From assembly GCA_028285265.1 (NCBI GenBank), contig JANQPX010000020.1:310001-374000 (forward strand): DNA of 64,000 nucleotides. Direction: 5' to 3'. This stretch comes from Geminicoccaceae bacterium. Its GTDB lineage: Bacteria > Pseudomonadota > Alphaproteobacteria > Geminicoccales > Geminicoccaceae. The position numbers and the translations under genes were made by a program. Each line of letters begins with the position of its first letter. The first letter of the stretch is position 1. This document shows positions 1 to 64,000 of the stretch, piece by piece. The notes under the pieces were generated by a model. The model saw nothing but the letters and a program-made list of their open reading frames with translations, did not search any database and was not told the DNA's origin.

Positions 1-134
1 CACTGAGAAGCGCATCCTGAGGCGCTCCTCTTGAGTGCAAAAAGTGTGGCCAACATTCCCATAACATGTATAAGCAAGAACCTCGATTGCGCCGGATCTT
101 TCATATGCCAGCGCCACCAAGAAGGAGATCATCG

Positions 135-1181
135 ATGACGACCAACAGCGCGAGCGTTGGTATTTTGGGTGCGACCGGTTATACGGGTGCGGAGCTACTT
201 CGCCTGCTTGCCCGCCACGGCTCCGCCCGCGTCACCTGCATGACCTCCGAGCGATTTGCGGGACAGACCATTGACCGCGTCTTTCCTCATCTTGCCGGCC
301 GCGATCTGCCGACACTTTCCAAGATCGGTGAAGAGGATCTTGGAAAGCTCGATGTTGTCTTCGGTTGCCTACCTCATGGCACATCACAAGAGGTCATTGG
401 GGCGATGCCCAAGGGTCCGAAGATCGTGGATCTTTCTGCTGATTTTCGTTTAAAGGATCCGATCAACTATGAGCGCACTTATGGCAAGCCCCATGCCGCG
501 GTGGAACGGCAAGAGGCTGCCGTCTACGGCCTGACTGAGCTGGCTAGAGAGGCCGTGAAGAAGACTGATCTGGTCGCCAATCCAGGATGCTATCCCACGA
601 CGACGCAGTTGCCGCTACGCCCTTTGCTCGAAGCCGGGCTAATCAAACATGATTCGATTATCATCGATGCAAAATCTGGCGTCACAGGTGCCGGACGGGC
701 GCCGAAGGAAGGATCGCTCCACACCGAGGTCAGCGAAGGTCTTCATGCCTATGGTGTGAGCACGCATCGCCATACACCTGAGATTGAGCAAGGCCTCTCC
801 GAGTCAGCAGGCGAACCGATTGCTGTCACGTTTACGCCACATCTGGTGCCGATGAACCGCGGCATTCTCTCAACCACCTACGTTCATCTCAAGGGATCTG
901 TCGTCGCTGAGGATTTGCAAGACGCGTTGGAGAAGCGTTACCAGGGCGAGCCATTTGTCAAAGTTCTCCCCTTCCGGAGCCTTCCGGCAACGCGCCATGT
1001 CCGCGGTACAAATCGCTGTCTCATCGCCGTGCATCCCGGCCGTCTTCCGGATCGAGCGATTCTTTTGAGCGTGACCGATAATCTCGTCAAAGGTGCATCG
1101 GGCCAAGCTCTTCAGAACATGAATGTCATGCTCGACTTCCCGGAAGCGGAAGGATTGAAAGAGGAACCCCTTTTTCCGTAA
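135..1181 (+). CDS. argC: N-acetyl-gamma-glutamyl-phosphate reductase
   Basis: GILGATGYTGAELLRLL NAD-binding start, NPGCYPTTTQLPLRPLL catalytic Cys motif; start placed at ATG 135 behind AAGGAG rather than the ORF-track start at 66. Confidence 0.95.
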   Translation: MTTNSASVGILGATGYTGAELLRLLARHGSARVTCMTSERFAGQTIDRVFPHLAGRDLPTLSKIGEEDLGKLDVVFGCLPHGTSQEVIGAMPKGPKIVDLSADFRLKDPINYERTYGKPHAAVERQEAAVYGLTELAREAVKKTDLVANPGCYPTTTQLPLRPLLEAGLIKHDSIIIDAKSGVTGAGRAPKEGSLHTEVSEGLHAYGVSTHRHTPEIEQGLSESAGEPIAVTFTPHLVPMNRGILSTTYVHLKGSVVAEDLQDALEKRYQGEPFVKVLPFRSLPATRHVRGTNRCLIAVHPGRLPDRAILLSVTDNLVKGASGQALQNMNVMLDFPEAEGLKEEPLFP

Positions 1182-1327
1182 GCCAAGACTGGAAAAAGAG
1201 GCCTGCGCTGGCCTCCAGGCAACAACCGAGAAATATTGCCAAATACGTCGCGGTAAGAATTGACTCCATACGTCACAATTGACTTTGCTTGGGGTCATTC
1301 AACATACAGTTGCCTGGGAGCTGATAC

Positions 1328-2041
1328 ATGCGCCGATTGTTCGCCGCTGCGTTGATTCTTGCTTTGTCTTCCACGCTGTCTGCGGCCCAGACCTTGGGGG
1401 ATGCTGACGCTCTGCCCAGCGAGAGTGCCAATGGTGCAAAACTGCCATTTGGCCTCTTTGTCAGTCCCGCCGTGAGTACGCTTGGTCTCGGTCTGGAGGC
1501 AGGTGCGCGTCTCAACGACAATTTCGGCCTTCGGTTCGGCGGCAATTGGCTTGGTTTCGAGTATGACGGTGTCGAGGGCGACCTTGACTATGATGCCGAC
1601 GTGACCTTGGCATCGTTGGGAGCGCTGGTGGACTACCACCCCTTCAGCGGTGGCTTTCGCGTGAGTGGTGGGTTGCGCTTCAACTTCAATCAAGCAGATT
1701 TGGATGGCACGCCAACCGATGATATCGAAATTGGTAATGAGGTCTTCTCACCAGACGAAGTTGGCACCCTCACGGGCGATGCGACCTTTGATACCTTCGC
1801 GCCGTATCTCGGTATTGGCTATGGGGCGACGTTGCTCGAAGGGTCATTGTCCGTCGGCTTTGACCTTGGTGTGATGTATCAAGGCCAGGCCGATGTCGAT
1901 CTCGATGCTGAGAGTGGACTTCTATCCGATGACGCCGTGCTGCAAGATAACTTGGCGATTGAGGAAGGCGAAGTTGAGGACGATCTCGAGGATTTCGTGG
2001 TCTACCCCGTCGTCGGTCTGGCGATCATCTATCGCTTCTAG
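1328..2041 (+). CDS. Outer-membrane beta-barrel-like exported protein
   Basis: N-terminal signal peptide (MRRLFAAALILALSSTLSAAQ), alternating beta-barrel-like sequence, C-terminal aromatic ending IYRF. Confidence 0.65.
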   Translation: MRRLFAAALILALSSTLSAAQTLGDADALPSESANGAKLPFGLFVSPAVSTLGLGLEAGARLNDNFGLRFGGNWLGFEYDGVEGDLDYDADVTLASLGALVDYHPFSGGFRVSGGLRFNFNQADLDGTPTDDIEIGNEVFSPDEVGTLTGDATFDTFAPYLGIGYGATLLEGSLSVGFDLGVMYQGQADVDLDAESGLLSDDAVLQDNLAIEEGEVEDDLEDFVVYPVVGLAIIYRF

Positions 2042-2159
2042 CCCTATGCCGCTTTTGCCCGATAGTCACCGGCGACGCATCACCAGCCAGGCATGAGCAT
2101 GCCGGAAGTTGGCCGGCGAGATGAAAGAAGCAATATCCACCACAGCGCTGACTTCAGCA

Positions 2160-2358
2160 GGTCAAGCAGGTGACCGCGTGGGTCAATCCCATCAAAAATG
2201 ACGCCGTCATGGTTGATCCAAACTTAGACGTCCACGGCATCAATTGCCCTCGTGTCATTGACAGCTCGAACAGACCGAGCCTCATAGGCTCGAGTTCCAA
2301 CACACCGACTCTCATGACGAGCGGGAAGGCACCGGTTACCATCCAAGGAAATTGCTGA
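2160..2358 (+). pseudogene. C-terminal remnant of a GMC-family oxidoreductase
   Basis: Frame reads VMVDPNLDVHGINCPRVIDSSNRPSLIGSSSNTPTLMTSGKA, resembling the GMC_oxred_C tail (VDPxLRVHGxxxLRVxDxSxxPxxxSxNTxAPTxMxxEKA); in-frame stop upstream at 2149, no N-terminal domain. Confidence 0.6.
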
Positions 2359-3141
2359 ATGTCCACCATCCGAATCAAGCGAGACGAACCTGTCGAGCAT
2401 GTCGTCCGATTGACGTTGGCGCGCCCGGCAAAGCTCAATGCTTTTGATCAGCTTATGCTTGATCAACTCGATCAGGCATTGACGATGCTGGAACGAGATA
2501 AGGAAACTCGTGTCGTCATCCTCACAGCTGAAGGAGGAAAAGCCTTTTGTGCCGGCGCCGATATTGTGACCTGGTCCGGATTAGAGCCGCTGGACATGTG
2601 GCGGGACTGGATTGCTAACGGTAACCGACTCTTTGACCGCTTGGCCCACCTGCGACAGCCGATGATTGCCGCGATCGATGGCCTCGCCTATGGCGGAGGT
2701 TTAGAGCTGGCCCTGACAGCTGATATCAGATTGGCGACGCCAAAAAGCCGTTTTGCCCTACCGGAAACCAGCATTGGTACAATCCCAGGCTGGGCTGGGA
2801 TTCGCCGCCTGGTGAAGCTAATCGGCCTGGCCCGTGCGAAAAGCATGGTGTTGACCGCGGATCCGATTAGCGCCGACGAGGCGTTGCAGGCCGGACTTCT
2901 CATGTCAGTTGTCGAGGCAGATAGCCTTGAAAGCCAATGCCTAGCTCTTGCGCAAACAATCGCTTCTCGCGGCCCCATTGCGACGCAGCTGGCAAAGGCC
3001 ATGCTTGACCAAGCTGCCAGCGAAGAACCCGGTCACGCCTTGCAGGGATTTGCCTCAGCCGTCACGGCGTATAGCGAAGATGGCAGAGAAGGTACCGCAT
3101 CCTTCAAGGAAAAGCGTAAGCCGTCGTTCAAGGGACACTGA
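2359..3141 (+). CDS. Enoyl-CoA hydratase/isomerase family protein
   Basis: Crotonase fold motifs: KAFCAGADI, AIDGLAYGGGLELALTADIRLA, FALPETSIGTIPGWAG. Confidence 0.9.
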   Translation: MSTIRIKRDEPVEHVVRLTLARPAKLNAFDQLMLDQLDQALTMLERDKETRVVILTAEGGKAFCAGADIVTWSGLEPLDMWRDWIANGNRLFDRLAHLRQPMIAAIDGLAYGGGLELALTADIRLATPKSRFALPETSIGTIPGWAGIRRLVKLIGLARAKSMVLTADPISADEALQAGLLMSVVEADSLESQCLALAQTIASRGPIATQLAKAMLDQAASEEPGHALQGFASAVTAYSEDGREGTASFKEKRKPSFKGH

Positions 3142-3312
3142 GCCACCGCATCCCGCCGTCGTGCCTATCGCAACGATGGGACCATGTTCTCAGCTGCCAT
3201 CTCGTCGACCGTATTGTCGACGTTTCATTGGGAGATAGGTTCCACTTGATGGACAACTCATTTTTGGGATGGTGATCTCGGTGAAGATAGATCCGCATGA
3301 TGGAGCGGCCTG

Positions 3313-4149
3313 ATGGGCAAGCAATTGGAAGACCGGATTGCATCGCAATACAGCAATCCGGATCTCTTGGCTAACATCCTCGACGGCCTTGAGCGTTCTG
3401 GTGCCGACACATCGCGATTGTCGATCGAAGACTTGGCCCCCGTCGATGAGTTTCACACAGCAGGGCGCATCACCACACATCAGGCTTTGGCAATGACACC
3501 GATCTCATCAGGCATGCAGGTTCTTGATGCCGGTTCGGGGATTGGTGGAACGGCACGTTGCCTTGCACGCGAAAAGGGCTGTCATGTTACCGGTATCGAC
3601 TTGACCGCAGACTATGTCGACGTCGCGCGGGAGCTGAGTGCACGAACCGGCTTGAATGACGTTTGCACCTTTCAACAGGGAAGCGTACTCGACCTCCCCT
3701 TCGAAGACGCCACCTTTGATGCCGCTGTCAGTTTTCATGTTGCGATGAATATCGAGGATCGGACACGGTTCTATAGCGAGCTTTCACGGGTTCTGAGGCC
3801 GAAAGCGCCGCTTTGCCTGTTTGACGTGATGCAAGGACCAAACGCAGGCATGTCCTATCCGGTACCTTGGGCGGACATGGAGACCAACAGCTTCTTGAAG
3901 ACCCCTACTCAAACCAAATCCCTCGTCGAAGCTGCAGGCTTCGAGGTCGTTGCGCAAAAGAGTCTTCGGACATTTGCGATCGATTTCTTTCGCAAGGTCC
4001 TTGCAAAGGCTGCAACGCAGGACACCCCAGCGCTCGGTCTACATCTCTTAACCGGTGCCAAGACCGCAGAAAAATTCCACAACTACGCGAAAGGGTTAAA
4101 CGATCACATGGTCGATCCAGTGATCATGGTCGCCACGCGTCATTCGTGA
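3313..4149 (+). CDS. Class I SAM-dependent methyltransferase
   Basis: Motif I VLDAGSGIGGTARCLA, GIDLTADYVDVA, FDAAVSFHVAMNI. Confidence 0.85.
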   Translation: MGKQLEDRIASQYSNPDLLANILDGLERSGADTSRLSIEDLAPVDEFHTAGRITTHQALAMTPISSGMQVLDAGSGIGGTARCLAREKGCHVTGIDLTADYVDVARELSARTGLNDVCTFQQGSVLDLPFEDATFDAAVSFHVAMNIEDRTRFYSELSRVLRPKAPLCLFDVMQGPNAGMSYPVPWADMETNSFLKTPTQTKSLVEAAGFEVVAQKSLRTFAIDFFRKVLAKAATQDTPALGLHLLTGAKTAEKFHNYAKGLNDHMVDPVIMVATRHS

Positions 4150-4308
4150 ACGACACGTGATCGAAAGCCACAGCATCCAGGAATTCCAGGGCATGCTGCT
4201 CGAACCCCTTGTGCCCTGCCCTCCTGATCAATAGCCTCCCGCTAGTTCGACCGACCAATGGTCCATTCTGGACGATCTTTTGCGTCGAAAAAGCAAGGCA
4301 TTGACCGA

Positions 4309-5514
4309 ATGAATGAGAGATCAGGCGTCCGCTTTTGGCTGCTTTCATTTGCCCTTGTGGCCATAGTCCTCCTCGCTGGTTTTGCCCTATGGCTCAATGA
4401 CGACACACCTCCCTTTGACGAAAGCTGGTCTATTGCAGCGCCGGCCAGTCAAGGCATGGATCAGATGGCCCTGGAAGCACTCGATGACGAACTAGTCAGG
4501 CGCAGCACTGACGCTTGGCTCGTCGTTAGAAACGGCAAGATCGTCCACGAATGGTATCGCGACCCGTCCGTCAATCGACGGTTCGGCGCGGCGTCCATGT
4601 CAAAGGCCTTGGTCGGTGGACTTGGTCTGATGCTGGCGGCAGATCGAGGCCTTCTGCAATGGGAGCAACCTGCCAGCCAATATGTCGACTCATGGCGCGA
4701 TGTACCACAGCGCAGCGCGGTGACGCTATGGCAGCTTGCCAATCACAGTTCTGGCATGGCGCATCCGGTGGAACCCGATGAGGCTGGCGAAGAGGCCGCT
4801 TTATGGGAAACACGCTTTTGGGAGCGACATGACGACCTCATGCGCCACATCGAACAAGATGTACCATTCCTGTTTCAGCCCGGCACCGCTGTTAGCTATA
4901 GCGGTCCCGGCTACGTCGTCCTCAGTCGCGCGCTCGGTGAAGCTATGCGCGGCAGCGAATGGACGGATCTTAAGAGTCTATTGGACAAGGAGCTGATGAC
5001 GCAGCTCGATCTTCACCCGCAGAGCTGGTCGATCGGCTATGACGACGACTTGTTCAGGGTTGACGGCTTGAATCTCCATGCGACCTGGGGAGGCGCTGCC
5101 TTCACCCTCCGCGCCACCGCTCGCATCGGCCAGCTTTTGTTGCAACGGGGTGTATGGCAAAAGCGTCAACTCTTAAGCGATCACGTCGTGAAGAGGGCGA
5201 TAACGTTTGACGGCATGACGACGACTCCGACCTCCATTCAAACCGGCCAGCAGCCCGCTCCGGCACTGGGATGGTGGTCCAATGAATTTGGGGCGCTCAA
5301 GTCATTGCCTCGGGATGCATTTCTGGCCGCGGGGGCCGGCCATCGCGTTCTGATCGTCGTCCCAAGCCTTGATCTCGTCATCGTCCGCTATGGTAAACGT
5401 TTGGGTGTGGACCACTGGGATGGAGATTTCTGGCAGGTACTCGACGAAGTTTTGTTGGCACCAGTCATTCATGCCATCGACGACGATCATCAATCTGCCA
5501 CATGTTGCCAATAA
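4309..5514 (+). CDS. Membrane-anchored serine hydrolase, class C beta-lactamase family
   Basis: N-terminal TM segment; SxxK (SMSKALVGG), YxN-like YSGPGYVVLS; start ATG 4309 preferred over 4258. Confidence 0.8.
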   Translation: MNERSGVRFWLLSFALVAIVLLAGFALWLNDDTPPFDESWSIAAPASQGMDQMALEALDDELVRRSTDAWLVVRNGKIVHEWYRDPSVNRRFGAASMSKALVGGLGLMLAADRGLLQWEQPASQYVDSWRDVPQRSAVTLWQLANHSSGMAHPVEPDEAGEEAALWETRFWERHDDLMRHIEQDVPFLFQPGTAVSYSGPGYVVLSRALGEAMRGSEWTDLKSLLDKELMTQLDLHPQSWSIGYDDDLFRVDGLNLHATWGGAAFTLRATARIGQLLLQRGVWQKRQLLSDHVVKRAITFDGMTTTPTSIQTGQQPAPALGWWSNEFGALKSLPRDAFLAAGAGHRVLIVVPSLDLVIVRYGKRLGVDHWDGDFWQVLDEVLLAPVIHAIDDDHQSATCCQ

Positions 5515-5631
5515 CCGCATATTGGGCAGCAAGACGCTCTGGCGCCACCGCCGTGACGTCTGAAGCGTGCTCCCAAACGCGACCGGATTAGGCTCGGTTC
5601 ACATCGCCCATGCATGATGAGGACTTCGGGT

Positions 5632-7113
5632 CTATGACCCGACGATCGCGTCAACGAGCCTGGCGGCAGCCCGTTTAATCGACGATCCACTCACGCCGGC
5701 ATAGCCGAGAACTAGCCCCCTACGGGCCGGCTCTCCACGGTAGTATGACGAAAGAGCCGGCGCTTGCACGCCTAATCTCCGAGCACCGTTGGTGATGGCG
5801 CGGTCGTTGCAAGCCTTCTTGAAATGCCCGACCAGATGCATACCGGCGTCGACCGGCATCAGCTTCAATTGATCACGAACCGGCCTTAGCCCCTCAATGA
5901 GATTGGCCTGACGTTCCAGGTAGAGCGGACGCATGCGCCGAATATGGCTGGCAAGATGTCCTTCTTCGATGAAGTCAGTCAAAGCTGCCTGCGCGATCGA
6001 CGACGGGTGGGCGTCGATCAAGGTCCGTATCTTCAAAAATGCGTCGAGTAAGTGGTCCGGCACCACCATGTAGCCCAGGCGAACGCCTGGAAACATGACC
6101 TTAGAGAACGTGCCGAGATAAATGACTCGATCGCCCTGATCCAATCCTTGTAGTGCAGCGAGGGGTCGACCTGCGTAGCGATACTCGCTGTCATAGTCGT
6201 CCTCGAGCACAAAGCTTCCTGCATTGCGCGCAGCGTCCAACAGTTCAAGTCGCCGGGCTAGGCTCATTGTAACGCCAAGCGGGAACTGGTGTGATGGCGA
6301 TATGCAGATCATCCTTGGTGAGCTGGCACGTACAAGTCCGTCAGTAACGCTCATACCCTCGTCGTCGACCGGAACCGGCACCAACTTGGCACCGGCTGCT
6401 CCCAACACAGCGCCTGTCGGCCAATATCCCGGCTCTTCGATCCAGACCGCATCACCCGGATCGATCAAGACACGTGCCGCGAGGTCAAGAGCCTGACGCG
6501 AACCCGCTGTGATGATCACCTGCTCAGGTCGGCAAAAAACAGCGCGCGCCGTGGCGAGGTAGTCAGCAATCGCCGCACAAAGTCGCGAAGCGCCGCCCGG
6601 CGCTGTGCCCGAGAGGGCTTCGGTAGTCGGCCGTCGCCAATGACGACCAAGCAATCGCGCCCACTCCTTGAAAGGAAAGAGATCGACTTCCGGCAAGCCT
6701 GGTGCGAACGGGTGCCTTGGTGTTGACTCACCAGCCATCGACATCAACCAAGAGGCGCGTCGCGAAGGCGACAAGACCTTCGTCTTAGGCCCCGGCCCAA
6801 CGATATTGGTCCCTGGCTTCGTCTGGATTTGTTCTTTGGGCAAGTGAGCCGGGACGAAGGAACCGGAGCCCGTCCTCGCCTCGATATAGCCTTCGGCAGC
6901 GAGCTGATCGAACGCCGACGTTACCGTATTTCTCGATACAGAAAGGGCATGGGCCAATGCACGACTTGCGGGCAGCCGTACGCCAGGACGCAAGTGCCCT
7001 TCCAAAATGGCACTCCTGATACCGAAATAAATCTGCCGATGGAGTGGTGTTGAGGAGGCCGAATCAAGTGTCAACGCTGGCAAGGGGAGATCACGTGCCT
7101 GTTTTGCCATCAC
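5632..7113 (-). CDS. MocR/PdxR-type transcriptional regulator (GntR HTH + aminotransferase-like domain)
   Basis: N-term GntR HTH (GVRLPASRALAHALSVSRNTVTSAFDQLAAEGYIEARTGSGSFV), PLP lysine region TFSKVMFPGVRLGY; divergent from pdxJ. Confidence 0.9.
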   Translation of the reverse strand: MMAKQARDLPLPALTLDSASSTPLHRQIYFGIRSAILEGHLRPGVRLPASRALAHALSVSRNTVTSAFDQLAAEGYIEARTGSGSFVPAHLPKEQIQTKPGTNIVGPGPKTKVLSPSRRASWLMSMAGESTPRHPFAPGLPEVDLFPFKEWARLLGRHWRRPTTEALSGTAPGGASRLCAAIADYLATARAVFCRPEQVIITAGSRQALDLAARVLIDPGDAVWIEEPGYWPTGAVLGAAGAKLVPVPVDDEGMSVTDGLVRASSPRMICISPSHQFPLGVTMSLARRLELLDAARNAGSFVLEDDYDSEYRYAGRPLAALQGLDQGDRVIYLGTFSKVMFPGVRLGYMVVPDHLLDAFLKIRTLIDAHPSSIAQAALTDFIEEGHLASHIRRMRPLYLERQANLIEGLRPVRDQLKLMPVDAGMHLVGHFKKACNDRAITNGARRLGVQAPALSSYYRGEPARRGLVLGYAGVSGSSIKRAAARLVDAIVGS

Positions 7114-7148
7114 ATTATGAGTCCAATTGGCGCCAAAGATTTATCATT

Positions 7149-7172
7149 ATTGGCTCTTTTTACCAAGCCAAT
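7149..7172. promoter_or_regulatory. Perfect inverted repeat ATTGGCT-N10-AGCCAAT, candidate operator for MocR/pdxJ
   Basis: Read directly from sequence; lies between divergent starts at 7113 and 7227. Confidence 0.5.
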
Positions 7173-7226
7173 CAATGCTACGATCCATGTTCGATGGAGA
7201 TCTGTGCTGTGACCAGGAGGCGTGAC

Positions 7227-7979
7227 ATGATGGAGACCAAACTCAGCGTCAATCTCAACAAGGTGGCGCTTCTCAGGAACCAGCGTGATGTCGGCTATCC
7301 CTCGGTTTTGGAGATGGCTCGAATGGTTATCGTCGCCGGGGCTCATGGTCTCACCGTTCACCCGAGACCGGATGAGCGCCATATCCGTCGGAGCGATGTT
7401 CCAGCACTGGCCTCGTTGGTCGCCAATGAGTTGCCCGACGGCATTGAATTCAACATTGAGGGCAATCCGACTCCTGACTTCATCGCTCTGGTACGTGACG
7501 TGAGGCCTCACCAGGTGACGTTGGTGCCAGACTCTCCCGAGCAACGGACCTCTGACCATGGCTGGGATCTCGATGCCGAATTCGTCAAGCTTTCCAGCAT
7601 CATGGACGACCTGAGATCATCAGGTGCGCGCATCAGTTTGTTTATGGACCCAGAGCCTGGGGCAATGGCGCAGGTTGCGGCGCTTGGGGTTCAACGGATT
7701 GAACTCTACACAGAGCCTTATGCTAGCGCGTTCGGAACGCCGGCAGCGGCGGCGATGCTCGAGCGCTATGTAGAAACAGCAACAGCGGCTTCGGAGGCCG
7801 GTCTTGGCATCAACGCCGGCCATGATCTCAATCTCGACAATCTTCCAGCCTTTCGTCAGGCGCTCGGTAATCTTGCCGAGGTCAGCATTGGCCATGCCAT
7901 CACTGCAGATGCGCTCCGAATCGGCTTTCCAGCAGCGGTCGAGGCCTATCTTCGGGCACTACGCCTGCCCGTCGCCTAG
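7227..7979 (+). CDS. pdxJ: Pyridoxine 5'-phosphate synthase
   Basis: LSVNLNKVALLRN, AHGLTVHPRPDERHI, FNIEGNP, LVPDSPEQRTSDHGWD; RBS AGGAGG at 7215-7220. Confidence 0.9.
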   Translation: MMETKLSVNLNKVALLRNQRDVGYPSVLEMARMVIVAGAHGLTVHPRPDERHIRRSDVPALASLVANELPDGIEFNIEGNPTPDFIALVRDVRPHQVTLVPDSPEQRTSDHGWDLDAEFVKLSSIMDDLRSSGARISLFMDPEPGAMAQVAALGVQRIELYTEPYASAFGTPAAAAMLERYVETATAASEAGLGINAGHDLNLDNLPAFRQALGNLAEVSIGHAITADALRIGFPAAVEAYLRALRLPVA

Positions 7980-9127
7980 CCCATTTGATCGTGACTTTCA
8001 GCCTTTGCTTTTTCCTTGGCCTGATGTTTCGGCCAGCCACGATCAAACCAGTTCGTTTTCGAAAGCCATGCAAAAATGGGCAAGGCAAACGCAACGATGA
8101 CCAGGACCCGCAGTCCATGATGGGTAACAACGAAGGCTGGGTCGAAGCCCATACCGAGAGCAATTAAACTCATTTCTGGAAAGCCGCCGGGGATGAGCGC
8201 GAGGAGTAGCAGGGCCAACTCGCTTTCGGTCACGTATGCAAGCCCAAGGGCAAAGACCAGCGTTACGAGAAACATGAGCAACGCGCCACCGGCGCCAACG
8301 GTCAGAGTCTTCAAAATAAGGCGCAGTGGAACGCCGCTGAAGCGACATCCTACGCTTGTGCCGATCGCCAACTGCGCTGCTGCAACGGCGATAAACGGAG
8401 GGCTCGCATGGGCCAAACCCGCAAGATGGATCACGGAGCTTAAAATTAGCGGCCCCATAAAGGACGGCGACGGAAGTCTGATGCGTACGGCCAGGAACCA
8501 GCCCACAACCAGCGAAGCAGACAGGATGGCAAGCTGGTCAAATGCCAGCTTCTCGTCGCTCGCAACGAGCGCGACGGTAGGCTGCAGCTCGATGAACATA
8601 TTCGCAGCGATCGGAAGACTAAAGACGATCAAGACGAGACGTGCCGAATGAAATAGCGCGACACTCCGTAGATCCCCACCATGCTGATCTGAAAGAATGA
8701 CCATTTCGCTAAGCCCGCCAGGCGTCGCAGCAAAGAAGGCCGTCTTACCATCGAAGATTGCAAGGCTTCTCAGATAAAACAGAACGAGACAACCAATGAC
8801 CACCACATAGATCGGTAGCACAGCAAGGCTCGGTAGCCATGCTCCCATGCCAGCAAGACGGTCGGGCGTGAAGGCACTTCCTAACGTCACGCCAACGACC
8901 CCGATCATGGGTTTTCTTATGAGGTTTGGTAGGCTGATTCTCGCACCCGCAAGGCTGGCCGCCATCGTTGCTGCCATTGCACCGAGCATCCAAGGAAGCG
9001 GGAGTTGGACATAGGCAAAGACGGCGCCGCCGGCAAACCCGATCAACAACGCACCGACAACGCGTCGAACGGCTTGGACGTCGACTCTTGGAAAACGCTT
9101 GGGAGTACCTTTAAGCTGCATGACCAA
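7976..9127 (-). CDS. AbrB/AmoA-like membrane protein (duplicated AbrB family, PF05145-type)
   Basis: About 10 hydrophobic segments; LPWMLGAMAATMAASLAG and ATPGGLSEMVILSDQHGGD repeated-domain motifs, ALIPGGFPEMSLIALGMG second copy. Confidence 0.8.
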   Translation of the reverse strand: MVMQLKGTPKRFPRVDVQAVRRVVGALLIGFAGGAVFAYVQLPLPWMLGAMAATMAASLAGARISLPNLIRKPMIGVVGVTLGSAFTPDRLAGMGAWLPSLAVLPIYVVVIGCLVLFYLRSLAIFDGKTAFFAATPGGLSEMVILSDQHGGDLRSVALFHSARLVLIVFSLPIAANMFIELQPTVALVASDEKLAFDQLAILSASLVVGWFLAVRIRLPSPSFMGPLILSSVIHLAGLAHASPPFIAVAAAQLAIGTSVGCRFSGVPLRLILKTLTVGAGGALLMFLVTLVFALGLAYVTESELALLLLALIPGGFPEMSLIALGMGFDPAFVVTHHGLRVLVIVAFALPIFAWLSKTNWFDRGWPKHQAKEKAKAESHDQMG

Positions 9128-9277
9128 GGTCTAGAGCATACCTGGTCAATGTAGCACAAGTCCGAGACGATGATTCGTTGGAACGAGGAGGTGCCTCCGT
9201 ACGTTCGAAGACATCGCGGACTCGCTGAAAATGTGCTGGCGTCGATATTATACGAATTCAAGACGACCATTACCGAA

Positions 9278-9306
9278 CGACCGGCCAGGCAGAACCTGAC
9301 CGGTCG
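9278..9306. other. Inverted repeat CGACCGGCCAGG-N5-CCTGACCGGTCG (11/12 matched)
   Basis: Read directly; intergenic between LuxR-type gene and AbrB-like gene. Confidence 0.55.
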
Positions 9307-9412
9307 CTGGATTGCCCGAAATCAACATGGCAATCTTTGCCGCAGTTGCACCTACCAATTAGGAGGGGAATCGCACTTTTTTTCTAAATTTTCAGCTCAT
9401 AAGCGACCTATT

Positions 9413-10612
9413 TTATTTTTTGTTCTCTTTTTCATTGCTTGAAGGTGGAAGAAAGAGATTGGCCTGACTCGCGAGCAGGCGAATGAGGTCTGCCAAGCGG
9501 CGGGTCTCTGTTTTCGCTTCGACCTGCTTTAGAAGCCATCGAACATAGTGGATCGAGAGCTCATTTTGCTCAGCATAGGCCTTGAGAGACATGCCTGCAC
9601 CAATCGCCATGGCCAGTCGCGCTTCCGCTGGCGTCAAATTGTAAAGACTACGCAACACGATCGCGGGGGGAACCAGATTACACTCGAGATCCATTACGAA
9701 GACTGCAACGGTAGGACATACGCTCAATTGCCTTGTGGCCAGGCTTGTCTCTGGTGATGTCGATAAGGGTGTAACCAGGATGTGGTAAGAGCGTTTCATT
9801 GACGGGCGTGGGACAGTCATCATGCCGCCTGGGCGCTTTCTAAGCCGGTTCGACGCCGTCATCGCGGATCGTATGAGGCGCTGCAATTCCGTACCCGCCG
9901 ATTTGGCCGATGCGCGTAATTCTCCCTCGTTCGTCGAAAGGCCGTCTTGTTGGCGCAGCAATCGATCAGCAGACGCATTTTGCCAGATGATTCGACCTTC
10001 ATCATTAATGAGGAACAAAGCCTGCCCCAGTCGATCAAGCAGTTCGAGGGCCCCCTGCCCTTGGGCATTCGACGTGATGAGTCGGCGACGCAACTGCAGG
10101 CTACGCTGGAGATGTGGCAGCAAGAGTCGAGCACGATCGAGCGTTTCGGAATCCGCATGGTCTTGATTGAGGCCACGGTGACTAGACAAAAAGGCATGGT
10201 TACCGTCGCCAAGATCCATCATGGCAGAAACAATAAAGCGATGGCCAATCGGGCGTAGAAAGTCTTGATAGAACTCGTGGGTATCGATGATCTCTTTGTC
10301 GACCAAGTCACGGTCGGTGACGATACTATTTAAGGCACCGGGCATGGCGCGATGCATCCTGATATCGACGCTGTGAAAATAGTCTCGATACGCAGAAATC
10401 GACTCCGGCGAGATGTTGTCACCAAAAAATCGATCGACCGGTTTGAGTTCTTCGTCAGTGAAAAAAAGTGTAGCGCCATGACCACCAAGAAATTCATTGA
10501 TATTCTTCAATAGGAGTGGCCATTCTTCATCATTAACCGCAGCGCTATAACATTGATCAATGAGCTGAAAAACCCAGTCTAATTCTCTCTTCATAGGAAT
10601 TATTTTCACCAA
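9413..10612 (-). CDS. LuxR-type helix-turn-helix regulator (solo)
   Basis: C-term LTPAEARLAMAIGAGMSLKAYAEQNELSIHYVRWLLKQVEAKTETRRLADLIRLL. Confidence 0.8.
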   Translation of the reverse strand: MVKIIPMKRELDWVFQLIDQCYSAAVNDEEWPLLLKNINEFLGGHGATLFFTDEELKPVDRFFGDNISPESISAYRDYFHSVDIRMHRAMPGALNSIVTDRDLVDKEIIDTHEFYQDFLRPIGHRFIVSAMMDLGDGNHAFLSSHRGLNQDHADSETLDRARLLLPHLQRSLQLRRRLITSNAQGQGALELLDRLGQALFLINDEGRIIWQNASADRLLRQQDGLSTNEGELRASAKSAGTELQRLIRSAMTASNRLRKRPGGMMTVPRPSMKRSYHILVTPLSTSPETSLATRQLSVCPTVAVFVMDLECNLVPPAIVLRSLYNLTPAEARLAMAIGAGMSLKAYAEQNELSIHYVRWLLKQVEAKTETRRLADLIRLLASQANLFLPPSSNEKENKK

Positions 10613-10705
10613 AAAGGGATGGAGAATATATCAAAGGACTAAATGGTCTTCGCTTGTTTAGAATAGCCACAAGAGGGGAACAAGCCCCTTGTTCTCGAAT
10701 AAAAT

Positions 10706-10738
10706 TGCTGGCGGTTACCTGAGAAACTGCTGGCGGTT
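10706..10738. repeat. Two direct copies of TGCTGGCGGTT spaced 22 bp start-to-start
   Basis: Copies at 10706-10716 and 10728-10738. Confidence 0.6.
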
Positions 10739-10834
10739 CACCAAGGCATGCGCTAGAGCATGTGGCTCTCCCGGCATCCTCATGTCAGCGTTCTGTTCGT
10801 CCTGGGCCGACATGAACGTTGGAAACAAGCTTCG

Positions 10835-11575
10835 ATGAAGGAGATATCCTTGCGACCTTCCGGACGGCGACCCGATCAGCTACGCGAGATTAGCCTTGAG
10901 CCGGGCTTTGCCCCGCACGCGGAAGGATCTTGTCTGATCCGCTGCGGCAACACCCATGTGCTTTGCACAGCAAGCGTCCAGGAGCGTGTTCCGCCTTTTC
11001 TTCGCAACACTGGCCGTGGATGGGTCACAGCCGAATATGGTATGCTGCCTCGCTCGACCGACCGTCGCACCGATCGAGAAGCTGCGCGTGGCAAGCAATC
11101 AGGGCGGACTCAAGAGATTCAACGATTGATCGGACGATCTCTCCGCGCCGTGATCGATCTCGAATCCTTTGGCGAGCGACAAATTATCCTGGACTGCGAC
11201 GTCCTACGCGCTGATGGCGGCACGCGCTGCGCGTCGATTACCGGTGCCTATGTCGCCCTACATCAAGCGCTCCAATGGCTGGTTCGGAGCGAAGAGATCC
11301 CAGCAATGCCGCGAATCGAACCGGTGGCTGCAATCTCCTGCGGGATCTTCAATGGCGAAGCCGTACTTGATCTCGACTATCCCGAGGACAGCGAGGCAGA
11401 AGCCGATGCGAACTTCGTCATGACCCGTTCGGGTGGTATTGTTGAGATCCAAGTGACAGCCGAGGAGGACCCGCTCTCTGGCGATGACTTCGCCAGAATG
11501 CATGCCTTGGCGAGGTCAGGCATTGAGGAGCTGGCTCGGCTACAGCAACAAGCGCTCACAGCGTCTGCCATTTGA
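10835..11575 (+). CDS. rph: Ribonuclease PH
   Basis: [73 protein letters not shown]; start ATG 10835. Confidence 0.97.
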
Positions 11576-12222
11576 TGGCACGCACTTTTACCGAACAGCG
11601 CCTTGTGCTCGCGACTCAGAATGCGGGCAAGCTCGTTGAGATCAAAGCGCTCATGGCTCCCCTTGGAGTGGATGTTGTCTCAAGTGGCGAACTCGGCCTA
11701 CCGGAACCGGTCGAAGATGGCGATAGTTTCGTTGCGAATGCCGCGTTGAAAGCCAAGGCTGCTGTCGACGCCACAGGCTTCCCCGCTCTTGCAGATGATT
11801 CGGGAATCGAAGTGTTTGGCCTGGATCGGCAGCCCGGCATCTACTCGGCGAGATGGTCAGGACCGGATAGAGACTTTGGCCTCGCCATGGCCCGCGTTCA
11901 TCGCGAACTCGTGGAACGTTATGGCGATTTTCAACAAGCGGATAAGCGCGCCCGCTTCGTCGCTCTCCTTTGCCTCGCCTGGCCTGATGGCCATCAGGAG
12001 TTTGCTGAAGGTGAGGTCATGGGCGAGCTCGTTTATCCACCTCGAGGCACAGGCGGTTTCGGCTACGACCCCATCTTTCTGCCGGAAGGACAAACCAAGA
12101 CGTTTGGCGAAATGCTTGACTCTGAAAAGAGCCAACTTAGCCATCGCGCTAGGGCGATGGCTACGCTCATCGAAACCTGCTTTGGCGGCCGTACGTCGCC
12201 GCCGCCTACCCCAACAACGTGA
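11572..12222 (+). CDS. rdgB: Non-canonical purine NTP pyrophosphatase (RdgB/HAM1 family)
   Basis: [61 protein letters not shown]; start overlaps rph stop. Confidence 0.95.
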
Positions 12223-12260
12223 TGAGCCCGACGACGAAAAGTCGATCGTCTCAAAGGCAT

Positions 12261-13700
12261 TTATTGTGTTAACGGTGGATCAGGAACGTTCGAGGGAGTT
12301 CGACCAAACGGCCCACCGAATGCATCAGCTCCCCCTTGAAAGAAGGGATCGCCGAACAAACCGTCGTCTTCGTCTTCGAAACGAATGGGCGTCGGATCGA
12401 TTTCGCGAATCGAACTATCGGCCACCTCAAGGACAGCAAGGCCATGTTGCACAAGGCCATCAGGCTGTAGACGGAATAAGCCGGTCGCGCCGGCAAACCC
12501 CTCGCGGTCCGTCAAGCTGATCGCATTAAAGGTCCTGTCCTCAAGATCGCGTTGAACGATAACGGCGAGAGCGGTTGCATCATAGGCAAGGCTTGCCAAC
12601 TGTTCGGGCTTCTTGTCGAAAGTCGCATTGAACCGATCTTCAAATGTGGAGAAGGCATCCGGCGACGAAGCAGCAAACCACCCACCTTCGAGGGCGTCCT
12701 CCGCAAGAATCCGAGCATCATCCTGCCAACGTATCGTCCCTATGAACTGCACGTTTGACGGATCCACGTCATAGAACGTCAAGAGTGAAGCAACCGAGCG
12801 TAGGCGATCGCCGCCATCGGCAATCATAATCGCATCGAATGTCGGTTCTCCGAATGTATCGAGCGACTCGATCTGTTTCAGCACGGCCTGAGCGACCTCG
12901 TCTTCCTCTCCCATGGCCTCGAGAATTCGCCGTTCGCCTTCGAGAGCCGCCTGCCTTTCCCTGTAGTCGGCAATTTCACGCACCACCGATGAAGGATCCT
13001 CGAGGTTGGGCGGATAGTAATGGACTTCGCCCATCCGTCCCCCCTGCTCGATGACGGCGCGTTCCAATGCCCGCATTGCGGTTTCACCATAGGCATCATC
13101 AGGCGCCAGACCAGCGAAGCTCTCGATCCCTTGATCCATGGCGTATTGAACCACACGCTCCACCTGCTCCTCAGGGCGAAATCCCAAGAGATAGGTTCCC
13201 TGATCAGCAACAGAAGTGACATTGGAGAAGGCTAGCACACGTACATCGGCGGCCTGTGCGACCGGCGTCACGGCGCGAACCGCTTGGCTAAACAGGGGGC
13301 CGATCAAAAGTTCGGCGCCTTCATTCAGGAGCTCCTGCGCTGCAAGCTCAGCACCTCCTGCCGTGCCACCGGTATCTTTTGGAAGCAGGACAACCGAATT
13401 GGGGCCAGCATCGAAGAGCGCCATCTGCGCCGCGCGCAGCATGTCTTGTCCTAGGCTGGATGCTCGTCCACTCAGCGGCAGCAACAAGCCAACACGAACC
13501 TCCTCAGGAAGATCAACATCAGCCTGATCAATGATGAGCGGCGCCTCTGAGCGCACGATGGGTTGTTGATTCTGGCAGGCGATGAGTGAGGCGCACGCCG
13601 TAACGGCCAACGCCAATGCAGGGCCTTTTCTCACGATAACCCTCTCCAGCAACGACACAAATCCACCATTCCGATCATCGCTTACATGGTCAAAAGCCAA
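12261..13700 (-). CDS. LpoA-like penicillin-binding-protein activator / periplasmic-binding-protein-like lipoprotein
   Basis: Lipoprotein signal (TACASLIACQN), LLLPLSGRASSLGQDMLRAAQMALFD, LIGPLFSQAVRAVTPVAQAADVRVLAFSN. Confidence 0.8.
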   Translation of the reverse strand: MAFDHVSDDRNGGFVSLLERVIVRKGPALALAVTACASLIACQNQQPIVRSEAPLIIDQADVDLPEEVRVGLLLPLSGRASSLGQDMLRAAQMALFDAGPNSVVLLPKDTGGTAGGAELAAQELLNEGAELLIGPLFSQAVRAVTPVAQAADVRVLAFSNVTSVADQGTYLLGFRPEEQVERVVQYAMDQGIESFAGLAPDDAYGETAMRALERAVIEQGGRMGEVHYYPPNLEDPSSVVREIADYRERQAALEGERRILEAMGEEDEVAQAVLKQIESLDTFGEPTFDAIMIADGGDRLRSVASLLTFYDVDPSNVQFIGTIRWQDDARILAEDALEGGWFAASSPDAFSTFEDRFNATFDKKPEQLASLAYDATALAVIVQRDLEDRTFNAISLTDREGFAGATGLFRLQPDGLVQHGLAVLEVADSSIREIDPTPIRFEDEDDGLFGDPFFQGGADAFGGPFGRTPSNVPDPPLTQ

Positions 13701-13840
13701 ATCGTGGTCAAGCTAGCGAGTGTCGAGAGTGAAGTAAACTCGCGTCGCCACTTCGCCAGACCGCCGCGTATCGCCACCGCCTTAGAGTTCCGTTGATCAC
13801 GCTTCATTTTGTTGGCGCGGTGTGTCTTTTGTTTGCTGTT

Positions 13841-13856
13841 CAAGGCCATGGCCTTG
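13841..13856. other. 16-bp perfect palindrome CAAGGCCATGGCCTTG
   Basis: Read directly in the intergenic region upstream of glycerate kinase. Confidence 0.6.
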
Positions 13857-13915
13857 CTGAAAATTGGGACCTGCCATAAAGACAAGGTCGTCTATTTTGA
13901 TGAACGCGTCAAACG

Positions 13916-13933
13916 AATGCATTGGCATGCATT
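13916..13933. promoter_or_regulatory. Inverted repeat AATGCAT-TGGC-ATGCATT overlapping the glycerate kinase leader
   Basis: Read directly; ends 6 bp before the ATG at 13940. Confidence 0.4.
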
Positions 13934-13939
13934 TGAGGA

Positions 13940-15226
13940 ATGAGTTGGGATCAAGACCCTATGAGTGATGACCAGCAGCGACGTCTCCTGCGCAAAATGC
14001 TTGAAGCTGCAATCGATGCGGCAACCCCGAGCAAGCTGATCAAAGCCCACCTGCCGCCAAAGCCCGCCGGGCGGACGATCGTTCTCGGCGCTGGCAAGGC
14101 CTCAGCGGCAATGGCGCGTGAGGTCGAGGAGCATATGCCCGGGCAAATAGAGGGCTTGATCGTCACGCGTTACGGTCATGCCGTGAGTTGCGACAAAATC
14201 GAGATCGTCGAAGCAGCACACCCCGTGCCAGATGAAGCGGGACGGTCGGCAGCTGCACGCATGCTCAAGCTTGCAGAAAGTGCCAATGCGGAAGATCTCG
14301 TCCTGTGTTTGATTTCCGGCGGCGCATCGGCTCTCTTGTCACTTCCTTCCGATGGAATTTCGCTTGAGGATAAGCAGGCGCTCAACAAAGCTCTTCTCGA
14401 ATGTGGCGCCGATATCACTCAGATGAACACCGTGCGCAAGCACCTCTCAGCCATCAAAGGGGGCCGGCTGGCCGCAGCCGCCCACCCCGCGAAGACGGTG
14501 TCATTGCTGATATCCGATGTTCCAGGCGACGACCCGGCAGTCATCGGATCCGGTCCGACGGTGCCGGACCCGACAACATTCGATGATGCACGCGACGTCC
14601 TTGCTCATTTCGGCATCAAAGGCCCGAAGTCTGTGACCGATCACCTGAACGCTGGTGGCGAAGAGACCCCGAAGCCGGACGACCCTCGACTTGCCGACAA
14701 TGAGGTCCATATGATTGCGACCCCACAAGCCTCGCTTGAGGCGGCCGTGGCGATTGCTCTGGATCACGGCATTCGGCCCGTTGTGCTTGGGGATTCGATC
14801 GAAGGAGAGGCCCGCGATGTCGCCAAGGTGATGGCCGGCATCGCAAGGCAGGTGCGCAACCATGCCCAACCTGCCATGGCTCCCTGCGTCCTGCTCTCGG
14901 GGGGCGAGACGACGGTGACCGTGAAAGGCAAAGGACGAGGTGGGCGCAATGCCGAGTTTTTACTTGCTCTCGCGGTCCAGCTTGCCGGCGCTGACGACAT
15001 CTACGCACTGGCAGCCGATACCGATGGCATTGACGGAAGCGAGGACAATGCCGGTGCGATCGTCACGCCCGATACGTTGGAAAGGGCAGCCGCAATGGAT
15101 CTCAACGCCATGACGCTTCTTTCCGACAACGATGGCTATAGTTTTTTCGAAAAGTTGGAGGATCTTATCAAGACCGGGCCAACCCTAACGAACGTTAACG
15201 ATTTTCGGGCAATCTTGATCCTCTAA
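13940..15226 (+). CDS. Glycerate 2-kinase (MOFRL family)
   Basis: VLGAGKASAAMA, CLISGGASALLSLP, NTVRKHLSAIKGGRLA, LLSGGETTVTVKGKGRGGRNAEFLL, AADTDGIDGSEDNAGA. Confidence 0.93.
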   Translation: MSWDQDPMSDDQQRRLLRKMLEAAIDAATPSKLIKAHLPPKPAGRTIVLGAGKASAAMAREVEEHMPGQIEGLIVTRYGHAVSCDKIEIVEAAHPVPDEAGRSAAARMLKLAESANAEDLVLCLISGGASALLSLPSDGISLEDKQALNKALLECGADITQMNTVRKHLSAIKGGRLAAAAHPAKTVSLLISDVPGDDPAVIGSGPTVPDPTTFDDARDVLAHFGIKGPKSVTDHLNAGGEETPKPDDPRLADNEVHMIATPQASLEAAVAIALDHGIRPVVLGDSIEGEARDVAKVMAGIARQVRNHAQPAMAPCVLLSGGETTVTVKGKGRGGRNAEFLLALAVQLAGADDIYALAADTDGIDGSEDNAGAIVTPDTLERAAAMDLNAMTLLSDNDGYSFFEKLEDLIKTGPTLTNVNDFRAILIL

Positions 15227-15370
15227 CCTCGGCCAATTCAGAAGATCTGATCGATGATGCCACCGATACCAGGGTACAGTTTTTGCCCTACCCTCCCATC
15301 GATCGGCATGTCACCATAGGCGGTCTAGACATGAACGAAGAAACCCTTCTCGAAGGGAGGAAACGCTGTA

Positions 15371-16180
15371 ATGGGATCTCTTAGTCGCTCGGGATGCGCT
15401 CTGGCCATTGGCCTGATTGCTCTGACCACCTCAACAGCAGCACTTGCCGCCTTAACATCGCACCGTGCGGCCTATCGCCTAAAGCTCGATAGTTCGCACC
15501 GCATGAGCGGCCTTGCCGGTGTTAGTGGGGGTTTGGTGATCGAATGGCAGCGCTCATGTGATGGCTGGCTTTCCCATCAAAGGCTGGGATTTATCGCCGC
15601 GACAGAGGGTGGTGGCGATTTCTCGCACGACGTACGTTTCAGCAGCTGGGAGGCGTCCGACGGGTCGCAAATGCGTTACACCGTGCGCAGCTATGATGGC
15701 GATCAACTGCGCGAAGAGTATATGGGTAATGCGACCATCGAAGCACCGGATGGTAGCGGGGTAGCCAGCTTCACCAAACCCGACGACCGAACGGTTGACC
15801 TGCCGCCTGGAACCGTATTTCCAGCCGATCACTTTAATCGGCTGCTCAGCGAAGCTGACAGAGGCAGTTCCTTCATCAGTCATGAAGTTTTTGATGGGTG
15901 GGGCTATGACGCACTGACTCAAGTCACTTCAGTGATCGGTGAGCAACGCCCATACCGCCCCTCGAACGACGACGAACTTTCCTCAAAGTCCGAAGCTGAA
16001 GCCTGGCCCGTCAGCATGGCCTATTACAGTCTTGCAACGCAAAGCGATATTCCTGAATTTGAAGCCAAGTTCATGTTGACAGACGAAGGGGTTTTACAAG
16101 AACTGCTGTTGGACTACGGCGACTTTCGCCTCAAGGCGACATTGGCCGAGTTCGAGCGATTGGATGAACCTGCCTGCTAA
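15371..16180 (+). CDS. Periplasmic DUF1849 / EipB-type cell-envelope protein
   Basis: Signal peptide; HRAAYRLKLDSS, SGGLVIEWQRSCDGW, FPADHFNRLL, LLLDYGDFRLKATL. Confidence 0.8.
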   Translation: MGSLSRSGCALAIGLIALTTSTAALAALTSHRAAYRLKLDSSHRMSGLAGVSGGLVIEWQRSCDGWLSHQRLGFIAATEGGGDFSHDVRFSSWEASDGSQMRYTVRSYDGDQLREEYMGNATIEAPDGSGVASFTKPDDRTVDLPPGTVFPADHFNRLLSEADRGSSFISHEVFDGWGYDALTQVTSVIGEQRPYRPSNDDELSSKSEAEAWPVSMAYYSLATQSDIPEFEAKFMLTDEGVLQELLLDYGDFRLKATLAEFERLDEPAC

Positions 16181-16245
16181 CGATGTGTTTGAGCGGGTCA
16201 ACCCAGCGCTCTTGTCGATGGGACCAGCTTTAAGGAATGTAAATC

Positions 16246-16986
16246 ATGGCGGGCCGCCTGGAAGGAAAGACCGCTCTTGTGACGGCAGCGGGACAGGGCA
16301 TAGGCAAAGCAACCGCGCTGATGATGGCCGCTGAAGGGGCTTCAGTCTTGGCAACTGATATTAACCCTCACCTCCTCAGCGAAATCGACGGAGCCTCCGG
16401 CATCAAGACAGCAAGGCTCGATGTGCTAGATGCCGAGGCCATTCGCGCATTGGCCAGCTCCCAAGGCAGCTTTGATATTCTCGCCAATATCGCCGGGTTC
16501 GTGCATCACGGGACGATTCTCGACTGTACAGATGATGATTTCGATTTTTCGATGAATCTGAACGTCAAGGCCATGTTTTGGACGATCCGTGCTGTCCTGC
16601 CGTCGATGATTGAGGCTGGAGGTGGCAGCATCGTCAATATGTCCTCGGTCTGTTCCAGCGTTAAGGGCATTCCTAACCGTTTCGCTTACGGTACAACAAA
16701 AGCGGCTGTTATTGGTCTCACCCGTTCCATCGCTGCCGACTTCGTCAGCCATCGGGTACGATGCAATGCGATTTGTCCAGGGACCGTCCAATCGCCTTCG
16801 CTCGACGACCGAATTAACGCATTCGATGACCCGGTCCAGGCAAGAAAAGACTTTATTGCGCGGCAGCCCATGGGACGCTTAGGAACGGCGGAAGAAATTG
16901 CCGCGCTCGCCGTCCATCTTGCCGGCGATGAAAGCAACTACACAACCGGACAAGCGATCGTGATTGACGGCGGCATTGCGATTTAA
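16246..16986 (+). CDS. SDR-family oxidoreductase (BDH2/DHRS6-like)
   Basis: TAAGQGIGKATA, NIAGFVHHG, SSV..YGTTKAAVIGL, CNAICPGTVQSPSL, TGQAIVIDGG. Confidence 0.9.
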   Translation: MAGRLEGKTALVTAAGQGIGKATALMMAAEGASVLATDINPHLLSEIDGASGIKTARLDVLDAEAIRALASSQGSFDILANIAGFVHHGTILDCTDDDFDFSMNLNVKAMFWTIRAVLPSMIEAGGGSIVNMSSVCSSVKGIPNRFAYGTTKAAVIGLTRSIAADFVSHRVRCNAICPGTVQSPSLDDRINAFDDPVQARKDFIARQPMGRLGTAEEIAALAVHLAGDESNYTTGQAIVIDGGIAI

Positions 16987-17016
16987 GTCTTTTCTAACGC
17001 TCCAGCGCTTATATCG

Positions 17017-17229
17017 ATGGGATCATCTAAGACGGGAGCCGCCTTGATGATCATCTCGCTTGTCTTGTTGCTCATTGTCACAGTCTTAGCGACCTTTTGG
17101 TCAAGACACTTGGCCAATCGTCGTAATCGCAATGCCGGAGCCTGGACCTTCGTAACGGCACTCCTGCCGCCAATGGTCTTGATCCTCTGGGCGCTGCCAC
17201 CGAAGACGGTCCATCAAAGACAGGTGTGA
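17017..17229 (+). CDS. Small membrane protein
   Basis: 70 aa, two hydrophobic segments; ATG 17017. Confidence 0.5.
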   Translation: MGSSKTGAALMIISLVLLLIVTVLATFWSRHLANRRNRNAGAWTFVTALLPPMVLILWALPPKTVHQRQV

Positions 17230-17235
17230 CGCGAT

Positions 17236-18453
17236 CTAAATGACGGCATTTTCCAACAAAGGCTCTCCTCTGAGGACACGCTCATAACCTAGCGGCGATA
17301 AGTCCAATTCGCGAAAGCTACCATAGGCGATCAGTTCCGATATCGCTCGTCCCATCGCGGGAGACTGTTGTAATCCATGGCCGGAAAAGCCGTTCATGAA
17401 GATAAAATTCGGCACGTCAGGATGCGGTCCAATAACAGCGTTCTGATCTAGCGTGTTGTACGCATAGTGACCAACCCAGCTATTCAACACCTTGATCCGC
17501 TCAAATGCTGGAACCCGGTGAGCAAGAACCGGCCAAAGCTTGCGCTCAAAGATGTCGTGATCCATGGCGAAGTCGTCAAAGTCGACCGCAGGATCACCAT
17601 CATCAGGCGGGCAGCCGCAGAGATAATTGGCGCCATCGCTTCTCATGTGCACGCCTGAAGGATCGATCGTCAGCGGTAGATCTTGCTCCAGCGGCTCCGC
17701 GGCGGCGAAAATGAACGTGTAGCGACGTCGCGGCTCGACAGGCAGTGCGAATCCGGCCATGCCTGCCGTGACATTAGCTCTTGGGCCCGAGGCATTGACG
17801 ATGGTGCCTGCCGAGATAACCTCACCGCTCTTGAGGGTAACGCCTGTGACATTTCCCCCCTGCCGCTGGATGGAAACGACTTCATTCGTGACGTATTCGA
17901 CACCGTTCAAACGCGCTTTGCGCCGCCACCAATCAAACATCGTTGCCCCATCAAAATAACCTTCATCGACGGGGTTATGACTGCCGATCAGGATGTCGTC
18001 GACATGATAGAACGGATAGTCAGCAGCGATTTCTTCTGACGTCAATATTCGCGTGCCGGCGCCAAAAGATGTCTGAATCTCCTGGTTTTCTCGGAGGATA
18101 TCGGCAAAGGCCTCGTCGGCGGCAAGATAGAGATAGCCAAAGCTCTGAAGCTTGATGTCTGGCACATCAGGATCGCCACCAAGGCGTTGCCGAAAGGACT
18201 TGATGAATGCCGCGCCAAACTGCGAGATCTGGATATTGACCGGTGACGAAAACTGTTGGCGAATACAACTATTGGTATGGCTGGTGGACGCTTGGGCGTA
18301 GGTGGGGTCACGCTCGACAACCAATACAGAGCCATCAAAATCGGCGTTGTCGGTGAGAAACCAAGCTGCCGACGATCCCATCACCGCGCCACCGATGATC
18401 ACCACGTCGTAGTTTGTCATCGTCGGACGATCTGCCAAAGGCGTGAGCGCCAT
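17236..18453 (-). CDS. FAD-dependent oxidoreductase (DAO family)
   Basis: DVVIIGGAVMGSSAAWFL dinucleotide fold, IVNASGPRAN, MNGFSGHGLQQSPAMGRA; RBS GGGGAAGG upstream of 18453. Confidence 0.87.
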   Translation of the reverse strand: MALTPLADRPTMTNYDVVIIGGAVMGSSAAWFLTDNADFDGSVLVVERDPTYAQASTSHTNSCIRQQFSSPVNIQISQFGAAFIKSFRQRLGGDPDVPDIKLQSFGYLYLAADEAFADILRENQEIQTSFGAGTRILTSEEIAADYPFYHVDDILIGSHNPVDEGYFDGATMFDWWRRKARLNGVEYVTNEVVSIQRQGGNVTGVTLKSGEVISAGTIVNASGPRANVTAGMAGFALPVEPRRRYTFIFAAAEPLEQDLPLTIDPSGVHMRSDGANYLCGCPPDDGDPAVDFDDFAMDHDIFERKLWPVLAHRVPAFERIKVLNSWVGHYAYNTLDQNAVIGPHPDVPNFIFMNGFSGHGLQQSPAMGRAISELIAYGSFRELDLSPLGYERVLRGEPLLENAVI

Positions 18454-18555
18454 ATCCTTCCCCTATCTTAGCAACATTCGGCGACAAGAATCCTATTAGC
18501 GGCCGCTAGCATGTCGCCAATTGCCGCTTTGAACAATGCTGCTCGATAAGGGTTT

Positions 18556-19224
18556 TCAGACGAAAGCGAGATCGGGTGCCAGATCGGCCACTCTTCGAAG
18601 CGCTCCCAAGGCCTTGCCACTTTCGCGCCCTAACCTGATCAGTGATCCGGTTTCATGAGGGCGGCGCATCAACTCGATCAGCACCGCCAACGGTCTAATT
18701 TTACCTTCCTCGCCAAGGCCTTGCCGCGCTGACTCCGGAATTGCTTCGTCATGGGTGTCCGCGATAACGCGCACGACAACGAACGGGAGTTTGGCGGCTA
18801 GAGCAACGTCGCCCACTGCATGACTTTCCATGTCCACAGCAGCCGCACCGCTTTCGCGATACAAAGCAGCCTTCGACTCGGAGGTGGCAACCAGATCATC
18901 GCTGCCAACGACGGTCGTCGATAGCGGATCAAAGCCGGCGACACGTGACAGGTAGATCAGCCGTTCGCGCCAGACCGAGTCCGTTTCAATCTTGCCGCCG
19001 CAAGGAAGAACTACCGTCTTTGGCAGTAAGAGCGTGCCTGATGGCAAGCCAGGGTGGAGACCGCCTGCCAAACCAAAGCTACAAAGAGCGCATACATCCT
19101 GTGTAACTAGTCTTTCAGCCCCTTCGCGAGCTCTCGACGAGCTCCCGCCAGTGCAGATAAAACGGTTCTGGCCTTGACGCAAACAGCGCGCCTCTGCGAC
19201 CAGACCGGTCACAATACCAATCAT
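18556..19224 (-). CDS. hpnG: HpnG-like hopanoid-associated nucleoside phosphorylase
   Basis: Nucleoside phosphorylase motifs (CSFGLAGGLHPGLPSGTLLLP, AAVDMESHAVGDVA); 7 bp downstream of shc. Confidence 0.8.
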   Translation of the reverse strand: MIGIVTGLVAEARCLRQGQNRFICTGGSSSRAREGAERLVTQDVCALCSFGLAGGLHPGLPSGTLLLPKTVVLPCGGKIETDSVWRERLIYLSRVAGFDPLSTTVVGSDDLVATSESKAALYRESGAAAVDMESHAVGDVALAAKLPFVVVRVIADTHDEAIPESARQGLGEEGKIRPLAVLIELMRRPHETGSLIRLGRESGKALGALRRVADLAPDLAFV

Positions 19225-19231
19225 ATCTGGC

Positions 19232-21244
19232 TTACATCCCGTAAGCGACGCGCCGGTCGTTTCGGTTCATCAAATTCGCGTAGCGGGCGACCGCCCATAG
19301 CGGGAAAAAACTACGATAGCCGTGATAATGAAGATAGAAGACTTTGGGAAATCCAACCGCGTTATAGAGTCGCTCCTGCCACATCCCATCTTCGCGTTCC
19401 GCGCGCTGGAGGTAGGCGATGCCACGTCTGACCGCCGCACTGTCGGCAAGACCGACCGCCATGAGCGCTAGAAGGGCCCAAGCCGTCTGCGACGGAAGGC
19501 TCTCAACCTGCTCACTCTTTCGGTCGTCCCAGTAGCTCGAACAGCTTTCACCCCAACCACCATCAGCATGTTGCCGTGCGGTCAGCCAATCGACGGCGCG
19601 CCTAACATAGTCAGCGTTTAAGTCTTCGCCCGCCGCATTCAATGCCGCGAGGACCGACCAGGTTCCATAGATGTAATTGGTTCCCCAACGTCCAAACCAG
19701 GAACCATCCGGCTCTTGTTCGTTCTTGAGATAAGCAATCGCACGCGCGACGGCTGGGTGATCCGCCCCGTGACCTGTGGCCGCAAGAGCACTTAGGCAGC
19801 GCGCTGTTACATCGGCCGTTGGAGGATCGAGTAGCGCACCATGATCGGCGAAGGGAATGCTATTCAAGTAATAATGGGTGTTGTCGACATCAAAGGCGCC
19901 CCAGCCGCCATTCGATGACTGCATCCCGATAATCCAATGGATTGCCCGATCAATAGGCTCTTTATAACGCTCAGGATCAGCGCGATGCATCGCGCAGACC
20001 ACCGCTGCTGTGTCGTCGACGTCGGGGTAGTGATCATTCTCATACTCGAAGGCCCAACCACCCGGCTTGGTGCCCGGTGCAGCCCGCACCGCCCAGTCGC
20101 CTGTCACGTCTGTGATCTGGCGGTCAGCCAGCCAATCGAGGGCTCGACGCGCTGAAGCACTTTGCTCGCGATCGGCAACTTCGAGCATAGCATGGCTGGC
20201 AAGGGCTGTATCCCAAACCGGCGAAAGACAGGGCTGGCAATAGGCCTGATCTTCCTCAATGACCAAGAGACGCTTGAGGGCGCGCTTGGCTGTCATGACA
20301 TCGGGATGACTTTTCTCAAAGCCCATAAGTTCGAGTGCAATCACCGCATTCGCCATTGCGGGAAAGATGCCGCCTAGTCCCTCATGTCCATTCAGCCGAT
20401 CTCGAATAAACGTCAAAGCAGCGTCAAGCGCACGCGATCTAGACGCCTTAGGGAAGAATGGCTCGACCCGTTGCAGCACCTTGTCCAAGCCGAGAAACAG
20501 GTTTCCCCAAGCACTCCCTGTGGGATTGACATTGTATCGACGTTCACGCTCCGGTGCCGTCGTGAAGAGTTCTTTGATGTCGACATGACGCGGATTCACG
20601 GCACGCGGCTTTTTCGCCATGATGATCAAGAGGGGGGCAATCACCGTTCTCGACCAGTAAGCAACCTTCTCCATATGGAATGGGAACCAACGTGGCAGGA
20701 GCATGATCTCCACTGGCATGACAGGAACAGCACGCCAGGGGACCTGACCAAAGAGCGCGAGTGTAATTCTGGTAAAAACGTTACAGCGCGCAGCGCCACC
20801 ATGAGCAAGAATCGCCTCGCGGGCGCGGCTCATATGCGGCGCATCCGGATCATCGCCGATCAGTTTCAGCGCGTAGTAAGCTTTGACACTGGCGCTTATG
20901 TTAAAGTCGCCATCTTCATAGAGCGGCCAACCACCATGCTCCGCCTGCTTCTCCCGAAGATAGACGGCAATCTTCTCGTCAATATCCTGATCGATCTCGT
21001 CGAGGAAATGGCCGAGCAGGACATATTCCGACGGGATCGTTACGTCGGCCTCGAGTTCGTAGCACCAATGCCCATCAGCGCGCTGCTCAGCCTCAAGGGA
21101 GGAAGCAACGTCGGTGATGAGAGACGCTAGCCCCGTGGGATGAGAAGCCCTACTCAACGGGTCCTGATCGACGCACGAGTCTTGCCAAGGTGTACCGAGA
21201 TCTTCATCTAGGCCGGAATACCGGTCTTCAGTCATGATCACCAT
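19232..21244 (-). CDS. shc: Squalene-hopene cyclase
   Basis: DXDD motif (YPDVDDTAAVV), multiple QW repeats (GGWGAFDVDN, DGSWFGRWG, GGWGESCSSY), LYNAVGFPKVFYLHYHGYRSFFPLWA. Confidence 0.97.
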   Translation of the reverse strand: MVIMTEDRYSGLDEDLGTPWQDSCVDQDPLSRASHPTGLASLITDVASSLEAEQRADGHWCYELEADVTIPSEYVLLGHFLDEIDQDIDEKIAVYLREKQAEHGGWPLYEDGDFNISASVKAYYALKLIGDDPDAPHMSRAREAILAHGGAARCNVFTRITLALFGQVPWRAVPVMPVEIMLLPRWFPFHMEKVAYWSRTVIAPLLIIMAKKPRAVNPRHVDIKELFTTAPERERRYNVNPTGSAWGNLFLGLDKVLQRVEPFFPKASRSRALDAALTFIRDRLNGHEGLGGIFPAMANAVIALELMGFEKSHPDVMTAKRALKRLLVIEEDQAYCQPCLSPVWDTALASHAMLEVADREQSASARRALDWLADRQITDVTGDWAVRAAPGTKPGGWAFEYENDHYPDVDDTAAVVCAMHRADPERYKEPIDRAIHWIIGMQSSNGGWGAFDVDNTHYYLNSIPFADHGALLDPPTADVTARCLSALAATGHGADHPAVARAIAYLKNEQEPDGSWFGRWGTNYIYGTWSVLAALNAAGEDLNADYVRRAVDWLTARQHADGGWGESCSSYWDDRKSEQVESLPSQTAWALLALMAVGLADSAAVRRGIAYLQRAEREDGMWQERLYNAVGFPKVFYLHYHGYRSFFPLWAVARYANLMNRNDRRVAYGM

Positions 21245-21503
21245 TTCACTGATGAAGGCGCCTAAAGTTATCCTATAAACCCTTGTAGATCATCACAGAA
21301 AGCCGACGACGAGTCGCACTAACTACCAAGAATCACGGTATTTTGATGCGCCGTTTACCGATTGTCTCGTTCTTGAGCAAGCGCAAAGATCAAAGCTGAA
21401 GCCAACATGGCTCCAGACCTTCGCGCTATTGTTGTAGGAAGGTCACGCCTTCCTGAGCGCGATCGTCAGCGGATTAGGCAGCACCTTGCAGCCCGCATCC
21501 GCG

Positions 21504-22376
21504 TCAGGTCCCGGGAATGAAGCGCTGCAAGATCAAGGTTAGAATAAATCCAGCAATTGCCCACCAGGCGAGCACAACCTCGCCAGCACTTGCCAGAAAG
21601 ACCGCGTCCAGCACGCATATACCCGCAATCAGAACTGATACCGCGACACCGATATCGCCCGGCAACCGTCGCCGCAACATCCAAAACGCGAGAGCAATCA
21701 CCAGCAAGAGCAGAATAAATGCGACCGCAGACGTCGCATTGTCGACGAAGAAGAGAAGACCGTATACGACCGGGGGCAAGAAGAACAAGACCGGCCAAAT
21801 CCCAGCATCCTCACTCGAAGCCTCATGCCGCGCGATCATGGTGAGGCCGATCAAGTAGGAAAAGAGCAAAAGCGCTACGAGCAAGAGCAAGGCAGGAGGT
21901 GGGACCAGAAAACACAGCCCTGCGGTGATATACACCAGCATACGGCAGACACCCATAATGTAAGGCGCGAACGGATTGCCCTTGTGGTGCCAGTCATAGA
22001 CAACGATCGACGTCAACAGAACCAGCCCCGCGGTGCTTGGAAAACCTCCCGTGCCATTGTCAGCGATGAAACCGATCCAAAGCAAAATGCAAAGGCCGAT
22101 GATGAACATGGCCCCGCCAGCGTTGAACACCGTACGCTGATCAATCAGACCACTAGGAATTGGCCTGTCCGAACGCTCCTCACGATCGATATCGGCATCG
22201 AATGCATCGTTCAGATACATTCCGCCCACATAAAACAGAGAAATCGCCACAAGCAGAGGCAACGTCCTCGGATCTAAGAAGGTTCCACCGCCGAGCACCA
22301 AACCCGTCAAGACGTTGGTCCAGACCGTCGGCAAGTTGGAAACGCGTCCCAACCTTAACGTCGTCGCCAAAACCAT
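21504..22376 (-). CDS. UbiA-family prenyltransferase
   Basis: LRLGRVSNLPTVWTNVLTG, YLNDAFDADIDREERSDRPIPSGLI (NDxxDxxxD), multiple TM segments. Confidence 0.85.
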   Translation of the reverse strand: MVLATTLRLGRVSNLPTVWTNVLTGLVLGGGTFLDPRTLPLLVAISLFYVGGMYLNDAFDADIDREERSDRPIPSGLIDQRTVFNAGGAMFIIGLCILLWIGFIADNGTGGFPSTAGLVLLTSIVVYDWHHKGNPFAPYIMGVCRMLVYITAGLCFLVPPPALLLLVALLLFSYLIGLTMIARHEASSEDAGIWPVLFFLPPVVYGLLFFVDNATSAVAFILLLLVIALAFWMLRRRLPGDIGVAVSVLIAGICVLDAVFLASAGEVVLAWWAIAGFILTLILQRFIPGT

Positions 22377-22752
22377 CTTTAGTACTGCCTCCCAACTAAA
22401 GAAGCCTGTTGAGCTTTGGTCAAAAGGTTTAGCTAGCTCAGCCTACTCGAGGATCGAATCGACCAAAACCTAGCGAAAACATACCACTATTACCAGTTTA
22501 ACACTTACTTGATGGTCTTTTTGCCAAGATTTTCTCGCATTTGGCGAAAATCAACGCGGCAATACCGCACAAAAGTTTAGAAATCCGCTTGTCTTCTCCC
22601 CTGGATCGGATTATCCCCCTTAGGCGTGTTTCATCGTTTTTTGGACCGAGGTCAAAGACTTGAGAACGGTTCCCATGGACGATTGCATGAGACCGCAGGG
22701 CGCGGCGCGATCATGCGCAACGTCTCCTACTCCAATTTAGAGGTTACGCAAC

Positions 22753-22962
22753 GTGAATACTGGAACAGTCAAATGGTTTAGCCCCGTCAAAGGCTACGGT
22801 TTCATCGAGCCCGAGACCGGTGGCGCGGATGCGTTTGTTCATATTTCAGCCGTCGAACGCGCCGGTCTCGACTCGCTGCAGGAAGGTCAAAAGCTCGAAT
22901 ACGAGCTGATCCGTGGTCAAAACGGCAAAAGTGCGGCGGAGAATCTCAAAGTCTTGAGCTAG
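22753..22962 (+). CDS. Cold-shock protein
   Basis: GTVKWFSPVKGYGFIEPETGGADAFVHISAVERAG. Confidence 0.96.
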   Translation: MNTGTVKWFSPVKGYGFIEPETGGADAFVHISAVERAGLDSLQEGQKLEYELIRGQNGKSAAENLKVLS

Positions 22963-22985
22963 CTCTGCCGCCACATTTGATGTTG

Positions 22986-23019
22986 AAAGCCCTTCGGCGT
23001 CCCGCCGGAGGGCTTTTTT
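22986..23019 (+). terminator. Rho-independent terminator after cold-shock gene
   Basis: AAAGCCCTTCGGCG-TCC-CGCCGGAGGGCTTT stem (13/14) followed by T-run. Confidence 0.9.
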
Positions 23020-23127
23020 CTATCGTGGCACCGATCCCGCGTTGGCTAGCGGTGTCTTGCTTTCCTTCGGGTTGGCATTGACACTTGGGTCGCGGCGCAA
23101 AACCTGATTGGCGGGATCGGCAGAAGC

Positions 23128-24777
23128 ATGAGCCAACGACAAAAGGCGTCAAAAGACACAAACACTCAACCACCCGGCGTCATGTCAGTTGATGTTATTG
23201 TCGTCGGGGCTGGCTTTGCCGGGCTTTACATGCTGCACCGACTGCGTGGGATCGGTCTCAAAGCTATCGTCTTGGAACGCGGGCTCGGCGTTGGCGGCAC
23301 TTGGTACTGGAACCGCTATCCCGGAGCTCGGTGCGACGTTGAGAGTTTGCAATATTCCTATCAGTTTTCGGACGAGCTACAGCAGGACTGGATCTGGACC
23401 GAACGCTACGCCGCTCAACCAGAACTCCTGAGCTATGCGAACCATGTTGCTGAGCGATTCGATTTGTTCCGCGACATTCGCTTTGGTTTAACCGTTACAT
23501 CCGCCACGTTTGACGAGACGCTGACGTGCTGGTCGATCGAAACAAGCGAAGGCTTCTCCTTCCAAGCCCGATACTGCATTATGGCAACGGGCTGCCTTTC
23601 CATGATCAACAGGCCCGAAATCAAAGGCGTCGAGCGGTTTGGTGGCGAACTCTTACATACTGGGGATTGGCCTCACGGCGACGTTTCGTTCCGAGGCAAG
23701 CGCGTTGGCATTATCGGAACCGGGTCTTCTGCGATTCAGTCGATTCCCATCATCGCACGAAGCGCCAACCACTTAACGGTGTTTCAACGCACGCCGAATT
23801 ATGTTGTTCCTGCCCACAACGCACCGCTCGCCCCTGACGTGCAAGCTGCGGTGAAAGCTGATTACCCTGCCCTCCGCGCTCGCGCGAAAACCAGGCGAAA
23901 TGGGATCGATTTTCCCGCCCCGACAACGTCAGCCATGGCGGTCACCGAAGCAGAGCGTGAAGCCGTCTTTGAGAACCGATGGGCGCTCGGCGGTTTGAGC
24001 TTCATGACAGCATTTGATGATCTCCTCGTGGATAAGCGGGCAAATGATAGTCTGGCGAACTTTATCCGACGGAAGATCAGGGCAGCCGTCGAAAATCCGG
24101 AGACCGCTGACAGGCTCTGCCCGGATAGTATCGTCGGCTGTAAGCGTCTTTGCGTCGATATCGGCTATTATGAAACGTTCAATCGGACGAATGTCGACCT
24201 CGTCGACTTAAGAGACCAGCCCATCGATACCGTCACCGACGACGGCATCATTGTTGGCTGCAAGCACATTCCACTTGATATGCTCATCCTGGCGACAGGG
24301 TTCGATGCGATGACAGGAGCGCTGAACCGCATTGCAATTCGAGGCCGATCCGGCGAGACCTTGAAGTCGAAATGGACCAACGGCCCCAAAACCTATTTAG
24401 GTTTGGCCATTGCCGACTTTCCAAATTTGTTCGTGATTACCGGCCCAGGTAGCCCTTCAGTCCTAACCAATATGCTGCCGACGATCGAGCAGCATGTCGA
24501 CTGGATCACTGATTGCCTTCGCTATCTCGACGAGCAAGAGATTGCACAGATCGAAGCAACAGCAGAAGCGGAAGCCACCTGGGTCGACCATGTCAACGCG
24601 GTCGCTGGAGGCCTTCTCTATCCACAATGCAATTCTTGGTATCTCGGAGCCAACATACCGGGCAAACCCCGTGTCTTCATGCCCTATCCTGGTTTTCCGC
24701 CCTATGTTGAAACGTGTGCGAAAGTCGCGCGCCATGGCTATGAAGGCTTCGCTCTTACGCCGAACGCATCGGTCTGA
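23128..24777 (+). CDS. Baeyer-Villiger-type flavin monooxygenase
   Basis: GAGFAGLYMLHRL, GVGGTWYWNRYPGARCDVES, BVMO fingerprint FGGELLHTGDWP (FxGxxxHxxxWP), GTGSSAIQ. Confidence 0.92.
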   Translation: MSQRQKASKDTNTQPPGVMSVDVIVVGAGFAGLYMLHRLRGIGLKAIVLERGLGVGGTWYWNRYPGARCDVESLQYSYQFSDELQQDWIWTERYAAQPELLSYANHVAERFDLFRDIRFGLTVTSATFDETLTCWSIETSEGFSFQARYCIMATGCLSMINRPEIKGVERFGGELLHTGDWPHGDVSFRGKRVGIIGTGSSAIQSIPIIARSANHLTVFQRTPNYVVPAHNAPLAPDVQAAVKADYPALRARAKTRRNGIDFPAPTTSAMAVTEAEREAVFENRWALGGLSFMTAFDDLLVDKRANDSLANFIRRKIRAAVENPETADRLCPDSIVGCKRLCVDIGYYETFNRTNVDLVDLRDQPIDTVTDDGIIVGCKHIPLDMLILATGFDAMTGALNRIAIRGRSGETLKSKWTNGPKTYLGLAIADFPNLFVITGPGSPSVLTNMLPTIEQHVDWITDCLRYLDEQEIAQIEATAEAEATWVDHVNAVAGGLLYPQCNSWYLGANIPGKPRVFMPYPGFPPYVETCAKVARHGYEGFALTPNASV

Positions 24778-24780
24778 GCA

Positions 24781-25665
24781 TTAGCGGATCATCCCCTCTG
24801 TAAGGATGGCGTCGTACTCATCGATCAACTCGTAACAAATGGTAATCTCACGCTCCCATGGCGACCAATAGGCATTGGCATCGTTGCATGGCGCGAATCG
24901 AATGGTCACCGGCGCTGGCAGGACGAAGCGCTTGGCAAAACGATCAACGCCGGCTTCGAGCAGACCGTCTCGCCTGATGAGATCAAACAGCCTCACCTGC
25001 TGCTCCATTGGTTCATCGAAAATCACGGTAATAGGCGCCCCCAAAACGGTTTCCGCCTTATGCGGCGGTTGCTCATAGGGCGCCAGTAAGCGTTCCCAGC
25101 TGTCTCGCATCAGCTGGAAGTCTTCGCTGCAAGTTTCGATGCGTTCTTCGGGAAGACCAGCGTCGAGTGCGTAGTCATAAAAACCATCCTGATCACTCCC
25201 GACCATCAGACAAACGATGGCATAATGCCGCTGCTCATCCAACGCATGTTCGCCCCAATAGGCCCGTTCGCCGCCATCATCAGCAAGATCTCCCTGAACC
25301 CGCCAACCGTCGGCAACGGCGACGATGAGGGCGTCACGCACTTCATCCGGTGTTTCGGGGATCATGGTCACGGCGGCAAAGCCGTCGACCGCATCCTCTT
25401 CTCGACCGATGACGGGGAGATCCAGAAGGTCGACCAACGCATGGCCAAGTTCGTGGTAGAGCGTGAAGAGTGTATTGCCGATCACAAACAGGGCATCGTC
25501 GTCGATGGTAATATCTGACGGCACGAGACCTTCGGCGTGAGCAGGTCGGTCCATTGGCGACCACATACCAAGCCAACCCGCGAACAGAACGACGCTCAAG
25601 CGCTTTTGAAAAGTCAATGGCAGTATCCGTAAGACTCCGCTTTGGGATGTTGATGGCTCTTGCAT
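24781..25665 (-). CDS. DUF4344-type putative metallopeptidase, secreted
   Basis: Signal-like N-term; LYHELGHALVDLLDLPVIGREEDAVDGFA zinc-protease-like HExxH. Confidence 0.8.
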   Translation of the reverse strand: MQEPSTSQSGVLRILPLTFQKRLSVVLFAGWLGMWSPMDRPAHAEGLVPSDITIDDDALFVIGNTLFTLYHELGHALVDLLDLPVIGREEDAVDGFAAVTMIPETPDEVRDALIVAVADGWRVQGDLADDGGERAYWGEHALDEQRHYAIVCLMVGSDQDGFYDYALDAGLPEERIETCSEDFQLMRDSWERLLAPYEQPPHKAETVLGAPITVIFDEPMEQQVRLFDLIRRDGLLEAGVDRFAKRFVLPAPVTIRFAPCNDANAYWSPWEREITICYELIDEYDAILTEGMIR

Positions 25666-25947
25666 CGGCCGAGGTCAACTCACGATCGAGGCCACCGCGC
25701 ATTCTAACGCCGACAGCCCTCTCCTTGCTGCATGTAGCGTTGGCTCCCTGAGCTCAGAGGTTGTGAATTCTTGAAGACGATGAGGTTTGGACAACCCGGT
25801 GGCCCTCCATTGGTTCAGTGCCCGCCTATGCAGCAAAGCGACGAAGCACGCCGGCCTAGGGCCGACGTCATCCAATCGCTCGGTCGGTGCGGCGAAACTG
25901 CGTGGGAAACGGAGACAATCTTCAACGACCCGATCGACGATGAAGGT

Positions 25948-27159
25948 CTATGCGCGATCAAGGCTATAGAGCGGGTCTTTTCCTTGACGTGGGACCAAGG
26001 GAGCGAGATCGACGGGATCGTGATCGTCGAATACCTCTAAGGTCTCATAGAGCGTGTTCCGCTGGAATGGCACACGGCCTGCGGCTCGGATCAGACGCAC
26101 CATCTCGAGCGGCGTTACTTCCTGCCCATGCCTGGCACCAGCAGCTCGACTGATGCTCTCATTCATGAGGGTACCGCCAAGATCGTTCGCGCCGCATTGC
26201 AACATCTTCACCGCCATTTCGGGACCAAGCTTCACCCAGGAGACCTGAATATTGTTGATCACGCCATGAAGCAGCAAACGTGCAACAGCATGCATTTTTA
26301 GACTTTCATCTCGGCTTGGGCCGGCGCGAACGTCATGCCTTCTCAGAAACAAGGGGCTATCCCAATGAACAAAGCCGAGCGGCACAAACTCGGTAAAGCC
26401 ACCCGTTTCGATTTGAATGCGCCTTATGAGATCAAGATGCGCCGCCCAATGCGTCGGCCCATCTATGTGGCCATACATAATCGTTGCTGTTGTCGGGACG
26501 CCGACTCGATGAGCCGTCTTAATGATCGTCACCCAGTCGTCGGCACTGAGTTTGTCCCGGGTAAGCTGCTGCCTGATTGTTGTGTCGAGGATCTCAGCCG
26601 CTGTGCCAGGCATGGAGCCCAATCCCACACTCTTCAAGTCCAAAATGTAGTCACGAAAGGGCATGCGCGCTTGCTTGGCACCGTACCAAATCTCAAAGGG
26701 AGAAAACGCGTGGATGTGGAGTTCGGGAACATTGGTCTTGATAGCGTCTACGATTTGGCGATAGCGCTGCCAATCGAGATCGGGGTTGAGGCCGCCTTGA
26801 ATGCAGACCTCCGTGCCTCCCCTGGCCAAAGCTTGTTTGGCCCGTTGGACTATATCTTCAAGCTCTAGAACTTCTGCTTCTACGTCATCTCGACGTTTCG
26901 CAAAGCCACAGAACTGGCATCCCATATAACAGACATTCGTGAAATTGATATTCCGGCAAATCACAAAACTCGCACGTCGCCCATGAACCTCTTTGCAAAG
27001 GGCATCAGCCGCACGAAAGAGGGCATGACGGTCGGCGCCTTCCGTCTCGAACAGACGGATCGCATCCTCCGTGGCGATCTCCCTCCCGAGGAAAGGGCGC
27101 TCCAAGATGCGGGCAATCTCGACGGATGCGTTTCCAAGGTCAGGATCGATTGGCTTCAA
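25948..27159 (-). CDS. cofH: FO synthase subunit 2 (5-amino-6-D-ribitylaminouracil:L-tyrosine 4-hydroxyphenyl transferase)
   Basis: Radical SAM CYMGCQFCGFAKR, GGTEVCIQGGLNPDL, NDLGGTLMNESISRAAGA; TTG start overlapping cofG stop. Confidence 0.93.
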   Translation of the reverse strand: MKPIDPDLGNASVEIARILERPFLGREIATEDAIRLFETEGADRHALFRAADALCKEVHGRRASFVICRNINFTNVCYMGCQFCGFAKRRDDVEAEVLELEDIVQRAKQALARGGTEVCIQGGLNPDLDWQRYRQIVDAIKTNVPELHIHAFSPFEIWYGAKQARMPFRDYILDLKSVGLGSMPGTAAEILDTTIRQQLTRDKLSADDWVTIIKTAHRVGVPTTATIMYGHIDGPTHWAAHLDLIRRIQIETGGFTEFVPLGFVHWDSPLFLRRHDVRAGPSRDESLKMHAVARLLLHGVINNIQVSWVKLGPEMAVKMLQCGANDLGGTLMNESISRAAGARHGQEVTPLEMVRLIRAAGRVPFQRNTLYETLEVFDDHDPVDLAPLVPRQGKDPLYSLDRA

Positions 27160-28322
27160 TTCGATGTCTCCCGTTGATCCCGGGCGAGACCATCGGACCG
27201 CGCCAGGCCTCGTAGCTTTCTCCCAATTGCGTCGTCTAAAAATTCACCTGCTTCCCTCAGAAAACGAGGATAGACCGTCAACCGTTCTTGCAGGACAAAC
27301 CCCCTTTCTTCCGTCGTTGCGCGCAGCCGACCGACTAGTGGCCATGCATGATCCGGGTTGATATGATCAATCGTAACTGGCGAGATTCCTCCCCAGTCGT
27401 TGATCCCGGCGTCGAGATAGGCATCGTAACGCCGTTCCAAATTGGGCGGTGCCTGCAGGCTGACGTCTGGTGGGAGGATCATTCGCGCCACCGCAAGTGT
27501 TCTCAGCATATCATCAAGCGTCGGCTCGGGCTGATTGGCCATGGCGATTCCGCGTTTGGCTTGGAAATTCTGAACGATAACTTCTTGAATGTGACCAAAT
27601 CGAAGATGCATATCACGGATGGCTTCGAGGCTCGCGACTCGTTCGTCAAACGTCTCGCCGATACCGATCAAGATTCCCGTTGTGAAGGGGACGCGCGCGC
27701 GTCCTGCGCGTTCGAGCGTCCGCAGGCGCTGAACCGGTACCTTGTCAGGGCAAGCGTAATGGGCCATGCCCTTGCGCATCAGTCGACGAGAGGTCGTTTC
27801 AAGCATCATGCCCATGGAGCCAGACACCGACTTCAGCCTCTCGATTTCGTCGTCATCAAGCGTGCCCGCATTCACATGTGGAATGAGGTCGGTTTCTTCT
27901 GTCACCAAGGCGCACATCTCGGCCAGATAGTCGGTCATGCGCGAAAAGCCGAGCGCATTCAGACGACGGCGCGCATCGACATATCGCCGCTCAGGTTTCT
28001 CACCGAGAGAGAAAAGAACTTCCTTGCAACCAAGACGCTCGCCAGTTCGCACGACGTGGCTCACCTCACCGGGCGTCATCAGTTTGGCATCCGAGGAACT
28101 TGGATGCTTGACGAAAACGCAATAGCCGCAGGTGTCCCGACACATATTCGTAAGCGGGACGAACACCTTTCGAGAATAGGTGATGATGTTGCCAAAGAAG
28201 CTGTCTCGAATTGAAGACGCTTCGGTCATGAGTTCGCCGAGGCCAGCGGACTGAAGGTCCGCTGCGGACAATCCAGAATGCCTCATTGAACCGCTATCCC
28301 GCCGATCGCAACGACGCCCCAC
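27156..28322 (-). CDS. cofG: FO synthase subunit 1 (7,8-didemethyl-8-hydroxy-5-deazariboflavin synthase)
   Basis: Radical SAM CRDTCGYCVF, KVFVPLTNMC, IQEVIVQNFQAKRG, NDWGGISPVTIDHINPDHAWP; start GTG 28322 or internal ATG 28286. Confidence 0.93.
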   Translation of the reverse strand: MGRRCDRRDSGSMRHSGLSAADLQSAGLGELMTEASSIRDSFFGNIITYSRKVFVPLTNMCRDTCGYCVFVKHPSSSDAKLMTPGEVSHVVRTGERLGCKEVLFSLGEKPERRYVDARRRLNALGFSRMTDYLAEMCALVTEETDLIPHVNAGTLDDDEIERLKSVSGSMGMMLETTSRRLMRKGMAHYACPDKVPVQRLRTLERAGRARVPFTTGILIGIGETFDERVASLEAIRDMHLRFGHIQEVIVQNFQAKRGIAMANQPEPTLDDMLRTLAVARMILPPDVSLQAPPNLERRYDAYLDAGINDWGGISPVTIDHINPDHAWPLVGRLRATTEERGFVLQERLTVYPRFLREAGEFLDDAIGRKLRGLARSDGLARDQRETSN

Positions 28323-29390
28323 CTAATGTCGAAACTCGGCGTAATGACGGGCGAGTACATCCCCACCGAAATCATTGGCGAGGTCGCGCCAGACCGCGTG
28401 AATGTGATTGGCACCGTTTTGCGTGTTGTCATATTCGATAAACAGACGTTTGCCCTGAATACGATAATAGTGTCCTTCGCCAGGCTCAGCGCTACCCGCC
28501 CAGGCGAAACGAATATGACGGAACTCCTTTTCAACCAAAGCCAATTGCTCGTCAGCGAGCGCGTCAGGCAGACGGTTTAGATAGTGGCCGATCAATTCTC
28601 TCAGGATATCGACATCACCATGCCCTAAGCTGTCTGTGCCAACGCCTTGGGGCGTTAGACTGAGCTGTAGGCCGTCCTCCATGGCATCGGTCATGCCTGC
28701 CGCCATGGCTTCCCGGCTACCTGCCGTGATGAGCTGACGATCACCTTCATGAAAAGAGGGACGATTGCCCGAGATTAGATCGCTTGGCGCTACTTGCGAG
28801 AGCAGAGCGTCGGATCGATTCTGGTCCTTGAGGTTCCTGAATAGCTCACGACCAAGATCTTCAATGGCAGCAAGTGGACGATTGAGATGGGGTCCAAGCA
28901 GCGGGCTAGCCGCAGGATTAGCACCGAAGAAACTTGGCGTCGACGCCATAACCTTGCCATCAATAATCAAATGATGCAGCGAAATATGATGCCCGCCAAA
29001 ACGCCAAGCCCAAGCCCCCTTGGGACCTGGTTCGCCAAAAATCGTCACATAGTAAAGAAGCGGATCACGCCGACGCTCGCGCTCTCTACCGCCGGGCCAA
29101 TTGTCAAAGTGGTCTAGGACATTTTCAAGGCCCATGATCGTGGCTGCGGTCACGTACCCTGCCCGAGAATAACCTGTCGCAACAAGCTTATGCACGAGCT
29201 GATGTTGGGTCGGCGTCATTCTGCCAAGATCAAGCCCGCCATGGTCTGTCGGGGTATAGAACCATAGCCGCCGTTCATCTTCGTCGGGAAAGTCATGGCA
29301 GGCGATTGCTCGCTGCTGCGCATCAAAGGCTTCGACAAGCCTAAGGGCGGCTTCTGTCATCTGCGTTGCAACACTGTCTTCGCTCATCAT
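28323..29390 (-). CDS. DUF3500-type protein of unknown function
   Basis: RRLWFYTPTDHGGLDLGRMTPTQHQLVHKLVATGYS, WAWRFGGHHISLHHLIIDGKVMASTPSFFGANPA, NHIHAVWRDLANDFGGDVLARHY. Confidence 0.8.
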   Translation of the reverse strand: MMSEDSVATQMTEAALRLVEAFDAQQRAIACHDFPDEDERRLWFYTPTDHGGLDLGRMTPTQHQLVHKLVATGYSRAGYVTAATIMGLENVLDHFDNWPGGRERERRRDPLLYYVTIFGEPGPKGAWAWRFGGHHISLHHLIIDGKVMASTPSFFGANPAASPLLGPHLNRPLAAIEDLGRELFRNLKDQNRSDALLSQVAPSDLISGNRPSFHEGDRQLITAGSREAMAAGMTDAMEDGLQLSLTPQGVGTDSLGHGDVDILRELIGHYLNRLPDALADEQLALVEKEFRHIRFAWAGSAEPGEGHYYRIQGKRLFIEYDNTQNGANHIHAVWRDLANDFGGDVLARHYAEFRH

Positions 29391-29411
29391 GTCACCATGC
29401 CATCTCGCTAT

Positions 29412-29834
29412 CTATTCGACCAGCCTTCCCCAGCTCATGACGTGGTTGATGGCGATGGCCACGACCGGTAGCGTCTCAATCTGCATCGTCAGAAGTTGCC
29501 GATAGCGCTGCCGGAGCCGTACCTGCGCCTGTTGATGTCTTGATCCGTCACTGATGATGGCCGCCTTCCCTTGAACCATCAGCCAACCGAGCTTCGTCCA
29601 ATCTTCGTCATAACGATCGACAACCAGACCAACCTTTGGATTCGATCGGATGTTGGCGAGCCGTTTGAGGTGAACGCCGCTTCGTTTGGGTTTTTGATCG
29701 ATTGTAAAATAGACAACGTCGTCGATAAGGGCGTAGCAGATCGGAACAACATGTGGCTGGCCATCGGAGTCAGCGGTCGCTAGACGTGCGACTCGCTCAG
29801 TCTCTAGAAAGCGACGCTGGTCATCAGTTAGCAT
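29412..29834 (-). CDS. PPOX-class F420-dependent-type oxidoreductase (TIGR03668-like)
   Basis: RVARLATADSDGQPHVVPICYALIDDVVYFTIDQKPKR split-barrel flavin/F420 fold motif; neighbours cofGH. Confidence 0.8.
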   Translation of the reverse strand: MLTDDQRRFLETERVARLATADSDGQPHVVPICYALIDDVVYFTIDQKPKRSGVHLKRLANIRSNPKVGLVVDRYDEDWTKLGWLMVQGKAAIISDGSRHQQAQVRLRQRYRQLLTMQIETLPVVAIAINHVMSWGRLVE

Positions 29835-29884
29835 GATCAAACTGCATGGCAGTCAATGGTCATCTCGCAATGGAGAAGCATATC

Positions 29885-30835
29885 ATGAAAGTTGGACTAA
29901 CACTGCCCATGCGCGGTCCACTTGCCAATCCGAAGGACATCAAGACACTGGTTGAACGAGCCGAATCACTCGGTTTCGATCATATCGGCGTCAATGATCA
30001 TGTCATTGTCCCCAAAAGCATCGATTCGCGATATCCCTATTCGACAACAGGCGCCTTTCCGGGATCTGCATCTGGCGAGTGCCTCGATCTTTTTGCGTTG
30101 CTCGCCTATGTCGCCGCGATCAGCACCAAACCTCGTCTTGTCACGGCCATTGCCGTGATTCCTCACCGGGGCGCAGTGCAGACTGCAAAGATCGTCTCGA
30201 CCATCGATGTACTTTCTGGCGGTCGAATCGATCTTGGTATTGGTGCCGGTTGGATGAAAGAAGAATTCGACGCTCTCAATATTCCGCCTTTCGAGGCACG
30301 CGGCCGCGTGACGGATGAGTATCTCGAGGCCTTCAAAGTGCTATGGACGGAAGAGGATCCAGCATTTGACGGCGAGTTTGTCCAATTTAAGAACATCAGC
30401 TTCTTGCCGCAACCGGTCCAAAAACCCCATCCGCCCATTCTCGTCGGCGGCGAGAGTCCGGCAGCACTCCGTCGAACTGTACGCTATGGCGACGTCTGGT
30501 TTCCGATCGCGAACAACCCACGGCACCCTCTCGACACAGTCGCGCGTTTCAAAGCGGGCATCGAGCGATTGCATAAGACTGCGGCAAAGCATGGCCGCGA
30601 TCCGGCGAGTATTGGCATAGCACTTTTCTCGAACTGGTATGACGAGACGAAAACCAGCAAAACCGACGAAGGCGAACGCCAGCTCCTGACAGGTAGTGCT
30701 ACCGAGATTGCTGACGATATCGAAGCGCTAGGGGAACTGGGTGTTACAGACCTGTTGCTTCAGTTCACCCGCGATACGATGGAGCGAACCTTGGACAGCA
30801 TTGACTTTTTCCATGATGAAATCCGACGCGATTAG
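29885..30835 (+). CDS. LLM-class F420-dependent oxidoreductase (TIGR03619-like)
   Basis: MKVGLTLPMRGPLANP, AESLGFDHIGVNDHVIVP, STIDVLSGGRIDLGIGAGWMKEEFDAL; ATG 29885 with GGAGAAG RBS. Confidence 0.9.
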   Translation: MKVGLTLPMRGPLANPKDIKTLVERAESLGFDHIGVNDHVIVPKSIDSRYPYSTTGAFPGSASGECLDLFALLAYVAAISTKPRLVTAIAVIPHRGAVQTAKIVSTIDVLSGGRIDLGIGAGWMKEEFDALNIPPFEARGRVTDEYLEAFKVLWTEEDPAFDGEFVQFKNISFLPQPVQKPHPPILVGGESPAALRRTVRYGDVWFPIANNPRHPLDTVARFKAGIERLHKTAAKHGRDPASIGIALFSNWYDETKTSKTDEGERQLLTGSATEIADDIEALGELGVTDLLLQFTRDTMERTLDSIDFFHDEIRRD

Positions 30836-30871
30836 CGTTCAGTCGTCATGTATCGATGCCGACGCTTGTGC

Positions 30872-30906
30872 GCCTTGATCCCAGGTGTTGCGCCCGAGAT
30901 CAAGGC
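30872..30906. other. Hairpin GCCTTGATC-N17-GATCAAGGC between convergent genes
   Basis: Perfect 9-bp arms, read directly; no clear T-run. Confidence 0.55.
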
Positions 30907-30922
30907 ACAGTTTACGTTACAG

Positions 30923-32704
30923 TCACGCAGCACCACGCTGAGGCTGCATGTCAGCTTTGTCGATACCGGCAACGCGAACCGGCGTTTTCATAGCGTCTCG
31001 ACGGAAAGGCTCACCTAACTCCTGATTGAGGACAACCTCAAGGAAGGTGGTGACATTGCTATTCATTTGCTCGCTGATCGCGACTCGAAGCGCTTCAGTC
31101 AAGGCATCCATGCTGCGTACCTGCACGCCCTTGACACCGCAAGCATCAGCAACCTTGGCATACTCAACGCCCAGATTGAGTTCCGTGCCGACAAAATTGT
31201 CGTCGAACCAGAGCGTGGTGTTGCGCTTTTCCGCACCCCATTGGTAGTTGCGGAAAATCACCATGGTGATCGGTGGCCAGTCGTTGCGACCACAAGCGGT
31301 CATCTCGTTCATCGAAATACCGAAAGCGCCGTCGCCGGCAAAACCGACAACGGGTGTACGCGGACAGCCGATCTTTGCACCGAGAATCGCTGGAAAACCA
31401 TACCCGCAAGGGCCAAACATGCCCGGAGCAAGATATTTCCGCCCCTCCTCGAAAGTTGGGTAAGCATTGCCGATCGCGCAATTGTTGCCGATATCGGTCG
31501 AGATAATCGCTTCCTTCGGCAACGCTGCCTGAATGGCGCGCCACGCCATCCTTGGGCTCATACGCTCGGGTTCACGACTACGGGCGCGTTCGTTCCAATT
31601 TGTACCGGGATCATCGTCCTCATGATCCATCGACGAGAGCTGCTGTAGCCAACGGGACTTGGTGGTCGCAATTAACGCCTTGCGATCGTCGCGGCCTGTA
31701 TCGCCGGCATGATCGGCGAGTTGTTCCAGGATTTGTTCAGCGACTTGCTTAGCATCGCCCTGGATACCGACGGAAACCTTTTTGGTGAGGCCGATACGGT
31801 CCGCATTGATGTCGACCTGAATGATCTTGGCATCCTTCGGCCAGTAGTCGATGCCATAGCCGGGCAAGGTCGAAAAAGGATTGAGCCGTGTACCGAGTGC
31901 GAGCACGACGTCAGCTTTCGCGATCAACTCCATACCCGCCTTCGAGCCGTTGTAGCCAAGTGGGCCACAGGCAAGCGGGTGGGAGCCGGGGAAAGCATCG
32001 TTGTGTTGATAGTTGCAACAGACAGGGGCATCCAACCGCTCGGCCAGCGCGGCCGTCGCCGGTATTGCGCCGCCAATGACCACGCCTGCGCCGTTGAGGA
32101 TGACCGGAAATTTGGCATCCGAGAGCAGCTTCGCAGCTTCCTCGATGGCCGTTGCACCACCTCGCGGCGGCTCGATATTGACGCTCCTTGGCAAGTCAAC
32201 ATCGATAACCTGGGTCCAGTAGTCGCGCGGTACGTTGATCTGTGCCGGCGCTGATCCGCGCCAGGCCTTCTCGATCACTCGATTCAAGACTTCTGCAATC
32301 CGGGAGGGATCCTTCACCTCCTCTTGATAGCACACGATGTCTTCAAAGAGCGCCATCTGTGGCATCTCTTGGAAGCCGCCCTGTCCAATGGTCTTGTTGG
32401 CTGCCTGCGGTGTCACGAGGAGAAGAGGCGTGTGATTCCAATACGCCGTCTTGATCGGTGTAACAAAGTTAGTGATGCCCGGACCATTTTGCGCAATGGC
32501 CATACACATCTTGCCTGACGCGCGCGTATAGCCATCGGCGCTCATGCCGGCATTGCACTCGTGCGCGCAGTCCCAAAACTTGATGCCGGCAGCGGGGAAC
32601 AGGTCAGAAATCGGCATCATTGCTGATCCGATGATGCCAAAAGCATGTTCGATGCCGTGCATCTGAAGGACTTTGACGAAGGCCTCTTCAGTGGTCATTT
32701 TCAT
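30923..32704 (-). CDS. xsc: Sulfoacetaldehyde acetyltransferase
   Basis: ThDP-enzyme fold; KMTTEEAFVKVLQMHGIEHAFGIIGSAMMPISDLFPAAGI, FWDCAHECNAGMSADGYTRASGKMCMAIAQNGPGITNFVTPIKTAYWNHTP. Confidence 0.92.
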   Translation of the reverse strand: MKMTTEEAFVKVLQMHGIEHAFGIIGSAMMPISDLFPAAGIKFWDCAHECNAGMSADGYTRASGKMCMAIAQNGPGITNFVTPIKTAYWNHTPLLLVTPQAANKTIGQGGFQEMPQMALFEDIVCYQEEVKDPSRIAEVLNRVIEKAWRGSAPAQINVPRDYWTQVIDVDLPRSVNIEPPRGGATAIEEAAKLLSDAKFPVILNGAGVVIGGAIPATAALAERLDAPVCCNYQHNDAFPGSHPLACGPLGYNGSKAGMELIAKADVVLALGTRLNPFSTLPGYGIDYWPKDAKIIQVDINADRIGLTKKVSVGIQGDAKQVAEQILEQLADHAGDTGRDDRKALIATTKSRWLQQLSSMDHEDDDPGTNWNERARSREPERMSPRMAWRAIQAALPKEAIISTDIGNNCAIGNAYPTFEEGRKYLAPGMFGPCGYGFPAILGAKIGCPRTPVVGFAGDGAFGISMNEMTACGRNDWPPITMVIFRNYQWGAEKRNTTLWFDDNFVGTELNLGVEYAKVADACGVKGVQVRSMDALTEALRVAISEQMNSNVTTFLEVVLNQELGEPFRRDAMKTPVRVAGIDKADMQPQRGAA

Positions 32705-32884
32705 TGCTCGTCTCCTCTTGATGCAGGGTCCATGGTCATCTCAGGGCTGATCGTCCCCAACGCGTATGGCTCGCAGTTTCAGAAAGTCGTCAGCCCGAGG
32801 ATATCGACGCTGGAAAGGTCGCCGTCAATCCCGCGTCTCCAAGATCGACTGCCTGAACCGGCTGAACGTCTACGTCCATCGTGC

Positions 32885-34291
32885 TCAGACACTGAAATAC
32901 AGTTGATACTCCATCGGATGCGGTACGGTTTCTTGCGCTTCAATCTCACTTCTCTTGAGTGCGATATAAGCGTCGATAACGCCATCCGAAAAAACCTCGC
33001 CTTGGGTGAGGAAGGAACGATCCGTGTCGAGGGCTACCAGTGCTTGCTCCAGCGATCGGCAAACCGTTGGCAATTCCTCAATTTCCTTGGCAGGCAGGTC
33101 GTAAAGATTACGATCCATCGGCTCTCCTGGGTCGATCCGTTTGGAAATGCCGTCGAGGCCCGCCATGAGGATGGCCGACGATGCAAGATAGGAGTTGGCT
33201 GAAGGATCAGGAAAGCGCAGTTCAACCCGTTTGTCTTCGGGCCTTGCAGCGAAAGGAAGACGGATTGCCGCAGAACGATTCAGCGCGGCATAGGCAAGAT
33301 GCCGCGGTGTCGTTTGGCCGGGAGCTAGTCGCCGGTAGCTGTTGGTCGTTGGGTTGGCAAACGCATTGAGCGCATGTGCATGTAGCAAAATACCGCCAAT
33401 AAAGTGCAGACATGCTTCGGAGAGATCAGCATAGCCACGGCCAGCGAAGATCGGTTTGTCGCCTTGCCAGAGGGCTTGTTGGATCTCAAAACCGGCACCG
33501 GGCTCAAAGGCCAATGGCTTCGGCATGAACGTCGCCGTTTTGCCATAGGAGTTCGCAACATTTTGAACGACATAGCGGTAAATCTGCACACCATCGGCCG
33601 CCGCAAGCATGGGCTGTGCTGCGAGATTAATCTCGCACTGACTTGGCGACGGATTGTGGTGCTGTTGTTGGGCTTCAAGGCCCATCGCCTGAAGCATGCT
33701 CACGATTTCGGCGCGGAGATCCGACAAATGATCAGCCGGTGCCACGGCATAGGGTGCCATGCTTGAGAACCGATGACCTGAATTGCCGGCATCGTAGCGC
33801 GCCCCACTGCCCGCCTTGCCTTCATCGGCTCGCACGTGCCAAGAGCCCTCGTTGACCTGAACCTCGCTTCTGACGTCTTCAAAAACGGAGAATGCCATCT
33901 CTGTTGCCGTCATCAGTTGATCGGCGATCCCGCTAGCGGCGAGGAAAGTCATGGCGTTGGCAGCGATGGAACGCGGACAGCGATCATAGGCAAGCCCGGA
34001 TCCGGGCTCGGCAACGTCAGCAATCAAGATGAGTGTCGGCTGCGCACTGAAGGGATCGATAACTGCCGTGGAAAGATCCGGCACCAACATCATGTCCGAT
34101 TCGCTGGCATCTCGCCATCCGGACACAGCAGAGCCGTCGAACATGATCCCCTCGTCAAGGATTCGTTGATCCACCCGAGCTGCGGCAAAACCAATATGCT
34201 GCCAACGTCCGCAAAGATCGGTAAAGCGGAAATCGATGGTCTGAATGCCTTCCTTTTCAATCCGCTCTAGGAGGGATGCTGTGTCCGCCAT
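32885..34291 (-). CDS. Glutamine synthetase-like protein with degenerate active site
   Basis: Full-length GSI alignment by eye (IMFDGSAVSGWRDASESDMMLVPD, QIYRYVVQNVANSYGKTATFMPKPL, NPTTNSYRRLAPG, RNLYDLPAKE, PHPMEYQLYFSV); several metal/catalytic residues replaced. Confidence 0.88.
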   Translation of the reverse strand: MADTASLLERIEKEGIQTIDFRFTDLCGRWQHIGFAAARVDQRILDEGIMFDGSAVSGWRDASESDMMLVPDLSTAVIDPFSAQPTLILIADVAEPGSGLAYDRCPRSIAANAMTFLAASGIADQLMTATEMAFSVFEDVRSEVQVNEGSWHVRADEGKAGSGARYDAGNSGHRFSSMAPYAVAPADHLSDLRAEIVSMLQAMGLEAQQQHHNPSPSQCEINLAAQPMLAAADGVQIYRYVVQNVANSYGKTATFMPKPLAFEPGAGFEIQQALWQGDKPIFAGRGYADLSEACLHFIGGILLHAHALNAFANPTTNSYRRLAPGQTTPRHLAYAALNRSAAIRLPFAARPEDKRVELRFPDPSANSYLASSAILMAGLDGISKRIDPGEPMDRNLYDLPAKEIEELPTVCRSLEQALVALDTDRSFLTQGEVFSDGVIDAYIALKRSEIEAQETVPHPMEYQLYFSV

Positions 34292-34431
34292 ACTGATTTT
34301 CCCGTACCCTCTCGCACCGTTTCGATCTCTGTTTACGCGACTGACGGTTCTCGGGAAAGCTTTACCTTTAGCAAACCTTTACTCGGCACGATGTGCCCCC
34401 TCATCACATCCGAATCGAGGTCGAACAAGGC

Positions 34432-36858
34432 TTAGCGGGTGGCCTGGACACGCTGGGTCGGCAGAGCAACAAACAGATAGCACGTCAAGAATGTCAGGCA
34501 GGTTCCGAGGGCTACGGTCAGGCCTATGACATGGAGCACCGAAATCGATGACATCGCTAAGAGTGCAAAGACGATCGTCGTCGAGACAGCGCAAATGGCG
34601 ATGCCATGAAAGGCGCGACTTCGGTCTTCATAATTGTCAGTTTTCCAGCTGAAGAACAGACCGTAATCGAGACCTACGCCAATAACGACAAGGCTGGCCA
34701 AGATATGAAAGAGTGAAAATTTCTCCCCCAGAAGAAGCATCAAACCCGCAGTCATCGCGAGAGCGCTAATCATCGCAAATACGATTCTGAGCGTGAGAAC
34801 GAAATCTCGCAGGACGATGTAGAGGAGGACCATGATGACGACGAGGCCGGCCCCCAGTCTCACTAACGCCGCGTTTCTAAAGTCCGTAATCGACTCGGCC
34901 GACACAGTCTTGAGATCCATGAATTCGAGCTGATCGCTTTCCTCCCCGATATCGCGCAGGCTTTCCAGATCTTGCACAGCGCTAAGGGGGACGAAGCCAT
35001 ACCAACGATCGTCATGCTTCGTCATCAGGGAGACAAGCTTTGGCCAAAGTGGTGTGCCTTGAAAGATTGAAGGCTGGTCATCAGGGGAGATAGGTGACAA
35101 AGCCTTGCTGGCTTCAACAGCCTGGACAAAGGGAGTGAACAGACTGGGATCCAAACCCGTGGTATCGGCCGCGAGAGCCAAATTTTGCTTGAGATGGTTC
35201 GTCTCAGGAAGGGCAGCCTGGCGCGCCTTTTGCGTGGCTTCGCTCGGGATATAGCGGTGAACGGCGTCGAAGCCTCCTATAGCCCCTGAATCTTTTAAGG
35301 CTTGGAGTTTTGGCTCGAGCGCCTCACTTGCCTTCAACATCGATTCGGCATCGTCTCCTGACGTTAGAAACAAAAACCGCAAGTCAGGTGCCCCCAGATC
35401 CGCACGTAGCGCCCCATCCAAGATCTTTGCGCTCGTAGGCACCGGGCTTAGTGCAGACAGGTCTTTTTCCCACATCACGTCGGCACGGTATCCCAGGAGC
35501 ACGACCGCAAGGAGGGTCAAGCCAATAATGGTTGGCGAAATCCATCGTGGAGGCGCCCAGCTTGGTCGCGTCGATGGATTCGTTCCCCGGAACATCCGGC
35601 GATGACCTGAAAGACTGGGCAGCACGAACAGAGCGGTGGCAACAGCGGCTGCCAATCCTGAAGCGATAAAGACGGCGAGTTGCGCTAGACCGGCAAAACC
35701 ACCCGTCCCTAAGACCAAAAACGCTGCAATCGTCGTAACCGCGCCAAGCAACATAGGCGGCATGATGCGTTCGGCGGTTCGCTTGAGCTTCTCGTCGAGA
35801 TGTGTGTGAGAAAAGAGATGAAGCGGATAGTCAATGGCAACGCCGAGCAAGGTGATGCCAAAGGCAAGGGCGATCCTGTGTATCGAATCGAAGACGAGAA
35901 TGGTCATGGCGAGCCCCATGACCAGCCCGGTTGCAATGGGAAGTGCAACAAGGATCAAAAGGCGAGCCGAGCGATACACCGACAAAAGAAAACTGGCGAT
36001 TAAGAGAAAGGCGACGGCACTGCCAATCACCATCTCGTCGCGTACGGCATTCTTTGCTTTGAACGTGTTAACCGGCGCTCCAGCCATGAGCAATTGGACA
36101 CTGTGCTCGGCTGCTATCGAATTCAAGCGTTCTTCTATCTCGAGCACCGTACTGGACTGACGATCGAGCGTATACCCGGGGCTGTCAGTCTCAACCAGAA
36201 CGAGACTTCTGGTACCGTCAGCAGAGACCCAAACGCCCTCCTCTCTTGGTGGAGGCTTCGTACCATCTTGCCAAGACACAAGAACATCCTCGAAATGACC
36301 CGTCGGGTCCTGAGCAGCCGCCTTCTCGTAAATTTTGCCAAATGGCGATTCGAGTTGTTCAGCACGCACGGTAAGTGCGTTCCTCAATGCGTCGAGATCA
36401 AGGGCGCCAGCATCGGCTGTTAGGAAGCGATAGTCAAAGAGCTTGCGAAGGGTTTCCGGAGACATTGGCCGTTCGCCATTGCTGGCTTGAACCAGCCCTT
36501 CCATCCCTTCAAGGGCGTTCACGCTTGATTTACTAGCTTGCACCCGACCTTCGGCGGTACCGCCTTCGAAGGCGACAAGGATGAGCTTAGCCGCTGGCCC
36601 CTCGCGAAGACGACTAAAGATGAGATCTTCGATGGGAGCGCCGTTGCTGGGCAAGAAGACCGTTAGATCATCATCAATTTTGAGCGATGTCGCGAGGACC
36701 AAGCCTGCAACAGCAAGAAAGCCCGCCCAAAGGGCTATTATCAGGTGATTTCGGGTCAATGACGTTAGATGGCAAATCGTTGAATGGCGCGGAGATGGCG
36801 GTTGGTCCACACCATGGGGCCGCAACCTTCTCCTGACAAGCCCGCTGAGGGGTCGCAA
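34432..36858 (-). CDS. RND/MMPL-family exporter (COG4258-like)
   Basis: Two repeated 6-TM RND halves; LTVFLPSNGAPIEDLIFSRL, GVAIDYPLHLFSH, GVGLDYGLFFSW. Confidence 0.85.
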   Translation of the reverse strand: MRPLSGLVRRRLRPHGVDQPPSPRHSTICHLTSLTRNHLIIALWAGFLAVAGLVLATSLKIDDDLTVFLPSNGAPIEDLIFSRLREGPAAKLILVAFEGGTAEGRVQASKSSVNALEGMEGLVQASNGERPMSPETLRKLFDYRFLTADAGALDLDALRNALTVRAEQLESPFGKIYEKAAAQDPTGHFEDVLVSWQDGTKPPPREEGVWVSADGTRSLVLVETDSPGYTLDRQSSTVLEIEERLNSIAAEHSVQLLMAGAPVNTFKAKNAVRDEMVIGSAVAFLLIASFLLSVYRSARLLILVALPIATGLVMGLAMTILVFDSIHRIALAFGITLLGVAIDYPLHLFSHTHLDEKLKRTAERIMPPMLLGAVTTIAAFLVLGTGGFAGLAQLAVFIASGLAAAVATALFVLPSLSGHRRMFRGTNPSTRPSWAPPRWISPTIIGLTLLAVVLLGYRADVMWEKDLSALSPVPTSAKILDGALRADLGAPDLRFLFLTSGDDAESMLKASEALEPKLQALKDSGAIGGFDAVHRYIPSEATQKARQAALPETNHLKQNLALAADTTGLDPSLFTPFVQAVEASKALSPISPDDQPSIFQGTPLWPKLVSLMTKHDDRWYGFVPLSAVQDLESLRDIGEESDQLEFMDLKTVSAESITDFRNAALVRLGAGLVVIMVLLYIVLRDFVLTLRIVFAMISALAMTAGLMLLLGEKFSLFHILASLVVIGVGLDYGLFFSWKTDNYEDRSRAFHGIAICAVSTTIVFALLAMSSISVLHVIGLTVALGTCLTFLTCYLFVALPTQRVQATR

Positions 36859-37072
36859 GGGTCAAAAGGTTCGACGAGAATGATCGACAACAACAATTAT
36901 GGCGCTCAAGAGCGCTGAATCCTGAACGCGTCATGCCTTTGTCGCATTTCGAAGAGAGCTAGTCGCCAAGGAAGAAGGGGCGATGGGCGGATGAACCTAA
37001 TTGAAGTAAGTAGTCATGTTTCATGCGGGCCATCATGCCGTACGAGCGGCGATAGAACGGGTAGGTGAGGCA

Positions 37073-37792
37073 ATGTCAGACCAAGACGATCTCGATCTGC
37101 GCTCCCTCGACGATGAGGAACTCGTCAAGCAGATGCAAGACGATCTCTATGATGGCTTAAAGGATGAGATCGAAGAAGGGGTCAACATTCTATTGGAGCG
37201 CGGTTGGGCTCCCTATGATGTGCTTACCCAGCCCTTAGTTGGCGGCATGACCATTGTCGGCATCGATTTCCGAGATGGCATTCTCTTTGTGCCCGAGGTC
37301 CTTCTTGCAGCCAACGCTATGAAAGGCGGCATGGCAATTCTCCGCCCTCTCCTTGCCGAGACCGGCGCTCCCCCCATGGGCAAAATGGTCATTGGCACGG
37401 TTAAAGGTGACATTCATGACATCGGCAAGAATCTCGTGTCGATGATGATGGAAGGTGCCGGCTTCGACGTCATCGACCTCGGCATCAACTGTGACGTCGA
37501 CAAATATCTTGAAGCGTTGGATGAGCACAAACCCGATATTCTCGGTATGTCTGCCCTCCTAACAACAACCATGCCTTATATGAAGGTCGTCATCGATACG
37601 ATGAAGGAAAAGAACATCAGAGATGACTATGTGGTGTTGGTTGGCGGTGCGCCGTTGAATGAGACGTTTGCCGAAGCCATCGGCGCTGACAGCTACTGCC
37701 GTGATGCGGCAGTCGCCGTTGAGACCGCCAAGGACTACATGTCCAGACGACACAATCAGCGCCCAGGTGGCATGTCCAGCACGGTCAACTGA
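37073..37792 (+). CDS. Corrinoid (B12-binding) protein of a methyltransferase system
   Basis: B12-binding GTVKGDIHDIGKNLVSMMM (DxHxxG), MSALLTTTMPYMK, VLVGGAPLNETFAEAIGAD; start ATG 37073. Confidence 0.93.
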   Translation: MSDQDDLDLRSLDDEELVKQMQDDLYDGLKDEIEEGVNILLERGWAPYDVLTQPLVGGMTIVGIDFRDGILFVPEVLLAANAMKGGMAILRPLLAETGAPPMGKMVIGTVKGDIHDIGKNLVSMMMEGAGFDVIDLGINCDVDKYLEALDEHKPDILGMSALLTTTMPYMKVVIDTMKEKNIRDDYVVLVGGAPLNETFAEAIGADSYCRDAAVAVETAKDYMSRRHNQRPGGMSSTVN

Positions 37793-37870
37793 CTCCCGGT
37801 GAGGGAGGCATTTGCCCAAGACATAACCTGCTACTGCGCGTGAGCCCCCCCTTGCTTGCGGAGTCCATTG

Positions 37871-38764
37871 ATGACGGACACTATTCTTAGCTCTGCGACG
37901 AAGGAAATCGCGATTGGCTTCGAACGCCCCTTCTGTGTAATTGGTGAGCGTATCAACCCGACCGGTCGAAAAAGACTTGCAGCCGAAATGGCAGGAGGCA
38001 ACTTTGAGACGGTCGAAACCGACACACGCGCTCAGGTGGCGGCAGGCGCGAACATGTTGGACGTCAATGCCGGGATCCCTCTTGCCGACGAACCAGCAAT
38101 CCTTGCTGAGACCATCAAGTTGGTCCAGTCGCTGACGGATGTACCACTCTCGATCGACAGCTCCATCGTCGCCGCATTGGAAGCCGGCCTCGCTGCCTAT
38201 CAGGGGCGACCGCTGGTGAATTCGGTGACAGGTGAAGAAGACCGACTTGAAGCGGTTTTGCCTCTAATCAAGAAATACGACTGCGCCGTTGTCGCGATCT
38301 CCAATGACGAAACCGGCATCTCTGAAGACCCTGACGTCCGATTTGATGTCGCCAAAAAGATTGTTGACCGTGCGCAGGATCACGGCATCAAGCCTGCTGA
38401 TGTCGTGGTTGATCCACTTGTCATGCCGATTGGCGCGCTCGCCACGGCGGGACGCGCTGCCTTTCACCTCATTCGTCGCCTTCGCGAGGAATTGAAGGTC
38501 AACACCACGTGTGGTGCCTCCAATGTCAGCTTTGGCTTGCCGAACCGCCACGGCATGAACGCGGCCTTCCTGTCCATGGCGATTGGCGCAGGCATGACGT
38601 CGGCGATCATGAACCCGCTCCACAGCGAAGAAATGACGGCGGTCAAGGGGTCTGATGTCTTGATGAACCATGACCCCGACTGCCGTACATGGTTGAGGAG
38701 CTTTCGCGAACCTACGGCCGACGGTGAAGGACGCCGCGAACGCCGCCGCCGCCGATCGGCTTGA
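37871..38764 (+). CDS. Methyltetrahydrofolate:corrinoid methyltransferase (pterin-binding domain)
   Basis: FCVIGERINPTGRKRLAAEM, GANMLDVNAGIPLADE, PLSIDSS, LVNSVTGEEDRL, TTCGASNVSFGLPNRHGMNAAFL. Confidence 0.92.
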   Translation: MTDTILSSATKEIAIGFERPFCVIGERINPTGRKRLAAEMAGGNFETVETDTRAQVAAGANMLDVNAGIPLADEPAILAETIKLVQSLTDVPLSIDSSIVAALEAGLAAYQGRPLVNSVTGEEDRLEAVLPLIKKYDCAVVAISNDETGISEDPDVRFDVAKKIVDRAQDHGIKPADVVVDPLVMPIGALATAGRAAFHLIRRLREELKVNTTCGASNVSFGLPNRHGMNAAFLSMAIGAGMTSAIMNPLHSEEMTAVKGSDVLMNHDPDCRTWLRSFREPTADGEGRRERRRRRSA

Positions 38765-39003
38765 GCGACAGGTAGGGGTAAGCTCTCCTGACGTGACGCG
38801 GGTTGGCCGGGCAGTGCGACGATAAAGGGAGCGGCGCCATGCTTCGACATCACGCAGACACGTGGACGTTCGACGCATGAACGAGCAGATTGCATGGCGT
38901 GCAGATTCGAGAAGCGTCCTTGGAGTGACGGCAGTGCTTCGGTGCCTGTATAGTCAATGAGACGTCACAAACTGGCCCTTCACCGACAAGGAGGTGCATC
39001 GCA

Positions 39004-41040
39004 TTGAGCGACCAGACCGCCCTTATTGTTTTCACGCCTTCCGGCAAACGCGGTCGATTTCCGATTGGCACACCCATCCTGCAAGCGGCGCAAAAGCTCG
39101 GCGTTGATCTCGATTCGATCTGCGGTGGGCGCGGTCTGTGCGGTCGTTGTCAAATCTCACTTGGCGAGGGAGAGTTCGCCAAGCACGGCATGACCTCAAC
39201 AGCAGAGCATGCCTCCCCTGCAGGTGAGGTGGAGGCTCGATTTGATCAGCGCAAAGGGCTCAAAAGCGGTCGACGACTTGGTTGCCAGGCCGCATTACAA
39301 GGCGACTTGGTCGTCGATGTGCCGCTCGAAAGCCAGGTTCACCGGCAGATCGTCCGCAAGCGGGCTGAAGTTCGGGATATCGAACTCGATCCGGTTGTAA
39401 AGCTCTATTATGTCGAGGTCGATGAACCCGACATGCATGCCCAAGCAGGCGATCTTAGGCGGTTAGAGCGGGCCCTGGAGGAACAGTGGCAATTGACAGG
39501 GCTCAGCGCCGACCTTCGCGTCATGCAATATCTGCAGCAGGTCTTACGTGAGGCAGAGTGGGGTGTGACTGCCGCTGTTCACGGCGATGAACGGATCATC
39601 GCGGTCTGGCCCGGTCTTAAACAGGACGTTTACGGCGTCGCCTTCGATGTCGGCTCGACCACAATAGCAGGGCATCTGATCGAACTTCGTACTGGCAAAG
39701 TCGTCGCATCAGCCGGCCTGATGAATCCGCAAATCCGCTTCGGTGAGGACCTGATGAGTCGGGTCTCCTATGTCATGATGAACCCAGGCGGTGACCAGGA
39801 GATGACCCTCGCGGTACGCGAGGCCATCACCGCGATGATTGGGCAGCTCGCAGCTGAAGCCCTGATCGATCCTAACGAGATTATGGATCTCACTTTTGTC
39901 GGTAATCCGGTGATGCACCATCTCCTGCTCGGAATCGACCCGACCGAGCTCGGAGGTGCTCCCTTCGCTCTCGCAACCGACGAACAGGTCTTTCTGTGGG
40001 CGAGCGAGCTGTCGATCAATGTGACCAACCCGTCGGCACGTGCCTATGTGCTCCCCTGCATTGCCGGTCACGTCGGTGCTGATGCGGCCGGCCTGATCTT
40101 GAGTGAGACGCCGCATTTGAATGATGAGATGACACTGATCGTCGATGTTGGCACGAACGCAGAAATCATCCTCGGCAACAAACATCGCCTTCTCGCAGCG
40201 TCATCGCCCACCGGCCCCGCGTTTGAGGGCGCGCAGCTGTCTTGCGGACAGCGTGCTGCACCTGGCGCAATCGAACGCGTGCGCATTGACCCCGAGACTC
40301 TCGAGCCTCGCTTCAAGCTCATTGGCGCCAGCACCTGGTCCGATGGAACAGGTGAAGACAGCGCCGATTTTGATGATGTGGCGCTGCAGTCGAGCGTTCC
40401 CGTCGTTGCCACAGGCATTTGTGGTTCCGGGATTATCGAGGCGATTGCAGAGATGTATCTCGCCGGCATCATCAAGCAGGACGGCATGATCGATGGCGAC
40501 AAAGCGGCGATCAGCTCACGTGTACAGAAGGATGGTCGGACCTTTACCTACCTGATTCAGGAAGGCGAGCCCGAGATCCGCATTACCCAGAACGATATCC
40601 GCGCGATTCAACTTGCTAAAGCAGCGCTCTATGCGGGCGCGCGATTGCTTATGGACCACTTTGGGATCGATCACATTGACCGAATCACGCTGGCTGGCGC
40701 CTTTGGAAGCCACATCGACGTCAAATATGCCATGATCCTCGGCCTAATTCCCGACTGTGAGCTGGAGAAAGTGACCTCGGCGGGCAACGCGGCAGGTACT
40801 GGCGCACGTATCGCGTTGCTCAATCGCAAGGCCAGGCGCGAAATCGAAGAGGTCGTCCAGCGTATCGAAAAGGTCGAAACCGCGGTTGAACCAAAGTTCC
40901 AGGAACACTTTGTCAAAGCTATGGCGATCCCTCATGCTGATGCCGCCTACGCTAACCTGAGAAAGGTGGTTCATCTTCCTGCGATGGACATGTCGACGGA
41001 CTCCAGGAGCCGCCGCGAACGCCGGCGAAAGCGTGCGTAG
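39004..41040 (+). CDS. ASKHA-domain ferredoxin-fused activator of corrinoid proteins (RamA/RACo-like, DUF4445)
   Basis: 2Fe-2S CGGRGLCGRC, ASKHA GVAFDVGSTTIAGHLIEL, LIVDVGTNAEIILGN, GITGSG-like ATGICGSGIIEAIAEM; TTG start with AAGGAGG. Confidence 0.92.
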   Translation: MSDQTALIVFTPSGKRGRFPIGTPILQAAQKLGVDLDSICGGRGLCGRCQISLGEGEFAKHGMTSTAEHASPAGEVEARFDQRKGLKSGRRLGCQAALQGDLVVDVPLESQVHRQIVRKRAEVRDIELDPVVKLYYVEVDEPDMHAQAGDLRRLERALEEQWQLTGLSADLRVMQYLQQVLREAEWGVTAAVHGDERIIAVWPGLKQDVYGVAFDVGSTTIAGHLIELRTGKVVASAGLMNPQIRFGEDLMSRVSYVMMNPGGDQEMTLAVREAITAMIGQLAAEALIDPNEIMDLTFVGNPVMHHLLLGIDPTELGGAPFALATDEQVFLWASELSINVTNPSARAYVLPCIAGHVGADAAGLILSETPHLNDEMTLIVDVGTNAEIILGNKHRLLAASSPTGPAFEGAQLSCGQRAAPGAIERVRIDPETLEPRFKLIGASTWSDGTGEDSADFDDVALQSSVPVVATGICGSGIIEAIAEMYLAGIIKQDGMIDGDKAAISSRVQKDGRTFTYLIQEGEPEIRITQNDIRAIQLAKAALYAGARLLMDHFGIDHIDRITLAGAFGSHIDVKYAMILGLIPDCELEKVTSAGNAAGTGARIALLNRKARREIEEVVQRIEKVETAVEPKFQEHFVKAMAIPHADAAYANLRKVVHLPAMDMSTDSRSRRERRRKRA

Positions 41041-41089
41041 CCGATATCTCATCGAATGTTGCAGGCCAGTTTCCTTGGCGAAAGCATGT

Positions 41090-41612
41090 CCATTAGCGAC
41101 CACAGACGACATCTTTCGCAAGACGGGATGGCCCGACGATATCCGTTTCTTGCTCAATGAGCTCAAGATCGATCGTGTTGTCGCACCCGGCATCTCAGGT
41201 GGCACGCCCTATGGCCTGGGGTTGATCTGGGCTATGCCGGAGCACGTTTGATTTGTGGCGGTCATCGCAGCCTCGCGCCTCAAGCTGAACAGCAGGTGAC
41301 CACTAATGAAAAAACGCGTGACGCCATGCTGGAGAGCTTCAGGTAAGCGTTTTGAAACAGTAGCGTTGGCATGTCGGCTGACGTGACTGTGTTAGCCCGT
41401 CCGTGGTGATTTGCCCTCGCCGAGATCCGCATGTCGACGTTGCTCTGGCATGGCCGGGTAGATCGTGTCGTACCACCCGGTATGGAACCGTATCTCGCGA
41501 GCCGGATTCACGCAGCACAGCAACCTTTGTCGAGGATGACGGCCGTTCTCAGGTTGTTGAGCACATCGGTACCGCGTTTTCCACGCTCAAAAGAAAGCTC
41601 ACTGCTGCATAA
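41090..41612 (+). pseudogene. Decayed alpha/beta hydrolase
   Basis: Fragments across frames: GWPDDIRFLLNELKIDRVVAPGISGGTPYGLGLIWAMPEHV(stop); then ..APQAEQQVTTNEKTRDAMLESFR*AF*NSSVGMSADVTVLARPW*FALAEIRMSTLLWHGRVDRVVPPGMEPYLASRIHAAQ; then frameshift to ATFVEDDGRSQVVEHIGTAFSTL. Confidence 0.78.
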
Positions 41613-41712
41613 TCGAAAAGAAATCTTGCTTTCCAACCACTCGAGACCTTGAAGCCCTGGCAGCTCTCTTGTCTGATCAAAGTTTAGGCGATCCGATAAT
41701 GGCGAGGATGAA

Positions 41713-42963
41713 ATGCATCTCACCGCCGAAGAGAAAGCGCTCCTTACGGATGACTCGCCGCCAGCAACCGCTATGGCGATGCGCATTCTGGTGGATATGG
41801 CAGAGATGATGGGCGCTGATCGTCTTGTACCGATCACGTCTGCCCATATCGATGGGTGCGTCTATTTCGGCGATGCCGGTGTGTTGTTTGCTGAGAAGCT
41901 CCGCGACCTAGGTGGTCGTGTAACCGTGCCCTCTTCGCTCAATGTCGGTGCTCTCGATATTCTTCATCCCGAATTGGTGCTTGCAGACGCCCATGCCATG
42001 ACCATGAGCCGGCGACTTATGGATGCCTATGTCAGCCTGGGATGCATTCAGAGTTGGACCTGCGCTCCCTATCAGGCCGGCTATCGCCCGAAGCTTGGTG
42101 AACAGATTGCCTGGGCAGAGAGCAATGCCATCGTGTTTGCGAATTCGGTACTTGGAGCACGCACGAATCGTTATGGCGACTTTTTCGATATTTGCGCAGC
42201 GATCACTGGTCGTGCGCCCTATATCGGTTTGCATCGAGACGAAGAACGCGTCGCAAAAGTCCTGATCGACCTATCCAATCTCCCCCCTGCTCTCCTTGCT
42301 GACGACAGCTTTTATCCAGTCCTTGGGGCTTGGTTAGGAAGAACCGTAGGCTCAACGATTGCAGCGATCAAAGGCCTGCCGCGTGATGTTCATGAAGACC
42401 AGTTAAAGGCCCTGGGCGCAGCATCCGCATCGACTGGTGCGGTGGCCCTCTTCCACGTTATCGGCGTGACTCCTGAAGCGAAGACTGAAAGTCAGGCATT
42501 TGCCGGCAATAGGCCTGAGGCCGAAATTTGCCCCTCTGCATCCGATATGCGCGCCGCACGCGATGCGCTCTCGACGACAGACTCTGAAACAATCGATTGT
42601 GTGGCGCTTGGCAGTCCACATTTCTCCTTGGACGAATGTCGCTTATTCGCAGCAATGGCCGAAGGCCTAACGTTCAAAAGGCCGATCTATATCTGTACTC
42701 GCCAAGCAGTGCTGCAAATTCTTGAGGCGAGCGGCGTTCGGCAAAAATTGGAAGATGCTGGTGTTATCTTCGTTGTCGGAACCTGCGTCGTGGTAACCCC
42801 CATACTCAAGCAGGCAAGCGGCGTGCTGATGACCAACTCCGGTAAGTTTGCCCACTATGGCCCCTCAACAGTTAACCATGAGGTCGTGTTTGGGTCGTTA
42901 GGTGACTGCATCGGATCTGCGGTTACAGGCAAGGTCAAGCGGGATGAGCGGTTATGGCAGTAA
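41713..42963 (+). CDS. Aconitase X catalytic (large, DUF521) subunit
   Basis: ITSAHIDGCVYFGDAGVLFAEKL, VPSSLNVGALD, CAPYQAGYRPKLGEQIAWAESNAIVFANSVLGARTNRYGDFFDICAAITGRAPY. Confidence 0.92.
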   Translation: MHLTAEEKALLTDDSPPATAMAMRILVDMAEMMGADRLVPITSAHIDGCVYFGDAGVLFAEKLRDLGGRVTVPSSLNVGALDILHPELVLADAHAMTMSRRLMDAYVSLGCIQSWTCAPYQAGYRPKLGEQIAWAESNAIVFANSVLGARTNRYGDFFDICAAITGRAPYIGLHRDEERVAKVLIDLSNLPPALLADDSFYPVLGAWLGRTVGSTIAAIKGLPRDVHEDQLKALGAASASTGAVALFHVIGVTPEAKTESQAFAGNRPEAEICPSASDMRAARDALSTTDSETIDCVALGSPHFSLDECRLFAAMAEGLTFKRPIYICTRQAVLQILEASGVRQKLEDAGVIFVVGTCVVVTPILKQASGVLMTNSGKFAHYGPSTVNHEVVFGSLGDCIGSAVTGKVKRDERLWQ

Positions 42964-43379
42964 CCGCAGCCATCAAGGCCGAGATACTCATCGATGGCGT
43001 CGCTGAGGGGACGATCTTAAAACTCGCCGCGCCAATCTGTTTTTGGGGTGGTGTCGATCCTACAAGCGGGCGTATCTCAGATCCACAACATCCCGACTAC
43101 AATGCCATCGTCACAGGAACGATTTTGGTGATCCCGCGTATTGTCGGTTCTAGCTCATCCAGTCAGTTACTGTTGGAGCTCATGTACCTTGGAAGGCACC
43201 CAGCGGGGATCCTTCTCGGCGAGCCCGATGCTATTCTAGGCATCGCATCATTGGTCGGCCGTGAGATGGCCTTCGGCACGATTCCCATCCTGCATGCACC
43301 ATTGACGCAGCTCGAAACGGGCATGCATGCAATGATCGCCCCTGGCGGCAGAATTGTTGCGGAGATGGCGTCGGATTGA
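42954..43379 (+). CDS. Aconitase X small (swivel, DUF126) subunit
   Basis: FWGGVDPTSGRISDPQHPDYNAIVTGTILVIPRIVGSSSSSQLLLEL; start overlaps large-subunit stop by 10 bp. Confidence 0.92.
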   Translation: MAVTAAIKAEILIDGVAEGTILKLAAPICFWGGVDPTSGRISDPQHPDYNAIVTGTILVIPRIVGSSSSSQLLLELMYLGRHPAGILLGEPDAILGIASLVGREMAFGTIPILHAPLTQLETGMHAMIAPGGRIVAEMASD

Positions 43380-43391
43380 CGGGTTTGTAGC

Positions 43392-43865
43392 TTAAGTCCA
43401 TTCCAGCCAGAGAGCCGCAATTGTAATGGGTAATGCATAGGGAACCGGAGCATTGCGGCTGAAAAGCCCCAGCTTAGGAGCTTCGCAATTCGGCGTCGCC
43501 AGTGCGGGACCACGATCCAGAGCAAGGCGAAGCATCAACAAGATAATGGCGAGTGCGCCACCGCCGATCGCCGTTATGGTCAGAAACCCCGGCGAGTCCC
43601 TTAATCCAAGCCAGAGTCCGATGACGGCCATCAGTTTAGCGTCGCCACCGCCGATCATGCCTAATCCAAAGGCTACAAAACCCAAGGTAAATATCAATGC
43701 AAAGGCGATGATGTGCTCGGGCCAGGCGGCGACACCTGACGCCGCCGCTTTGACCAAGAAGAGCACCATCAAGGCAAGCGGCACCGCGTTCGGAATGCGG
43801 AAGGCTTTGAGATCGGAGACACAAGCCACAAGAAGAAAGCCAGTGAATGTGGCAGAAAACAACAT
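43392..43865 (-). CDS. cpaA: Tad prepilin peptidase
   Basis: ACVSDLKAFRIPNAVPLALM, GLGMIGGGDAKLMAVIGLWLG (GxGD motif). Confidence 0.9.
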   Translation of the reverse strand: MLFSATFTGFLLVACVSDLKAFRIPNAVPLALMVLFLVKAAASGVAAWPEHIIAFALIFTLGFVAFGLGMIGGGDAKLMAVIGLWLGLRDSPGFLTITAIGGGALAIILLMLRLALDRGPALATPNCEAPKLGLFSRNAPVPYALPITIAALWLEWT

Positions 43866-43877
43866 CTGTCGACTCCC

Positions 43878-44858
43878 TCAACGACCTAGATAGTGATCGT
43901 TCTGCAGCGCCTCAACGAAAGCGAGGTTACGTTTCGCTTCATCAAAGAAGCCTGGATCCGCGGCCATCGCGCTGAGGAACAGTGATTTCGCTCGCTCATG
44001 ATCGCCGCGAAGAAGAGCAGCGTAGCCAACGTTATTCATGATCGCAGCACGATCTTTCGGTGCCGCGCCCGCCAAAGCAGGTCCATATCGTCCTTGTAGC
44101 GCAAGCGCGAGCCGAAGGTTGGTCGCCGCGGCTTCAAGGTTCGGATCAAGGGCGAGGGCTCGGTTCAGCGCCTCCTCGGCATAAGCGGGCTCACCGGAAG
44201 CAAGGAGCGAAAAGCCCAGGTTGTTGTGTAGAAAAGCTGCTTTAGGATTAAGGGTTATCGCCTTCCGGTAGGCTTTTCGTGCTTCAGCGTAAGCTCTCTC
44301 AGCATCATAGAGACGGCCGAGTGCATTCCAGCTTCGCCACAGTCCAGCATCTCGCTGGACGGCATCCTCGAAATAGGGCAAGGCCGCTTCCTGATCCCCT
44401 TGTCTGAGGAGAACAAGTCCCTCCCCTTGAAGCGCCTTGGCACGAAGTCCCCCACCAGCATCGTCATCGATGTGCCCAAATTGGGTGCCTGCCTGCTTCA
44501 GACGCCCCTGTCCGAGATAGGCTTCGCCCAGCCCCAAGTGCGCATTGGCATCATCTGGCTGGTCCTTCAAGATTCGCTGAAAGTAGGTAGCGGCCTCCTT
44601 GTAGCGATCAGATCGGAGGGCAGCCCATCCATGATCCCGATGCAGATCAACCGCCACCGCCGGCACGCTGCTTTCCTTCTTTGTCGCTGGCGGATCGTTC
44701 GATGCGCAGCCAACGAACAGAAAGAGAAGTACCTGACAACTCAAAGCCAAGTATGACCTTTTTTGTCTGGTCATTAAGGGAAACTCCGACTTGAGGCGTT
44801 TTGGAGGAACTCGGCTGAGCTGTGCTGGAAGACGCGCATCGTCACTTCGTGGCAGCAT
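43878..44858 (-). CDS. TPR lipoprotein, TadD-like
   Basis: Lipobox VGCASN region and TPR repeats (NAHLGLGEAYLGQGRLKQAGTQF, AAFLHNNLGFSLLASGEPAYAEEAL). Confidence 0.85.
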   Translation of the reverse strand: MLPRSDDARLPAQLSRVPPKRLKSEFPLMTRQKRSYLALSCQVLLFLFVGCASNDPPATKKESSVPAVAVDLHRDHGWAALRSDRYKEAATYFQRILKDQPDDANAHLGLGEAYLGQGRLKQAGTQFGHIDDDAGGGLRAKALQGEGLVLLRQGDQEAALPYFEDAVQRDAGLWRSWNALGRLYDAERAYAEARKAYRKAITLNPKAAFLHNNLGFSLLASGEPAYAEEALNRALALDPNLEAAATNLRLALALQGRYGPALAGAAPKDRAAIMNNVGYAALLRGDHERAKSLFLSAMAADPGFFDEAKRNLAFVEALQNDHYLGR

Positions 44859-45534
44859 TGGGTGTGAAGGGATCGGTCACGGTCATGAAATCGATCAGTT
44901 TGGGTTTAGCTGGCGGTGGCGCGACGAACGGCTTCGTCGGGATGGATTTCGGAGCCACCGGCGGCACCCCTTTGGGCAGGCGAATGACGGCCTGAGCCTG
45001 CTGGTCTGGGCTATGCCATGCAGCGGGCCTTAAGGCGGTCGATCGAGACCGCGTTCGCTCGATCATCTCGAGCAGGTGAAGCCATTTCAGATTACCGTCG
45101 ATTTCATCTAGACCATTGCTGTAACGGCGGGCCTCTTCGAGATAACGACGGGCGAGCTTGCTGTCCGCTCGGCGAAGCGCGGCAAAACCAATATTGTTGA
45201 GGGTTGCGGGATCATCAGGCTTGAGCGCGAGTGCGCGCCCAAACATGTCGGCGGCGAGGTCAACTCGCCCGAGCTCCGCATAGGCGATAGCGAGTGCGTT
45301 CAGTCCATGAAGATCTGCGCCATTTTCGCGAAGATGTTTACGAATGGCGCTCACAGCCTCAGCTGCCTTGCCTTGATCAAGCAAGCGCTTGCCCTCGAGC
45401 AAACTCGCAGGTGAGGTGGTTTCGGGTGTCAGGCGAAGCTCGGGCCCAGGACCACACGCACATAATGCGACCAGTAAAGCGAGCATCGCCATCGACAGTG
45501 AGGGTAGCGCCTTGATCCTAAGCAGCATGCACAT
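44842..45534 (-). CDS. TPR lipoprotein, TadD-like
   Basis: Lipobox ALCACGPG, TPRs (LNALAIAYAELGRVDLAADMFGRAL). Confidence 0.85.
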   Translation of the reverse strand: MCMLLRIKALPSLSMAMLALLVALCACGPGPELRLTPETTSPASLLEGKRLLDQGKAAEAVSAIRKHLRENGADLHGLNALAIAYAELGRVDLAADMFGRALALKPDDPATLNNIGFAALRRADSKLARRYLEEARRYSNGLDEIDGNLKWLHLLEMIERTRSRSTALRPAAWHSPDQQAQAVIRLPKGVPPVAPKSIPTKPFVAPPPAKPKLIDFMTVTDPFTPNAATK

Positions 45535-45540
45535 TTCCAG

Positions 45541-46551
45541 CTAATCCAAGGGCAGCGCGTCGCCCGAAAACAGCCGCGCAAGGCGAATGATGACGGGCGA
45601 TAGTGCAAGCAAAAAGATCGTCGGTAGGAGAAAGACCACCATGATCACCGACATTTTGACCGGCAGCTGATTGGCCCGCTCCTCGGCCATGAGCATGCGC
45701 TGTTGACGCATGTCGCGCGAATAGACCTGAAGCGTAGCTGTAACGCTTGTGCCAAGCGCAATCGATTGAATGATGGCTTTGGTAAAGATGCTGACTGCAT
45801 CGACCTGTATGCGGTCGGCCAGGTCAGCGAGGACCTGCTCGCGCGCTTTGCCCGCACGGAGTTCAAGCCCAACGATGGCAAATTCTTCGGCAAGCGCGGG
45901 ATGAGCGTGTTTGAGCTCGCCAGAAACCCTGGCTAAGGCCGAGTCAAAGCCCAAACCAGCTTCTATCGCCACTTGCATCATATCAAGGGCATGGGGAAAA
46001 CCATGGCGAATAGCCCGCTGCCGCACCTTGATGCGCCGTCTCAGCCAAAAAGGCGGTCCATAGAAACCGGCAAGCAACATCATGCAGGCTAGTGTCATAC
46101 TGCCCGTAGCATTGAAATCGATAAGCGGGATGTTCCCCCAGGTTTCAGCAGTCGCCGAGATCGTCAGCGTTCCGAGCAACAAAGGGAGTGGCAATAAGAA
46201 GCCCAGGACCGCGCGAAAGCAGTAATAGCTTACCAGTGCATGATCACCGCGAAATCCGGCACGGACGAGTTGTTGTTCAACGCGGTGGCTCTCACCCGAA
46301 TCGGCAGGAATGATGAAGCGAAACAACCCCTTCTGCGGCAACTTACCCTTGCTCTTTCGAAGGGCCGCGGTCGCGGGCATGGTCCGCCTTTCAGGTTCGC
46401 GACTGAGACGTCTAACGACTGGGTCGGCGGGTGCCAGCAAGCTCCGTGCACCGATCACAGTGATCATGACGCCGGTAAACACGGCGATCAGAACCACGAG
46501 CTCAGCGCCCCCGCCGGCAACATTGATGACGTTTTGGAAGATGCTCTGCAT
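45541..46551 (-). CDS. tadC: Tad inner-membrane protein TadC (T2SF domain)
   Basis: T2SF motif PHALDMMQVAIEAGLGFDSALARVSGEL, SIALGTSVTATLQVYSRDMRQQRMLMAEERANQLPVKM. Confidence 0.9.
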   Translation of the reverse strand: MQSIFQNVINVAGGGAELVVLIAVFTGVMITVIGARSLLAPADPVVRRLSREPERRTMPATAALRKSKGKLPQKGLFRFIIPADSGESHRVEQQLVRAGFRGDHALVSYYCFRAVLGFLLPLPLLLGTLTISATAETWGNIPLIDFNATGSMTLACMMLLAGFYGPPFWLRRRIKVRQRAIRHGFPHALDMMQVAIEAGLGFDSALARVSGELKHAHPALAEEFAIVGLELRAGKAREQVLADLADRIQVDAVSIFTKAIIQSIALGTSVTATLQVYSRDMRQQRMLMAEERANQLPVKMSVIMVVFLLPTIFLLALSPVIIRLARLFSGDALPLD

Positions 46552-46562
46552 CGCGATAAGTC

Positions 46563-47522
46563 CTAGAAGTCAAACCGTACTTGCCGGCGAAGCGCGACGG
46601 CATTGATGAGCGTCAAAAGGGCACCTAAACCCAGGAGCGGCGCGAACAGTGGATCACCGGCGACCTCTGCGTAATAGTGAGGCGAGGAAAGATGGAGAAA
46701 TCCTGAAAGGGCAATGGGTACCGATGACACCACAATGGCGGTGATTCGGCCCTCTGCTGACAACGCCTTGATCTTTCGCTCCATGGCGAAGCGATCGCGA
46801 ATGACCCGCCCCAGTGACTCAAGGACGGAAGCAAGATTGCCGCCGGTACTATGCTGAATGGTGATCGCCACAGCGAGATAGTTGAAGTCTTCAAGACCAA
46901 TCCGTCTTGCCATTTCATCAACGGCCGTCGCGAGATCGTCTCCATAGCTGATCGCGTCGGCGACAAGACCAAGCTCGGTTGCAATTGGATCGGGCATCTC
47001 TCGAGCGATAGCATTGAAGGCTGGATTGATCGGGTGGCCAGCACGCAGGCTCTGCACCATGAGATCGATCGCATCAGGGAGTTGCTTTGATAGCTCGTTG
47101 CGCCTGCGAGCCCGACGGACGTGGAGCATAATCAATGGCAAAATGAGGCAAAGCACCGATGCCGTCATCAAGGCTAACGGCAGGGAGATGAGAAACGACA
47201 ACAACATCGTCACAACGGCGGCCGACAGACCCATGAGTGTAATGAGATACTCGGGCTTCGTACTCATACCGGCCTGACGCACCAAAGACGGCCAGTTGCG
47301 TAGGCCGGGGAGTCGTCCAAACCCGTCCGATTCTCGCCGGCGTCTCAGTAGGCGGAGCACAGTTTCTGGATCGGCCCCCGACGAAAGGGCCTGCAAACGT
47401 CGTTTGATGGCCAGCTCGACATCGTTGCTGGTGATTCCAAGTATCTGCGCACCCCCGAGCACAATGATGAGCACACCAAAAAAAACCATTATGTTGACAA
47501 GCAACCACGTCATGTCGTCCAT
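46563..47522 (-). CDS. tadB: Tad inner-membrane protein TadB (T2SF domain)
   Basis: LPDAIDLMVQSLRAGHPINPAFNAIAREM, AVAITIQHSTGGNLASVLESLGRVIRDRFAMERKIKALSAEGR. Confidence 0.92.
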   Translation of the reverse strand: MDDMTWLLVNIMVFFGVLIIVLGGAQILGITSNDVELAIKRRLQALSSGADPETVLRLLRRRRESDGFGRLPGLRNWPSLVRQAGMSTKPEYLITLMGLSAAVVTMLLSFLISLPLALMTASVLCLILPLIMLHVRRARRRNELSKQLPDAIDLMVQSLRAGHPINPAFNAIAREMPDPIATELGLVADAISYGDDLATAVDEMARRIGLEDFNYLAVAITIQHSTGGNLASVLESLGRVIRDRFAMERKIKALSAEGRITAIVVSSVPIALSGFLHLSSPHYYAEVAGDPLFAPLLGLGALLTLINAVALRRQVRFDF

Positions 47523-47546
47523 GATTTGACTCTCCCTCCTTACCGC

Positions 47547-48947
47547 TCAGAGCTTTCGCTTTGTGGAAAAGAGGTCACCTGGTAGTTCGACTCCAAATGC
47601 TCGCAAACGATCGGCAAATTTGGGTCGAACGCCGCTTGCCTCGAAATGTCCGATCACCGCGCCATGCTCATCTATGCCTTCGCGCTGGTAGGAGAAAATC
47701 TCCTGCATGGTGACGATGTCCTGCTCCATGCCGGTGATCTCCTGCAGACTGACCATACGGCGCCGACCATCCGCCATCCGTTCAAGCTGGATAACAACAT
47801 CGATCGCTGAGGCGAGCTGTTGGCGCATGGAGTGTAGGGGAAACTGGACACCGGTCATCATGATCATCTGTTCAAGGCGCGAGAGCGCATCGCGTGGGGT
47901 GTTGGCATGAATTGTGGTCATCGAGCCATCATGACCGGTATTCATGGCCTGCAGCATGTCGAGAGCTTCTGCTCCTCTTACCTCACCCACAATAATTCGA
48001 TCAGGACGCATACGAAGTGCATTTCTCAGCAGCTCTCTTTGTGTAACTGATCCTTTTCCTTCAATATTTGGCGGCCTAGTCTCCATGCGAACAACATGAA
48101 ATTGTTGCAACTGAAGCTCCGCCGCATCTTCAATCGTAATAATACGCTCTCTCTGTCCAATAAAACTTGAGACAGCGTTAAGCATTGTTGTCTTGCCGCT
48201 ACCCGTTCCGCCTGAGATAATGAGGTTAAGCCTCGCGCGGGTAATACCCTGAAGAACATGGGCGACTTGCGGTGTCAGGGCATCTTTCTCAATAAGCTTT
48301 TCAATGGTCATCGGCGCTTGGCCAAATTTTCTGATCGAGAGCAAAGGACCATCAAGCGCGCATGGCGGCACAATCGCATTGACTCGACTACCATCGGGCA
48401 GGCGCGCATCGACCCATGGCTGGCTTTCATCAACACGACGGCCGACCGCCGAGACAATTTTGTCAATGATCCGTAGCAGGTGACGCTCGTCTTTGAAGCG
48501 GACGGACGTCATTTCCAGGCGCCCTTGCCGCTCGACATAGACATGATTATGCGTGTTCACGAGGATGTCGCCGATTGTCGGGTCCTTCAGTAATGGCTCC
48601 AGCGGCCCAAGACCCAGAACCTCGTTCAGGATCTCCTCAACAATCTGCTGAAACTCCTTCGCGTTGAGCGCAACACCCTCTTTCGCCAGGAGCTGATTGA
48701 TGATCGTTGAGACCTCACGCCTCAAATCCGACGGTGCGACTTTCTCAATCGCCGACAGATTCAGCATGTCGAGCAGACGTTCATGCAGGCGTGTTTTCAA
48801 ATCGATCCAGAAGGTGCCACGCGGGTCATGATCGCTGAATTCAACGTCTTTATCGACTTGGCCGCCAAGCTCGATCGTCGGTGGAGGCACTCGACCACGG
48901 TCTTTCGTCTCGGTATCGCTATGAATCTGGCTGAATTGGCGAAACAT
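47547..48947 (-). CDS. cpaF: Tad secretion ATPase
   Basis: Walker [70 protein letters not shown] 48947 with AAGGGAAG. Confidence 0.96.
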
Positions 48948-48964
48948 CTTCGCTTCCCTTCCCT

Positions 48965-50221
48965 TCAGGCAAGATGCACTGGCTTGATCACACCAGCAGC
49001 GAGCTCTCGACGGCAGGAGAGCGCCATGTCGCGAATGGTCCGGCAAATCTTTGACCGACGCCGGACTTCTGAGAGGGCAACACCGCGATTAACTGCTTCA
49101 ACGACCGTCCGCTCGTCATCTGCGAGATAGTGGTCGATGGTGTTGTCCAGCGCCTTGCTGCATTGGCGGATGCGGACATGTTCGTTAAAACGTCTGATGT
49201 ACCGGTTGAGCACGATCGAGACTGGAAGACTGTAAAGGCCCTCTTCCTTCAAGATATCGATCAGCCGACGCGTCTGCCGAATAGCTGGAACATTGAGCTG
49301 AGTGACCAGGTAGAGTTTATCTGTCATGTCCAGCACCATTTCGTGCCAGGAGGCGAGCGCTAGAGGTAGATCGATGACGACATAGTCAAACTCTTGCTGT
49401 GCCAGATCGATGATGCGCCCCACAGTTTCGGTGCGAAGCGCATCTAACGGCATCGCTTCGACGGGTGCTTGCAAAACCTCGAGACCGCTTTTGTGCTCGG
49501 TCATCGCATTGAGGAGGAGTGAGGTATCCAGCCGGGTGGGCTTTTGTACAATCTCAACCAAATCGGAACGCGGTTCGAGATCGAGATGAAGGGCAACATC
49601 CCCAAATTGCAGGTCAAAATCGAGAAGACCGACTCTTTTGGGCTCTTCCTTTCCTATCGGCTCGATCAAACTGAGCGCCAAATTGACGGCCAGAGTCGTT
49701 GCCCCCATGCCGCCCTTTGCTCGGCCCACCGTAATCACCTGACCGCCACTCGGACCACCGCCGCGGTTTTGTCGGACCTTACGCTTGGCGACATCAATCG
49801 CATCAAGCAAGCTTTGCTGGTCAAACGGTTGCGGGACGAAATCGTCGATACCATAGCGTACCAATTCGCGTACGCCTTGGGCGGTAATGGCCCCTGATGT
49901 CGCGATCACTGAAAGGCTGCCCTGGCGTTCGGCAATGATCTGCCGAAGCGGTACCAATTCGCTTGGATCCTCAATATCTAGATCGACCAAGAACATGTTT
50001 GCCCGCCTTAGACGATCAGCAAACTCCGGGCCTACCGACTTCAGGCTACCGACCTCAGTCTCGAGCGAAATGTCGCTCCGCTCCATCAAGAGCCCAGAGA
50101 GCGCATTCTTGGTCTCATTAGTCCGCGCCAGCGCCAGCATGGTGGTCACGATCGTCGCCAAGGTCAGCTCCCCCCTTTTTGTTTTTGATGGTTGATCGAC
50201 ATCACCCTGGTCCACCTTCAC
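48965..50221 (-). CDS. cpaE: CpaE/TadZ-type pilus assembly ATPase
   Basis: Receiver-like N-term; [21 protein letters not shown] (deviant Walker A), [17 protein letters not shown]. Confidence 0.92.
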
Positions 50222-50819
50222 TTAGGTCTTCCGCAGGGAGCGTCGCGCGCATGGGCGGCAAGATCAAATCACCGAATCCTGACCCGCCATAGAAGGTCTG
50301 AAGCAATGGCCCGAGCGGTGTGAAATACGGGACAGCAACGTCTCCAGTCAGCTCGACGGACACCAAAGGGACATAGGGCCCCCCCAAAAATCCGAGATTG
50401 GCAAAGCTATAGGTGAAGCTGATGTTTTCGGGTTCTATGCCCGCCGGCAGTAGGCCGCTGACGGCGTCAAAAATGTCGCCAAAGCTATCGCCAGTCGCGG
50501 ATGCGCCGGTGCAGGTGATCACTCCAGGATTTTCGCATAGGTCGAAAAACGATGCCGTACAACTCGTGCCAAAGGGAGAGGTTTTCGGAATGCCCGGTGT
50601 CCGGTCGTTGAAGATCGGAACGCCTGGGCAAATCGGTGGACGAACAACCGCGAACCTTGCGACAAGGTCCGTTGCCTTCTCTGCAAGGATCCAGCGAAGG
50701 TAGATCTGACCGAAGTCAATAACGGCCATGAGCATGACCAGAAAGAGTGGCAAAACCAGTGCAAACTCGACCAGCACACCACCGTCGTCGTTTTGTCGAA
50801 TATCAGCGCGCTGTGCCAT
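50202..50819 (-). CDS. TadE-like pseudopilin
   Basis: NDDGGVLVEFALVLPLFLVMLMAVIDFGQIYLRWILAEKA. Confidence 0.88.
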   Translation of the reverse strand: MAQRADIRQNDDGGVLVEFALVLPLFLVMLMAVIDFGQIYLRWILAEKATDLVARFAVVRPPICPGVPIFNDRTPGIPKTSPFGTSCTASFFDLCENPGVITCTGASATGDSFGDIFDAVSGLLPAGIEPENISFTYSFANLGFLGGPYVPLVSVELTGDVAVPYFTPLGPLLQTFYGGSGFGDLILPPMRATLPAEDLSEGGPG

Positions 50820-50822
50820 CGC

Positions 50823-51320
50823 TCACTCCCCGAGCCAACGCGTCTGATCGGCGACACTGAAGCTGACGGTATCACCGATATCAGGATCAAACAGCTTGAA
50901 CACCGGTGCAAACGGCAAGGGCAGGTCCACGTCAGCGATCGCCTGAACGATCACGGTGCAGGGGTCGGAGCGCAGCACGATCGGTATGGGGACATCAATG
51001 CTGTCGGATGTCCAGTTCGGCACCAGAGGTACACCGCCATTCAGTGAGCCGGTCGTTCCAAGGGTCTTTGCCGAATTGGTGACGTCTGTCAGCACATTCC
51101 CATTCAGATTGCAGGCATCATCGAAAAGAAGTGGGGTTCTGCTGATGTAACGCGTCGTGTCTCTTACCGCCTTGAGAGAGATTTGATGGCGCCAGAACAA
51201 GTTTCCGCCCTCAATGATCAGCGCGACCATGACCATGAAGGGAAGGATGAGCACCGCCATCTCGGCGAGCGGCCCACCGCGTTCGTCGTCGAACAGGGAT
51301 GTCATCAATGATCCGATCAT
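50823..51320 (-). CDS. TadE-like pseudopilin
   Basis: DDERGGPLAEMAVLILPFMVMVALIIEGGNLFWRHQISLKAV. Confidence 0.85.
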   Translation of the reverse strand: MIGSLMTSLFDDERGGPLAEMAVLILPFMVMVALIIEGGNLFWRHQISLKAVRDTTRYISRTPLLFDDACNLNGNVLTDVTNSAKTLGTTGSLNGGVPLVPNWTSDSIDVPIPIVLRSDPCTVIVQAIADVDLPLPFAPVFKLFDPDIGDTVSFSVADQTRWLGE

Positions 51321-51323
51321 CGG

Positions 51324-52850
51324 CTAGCGCACGAGATGCACGACATCGCGGATGTCGCCGTTGCCTAGACCTTCAGACTGCGGTGTGAGCGACTGAACTT
51401 CTTCTGCCCAAAGCCCAACCACATTATTGCCGTTGGTGAGCTCTGCAGGTTCGGTCATGAAGAGTTGAACGAAGTCCAGCACCGGCACGCCTTCGACCAA
51501 TCCTCGAATGGGTAGCCCCTGGCTCTGGCTGCAGTCGATGACCGCGGCGTTCAACAAACGCCGCTCTGCCGATTCGGAAGTGGGCTGGCCTCCACCGAAG
51601 TGACAGGTGGGTGCGCCGGTCTCGACGCTTGTCAGTTTTTGCAGAGCCCGTCCCGCCGCCGGCGCCTGATCAACCTCAACCTGATAGAGCTCAAAACGCG
51701 TTGCGGCTTGGGGGCGCGGTGTGCCGTGATTCACCGCCCAATAGTCGTCCAGTTCGCTAGCGGTAATACCAACGCCGAGATTGGAACCAGTATCGCTACA
51801 GATACCACTGGGCTCGAAGCAGGCGTCACGTGGAAGCGCTACCGAGCGCTCATCGTCGGCAAGTTCGCCAAGATTCGTGACATTGCCGTCTCCGAGCCCA
51901 CCGATACAGGCGCCACCACCGGGGTCGGCGATAGCCTTGGTCACACTCGGTGCCGGCGCGAACCGAGCATCATTCTGGGCGCCAGCGAGCTGCGAGAGAT
52001 AGATATCAAAACGGGTGTTGAGGCCGCCCGCCACTTGGCTTGCACTGACGGTGTTGACGATCGTGACACCTGTCGGATCATAGCAGCGGGTCACATTCTG
52101 GGTGATTCCGGTGATGCAACCCACGACAGCTCCGCCAGCCGTGCCCGGATTGCCGCAAGTGCTGCCAGGCTCGAAGTTGTTGGCGAGCAGACCAAAGCTA
52201 CCGGGCTGCCAACGCGCATCCATTTTCAAATGGATCATACGACCTGGCACAGGCTGATAGGCGGCTCCATCTGGCGCACAGTAAGTTAGGGGCGTGATCG
52301 AGCACGCGAAGCGCTTTCGGCCGGCGATCGCGCGCGCCGTTACGACACCATCAGCGATCTCCGTACTGAAAAGGGTATTGATTACGCCAGCAAAGACATT
52401 GGTTACCGTTCTCGGCGTGAGCTCGATCTCGATATAGAGTGCTTCGCGATCGCTGTTGGTCACATCGACCAAATCTTCGGCATCGTCATCCGGAACGCTC
52501 GCATAGAATGTGATGGCGACGTCCCCACCATCCAGGACATTATCTCCGACAGTGAATGTCTGGACGTCGTTGAAGTTGCCGCCATCGACGATTGCCTCTG
52601 CCTCAGCAATTGCCCCCGGCTCGCCATCGAGTTCACCTGCTGCAGCAAGAGCGAGGTGGTCAGCAAAGGATTGAAGCTCCGTCGCCGCATTGACGGTGCG
52701 CCCGATATCCCAAATCAGAGCGAGAAAGCCGAAGATCAGCCCAAGGGACACGGCAAAGAGCACCAAAATGGCGCCTCGCTCGTCAGTCTTGAGCGATCCG
52801 ACCTTTACAACCATCATCTTCACGAGGCGCCTCATGACCCGATCACTCAT
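51324..52850 (-). CDS. TadG-like pilus assembly protein
   Basis: DERGAILVLFAVSLGLIFGFLALIWDIGRTVNAATELQSFADHLALAAAGELDG; ATG 52850 overlaps preceding gene's stop. Confidence 0.87.
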   Translation of the reverse strand: MSDRVMRRLVKMMVVKVGSLKTDERGAILVLFAVSLGLIFGFLALIWDIGRTVNAATELQSFADHLALAAAGELDGEPGAIAEAEAIVDGGNFNDVQTFTVGDNVLDGGDVAITFYASVPDDDAEDLVDVTNSDREALYIEIELTPRTVTNVFAGVINTLFSTEIADGVVTARAIAGRKRFACSITPLTYCAPDGAAYQPVPGRMIHLKMDARWQPGSFGLLANNFEPGSTCGNPGTAGGAVVGCITGITQNVTRCYDPTGVTIVNTVSASQVAGGLNTRFDIYLSQLAGAQNDARFAPAPSVTKAIADPGGGACIGGLGDGNVTNLGELADDERSVALPRDACFEPSGICSDTGSNLGVGITASELDDYWAVNHGTPRPQAATRFELYQVEVDQAPAAGRALQKLTSVETGAPTCHFGGGQPTSESAERRLLNAAVIDCSQSQGLPIRGLVEGVPVLDFVQLFMTEPAELTNGNNVVGLWAEEVQSLTPQSEGLGNGDIRDVVHLVR

Positions 52851-53118
52851 CTCGCGTATAGACTTTGGCTGGCTTCTCGACCCGATCAGTCTGATAGCGG
52901 CCGACAGCAACAGCACGACGCTCACCTGGCGCTGGACCCAGTGACCTGACCTCGCCCTCGTCAGCAATGATCTGCGCCGTCATGTTGCTCTTGACCGCCA
53001 GGCCGAAGTCATTGGGTAGCGTGGAGTGCCCACCGATCGGTGGTGCTTCAGCACAAGCCGTGAAGGAAACGGCAACAAGAAGATAGAACAGTCGACAGGT
53101 CATTTGCGGCTCCGTCAT
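52843..53118 (-). CDS. Short CpaD-like lipoprotein
   Basis: Lipobox VSFTAC; NDFGLAVKSNMTAQIIADEG resembles CpaD C-terminal FGxAVxxNxAAQI; sits between secretin and TadG genes. Confidence 0.65.
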   Translation of the reverse strand: MTEPQMTCRLFYLLVAVSFTACAEAPPIGGHSTLPNDFGLAVKSNMTAQIIADEGEVRSLGPAPGERRAVAVGRYQTDRVEKPAKVYTRDE

Positions 53119-54701
53119 TTCAAAATGTAACCGTAGGGACCGACGATTCCAGCAGCATCGACGAGACCTGGCGGTGGCGCTTCTCGATGTCCGTCACCTT
53201 CAGTCTTGCCCATCAGGAAGAGCTCGGCCTGGGTTGGCGCATCAAACAACTCCGCAGGCGTGAGCAACGATCCCGGCCGGACTGGACGGACCAAATGTGG
53301 CGTGACGATCACGACCAGTTCGGTCTGCCCTGTTCGCCATGCAGAGCTTCGAAAGAGCGTTCCGAGTACCGGCACGTCACCAAGGATTGGGAATTGACGT
53401 ACGGCATCTTCGAAGTTTTCTTGCAGCAGACCTGCGATAGCGAAACTTTGACCATCACCAAGCTCGATCGTGGTCTCTGCTCGACGCACCTTAAGCCCAG
53501 GGATGACGAGATCGTCAGCCAAGATCGAGGTGTTTGGATCGATCTCACTGACCTCGGTAAAGAGCTCCAAGTTGATGAAGTCACTCGCGAGGACGGTTGG
53601 CGTGAACGAAAGACTGACTCCGAACTCTTTAAACTCGATTGTGATCTCAACCCCTTCGTCGTCCTGATCTCGGCCAACAGGAATGGGAAACTCGCCCCCC
53701 GCGAGAAATTCAGCACTGTCACCGGAAAGGGCGATCAGATTGGGCTCGGCAAGAGTCTTGATCACCCCCTTGTCTTCGAGCGTATCTAAGATGAGGTCGA
53801 GTGAGAGATCGCCGATAGTCGCCGCTAGATCGGCGACGGCGAAACTAGCGGGATTGAGCGTCGGCCCATCGCCGGTAATCAGCGATGTCTGGACATCACT
53901 ACCATTGACCTCGAACGCATTGGTGAATCCAAGCTGTTTCACGACCGAGCGTTCGACTTCGGCGAAGCGCACAGCCAGCATGACCTGCTGACTGCCCGTT
54001 ACCTCGACAAGATTGGTGACTCGGTCTGGTGCAAAGCGGTTGGCGATTGCCAGGGCCCTGTCGAGTGCCGCTGCGCTCGCGACCTGACCACTAAGGACCA
54101 AGCCATCATGGGCTGGCCTGACTTCAAAGCGCTGCCCAGGTACCAACTCATGAAGCTGCTTTTTGAGCTCATCAAGATTAAAACTGACGACGAGATCCAC
54201 CACCGCCATAACCTCGCCACGCTCCCCTGTGACGGTGAGACTTGTGGTGCCGAACGCTTTACCAAAGACATAGATGGAGCTCGTGTTCAGCGGAACGACA
54301 TCTGCGATTTCCGGATTACCAATCGAGACTTCACCAAAGCTGCCATCAAGGTGGATAACCTGGCTCATGTTAATCGGCACGAGAACAGTACCGGAGTGCA
54401 AATCGCTTGGCAGCAAAAGCGATTGCTGTCTCTGCCGTACTGTCGCCTGATCGGCAGCGATGACAGCACCGGGAGCTGCTCCTGAACCTGATGGCTCAGC
54501 TTGAAGCGCCGGTGGCAACCGACTGAGCGTACCATCATTCAACAGGTCGCTTGACAGCCCACCCAATTGGGAAAGCGTCGGCCGTCTGTCCTCTGGCTCG
54601 CTGGCCAAGCTTGTCATGCTGTGGAGCAGAGCAAGGATCAGCACACCCGCGAGGCAAAAGTTGAAGGTCAAGCGATCGTAGAGGCGCGAAGCTACCGGCA
54701 T
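53115..54701 (-). CDS. cpaC: Tad secretin
   Basis: SQVIHLDGSFGEVSIGNPEIADVVPLNTSSIYVFGKAFGTTSLTV, secretin core LAEPNLIALSGDSAEFLAGGEFPIPV, LPILGDVPVLGTLFRS-like QFPILGDVPVLGTLFRS. Confidence 0.95.
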   Translation of the reverse strand: MPVASRLYDRLTFNFCLAGVLILALLHSMTSLASEPEDRRPTLSQLGGLSSDLLNDGTLSRLPPALQAEPSGSGAAPGAVIAADQATVRQRQQSLLLPSDLHSGTVLVPINMSQVIHLDGSFGEVSIGNPEIADVVPLNTSSIYVFGKAFGTTSLTVTGERGEVMAVVDLVVSFNLDELKKQLHELVPGQRFEVRPAHDGLVLSGQVASAAALDRALAIANRFAPDRVTNLVEVTGSQQVMLAVRFAEVERSVVKQLGFTNAFEVNGSDVQTSLITGDGPTLNPASFAVADLAATIGDLSLDLILDTLEDKGVIKTLAEPNLIALSGDSAEFLAGGEFPIPVGRDQDDEGVEITIEFKEFGVSLSFTPTVLASDFINLELFTEVSEIDPNTSILADDLVIPGLKVRRAETTIELGDGQSFAIAGLLQENFEDAVRQFPILGDVPVLGTLFRSSAWRTGQTELVVIVTPHLVRPVRPGSLLTPAELFDAPTQAELFLMGKTEGDGHREAPPPGLVDAAGIVGPYGYILK

Positions 54702-54782
54702 CGGCCAAGTCCATCAGCAAGGGTTGAAGCGCGAATTCAGCGAGTCGACGTTAGTTTGAAGGCATGAAGACCATCGGGAAGG

Positions 54783-55580
54783 CTAGCCGCTTGGTACTTC
54801 GACCGTCGATCGCTGACCACGGCGATTGACAACAATCTCCGGCAAGCGTGCCTTGACCGGCCGGGGCTCGGCTTTAGCCGTCTCCGTCAGATCGTCTACG
54901 CTAATACTCTGAAGTTCGAGCCGATCAGCCGCATCAATATGGCGAAGGCTAAGGCTCAGGGTGCCTGCTTGTTGCGCCAGCGCCAGCCTTTGCGCATTCG
55001 CCGGGCTTACCTGAACGGTCACGGTCCTGATGCTGTTCGACTCTTGTGTGCGCTTTTTACCTTTCTGGTCGATGCCGAGCACCTCGACGTCCTGCAGTAG
55101 AGTCGACGTCACCAATTGTTGCTCGACATTTCTAGTCAACGTGAGATCGATCCGATCAGAAGGCGCGATTAAGCCCGCGACACCGGTGACATCGTTGACC
55201 CTTATGGTCATTGCGCGCATGGATGGGTCAATCTGTTGGGTGATCGATACCAGCTCGCCATAGTCAGAGATTTTCGACTCGAAGAGAATATCGCCTTTAG
55301 CGAGGGGCAACTTGGCCCGTCTTTCTTTCCCCTCGACCTCACTGATCACTTGACTGAGGGAAGAGAATGAACCGTTCGGCACAGCATGAATTGGCCATGA
55401 CTGGACTGCCAACATGTCAGCACTCATCACTTCGCCAAAGGCAACGTCGTCAACAACCACGACAACATCGCGCAAAGCTTGTTGCGCACCGGGCGTCTTA
55501 ATGAAGAGCTGAACGTAGACGACGGCACTCCCGGCGACGCAAACGCCGAGCAGTACGGTTAGGAGAGAACGAAGGCGCAT
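54783..55580 (-). CDS. cpaB: CpaB/RcpC-type pilus assembly protein (SAF domain)
   Basis: VVVVDDVAFGEVMSADMLAVQSWPIHAVPNGSF, MTIRVNDVTGVAGLIAPSDRIDLTLTR. Confidence 0.92.
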   Translation of the reverse strand: MRLRSLLTVLLGVCVAGSAVVYVQLFIKTPGAQQALRDVVVVVDDVAFGEVMSADMLAVQSWPIHAVPNGSFSSLSQVISEVEGKERRAKLPLAKGDILFESKISDYGELVSITQQIDPSMRAMTIRVNDVTGVAGLIAPSDRIDLTLTRNVEQQLVTSTLLQDVEVLGIDQKGKKRTQESNSIRTVTVQVSPANAQRLALAQQAGTLSLSLRHIDAADRLELQSISVDDLTETAKAEPRPVKARLPEIVVNRRGQRSTVEVPSG

Positions 55581-55634
55581 CGACTTCTCCCGTCGAACGA
55601 GTGAATACCAAGTGAAAAGAGGTCAATGAGAAGC

Positions 55635-55662
55635 GACGGCTTGCTTGAACGAACAAGCCGTC
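55635..55662 (-). other. Hairpin GACGGCTTG-N10-CAAGCCGTC between flp and cpaB
   Basis: Perfect 9-bp arms, 16 bp downstream of the flp stop on the minus strand. Confidence 0.65.
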
Positions 55663-55677
55663 ACTCTCAATAAGCGC

Positions 55678-55875
55678 TTACGGCGCTGCACCTGTGGCAA
55701 GAACCCCGACTGAAGTGGCGACGGCGTCGAAGATCGTCGTAAGTTCGGGTCCGATGGCGCTGACCGCGGTCACCGTGCCGGCGATCAGGACAGCGAAAAT
55801 AACGGCATATTCGACAAGCGCCGCGCCCTTCTCGTCCCGTGCGTATTGCTTGATTAGGCTGGCCAAGAGAGACAT
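55678..55875 (-). CDS. flp: Flp-family type IVb pilin
   Basis: DEKGAALVEYAVIFAVLIAGTVTAVSAIG; ATG 55875 with GGAGGA RBS. Confidence 0.95.
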   Translation of the reverse strand: MSLLASLIKQYARDEKGAALVEYAVIFAVLIAGTVTAVSAIGPELTTIFDAVATSVGVLATGAAP

Positions 55876-55929
55876 GGAATTCCTCCGATGCATTCTCGTT
55901 TGAGGGGAACGCGGCGGAACGTAAGGCAA

Positions 55930-56052
55930 TCCAATCCGCGACTGACGCGTTTATAATACGAAAGATATTAAACTATAAAATTATTTAAATGTGCCAAAAA
56001 TCTATCTTTATGGGATAAGCTCAAACAAATTATAACTTTTAGGCGAATAAGC
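55930..56052. promoter_or_regulatory. AT-rich divergent intergenic region between flp and LuxR-type regulator
   Basis: Markedly AT-rich stretch (e.g. gatattaaactataaaattatttaaatg) in otherwise GC-rich DNA between divergent genes. Confidence 0.5.
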
Positions 56053-57018
56053 GTGACATTTTTAACACACTTAGCGCTTTTGCGTTATACGCGAAAAAAT
56101 CGTGTCTTTTGTGACTTGAGCGTTGGTTTTTTCCCGACTATCCAAATCGCTATGGGAGAGTGCTGCTCCCGAGAAATCAAGAGCGACGGAGTCAACGCCT
56201 TGGCCATCCATACCGGAAACCACGCCGATGTTTTTACTGCTCTCGATCGCGCCTACGGGCTGATTGATGGCTCTACCTCCTGGCCAGATTGCCTGGAGGC
56301 CCTCACAGATATGCCCGGCCTCGATGTCGCCAAACTCATGCTTTATGATTGCGGCCGTTGCCAAAGCCGGATCGTCGAGGCAGCGGGCATCGAAGCGGAC
56401 AGAGGAAGGCTCTTACAAAATCAGGGGATCGATGAAGCGCTTTGGCGTTCAACGCCGGGAGCGATCTGGCAACCTTCTAGAAACGGCGAACGGCAAGCAC
56501 CTGATTATCGCCTCCTCGGCTATTCGGTGCTTGATCGCGACAGCCTCCACATTCTCTACCTCGAGTGCCTAGGTGCCCGAGTGGAAGCGAGCCAGGCGCT
56601 CAATAGCCGCCATCTGTTGCAAACTGTCTTACCCCACCTTCATCGAGCCTGCCGTCTGCATCGTTCGATCACTGGAGATGACCTCAGTAGATTTGCAGCG
56701 CCCGATCTGAAGGAACCTGTCGCGGCCGCCGGTCTTCCGATCGAACTTCGTCTACGTCGTCGCTTCAAACTCTCCAAAGCTGAAGCCAGGGTCGCTACAC
56801 TCTTGGCTGATGGCCTTTCGCCACGCATGATTGCCGAGCGTCTCAACGTATCGATTCATACCGTTCGGAGCCAACTCCAGGCGATCTTCAGTAAGACCGA
56901 TACATCGCGGCAGGCCGAGCTCACCAGCCTCATTCTCAAGGAAACGGAGATCCCGAGGGCCGTCTGCCAGACAGGACCCGTTCGTATTGATCATGGCGAG
57001 CGGTCGCCATGTCCCTAA
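56053..57018 (+). CDS. LuxR-type helix-turn-helix regulator
   Basis: C-term LSKAEARVATLLADGLSPRMIAERLNVSIHTVRSQLQAIFSKTDTSRQAELTSLIL; start GTG 56053 or ATG 56152 uncertain. Confidence 0.85.
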   Translation: MTFLTHLALLRYTRKNRVFCDLSVGFFPTIQIAMGECCSREIKSDGVNALAIHTGNHADVFTALDRAYGLIDGSTSWPDCLEALTDMPGLDVAKLMLYDCGRCQSRIVEAAGIEADRGRLLQNQGIDEALWRSTPGAIWQPSRNGERQAPDYRLLGYSVLDRDSLHILYLECLGARVEASQALNSRHLLQTVLPHLHRACRLHRSITGDDLSRFAAPDLKEPVAAAGLPIELRLRRRFKLSKAEARVATLLADGLSPRMIAERLNVSIHTVRSQLQAIFSKTDTSRQAELTSLILKETEIPRAVCQTGPVRIDHGERSPCP

Positions 57019-59453
57019 GATTCCGCCTCGCGCTATGGATCGCGATTGCCGAGACGGTGTTTCTTATTATCTATCTACTGGCGGAGATGCCCACTCACCA
57101 ACCTTTTGACCTATCCAGGGTCTCGGCAACTTTTTTTGCTGGCATGGCGCTCAATGGCTTGATCGCGATGACCATCGCGCATGTGTTTACGCGACGTTTG
57201 AGCGAACTCGCAGACGCTGCGGATGCAATCGCGGCCGGCAACCCCCACTACTGCATTGTCGCCGCTGGAGACGACGATATTGCGAGGTTGGGACGCGCTT
57301 TCAATAACATTGTTGCGCGGATGCAGACCCATCTTCAGCATGTCAAGGAATCACGCGATCGGCTGATCAAGCCGACCGAGGCCATGTCCGAGGGCTTCGC
57401 GCTTTGGGACAGGAACGATCGGCTGCTCCTCTTCAACAAGCAGTTTCGGATCATCTTCAAGCCGATCGAGTGTTCCATCCGAACAGGCATGAGCTTTGGC
57501 CTGTTCGCGCGTTTGGTTGGCGATTGTCTTATCGACCATGACGATGACGCCGACCGTGAACGCTGGCTTGAGGAGATAACGAGTCAACATCGTGCACCCA
57601 AAGGTACCCATGACATGCCATTTCATAATGGCCGTTGGACCTCGGTCTACGAGTTCAAAACACCCGATGGCGAGATTATTTCCATTTACAGCGATGTGAC
57701 GGAACGGCGCGCGCGCGAAATGGATCTAGAAATCGGTCGGACCAAGCTACGCGCGATCATGAACTCGGTTGTTGATGGCATCTTGACCATCAATGCTGAC
57801 GGCCGCATCGAAAGCAGCAATCTAGCTGCTGCTGAAATGTTCGGCTACCAGGATGATGAAATCCACGGCCGCATGCTGGACGAACTGGTACCGGAAGTCG
57901 CTGCGATTGACCCAACGGGTGTGCTCTCGATCACAGGGCTCGCGACTATGCCAAACGATCACGCGGTGGAGGTCTCAGGGCGACGTCAAGGCGGCGCAAC
58001 CTTTCCCATTGAACTCTCGGTGACGGAAAGCGATCTTCAAGACAATCATGCCTTCATCGCCACGATCCGTGACGTGACCACGCGGAAGCAAAATGAAGAG
58101 ATGATCCGCTACCAGGCGACTCATGATGCCTTGACCGATCTTCCCAACCGGTCCGTCTTTGACACCAATCTTGAAGACTGTCTCGAGATCGCCGCACGAA
58201 CCGGCGAGCGCCTTGCTGTCCTGTTTCTTGATCTGGACCGCTTCAAAATGGTCAATGACACGCTCGGCCATTCTGTCGGCGATGCGCTTCTGGTCGAACT
58301 CGGCAAGCGTCTCCGAGGCTCACTACGGGAGAGTGACATCGTCGCTCGGATGGGGGGAGACGAGTTCATTCTCGTACTACGCCATCTCTCCTGCCGTGAT
58401 GATGCGACCTTAAAAGCCAACCGCATTCTTGAGGCGATACAACCACCATTCGTGCTTGAAGGCCATGAACTGCACGTCACTGCAAGCATTGGCATCAGCA
58501 TGTTTCCGGACGATGGCAGAACGTCGGAGCATCTTCTAAAAATGGCTGATCTCGCACTGTATCGCGCAAAGGACGAGGGCCGCAATCGGGCGGAACTTTG
58601 CACGCCTACGATGGACGCGTCGGTGCGTCATCAGATGCGTCTCGAGACCGATCTTCGAGCTGCGATTGAACATGGACAGTTGACACTCGTCTACCAGCCG
58701 CAGGTCCATTTGCACTCGGGGCGCGTTGTCGGCGTAGAAACGCTCGCTCGCTGGGAGCATCCAGAACTCGGCGTCATTCCGCCTAGTCAATTTATCCCGC
58801 TCGCGGAAGAGACGGGCTTGATCTACGATCTCGGCCTTTGGGTGCTCCGCTCTGCTTGTAAGCAGCACAAACGCTGGCGAGAAGCTGGCCTTGCCAAGTT
58901 GCGGCTCGCCGTCAACATGTCGGGTCGGCAGCTACAACGCGCTGGCATTCAAGACGATCTCCTCCGAGTCTTTGACGAGACTGACATGGTTCTTGATTGC
59001 CTAGAGCTTGAGCTGACGGAAAGTATCCTGATGCAACCGGGAGAGAGCGGCGACATTCTTTCCTGGCTGACCGGCATGGGAATCAATCTTGCCCTCGACG
59101 ACTTTGGCACAGGGTATTCTGCACTTAGCTATCTTCGTCGCTTTCCGATGGATCGGATCAAAATTGACCGTTCTTTCGTGAACGAGATCGACACCAATCA
59201 AAGCGATGCTGCACTGGCTCGTGCGATTATCGGCATGGCTCATGGACTCAATATGCAGGTGATCGCAGAGGGTGTTGAAACCGAAGCGCAACTTGATCTT
59301 TTGAAGCATTATGGTTGCGATGAGGCCCAGGGCTATCTACTGGCGAAACCCATGGCACCCTCAGGCATCCCAAATCTTGCGACCTCCCAAATTGGCAAAG
59401 CAAGTTCGTCCCATCAGGGTGCAAACCAGCGCCTGCCCGAGACGGTGCGATGA
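57009..59453 (+). CDS. Membrane HAMP-PAS-GGDEF-EAL c-di-GMP turnover protein
   Basis: TM/HAMP N-term; MGGDEFILVLR; EAL-domain GVETLARWEHP, LALDDFGTGYSALSYLRRFPMDRIKIDRSFV. Confidence 0.95.
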   Translation: MSLRFRLALWIAIAETVFLIIYLLAEMPTHQPFDLSRVSATFFAGMALNGLIAMTIAHVFTRRLSELADAADAIAAGNPHYCIVAAGDDDIARLGRAFNNIVARMQTHLQHVKESRDRLIKPTEAMSEGFALWDRNDRLLLFNKQFRIIFKPIECSIRTGMSFGLFARLVGDCLIDHDDDADRERWLEEITSQHRAPKGTHDMPFHNGRWTSVYEFKTPDGEIISIYSDVTERRAREMDLEIGRTKLRAIMNSVVDGILTINADGRIESSNLAAAEMFGYQDDEIHGRMLDELVPEVAAIDPTGVLSITGLATMPNDHAVEVSGRRQGGATFPIELSVTESDLQDNHAFIATIRDVTTRKQNEEMIRYQATHDALTDLPNRSVFDTNLEDCLEIAARTGERLAVLFLDLDRFKMVNDTLGHSVGDALLVELGKRLRGSLRESDIVARMGGDEFILVLRHLSCRDDATLKANRILEAIQPPFVLEGHELHVTASIGISMFPDDGRTSEHLLKMADLALYRAKDEGRNRAELCTPTMDASVRHQMRLETDLRAAIEHGQLTLVYQPQVHLHSGRVVGVETLARWEHPELGVIPPSQFIPLAEETGLIYDLGLWVLRSACKQHKRWREAGLAKLRLAVNMSGRQLQRAGIQDDLLRVFDETDMVLDCLELELTESILMQPGESGDILSWLTGMGINLALDDFGTGYSALSYLRRFPMDRIKIDRSFVNEIDTNQSDAALARAIIGMAHGLNMQVIAEGVETEAQLDLLKHYGCDEAQGYLLAKPMAPSGIPNLATSQIGKASSSHQGANQRLPETVR

Positions 59454-59604
59454 GGAGGCATGTTGCGTTCGTCACGGCATTGTGACCGCTGGCGACGAAC
59501 CCTACTTGATTGAAACACGATCGCATCTCGTATAAGCACGGGTCTCTGTTCAACGATCGCGTTGTTGTCAACGCAGGTCAGAACCCGTTATCGGCCATCA
59601 AAAG

Positions 59605-60066
59605 TTGGGGGAGTACTTCATGTTGAGATCGATTGCAGTTGCCATTTTTTGCTGCATCGCGACGTCGTCTATCGCTGCTGAAGGTTTGGTGGTCAAACCG
59701 AGCAACTATTCCGTCGGTGAGACGATCGATCGTCTGCAGGCCATGCTCGAGGAAAAAGGCCTAAAGATCTTTGCACGCATTGATCACCAGGCAGGGGCCG
59801 AAGGGGCTGGGCTTGAGCTTCGCCCGACTCAGGTTCTCATTTTTGGCAATCCAAAACTAGGAACGCCACTCATGACAGGGGCGCAAAGCGTGGCGATCGA
59901 CTTGCCGCAGAAAGCCTTAGCTTATGAAGATGGGGACGGCCAGGTGTATCTCGCCTATAACGATGTGGGCTATCTTCAGGCACGCCACAGCATCACCGAT
60001 CGCGATGAGGTCCTTGGAAAAATCCGCGGCGCTCTCGGCAAGTTCACCGACGCTGCGACGAAGTAG
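59605..60066 (+). CDS. Exported DUF302 protein
   Basis: Signal peptide; SVGETIDRLQAMLEEKGLKIFARIDHQAGAEGAGLELRPTQVLIFGNPKLGTPLM. Confidence 0.92.
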   Translation: MGEYFMLRSIAVAIFCCIATSSIAAEGLVVKPSNYSVGETIDRLQAMLEEKGLKIFARIDHQAGAEGAGLELRPTQVLIFGNPKLGTPLMTGAQSVAIDLPQKALAYEDGDGQVYLAYNDVGYLQARHSITDRDEVLGKIRGALGKFTDAATK

Positions 60067-62647
60067 TCAATCTGTGATGGCGGTTATCCCGACGCCCGGA
60101 AGCGATACCGCGTTTCACGGGCGTCGGAGAGCCGATGGCATAGCCCTGGACATAATCGATACCGAGCGCTTTCAGCACATTGAGGACCATAAGTGACTCG
60201 ACCCCTTCGGCTACGGTCATGATCTCGAGATCTTTGGCCATCTGAATGATGGCCTTCACCATGGCATGGCTTGTGGGATCGGTTGCCAGTTCGCGAATAA
60301 ATGACCCGTCGATCTTCAAGTAATCAACGGGTAGACGCTTTAGATAGTTAAGCGAAGAGAGTCCGCTTCCGAAATCATCGAGGGCGAAGCGGCATCCCCA
60401 GTCCCGAAGCTCATCCATAAAAACTTCGGTCTTGGCCAAATTCTGAATGGCAGCTGTTTCGGTAATCTCGAATGAGATGCGTTCTGGGGATAAGCCTGAT
60501 TCGGTTAGCGTTTTGCGGATAAAATCAAGCGATGTCTCATCGCTGAGTGTGATACCGGACAGGTTGATACTGACGTTTCTGTTCAACAGCGCCTCACACG
60601 GCTGTGTGAGGCAATCAACGGTCTCCTGAATTACCCAGCGATCGAGCTCTGCCATGAGGCCGTAGCGTTCAGCCGCAGGAATGAAGCCATCGGGTCTAAT
60701 GATCTTCGTGCCCCCAGAATCGATCTGCCTTAGCAAAATCTCAATATGGCCAACGGCGTTATTGTCAGGTTGGGCCGGCGCGATGATTTGACCGAACAAA
60801 GCAAATCTGTCTTCGTCAAGCGCCGCTCTGATTTTGCCGGCTTGGTACATATCATCCTGCCGCCGCCGGATGAACGCATCACGTTTCTTGAAAATCTGGA
60901 CTTGGTTGCGCCCATTATCTTTGGCGGCATAACAGGCAAGATCCGCTTGAACCATCATGTCGCCGGCGGAGGTTGCCTGACGATTCACGGCCGTGATTCC
61001 GATACTCGCTCCAACGCGAAAGACGAGGCCCTCGTGGAAGAAGCGGTACTCGGTCAACGCCGCGATCAGGCGTTCGCAGGCACGTTCAGCACGTCGCAGC
61101 GAGCATTTTCTGAGCAACAGTAAAAACTCATCTCCGCCAAAACGCGCAAGGACGTCATCGTTGTGCAACCTGCTCGAAAAGATCTCGGCAACTTGCTTGA
61201 GGAAGATATCGCCGGCGAGATGGCCCACCGTGTCATTGACGATCTTGAACTGATCTAAATCGATAAAGCAGAGTACATCGGTCCTGTCACAGCTTGAGAC
61301 GTCGGCAATTGATTTTTCGAGTATTCGTTCAAAAGCCTGACGGTTGAGCAGACCGGTAAGCTGATCATATCGCGCCTGATAGGCGAGCCTCTCCGACATC
61401 GCTTGCGCTTCACTGACGTCGCGGAGTCGGGCGATAGCGCCTGTGATTTTGCCGTCCGTCTCTCGGAAGGGCTCGAGTGAAATTTCAATCGTAACAACGG
61501 CTCCATGCTGATCCCTATTCGGACGCCGAAATCGGATGTCTTCGCCCCTGAAACAACGATCAAGTGCCGGCTTAGAAAATCGACGGAAATAGCCCTCGCC
61601 GACGAAATCCACCAAGTGCCGTCCGATCATCTCCCGTACCGAGGATCCATGAAAGTCGCTATTGGCTTTGTTGGTCATACGAAATCGATAATTGCGATCG
61701 ATGACCGAGACACGATCGGCGCTCTGTTCGATCACGGCGCCAAAGAGACGGCTTTGCTCTTCGACCATTCTGATTGCTGTCACGTCACGTTGGTAGCAAA
61801 TAGCCCCGCTAATCGCCCCGTTTGGCTCACGAAAGGGTTCGGTAACACATTCGATATGGCAGCGCCCTCCCCCCGGTACATCCAAGATCTTTTCAAATTG
61901 TTCTCGATATCCTCGAAATGACCGTTCGAGTGCGGGTTTGGTGTAGGTCTCAAAGAGCGTCTTGCCCAGCAGACTTTGCACATGTTGACCAAGGAGTTCT
62001 TCCTCCCGGCGGCCGAAAAAGTTCAAGTAAGCTTGGTTCGCAAGACGGAAGCGATAGTCGGTACCAATGACCGACATCAACTCACTCATCTGATCGATAA
62101 TAGATTGATTGACATGCAATTCGCGCGCCGACTCGCTAAGCTCTTCGGATCGCAGTAACGCCTCTTGCTCAAGGATTTGCTGCTGACGCCTAAGCTGTGC
62201 CGATTGCCGTTCATATTGATCGACATCGACGGTAACGATCATGATGGCTTTCTGACCTTGCCAATCAATGACTTTGACGAACTGCTCCAGCCAAATGGTT
62301 CGCCCGTCCTTGTGAAGGCCTCGAAATCGATAGCGATTCGGCGATTCCTGACCGTTCAGCCGGTCATCTCGATATTTCTTGAGACGATCGCGATCGGCAT
62401 CATGCGCCAGGTCGAAAAATGTCACGCCTGCCATCATCTCGTCGACGGTATAGCCGAACAGCGTCGCCCAGGCGGCATTGACGTAGAGTGGCTCATACTT
62501 TCGGTGAACCAAGAGACCAAGCGGGCATTTGTCCGCCATTTCGCGAAACAGCTCGACGTCGACCGAAGTCGTTGGATGAGGCGCTAGAGTATCGTCAGTT
62601 GATTCAACATCTGTCGGCAACGGAGGCGCAAAGTTTAAAGCCCTCAT
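60044..62647 (-). CDS. PAS(x3)-GGDEF-EAL protein
   Basis: Three PAS-like segments; FGGDEFLLLLR; EILLRQ, FALDDFGSGLSSLNYLKRLPVDYLKIDGSFI, AEGVES. Confidence 0.93.
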   Translation of the reverse strand: MRALNFAPPLPTDVESTDDTLAPHPTTSVDVELFREMADKCPLGLLVHRKYEPLYVNAAWATLFGYTVDEMMAGVTFFDLAHDADRDRLKKYRDDRLNGQESPNRYRFRGLHKDGRTIWLEQFVKVIDWQGQKAIMIVTVDVDQYERQSAQLRRQQQILEQEALLRSEELSESARELHVNQSIIDQMSELMSVIGTDYRFRLANQAYLNFFGRREEELLGQHVQSLLGKTLFETYTKPALERSFRGYREQFEKILDVPGGGRCHIECVTEPFREPNGAISGAICYQRDVTAIRMVEEQSRLFGAVIEQSADRVSVIDRNYRFRMTNKANSDFHGSSVREMIGRHLVDFVGEGYFRRFSKPALDRCFRGEDIRFRRPNRDQHGAVVTIEISLEPFRETDGKITGAIARLRDVSEAQAMSERLAYQARYDQLTGLLNRQAFERILEKSIADVSSCDRTDVLCFIDLDQFKIVNDTVGHLAGDIFLKQVAEIFSSRLHNDDVLARFGGDEFLLLLRKCSLRRAERACERLIAALTEYRFFHEGLVFRVGASIGITAVNRQATSAGDMMVQADLACYAAKDNGRNQVQIFKKRDAFIRRRQDDMYQAGKIRAALDEDRFALFGQIIAPAQPDNNAVGHIEILLRQIDSGGTKIIRPDGFIPAAERYGLMAELDRWVIQETVDCLTQPCEALLNRNVSINLSGITLSDETSLDFIRKTLTESGLSPERISFEITETAAIQNLAKTEVFMDELRDWGCRFALDDFGSGLSSLNYLKRLPVDYLKIDGSFIRELATDPTSHAMVKAIIQMAKDLEIMTVAEGVESLMVLNVLKALGIDYVQGYAIGSPTPVKRGIASGRRDNRHHRLTTSSQRR

Positions 62648-62769
62648 ACATACACCATATCAAAAAGATCAGACCCAGACGAACCATTCGAGCGTTTTCA
62701 GTATTCTTGTTTGAGAAACCGCTTTATAGCATTGAAATCCTTGACAGTGCAAAATCTAAGTAAGCTAAT

Positions 62770-62784
62770 ATTGTTGCCAACAAT
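62770..62784. promoter_or_regulatory. Inverted repeat ATTGTTG-C-CAACAAT in AT-rich leader of PAS-GGDEF-EAL gene
   Basis: Read directly, about 120 bp upstream of start at 62647. Confidence 0.35.
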
Positions 62785-62892
62785 CAATCAAAAATTGCTT
62801 TAGAATGTTGGAATATTTGTTCCGCTACTAATGAACGCGAAATGAACATTTGTCTTTTATGGGGCTTACTGCCCTGCACTTGTTTTGGTTGT

Positions 62893-64000
62893 TCAGAGAA
62901 AACTATAGGGATCAACGTCGACATGCAGCCGGAGATTGCCTTTGGGATTGGCCCTCTTAATCCAAGGCGCGATGCTGCCGGTGAGGTTGACACCTTCACT
63001 TGCAATCACTAAGAGTCGCTGACGGTATCGCCCTCGCAGCATAGCGATGGGCGCCGGCGCGGGCCCAAGTACGCGCAGTCCAGCTTGGTTCGGGGCATTG
63101 CGCGCAAGATCAGTCGCAAGTCTACGCACCTCGGCAGCATCGCGGCCGGAGACAATGAGTGAAGCAAGGCGACCAAATGGTGGAAGCCCGGCATCATAGC
63201 GCTCCGCGAGCTCTTCTGCATAGAAACGGTCTTTATCCCCGGCTTTCAGTCCTTGCATCACGGGATGATCGGGAAGATGTGTCTGGATCATCACACGTCC
63301 CGGCCGTTCCTCCCGCCCTGCCCGACCTGACACCTGATACAGAAGTTGGAACTGACGCTCTGCCGCGCGCAAATCACCGCCTGAAAGGCCAAGATCACCA
63401 TCGACCACACCGACAAGCGTTAGGTCGGGGAAATGGTGTCCTTTAGCGATAACTTGGGTGCCAATGAGGATATCCAGCTGATGGGAACGCATGGCATCCA
63501 AGAGTTCAGCGGCCGCACGTGGGCTGCCGGGAACATCACTTGTCATGATGGCAATGCGGGCGGCAGGCAACGCGCCCGTGACTTCATCCATCAATCGCTC
63601 AACCCCCGGACCGGAGACGGTGAGCGCGTCAAGGGTCCCACATTCGGGGCAGTGTTCCGGTTCGGGTCTGGAATAGCCGCAATGATGGCACAAAAGCCGA
63701 CGCTTCAGACGATGATGCACCAACCAAGCATGGCAATTCGGACACGCCATCCGGTGGCCGCAGGCTCGGCAGAGGGTGAGCGGCGCGTACCCTCGCCGGT
63801 TCAGAAAAAGAAGGCTCTGTTCACCGGAATTGAGCGTCGTTTCGAGCGCTTCTTTCAGGATTGGAGAAAGCCAGTTTCCTCTCGGTGGCCGATTCTTTCG
63901 TAGGTCGATCAACTCGATATCGGGCATGCGTGCGCCGCCGAAACGAGAAGGAAGGCGGATCGGAAGACGTGTTGCCCCGGTTGGCTCAGGCGCACCTTCA
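62893..64000 (-). CDS. priA: Primosomal protein N' (helicase PriA), partial, continues beyond window
   Basis: LFLNRRGYAPLTLCRACGHRMACPNCHAWLVHH, LCHHCGYSRPEPEHCPECGTLDAL, GTQVIAKGHHFPDLTLVGVVDGD, QVSGRAGREERPG; frame stays open to the window end (..RLPIRLPSRFGGARMPDIELIDLR). Confidence 0.96.
   Translation of the reverse strand, partial: EGAPEPTGATRLPIRLPSRFGGARMPDIELIDLRKNRPPRGNWLSPILKEALETTLNSGEQSLLFLNRRGYAPLTLCRACGHRMACPNCHAWLVHHRLKRRLLCHHCGYSRPEPEHCPECGTLDALTVSGPGVERLMDEVTGALPAARIAIMTSDVPGSPRAAAELLDAMRSHQLDILIGTQVIAKGHHFPDLTLVGVVDGDLGLSGGDLRAAERQFQLLYQVSGRAGREERPGRVMIQTHLPDHPVMQGLKAGDKDRFYAEELAERYDAGLPPFGRLASLIVSGRDAAEVRRLATDLARNAPNQAGLRVLGPAPAPIAMLRGRYRQRLLVIASEGVNLTGSIAPWIKRANPKGNLRLHVDVDPYSFL

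Follow-up and report, generated by a model that had tools for sequence, protein, structure and literature searches.

Why should a bacterium keep a glutamine synthetase (GS) that appears to have lost the means of making glutamine? This question is raised by a gene in a 64,000-nucleotide stretch of a Geminicoccaceae genome (hereafter the window), whose product the initial annotation had described, from an alignment by eye, as a full-length GS homologue lacking normal GS chemistry. Two readings were offered there, a regulatory pseudoenzyme or a ligase or binding protein with a remodelled site, possibly tied to the adjacent sulfoacetaldehyde acetyltransferase (Xsc). Having compared the gene with its orthologues and with working GlnA, we consider that its most likely role, inferred from these comparisons, is that of a non-catalytic GS subunit or regulator which would still be a target of GlnE.

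Results

A complete GSI fold with a broken metal site

The pseudo-GS gene is an uninterrupted open reading frame of 468 codons with an ATG start, lying on the minus strand (an orientation missing from the initial annotation) between an RND-type transporter gene and an xsc-like gene:

34291..32885, minus strand: pseudo-glutamine synthetase gene (P0001), 468 aa, from the open reading frame and its translation
30923..32704, minus strand: xsc-like (sulfoacetaldehyde acetyltransferase) gene, 180 bp downstream of pseudo-GS, not in conserved context

The complete fold expected of a GSI-beta enzyme, with N- and C-domains, is present. Both Pfam GS domains (Gln-synt_N and Gln-synt_C) were detected, the phmmer alignment to Salmonella/E. 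coli GlnA (2gls; E = 2e-142, about 45% identity) spans both ends of the protein, and AlphaFold2 returned a confident GS fold (mean pLDDT 90, pTM 0.92) in which only residues 169-173, immediately before the Y179 region, fall below a pLDDT of 50. The top Foldseek matches of this model are subunits of dodecameric GSI, with TM scores of about 0.88-0.93, and the original description of a full-length homologue is thus borne out. The NCBIfam equivalog for type I GS, TIGR00653, gives the protein 492.9 bits, above its cut-off of 429.15, whilst it lies far under the cut-offs of other GS-like models (GGputSyn, 184.2 bits vs 650; gln_synth_III, 206 vs 469.6). The source genome (8.5 Mb) also encodes a canonical GlnA, 46% identical to pseudo-GS and directly following glnB on contig C22 (G000:C22), as well as several more distant GS-like genes.

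The ligand roles of the active-site residues in GSI are well established, and positions are given here in E. coli GlnA numbering. The active site of GS is surrounded by the D50', E-flap, Y, N and Y* loops, and Y397 is the site of adenylylation (PMC11957540). In the window's protein the positions of greatest interest are as follows:

33893..33895, minus strand: E131 position (n1 metal ligand), lost; codon Ala133; Glu absent in 28/29 full-length orthologues
33668..33670, minus strand: E207 position (ATP/metal region), lost; codon Gln208; retained in 0/29
33653..33655, minus strand: E212 position (n1 metal/ammonium site), lost; codon Asn213; retained in 0/29
33500..33502, minus strand: N264 position (glutamate site), lost; codon Pro264; retained in 0/29
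33485..33487, minus strand: H269 position (n2 metal ligand), lost in the window's protein; codon Glu269; orthologues variable
33311..33313, minus strand: E327 position (catalytic flap), lost in the window's protein; codon Thr327; Asp/Glu in most orthologues
33101..33103, minus strand: adenylylation tyrosine, kept; codon Tyr397 in the loop MDRNLYDL; 29/29 full-length orthologues

A GSI-beta enzyme has intact n1 (E131, E212 and E220) and n2 (E129, H269 and E357) ligands, and here E131, E212 and H269 are replaced. The changes of E131 to Ala, H269 to Glu and E327 to Thr that had been read by eye all reappear in the computed alignment, as does the retention of E129, E220 and E357 and of the fold landmarks (D50, R339/R344/R359 and the adenylylation loop). 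The loss of E212 also stands, with Asn rather than His in its place once a one-residue gap is allowed for; misalignment as the source of the losses can be rejected, as only the identity of this residue was affected. Six further replacements had been missed (E207 to Q, N264 to P, H271 to Q, S53 to A, S273 to A and K352 to E), and R321, R355 and Y397 are among the residues kept. From this pattern, normal chemistry with glutamate, ammonium and ATP would not be expected of the protein.

Conservation across the Geminicoccaceae

We searched 32 genomes from 16 genera of the source family, scoring gene calls by composition; antisense open reading frames in these high-GC genomes mislead calling by length. 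A pseudo-GS orthologue was found in 30 of the 32 genomes and 15 of the 16 genera, the two genomes without one being 70% and 86% complete. Canonical GlnA accompanies it in 24 of the 30, and most of the remaining six genomes have fragmented or incomplete assemblies. Residues were counted in the 29 full-length orthologues, the 30th copy being on a contig that contains ambiguous bases.

The n1 metal site is broken in all 29, with E212 lost throughout and E131 lost in 28. Neither E207, F225 nor N264 is retained in any copy, and E131 (1/29), S53 (4/29) and H269 (9/29) survive only in part. At the other extreme, D50, D64, G265, R321, R339, R344, R359 and Y397 are kept in 29/29, and R355 and E357 in 28/29. 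What replaces the lost residues differs among genera: position 131 is filled by G, A, F, S, D or V, and position 269 by H, A, V, E, G, R, S, Y or F, whilst one divergent member (G003) keeps E131, E220, H269, H271 and E327. Checking the four substitutions across orthologues, as the initial annotation had proposed, gives a divided answer, in that loss at 131 and 212 is family-wide and Glu269 and Thr327 are not conserved; these two residues look like decay rather than a newly fixed site. Outside the family, 65 of 65 inspected alphaproteobacterial GlnA loci (20 in a first set, the 25 top class-wide matches and 20 spread down the list, including one two-copy genome) keep E129, E131, E212, E220, H269 and E357, although these represent part of the matches in a survey of 288 genomes and rare broken copies may exist elsewhere.

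The adenylylation loop, DRN(L/V/I)YDL, is nearly constant among the pseudo-GS proteins, conserving R394, N/H395, Y397, D398 and L399. GlnE, which adenylylates Y397, is present in 32/32 family genomes, and the PII gene (glnB) adjoins glnA. No sigma-54/NtrC-type promoter signal upstream of pseudo-GS or glnA was consistent when compared with shuffled sequences.

The gene is evidently maintained. Pairwise Nei-Gojobori dN/dS for pseudo-GS is 0.06-0.12 for the majority of close pairs, near the values that true GlnA gives in those genomes (0.070 vs 0.084 for G004/G046; 0.111 vs 0.118 for G000/G002, where dS is near saturation). In wider pairs it reaches 0.2-0.4, mostly exceeding the GlnA value, which suggests looser constraint, as would be expected once catalysis is no longer selected. 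With a GS fold, lost catalytic residues and conservation under selection, the protein has the attributes of a pseudoenzyme; sequencing error, a frameshift or a pseudogene can be rejected, given the open frames in 15 genera and the low dN/dS.

Constraint is unevenly distributed along the protein. Of the 152 sites that do not vary among canonical GlnA proteins, those kept most often on average lie around R339-R359 (mean retention 0.88) and in the C-terminal thong (0.87), followed by residues 366-440, which include Y397 (0.81), and by the N-domain, D50' loop included (0.78). Mean retention falls to 0.60 in the E-flap and 0.58 in the metal/N-loop region. Since 59 of the 152 sites are kept in all pseudo-GS proteins, retention of Y397 is by itself weak evidence. 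Active-site positions are lost more often than other invariant sites (10/22 vs 25/130, Fisher p = 0.012), a contrast kept modest by the retention of the arginines and of D50/D64.

Origin of the gene

In maximum-likelihood trees, which have a small outgroup sample and some long pseudo-GS branches, all pseudo-GS proteins form one clade (support 100/100), and a branch supported at 98/97 separates this clade, together with ordinary GlnA from other alphaproteobacteria, from the remaining sequences. The working GlnA of the Geminicoccaceae groups instead with Archangium and Arcanobacterium sequences, has the Synechocystis and Mycobacterium tuberculosis enzymes as its nearest solved structures, and looks xenologous. 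Recent duplication of the working GlnA within the family can be rejected, as forcing the two proteins into a single clade lowered lnL by 68 (AU p = 0.0025).

Gene order agrees with a native origin and does so independently of the trees. In Kiloniellales, Methylobacterium, Beijerinckiaceae and others (L029, L030, L035, L036, L038, L041) the order is glnB-glnA-parE, with intervening genes in some, whereas six Geminicoccaceae genomes (G014, G010, G020, G008, G019, G041) have glnB-GlnA-pseudoGS-parE, as does G007 with a 2.8 kb gap. Pseudo-GS thus occupies the place of the native glnA, with the working gene between it and glnB. The gap in the GlnA/pseudo-GS tandem is 116-188 bp, or 306 bp in G003. 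In G002, the closest relative of the source genome, pseudo-GS still adjoins parE (L028). In many genera, the source genus included, the gene is no longer at the glnA locus. As the clade groups and shares synteny with native glnA and the working GlnA looks foreign, we infer that the native gene became a pseudoenzyme after its displacement. The xenologous-looking GlnA (L002, L113; G000:C22) directly follows the glnB common to other alphaproteobacteria. Pseudo-GS has evolved fastest, with branches of about 0.6-1.0, in lineages that still have it close to glnA or in tandem with it (G003, G014, G006, G008/G019/G041, G009/G010/G020; L109-L118); its evolution is slower in those where it has relocated.

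Neighbouring genes in the window

A strong Xsc match is present in 14 of the 32 family genomes, compared with 30 for pseudo-GS, and G002 has no Xsc match at the cut-off used. Where the two genes share a contig (G001, G016) they are about 58-67 kb apart, and a true xsc was seen beside no examined orthologue except the window's; the weak matches (23-27%) close to certain orthologues belong to different members of the thiamine-diphosphate superfamily. The source genome carries a second xsc-like copy (G000:C34:102122-103891), 85% identical to that in the window. Two further groups of genes were recognised from their translations. Positions 25948-30835 hold CofG-/CofH-like radical SAM genes and a luciferase-like (LLM) oxidoreductase, pointing to biosynthesis and use of coenzyme F420 in the source alphaproteobacterium. 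Positions 37016-41040, on the plus strand, encode in a row a corrinoid protein, a pterin-binding methyltransferase-like protein and a large ferredoxin-domain corrinoid activase-like protein, which we judge to be a cluster for corrinoid-dependent methyl transfer.

Discussion

Loss of GS chemistry, the first half of the original claim of a regulatory pseudoenzyme, is strongly supported by the monophyletic, family-wide clade, the destroyed n1 site and the purifying selection; the word regulatory takes us further, into inference. Our leading explanation, which we hold tentatively and place a little short of even, is that a native alphaproteobacterial glnA became inactive after a xenologous GlnA took over and has been kept as a non-catalytic GS subunit within the GlnB/GlnE circuit. 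The native gene would have lost GS activity following the takeover, its product making no glutamine of its own. It may still assemble into GS-like rings, either alone or mixed with the working enzyme, and could enter the GlnB/GlnE circuit as a substrate or docking partner of GlnE, so that its amount and adenylylation state would tune the working GlnA. We propose mixed assembly with GlnA in particular as the two genes stand in tandem behind glnB in several genera. The fullest form of this explanation, in which the dead native subunit co-assembles with the foreign GlnA, is adenylylated by GlnE and controls nitrogen assimilation throughout the family, is possible but more doubtful. As read from sequence, the case combines an intact GSI fold that retains the D50' loop, C-terminal thong and adenylylation loop with a destroyed n1 site, placement with native glnA in both tree and gene order, the accompanying presence of GlnA, GlnE and PII, and purifying selection. 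Against a subunit role we count the position of the gene away from the glnA locus in many genera, the missing sigma-54 signal, the fast branches (0.6-1.0) of some lineages and the dN/dS of up to 0.2-0.4 in wider pairs.

The kept arginine cluster could instead mean that the protein binds a ligand. The main rival to a subunit that is adenylylated is accordingly a free-standing metabolite sensor, in which a homo-oligomeric dead GS would bind glutamine, glutamate, a nucleotide or phosphate through these arginines and signal to PII or a regulator, much as GS acts on TnrA/GlnR in Bacillus. We regard this as unlikely. In its favour, R321, R339, R344 and R359 (29/29), R355 and E357 (28/29) and G265 persist despite the loss of metal ligands, and pseudo-GS is unlinked from glnA in many genomes. 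The pocket around these arginines is, however, lost or variable (N264, H269, H271, Y179, S53), and no conserved partner gene was seen near pseudo-GS besides glnA and parE.

A role outside the GlnA oligomer is also conceivable, with the protein being adenylylated in GlnA's stead and so acting as a competitive sink or decoy for GlnE/GlnB that buffers modification. The conserved loop and the universal presence of GlnE fit this as well as they fit a subunit, but the N-domain and thong are conserved as well, which suggests that assembly is also important, and we think a decoy improbable. Slightly less probable again is that the site has been remodelled into that of a ligase or transferase acting on a new substrate. 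E129, E357 and often E220 remain, and G003 has the fuller set of ligands described above, but E212 and N264 are lost in all copies and E131 in 28/29, and had the family acquired a common new activity, one common new site would be expected, where the replacements in fact vary by genus. The ligase half of the original alternative is disfavoured for the same reason.

Lineage-specific active-site losses and fast branches in some clades might suggest a decaying relic without function; full-length frames in 29/30 copies (the exception having ambiguous bases), across 15 genera and with low dN/dS in close pairs, make this very improbable. Least probable of all is a role in sulfonate (taurine/sulfoacetaldehyde) metabolism. 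The suggested link to Xsc is not supported, since it draws on a same-strand neighbour at 180 bp in the window which is not conserved beside other orthologues, is far less widespread than pseudo-GS and has a second copy elsewhere in the source genome.

These findings suggest that a core enzyme of nitrogen metabolism gave way to another and that the former copy was retained in a non-catalytic, probably regulatory, role. An apparently foreign catalyst swapped in across an entire bacterial family, with the native dead copy kept under selection, offers a natural experiment on what GS does beyond catalysis, and concerns both a textbook enzyme and the textbook GlnE/PII circuit of covalent control. 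There is also a trap for annotation here, as the curated TIGR00653 model accepts pseudo-GS and would label it as a functional glutamate-ammonia ligase.

Comparison with known systems

Pseudo-GS resembles the GSI-beta GlnA of E. coli and Salmonella (TIGR00653) in its fold, D50' loop, arginine cluster, adenylylation tyrosine and C-terminal thong, and differs from it in lacking the n1 ligands E131 and E212 and in the replacement of E207, N264, H269, H271 and E327. Like PuuA, GMAS/GlnT and GlnA3/GlnA4, it is a GS paralogue retained next to a true GlnA. GS-like gamma-glutamyl ligases keep their metal ligands and change their substrate specificity; in pseudo-GS, unlike these PuuA/GMAS-type ligases, the metal site is lost and the scores against their models are far under cut-off. 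We found no description of a bacterial GS pseudoenzyme in a search of largely open-access literature, lengsin being the sole precedent met. Lengsin is a catalytically inactive, dodecameric class I GS remnant of the vertebrate eye lens (PMC2667176). Pseudo-GS is a pseudoenzyme of GSI for which lengsin is the nearest concept, each being a class I GS left over once another GS took the catalytic job, and pseudo-GS retaining assembly elements in its sequence. It differs in being bacterial, in descending from alphaproteobacterial GlnA (in a tree that held no lengsin sequence), in having been displaced by another GSI where lengsin was displaced by a GSII, and in keeping its adenylylation site alongside GlnE and GlnB.
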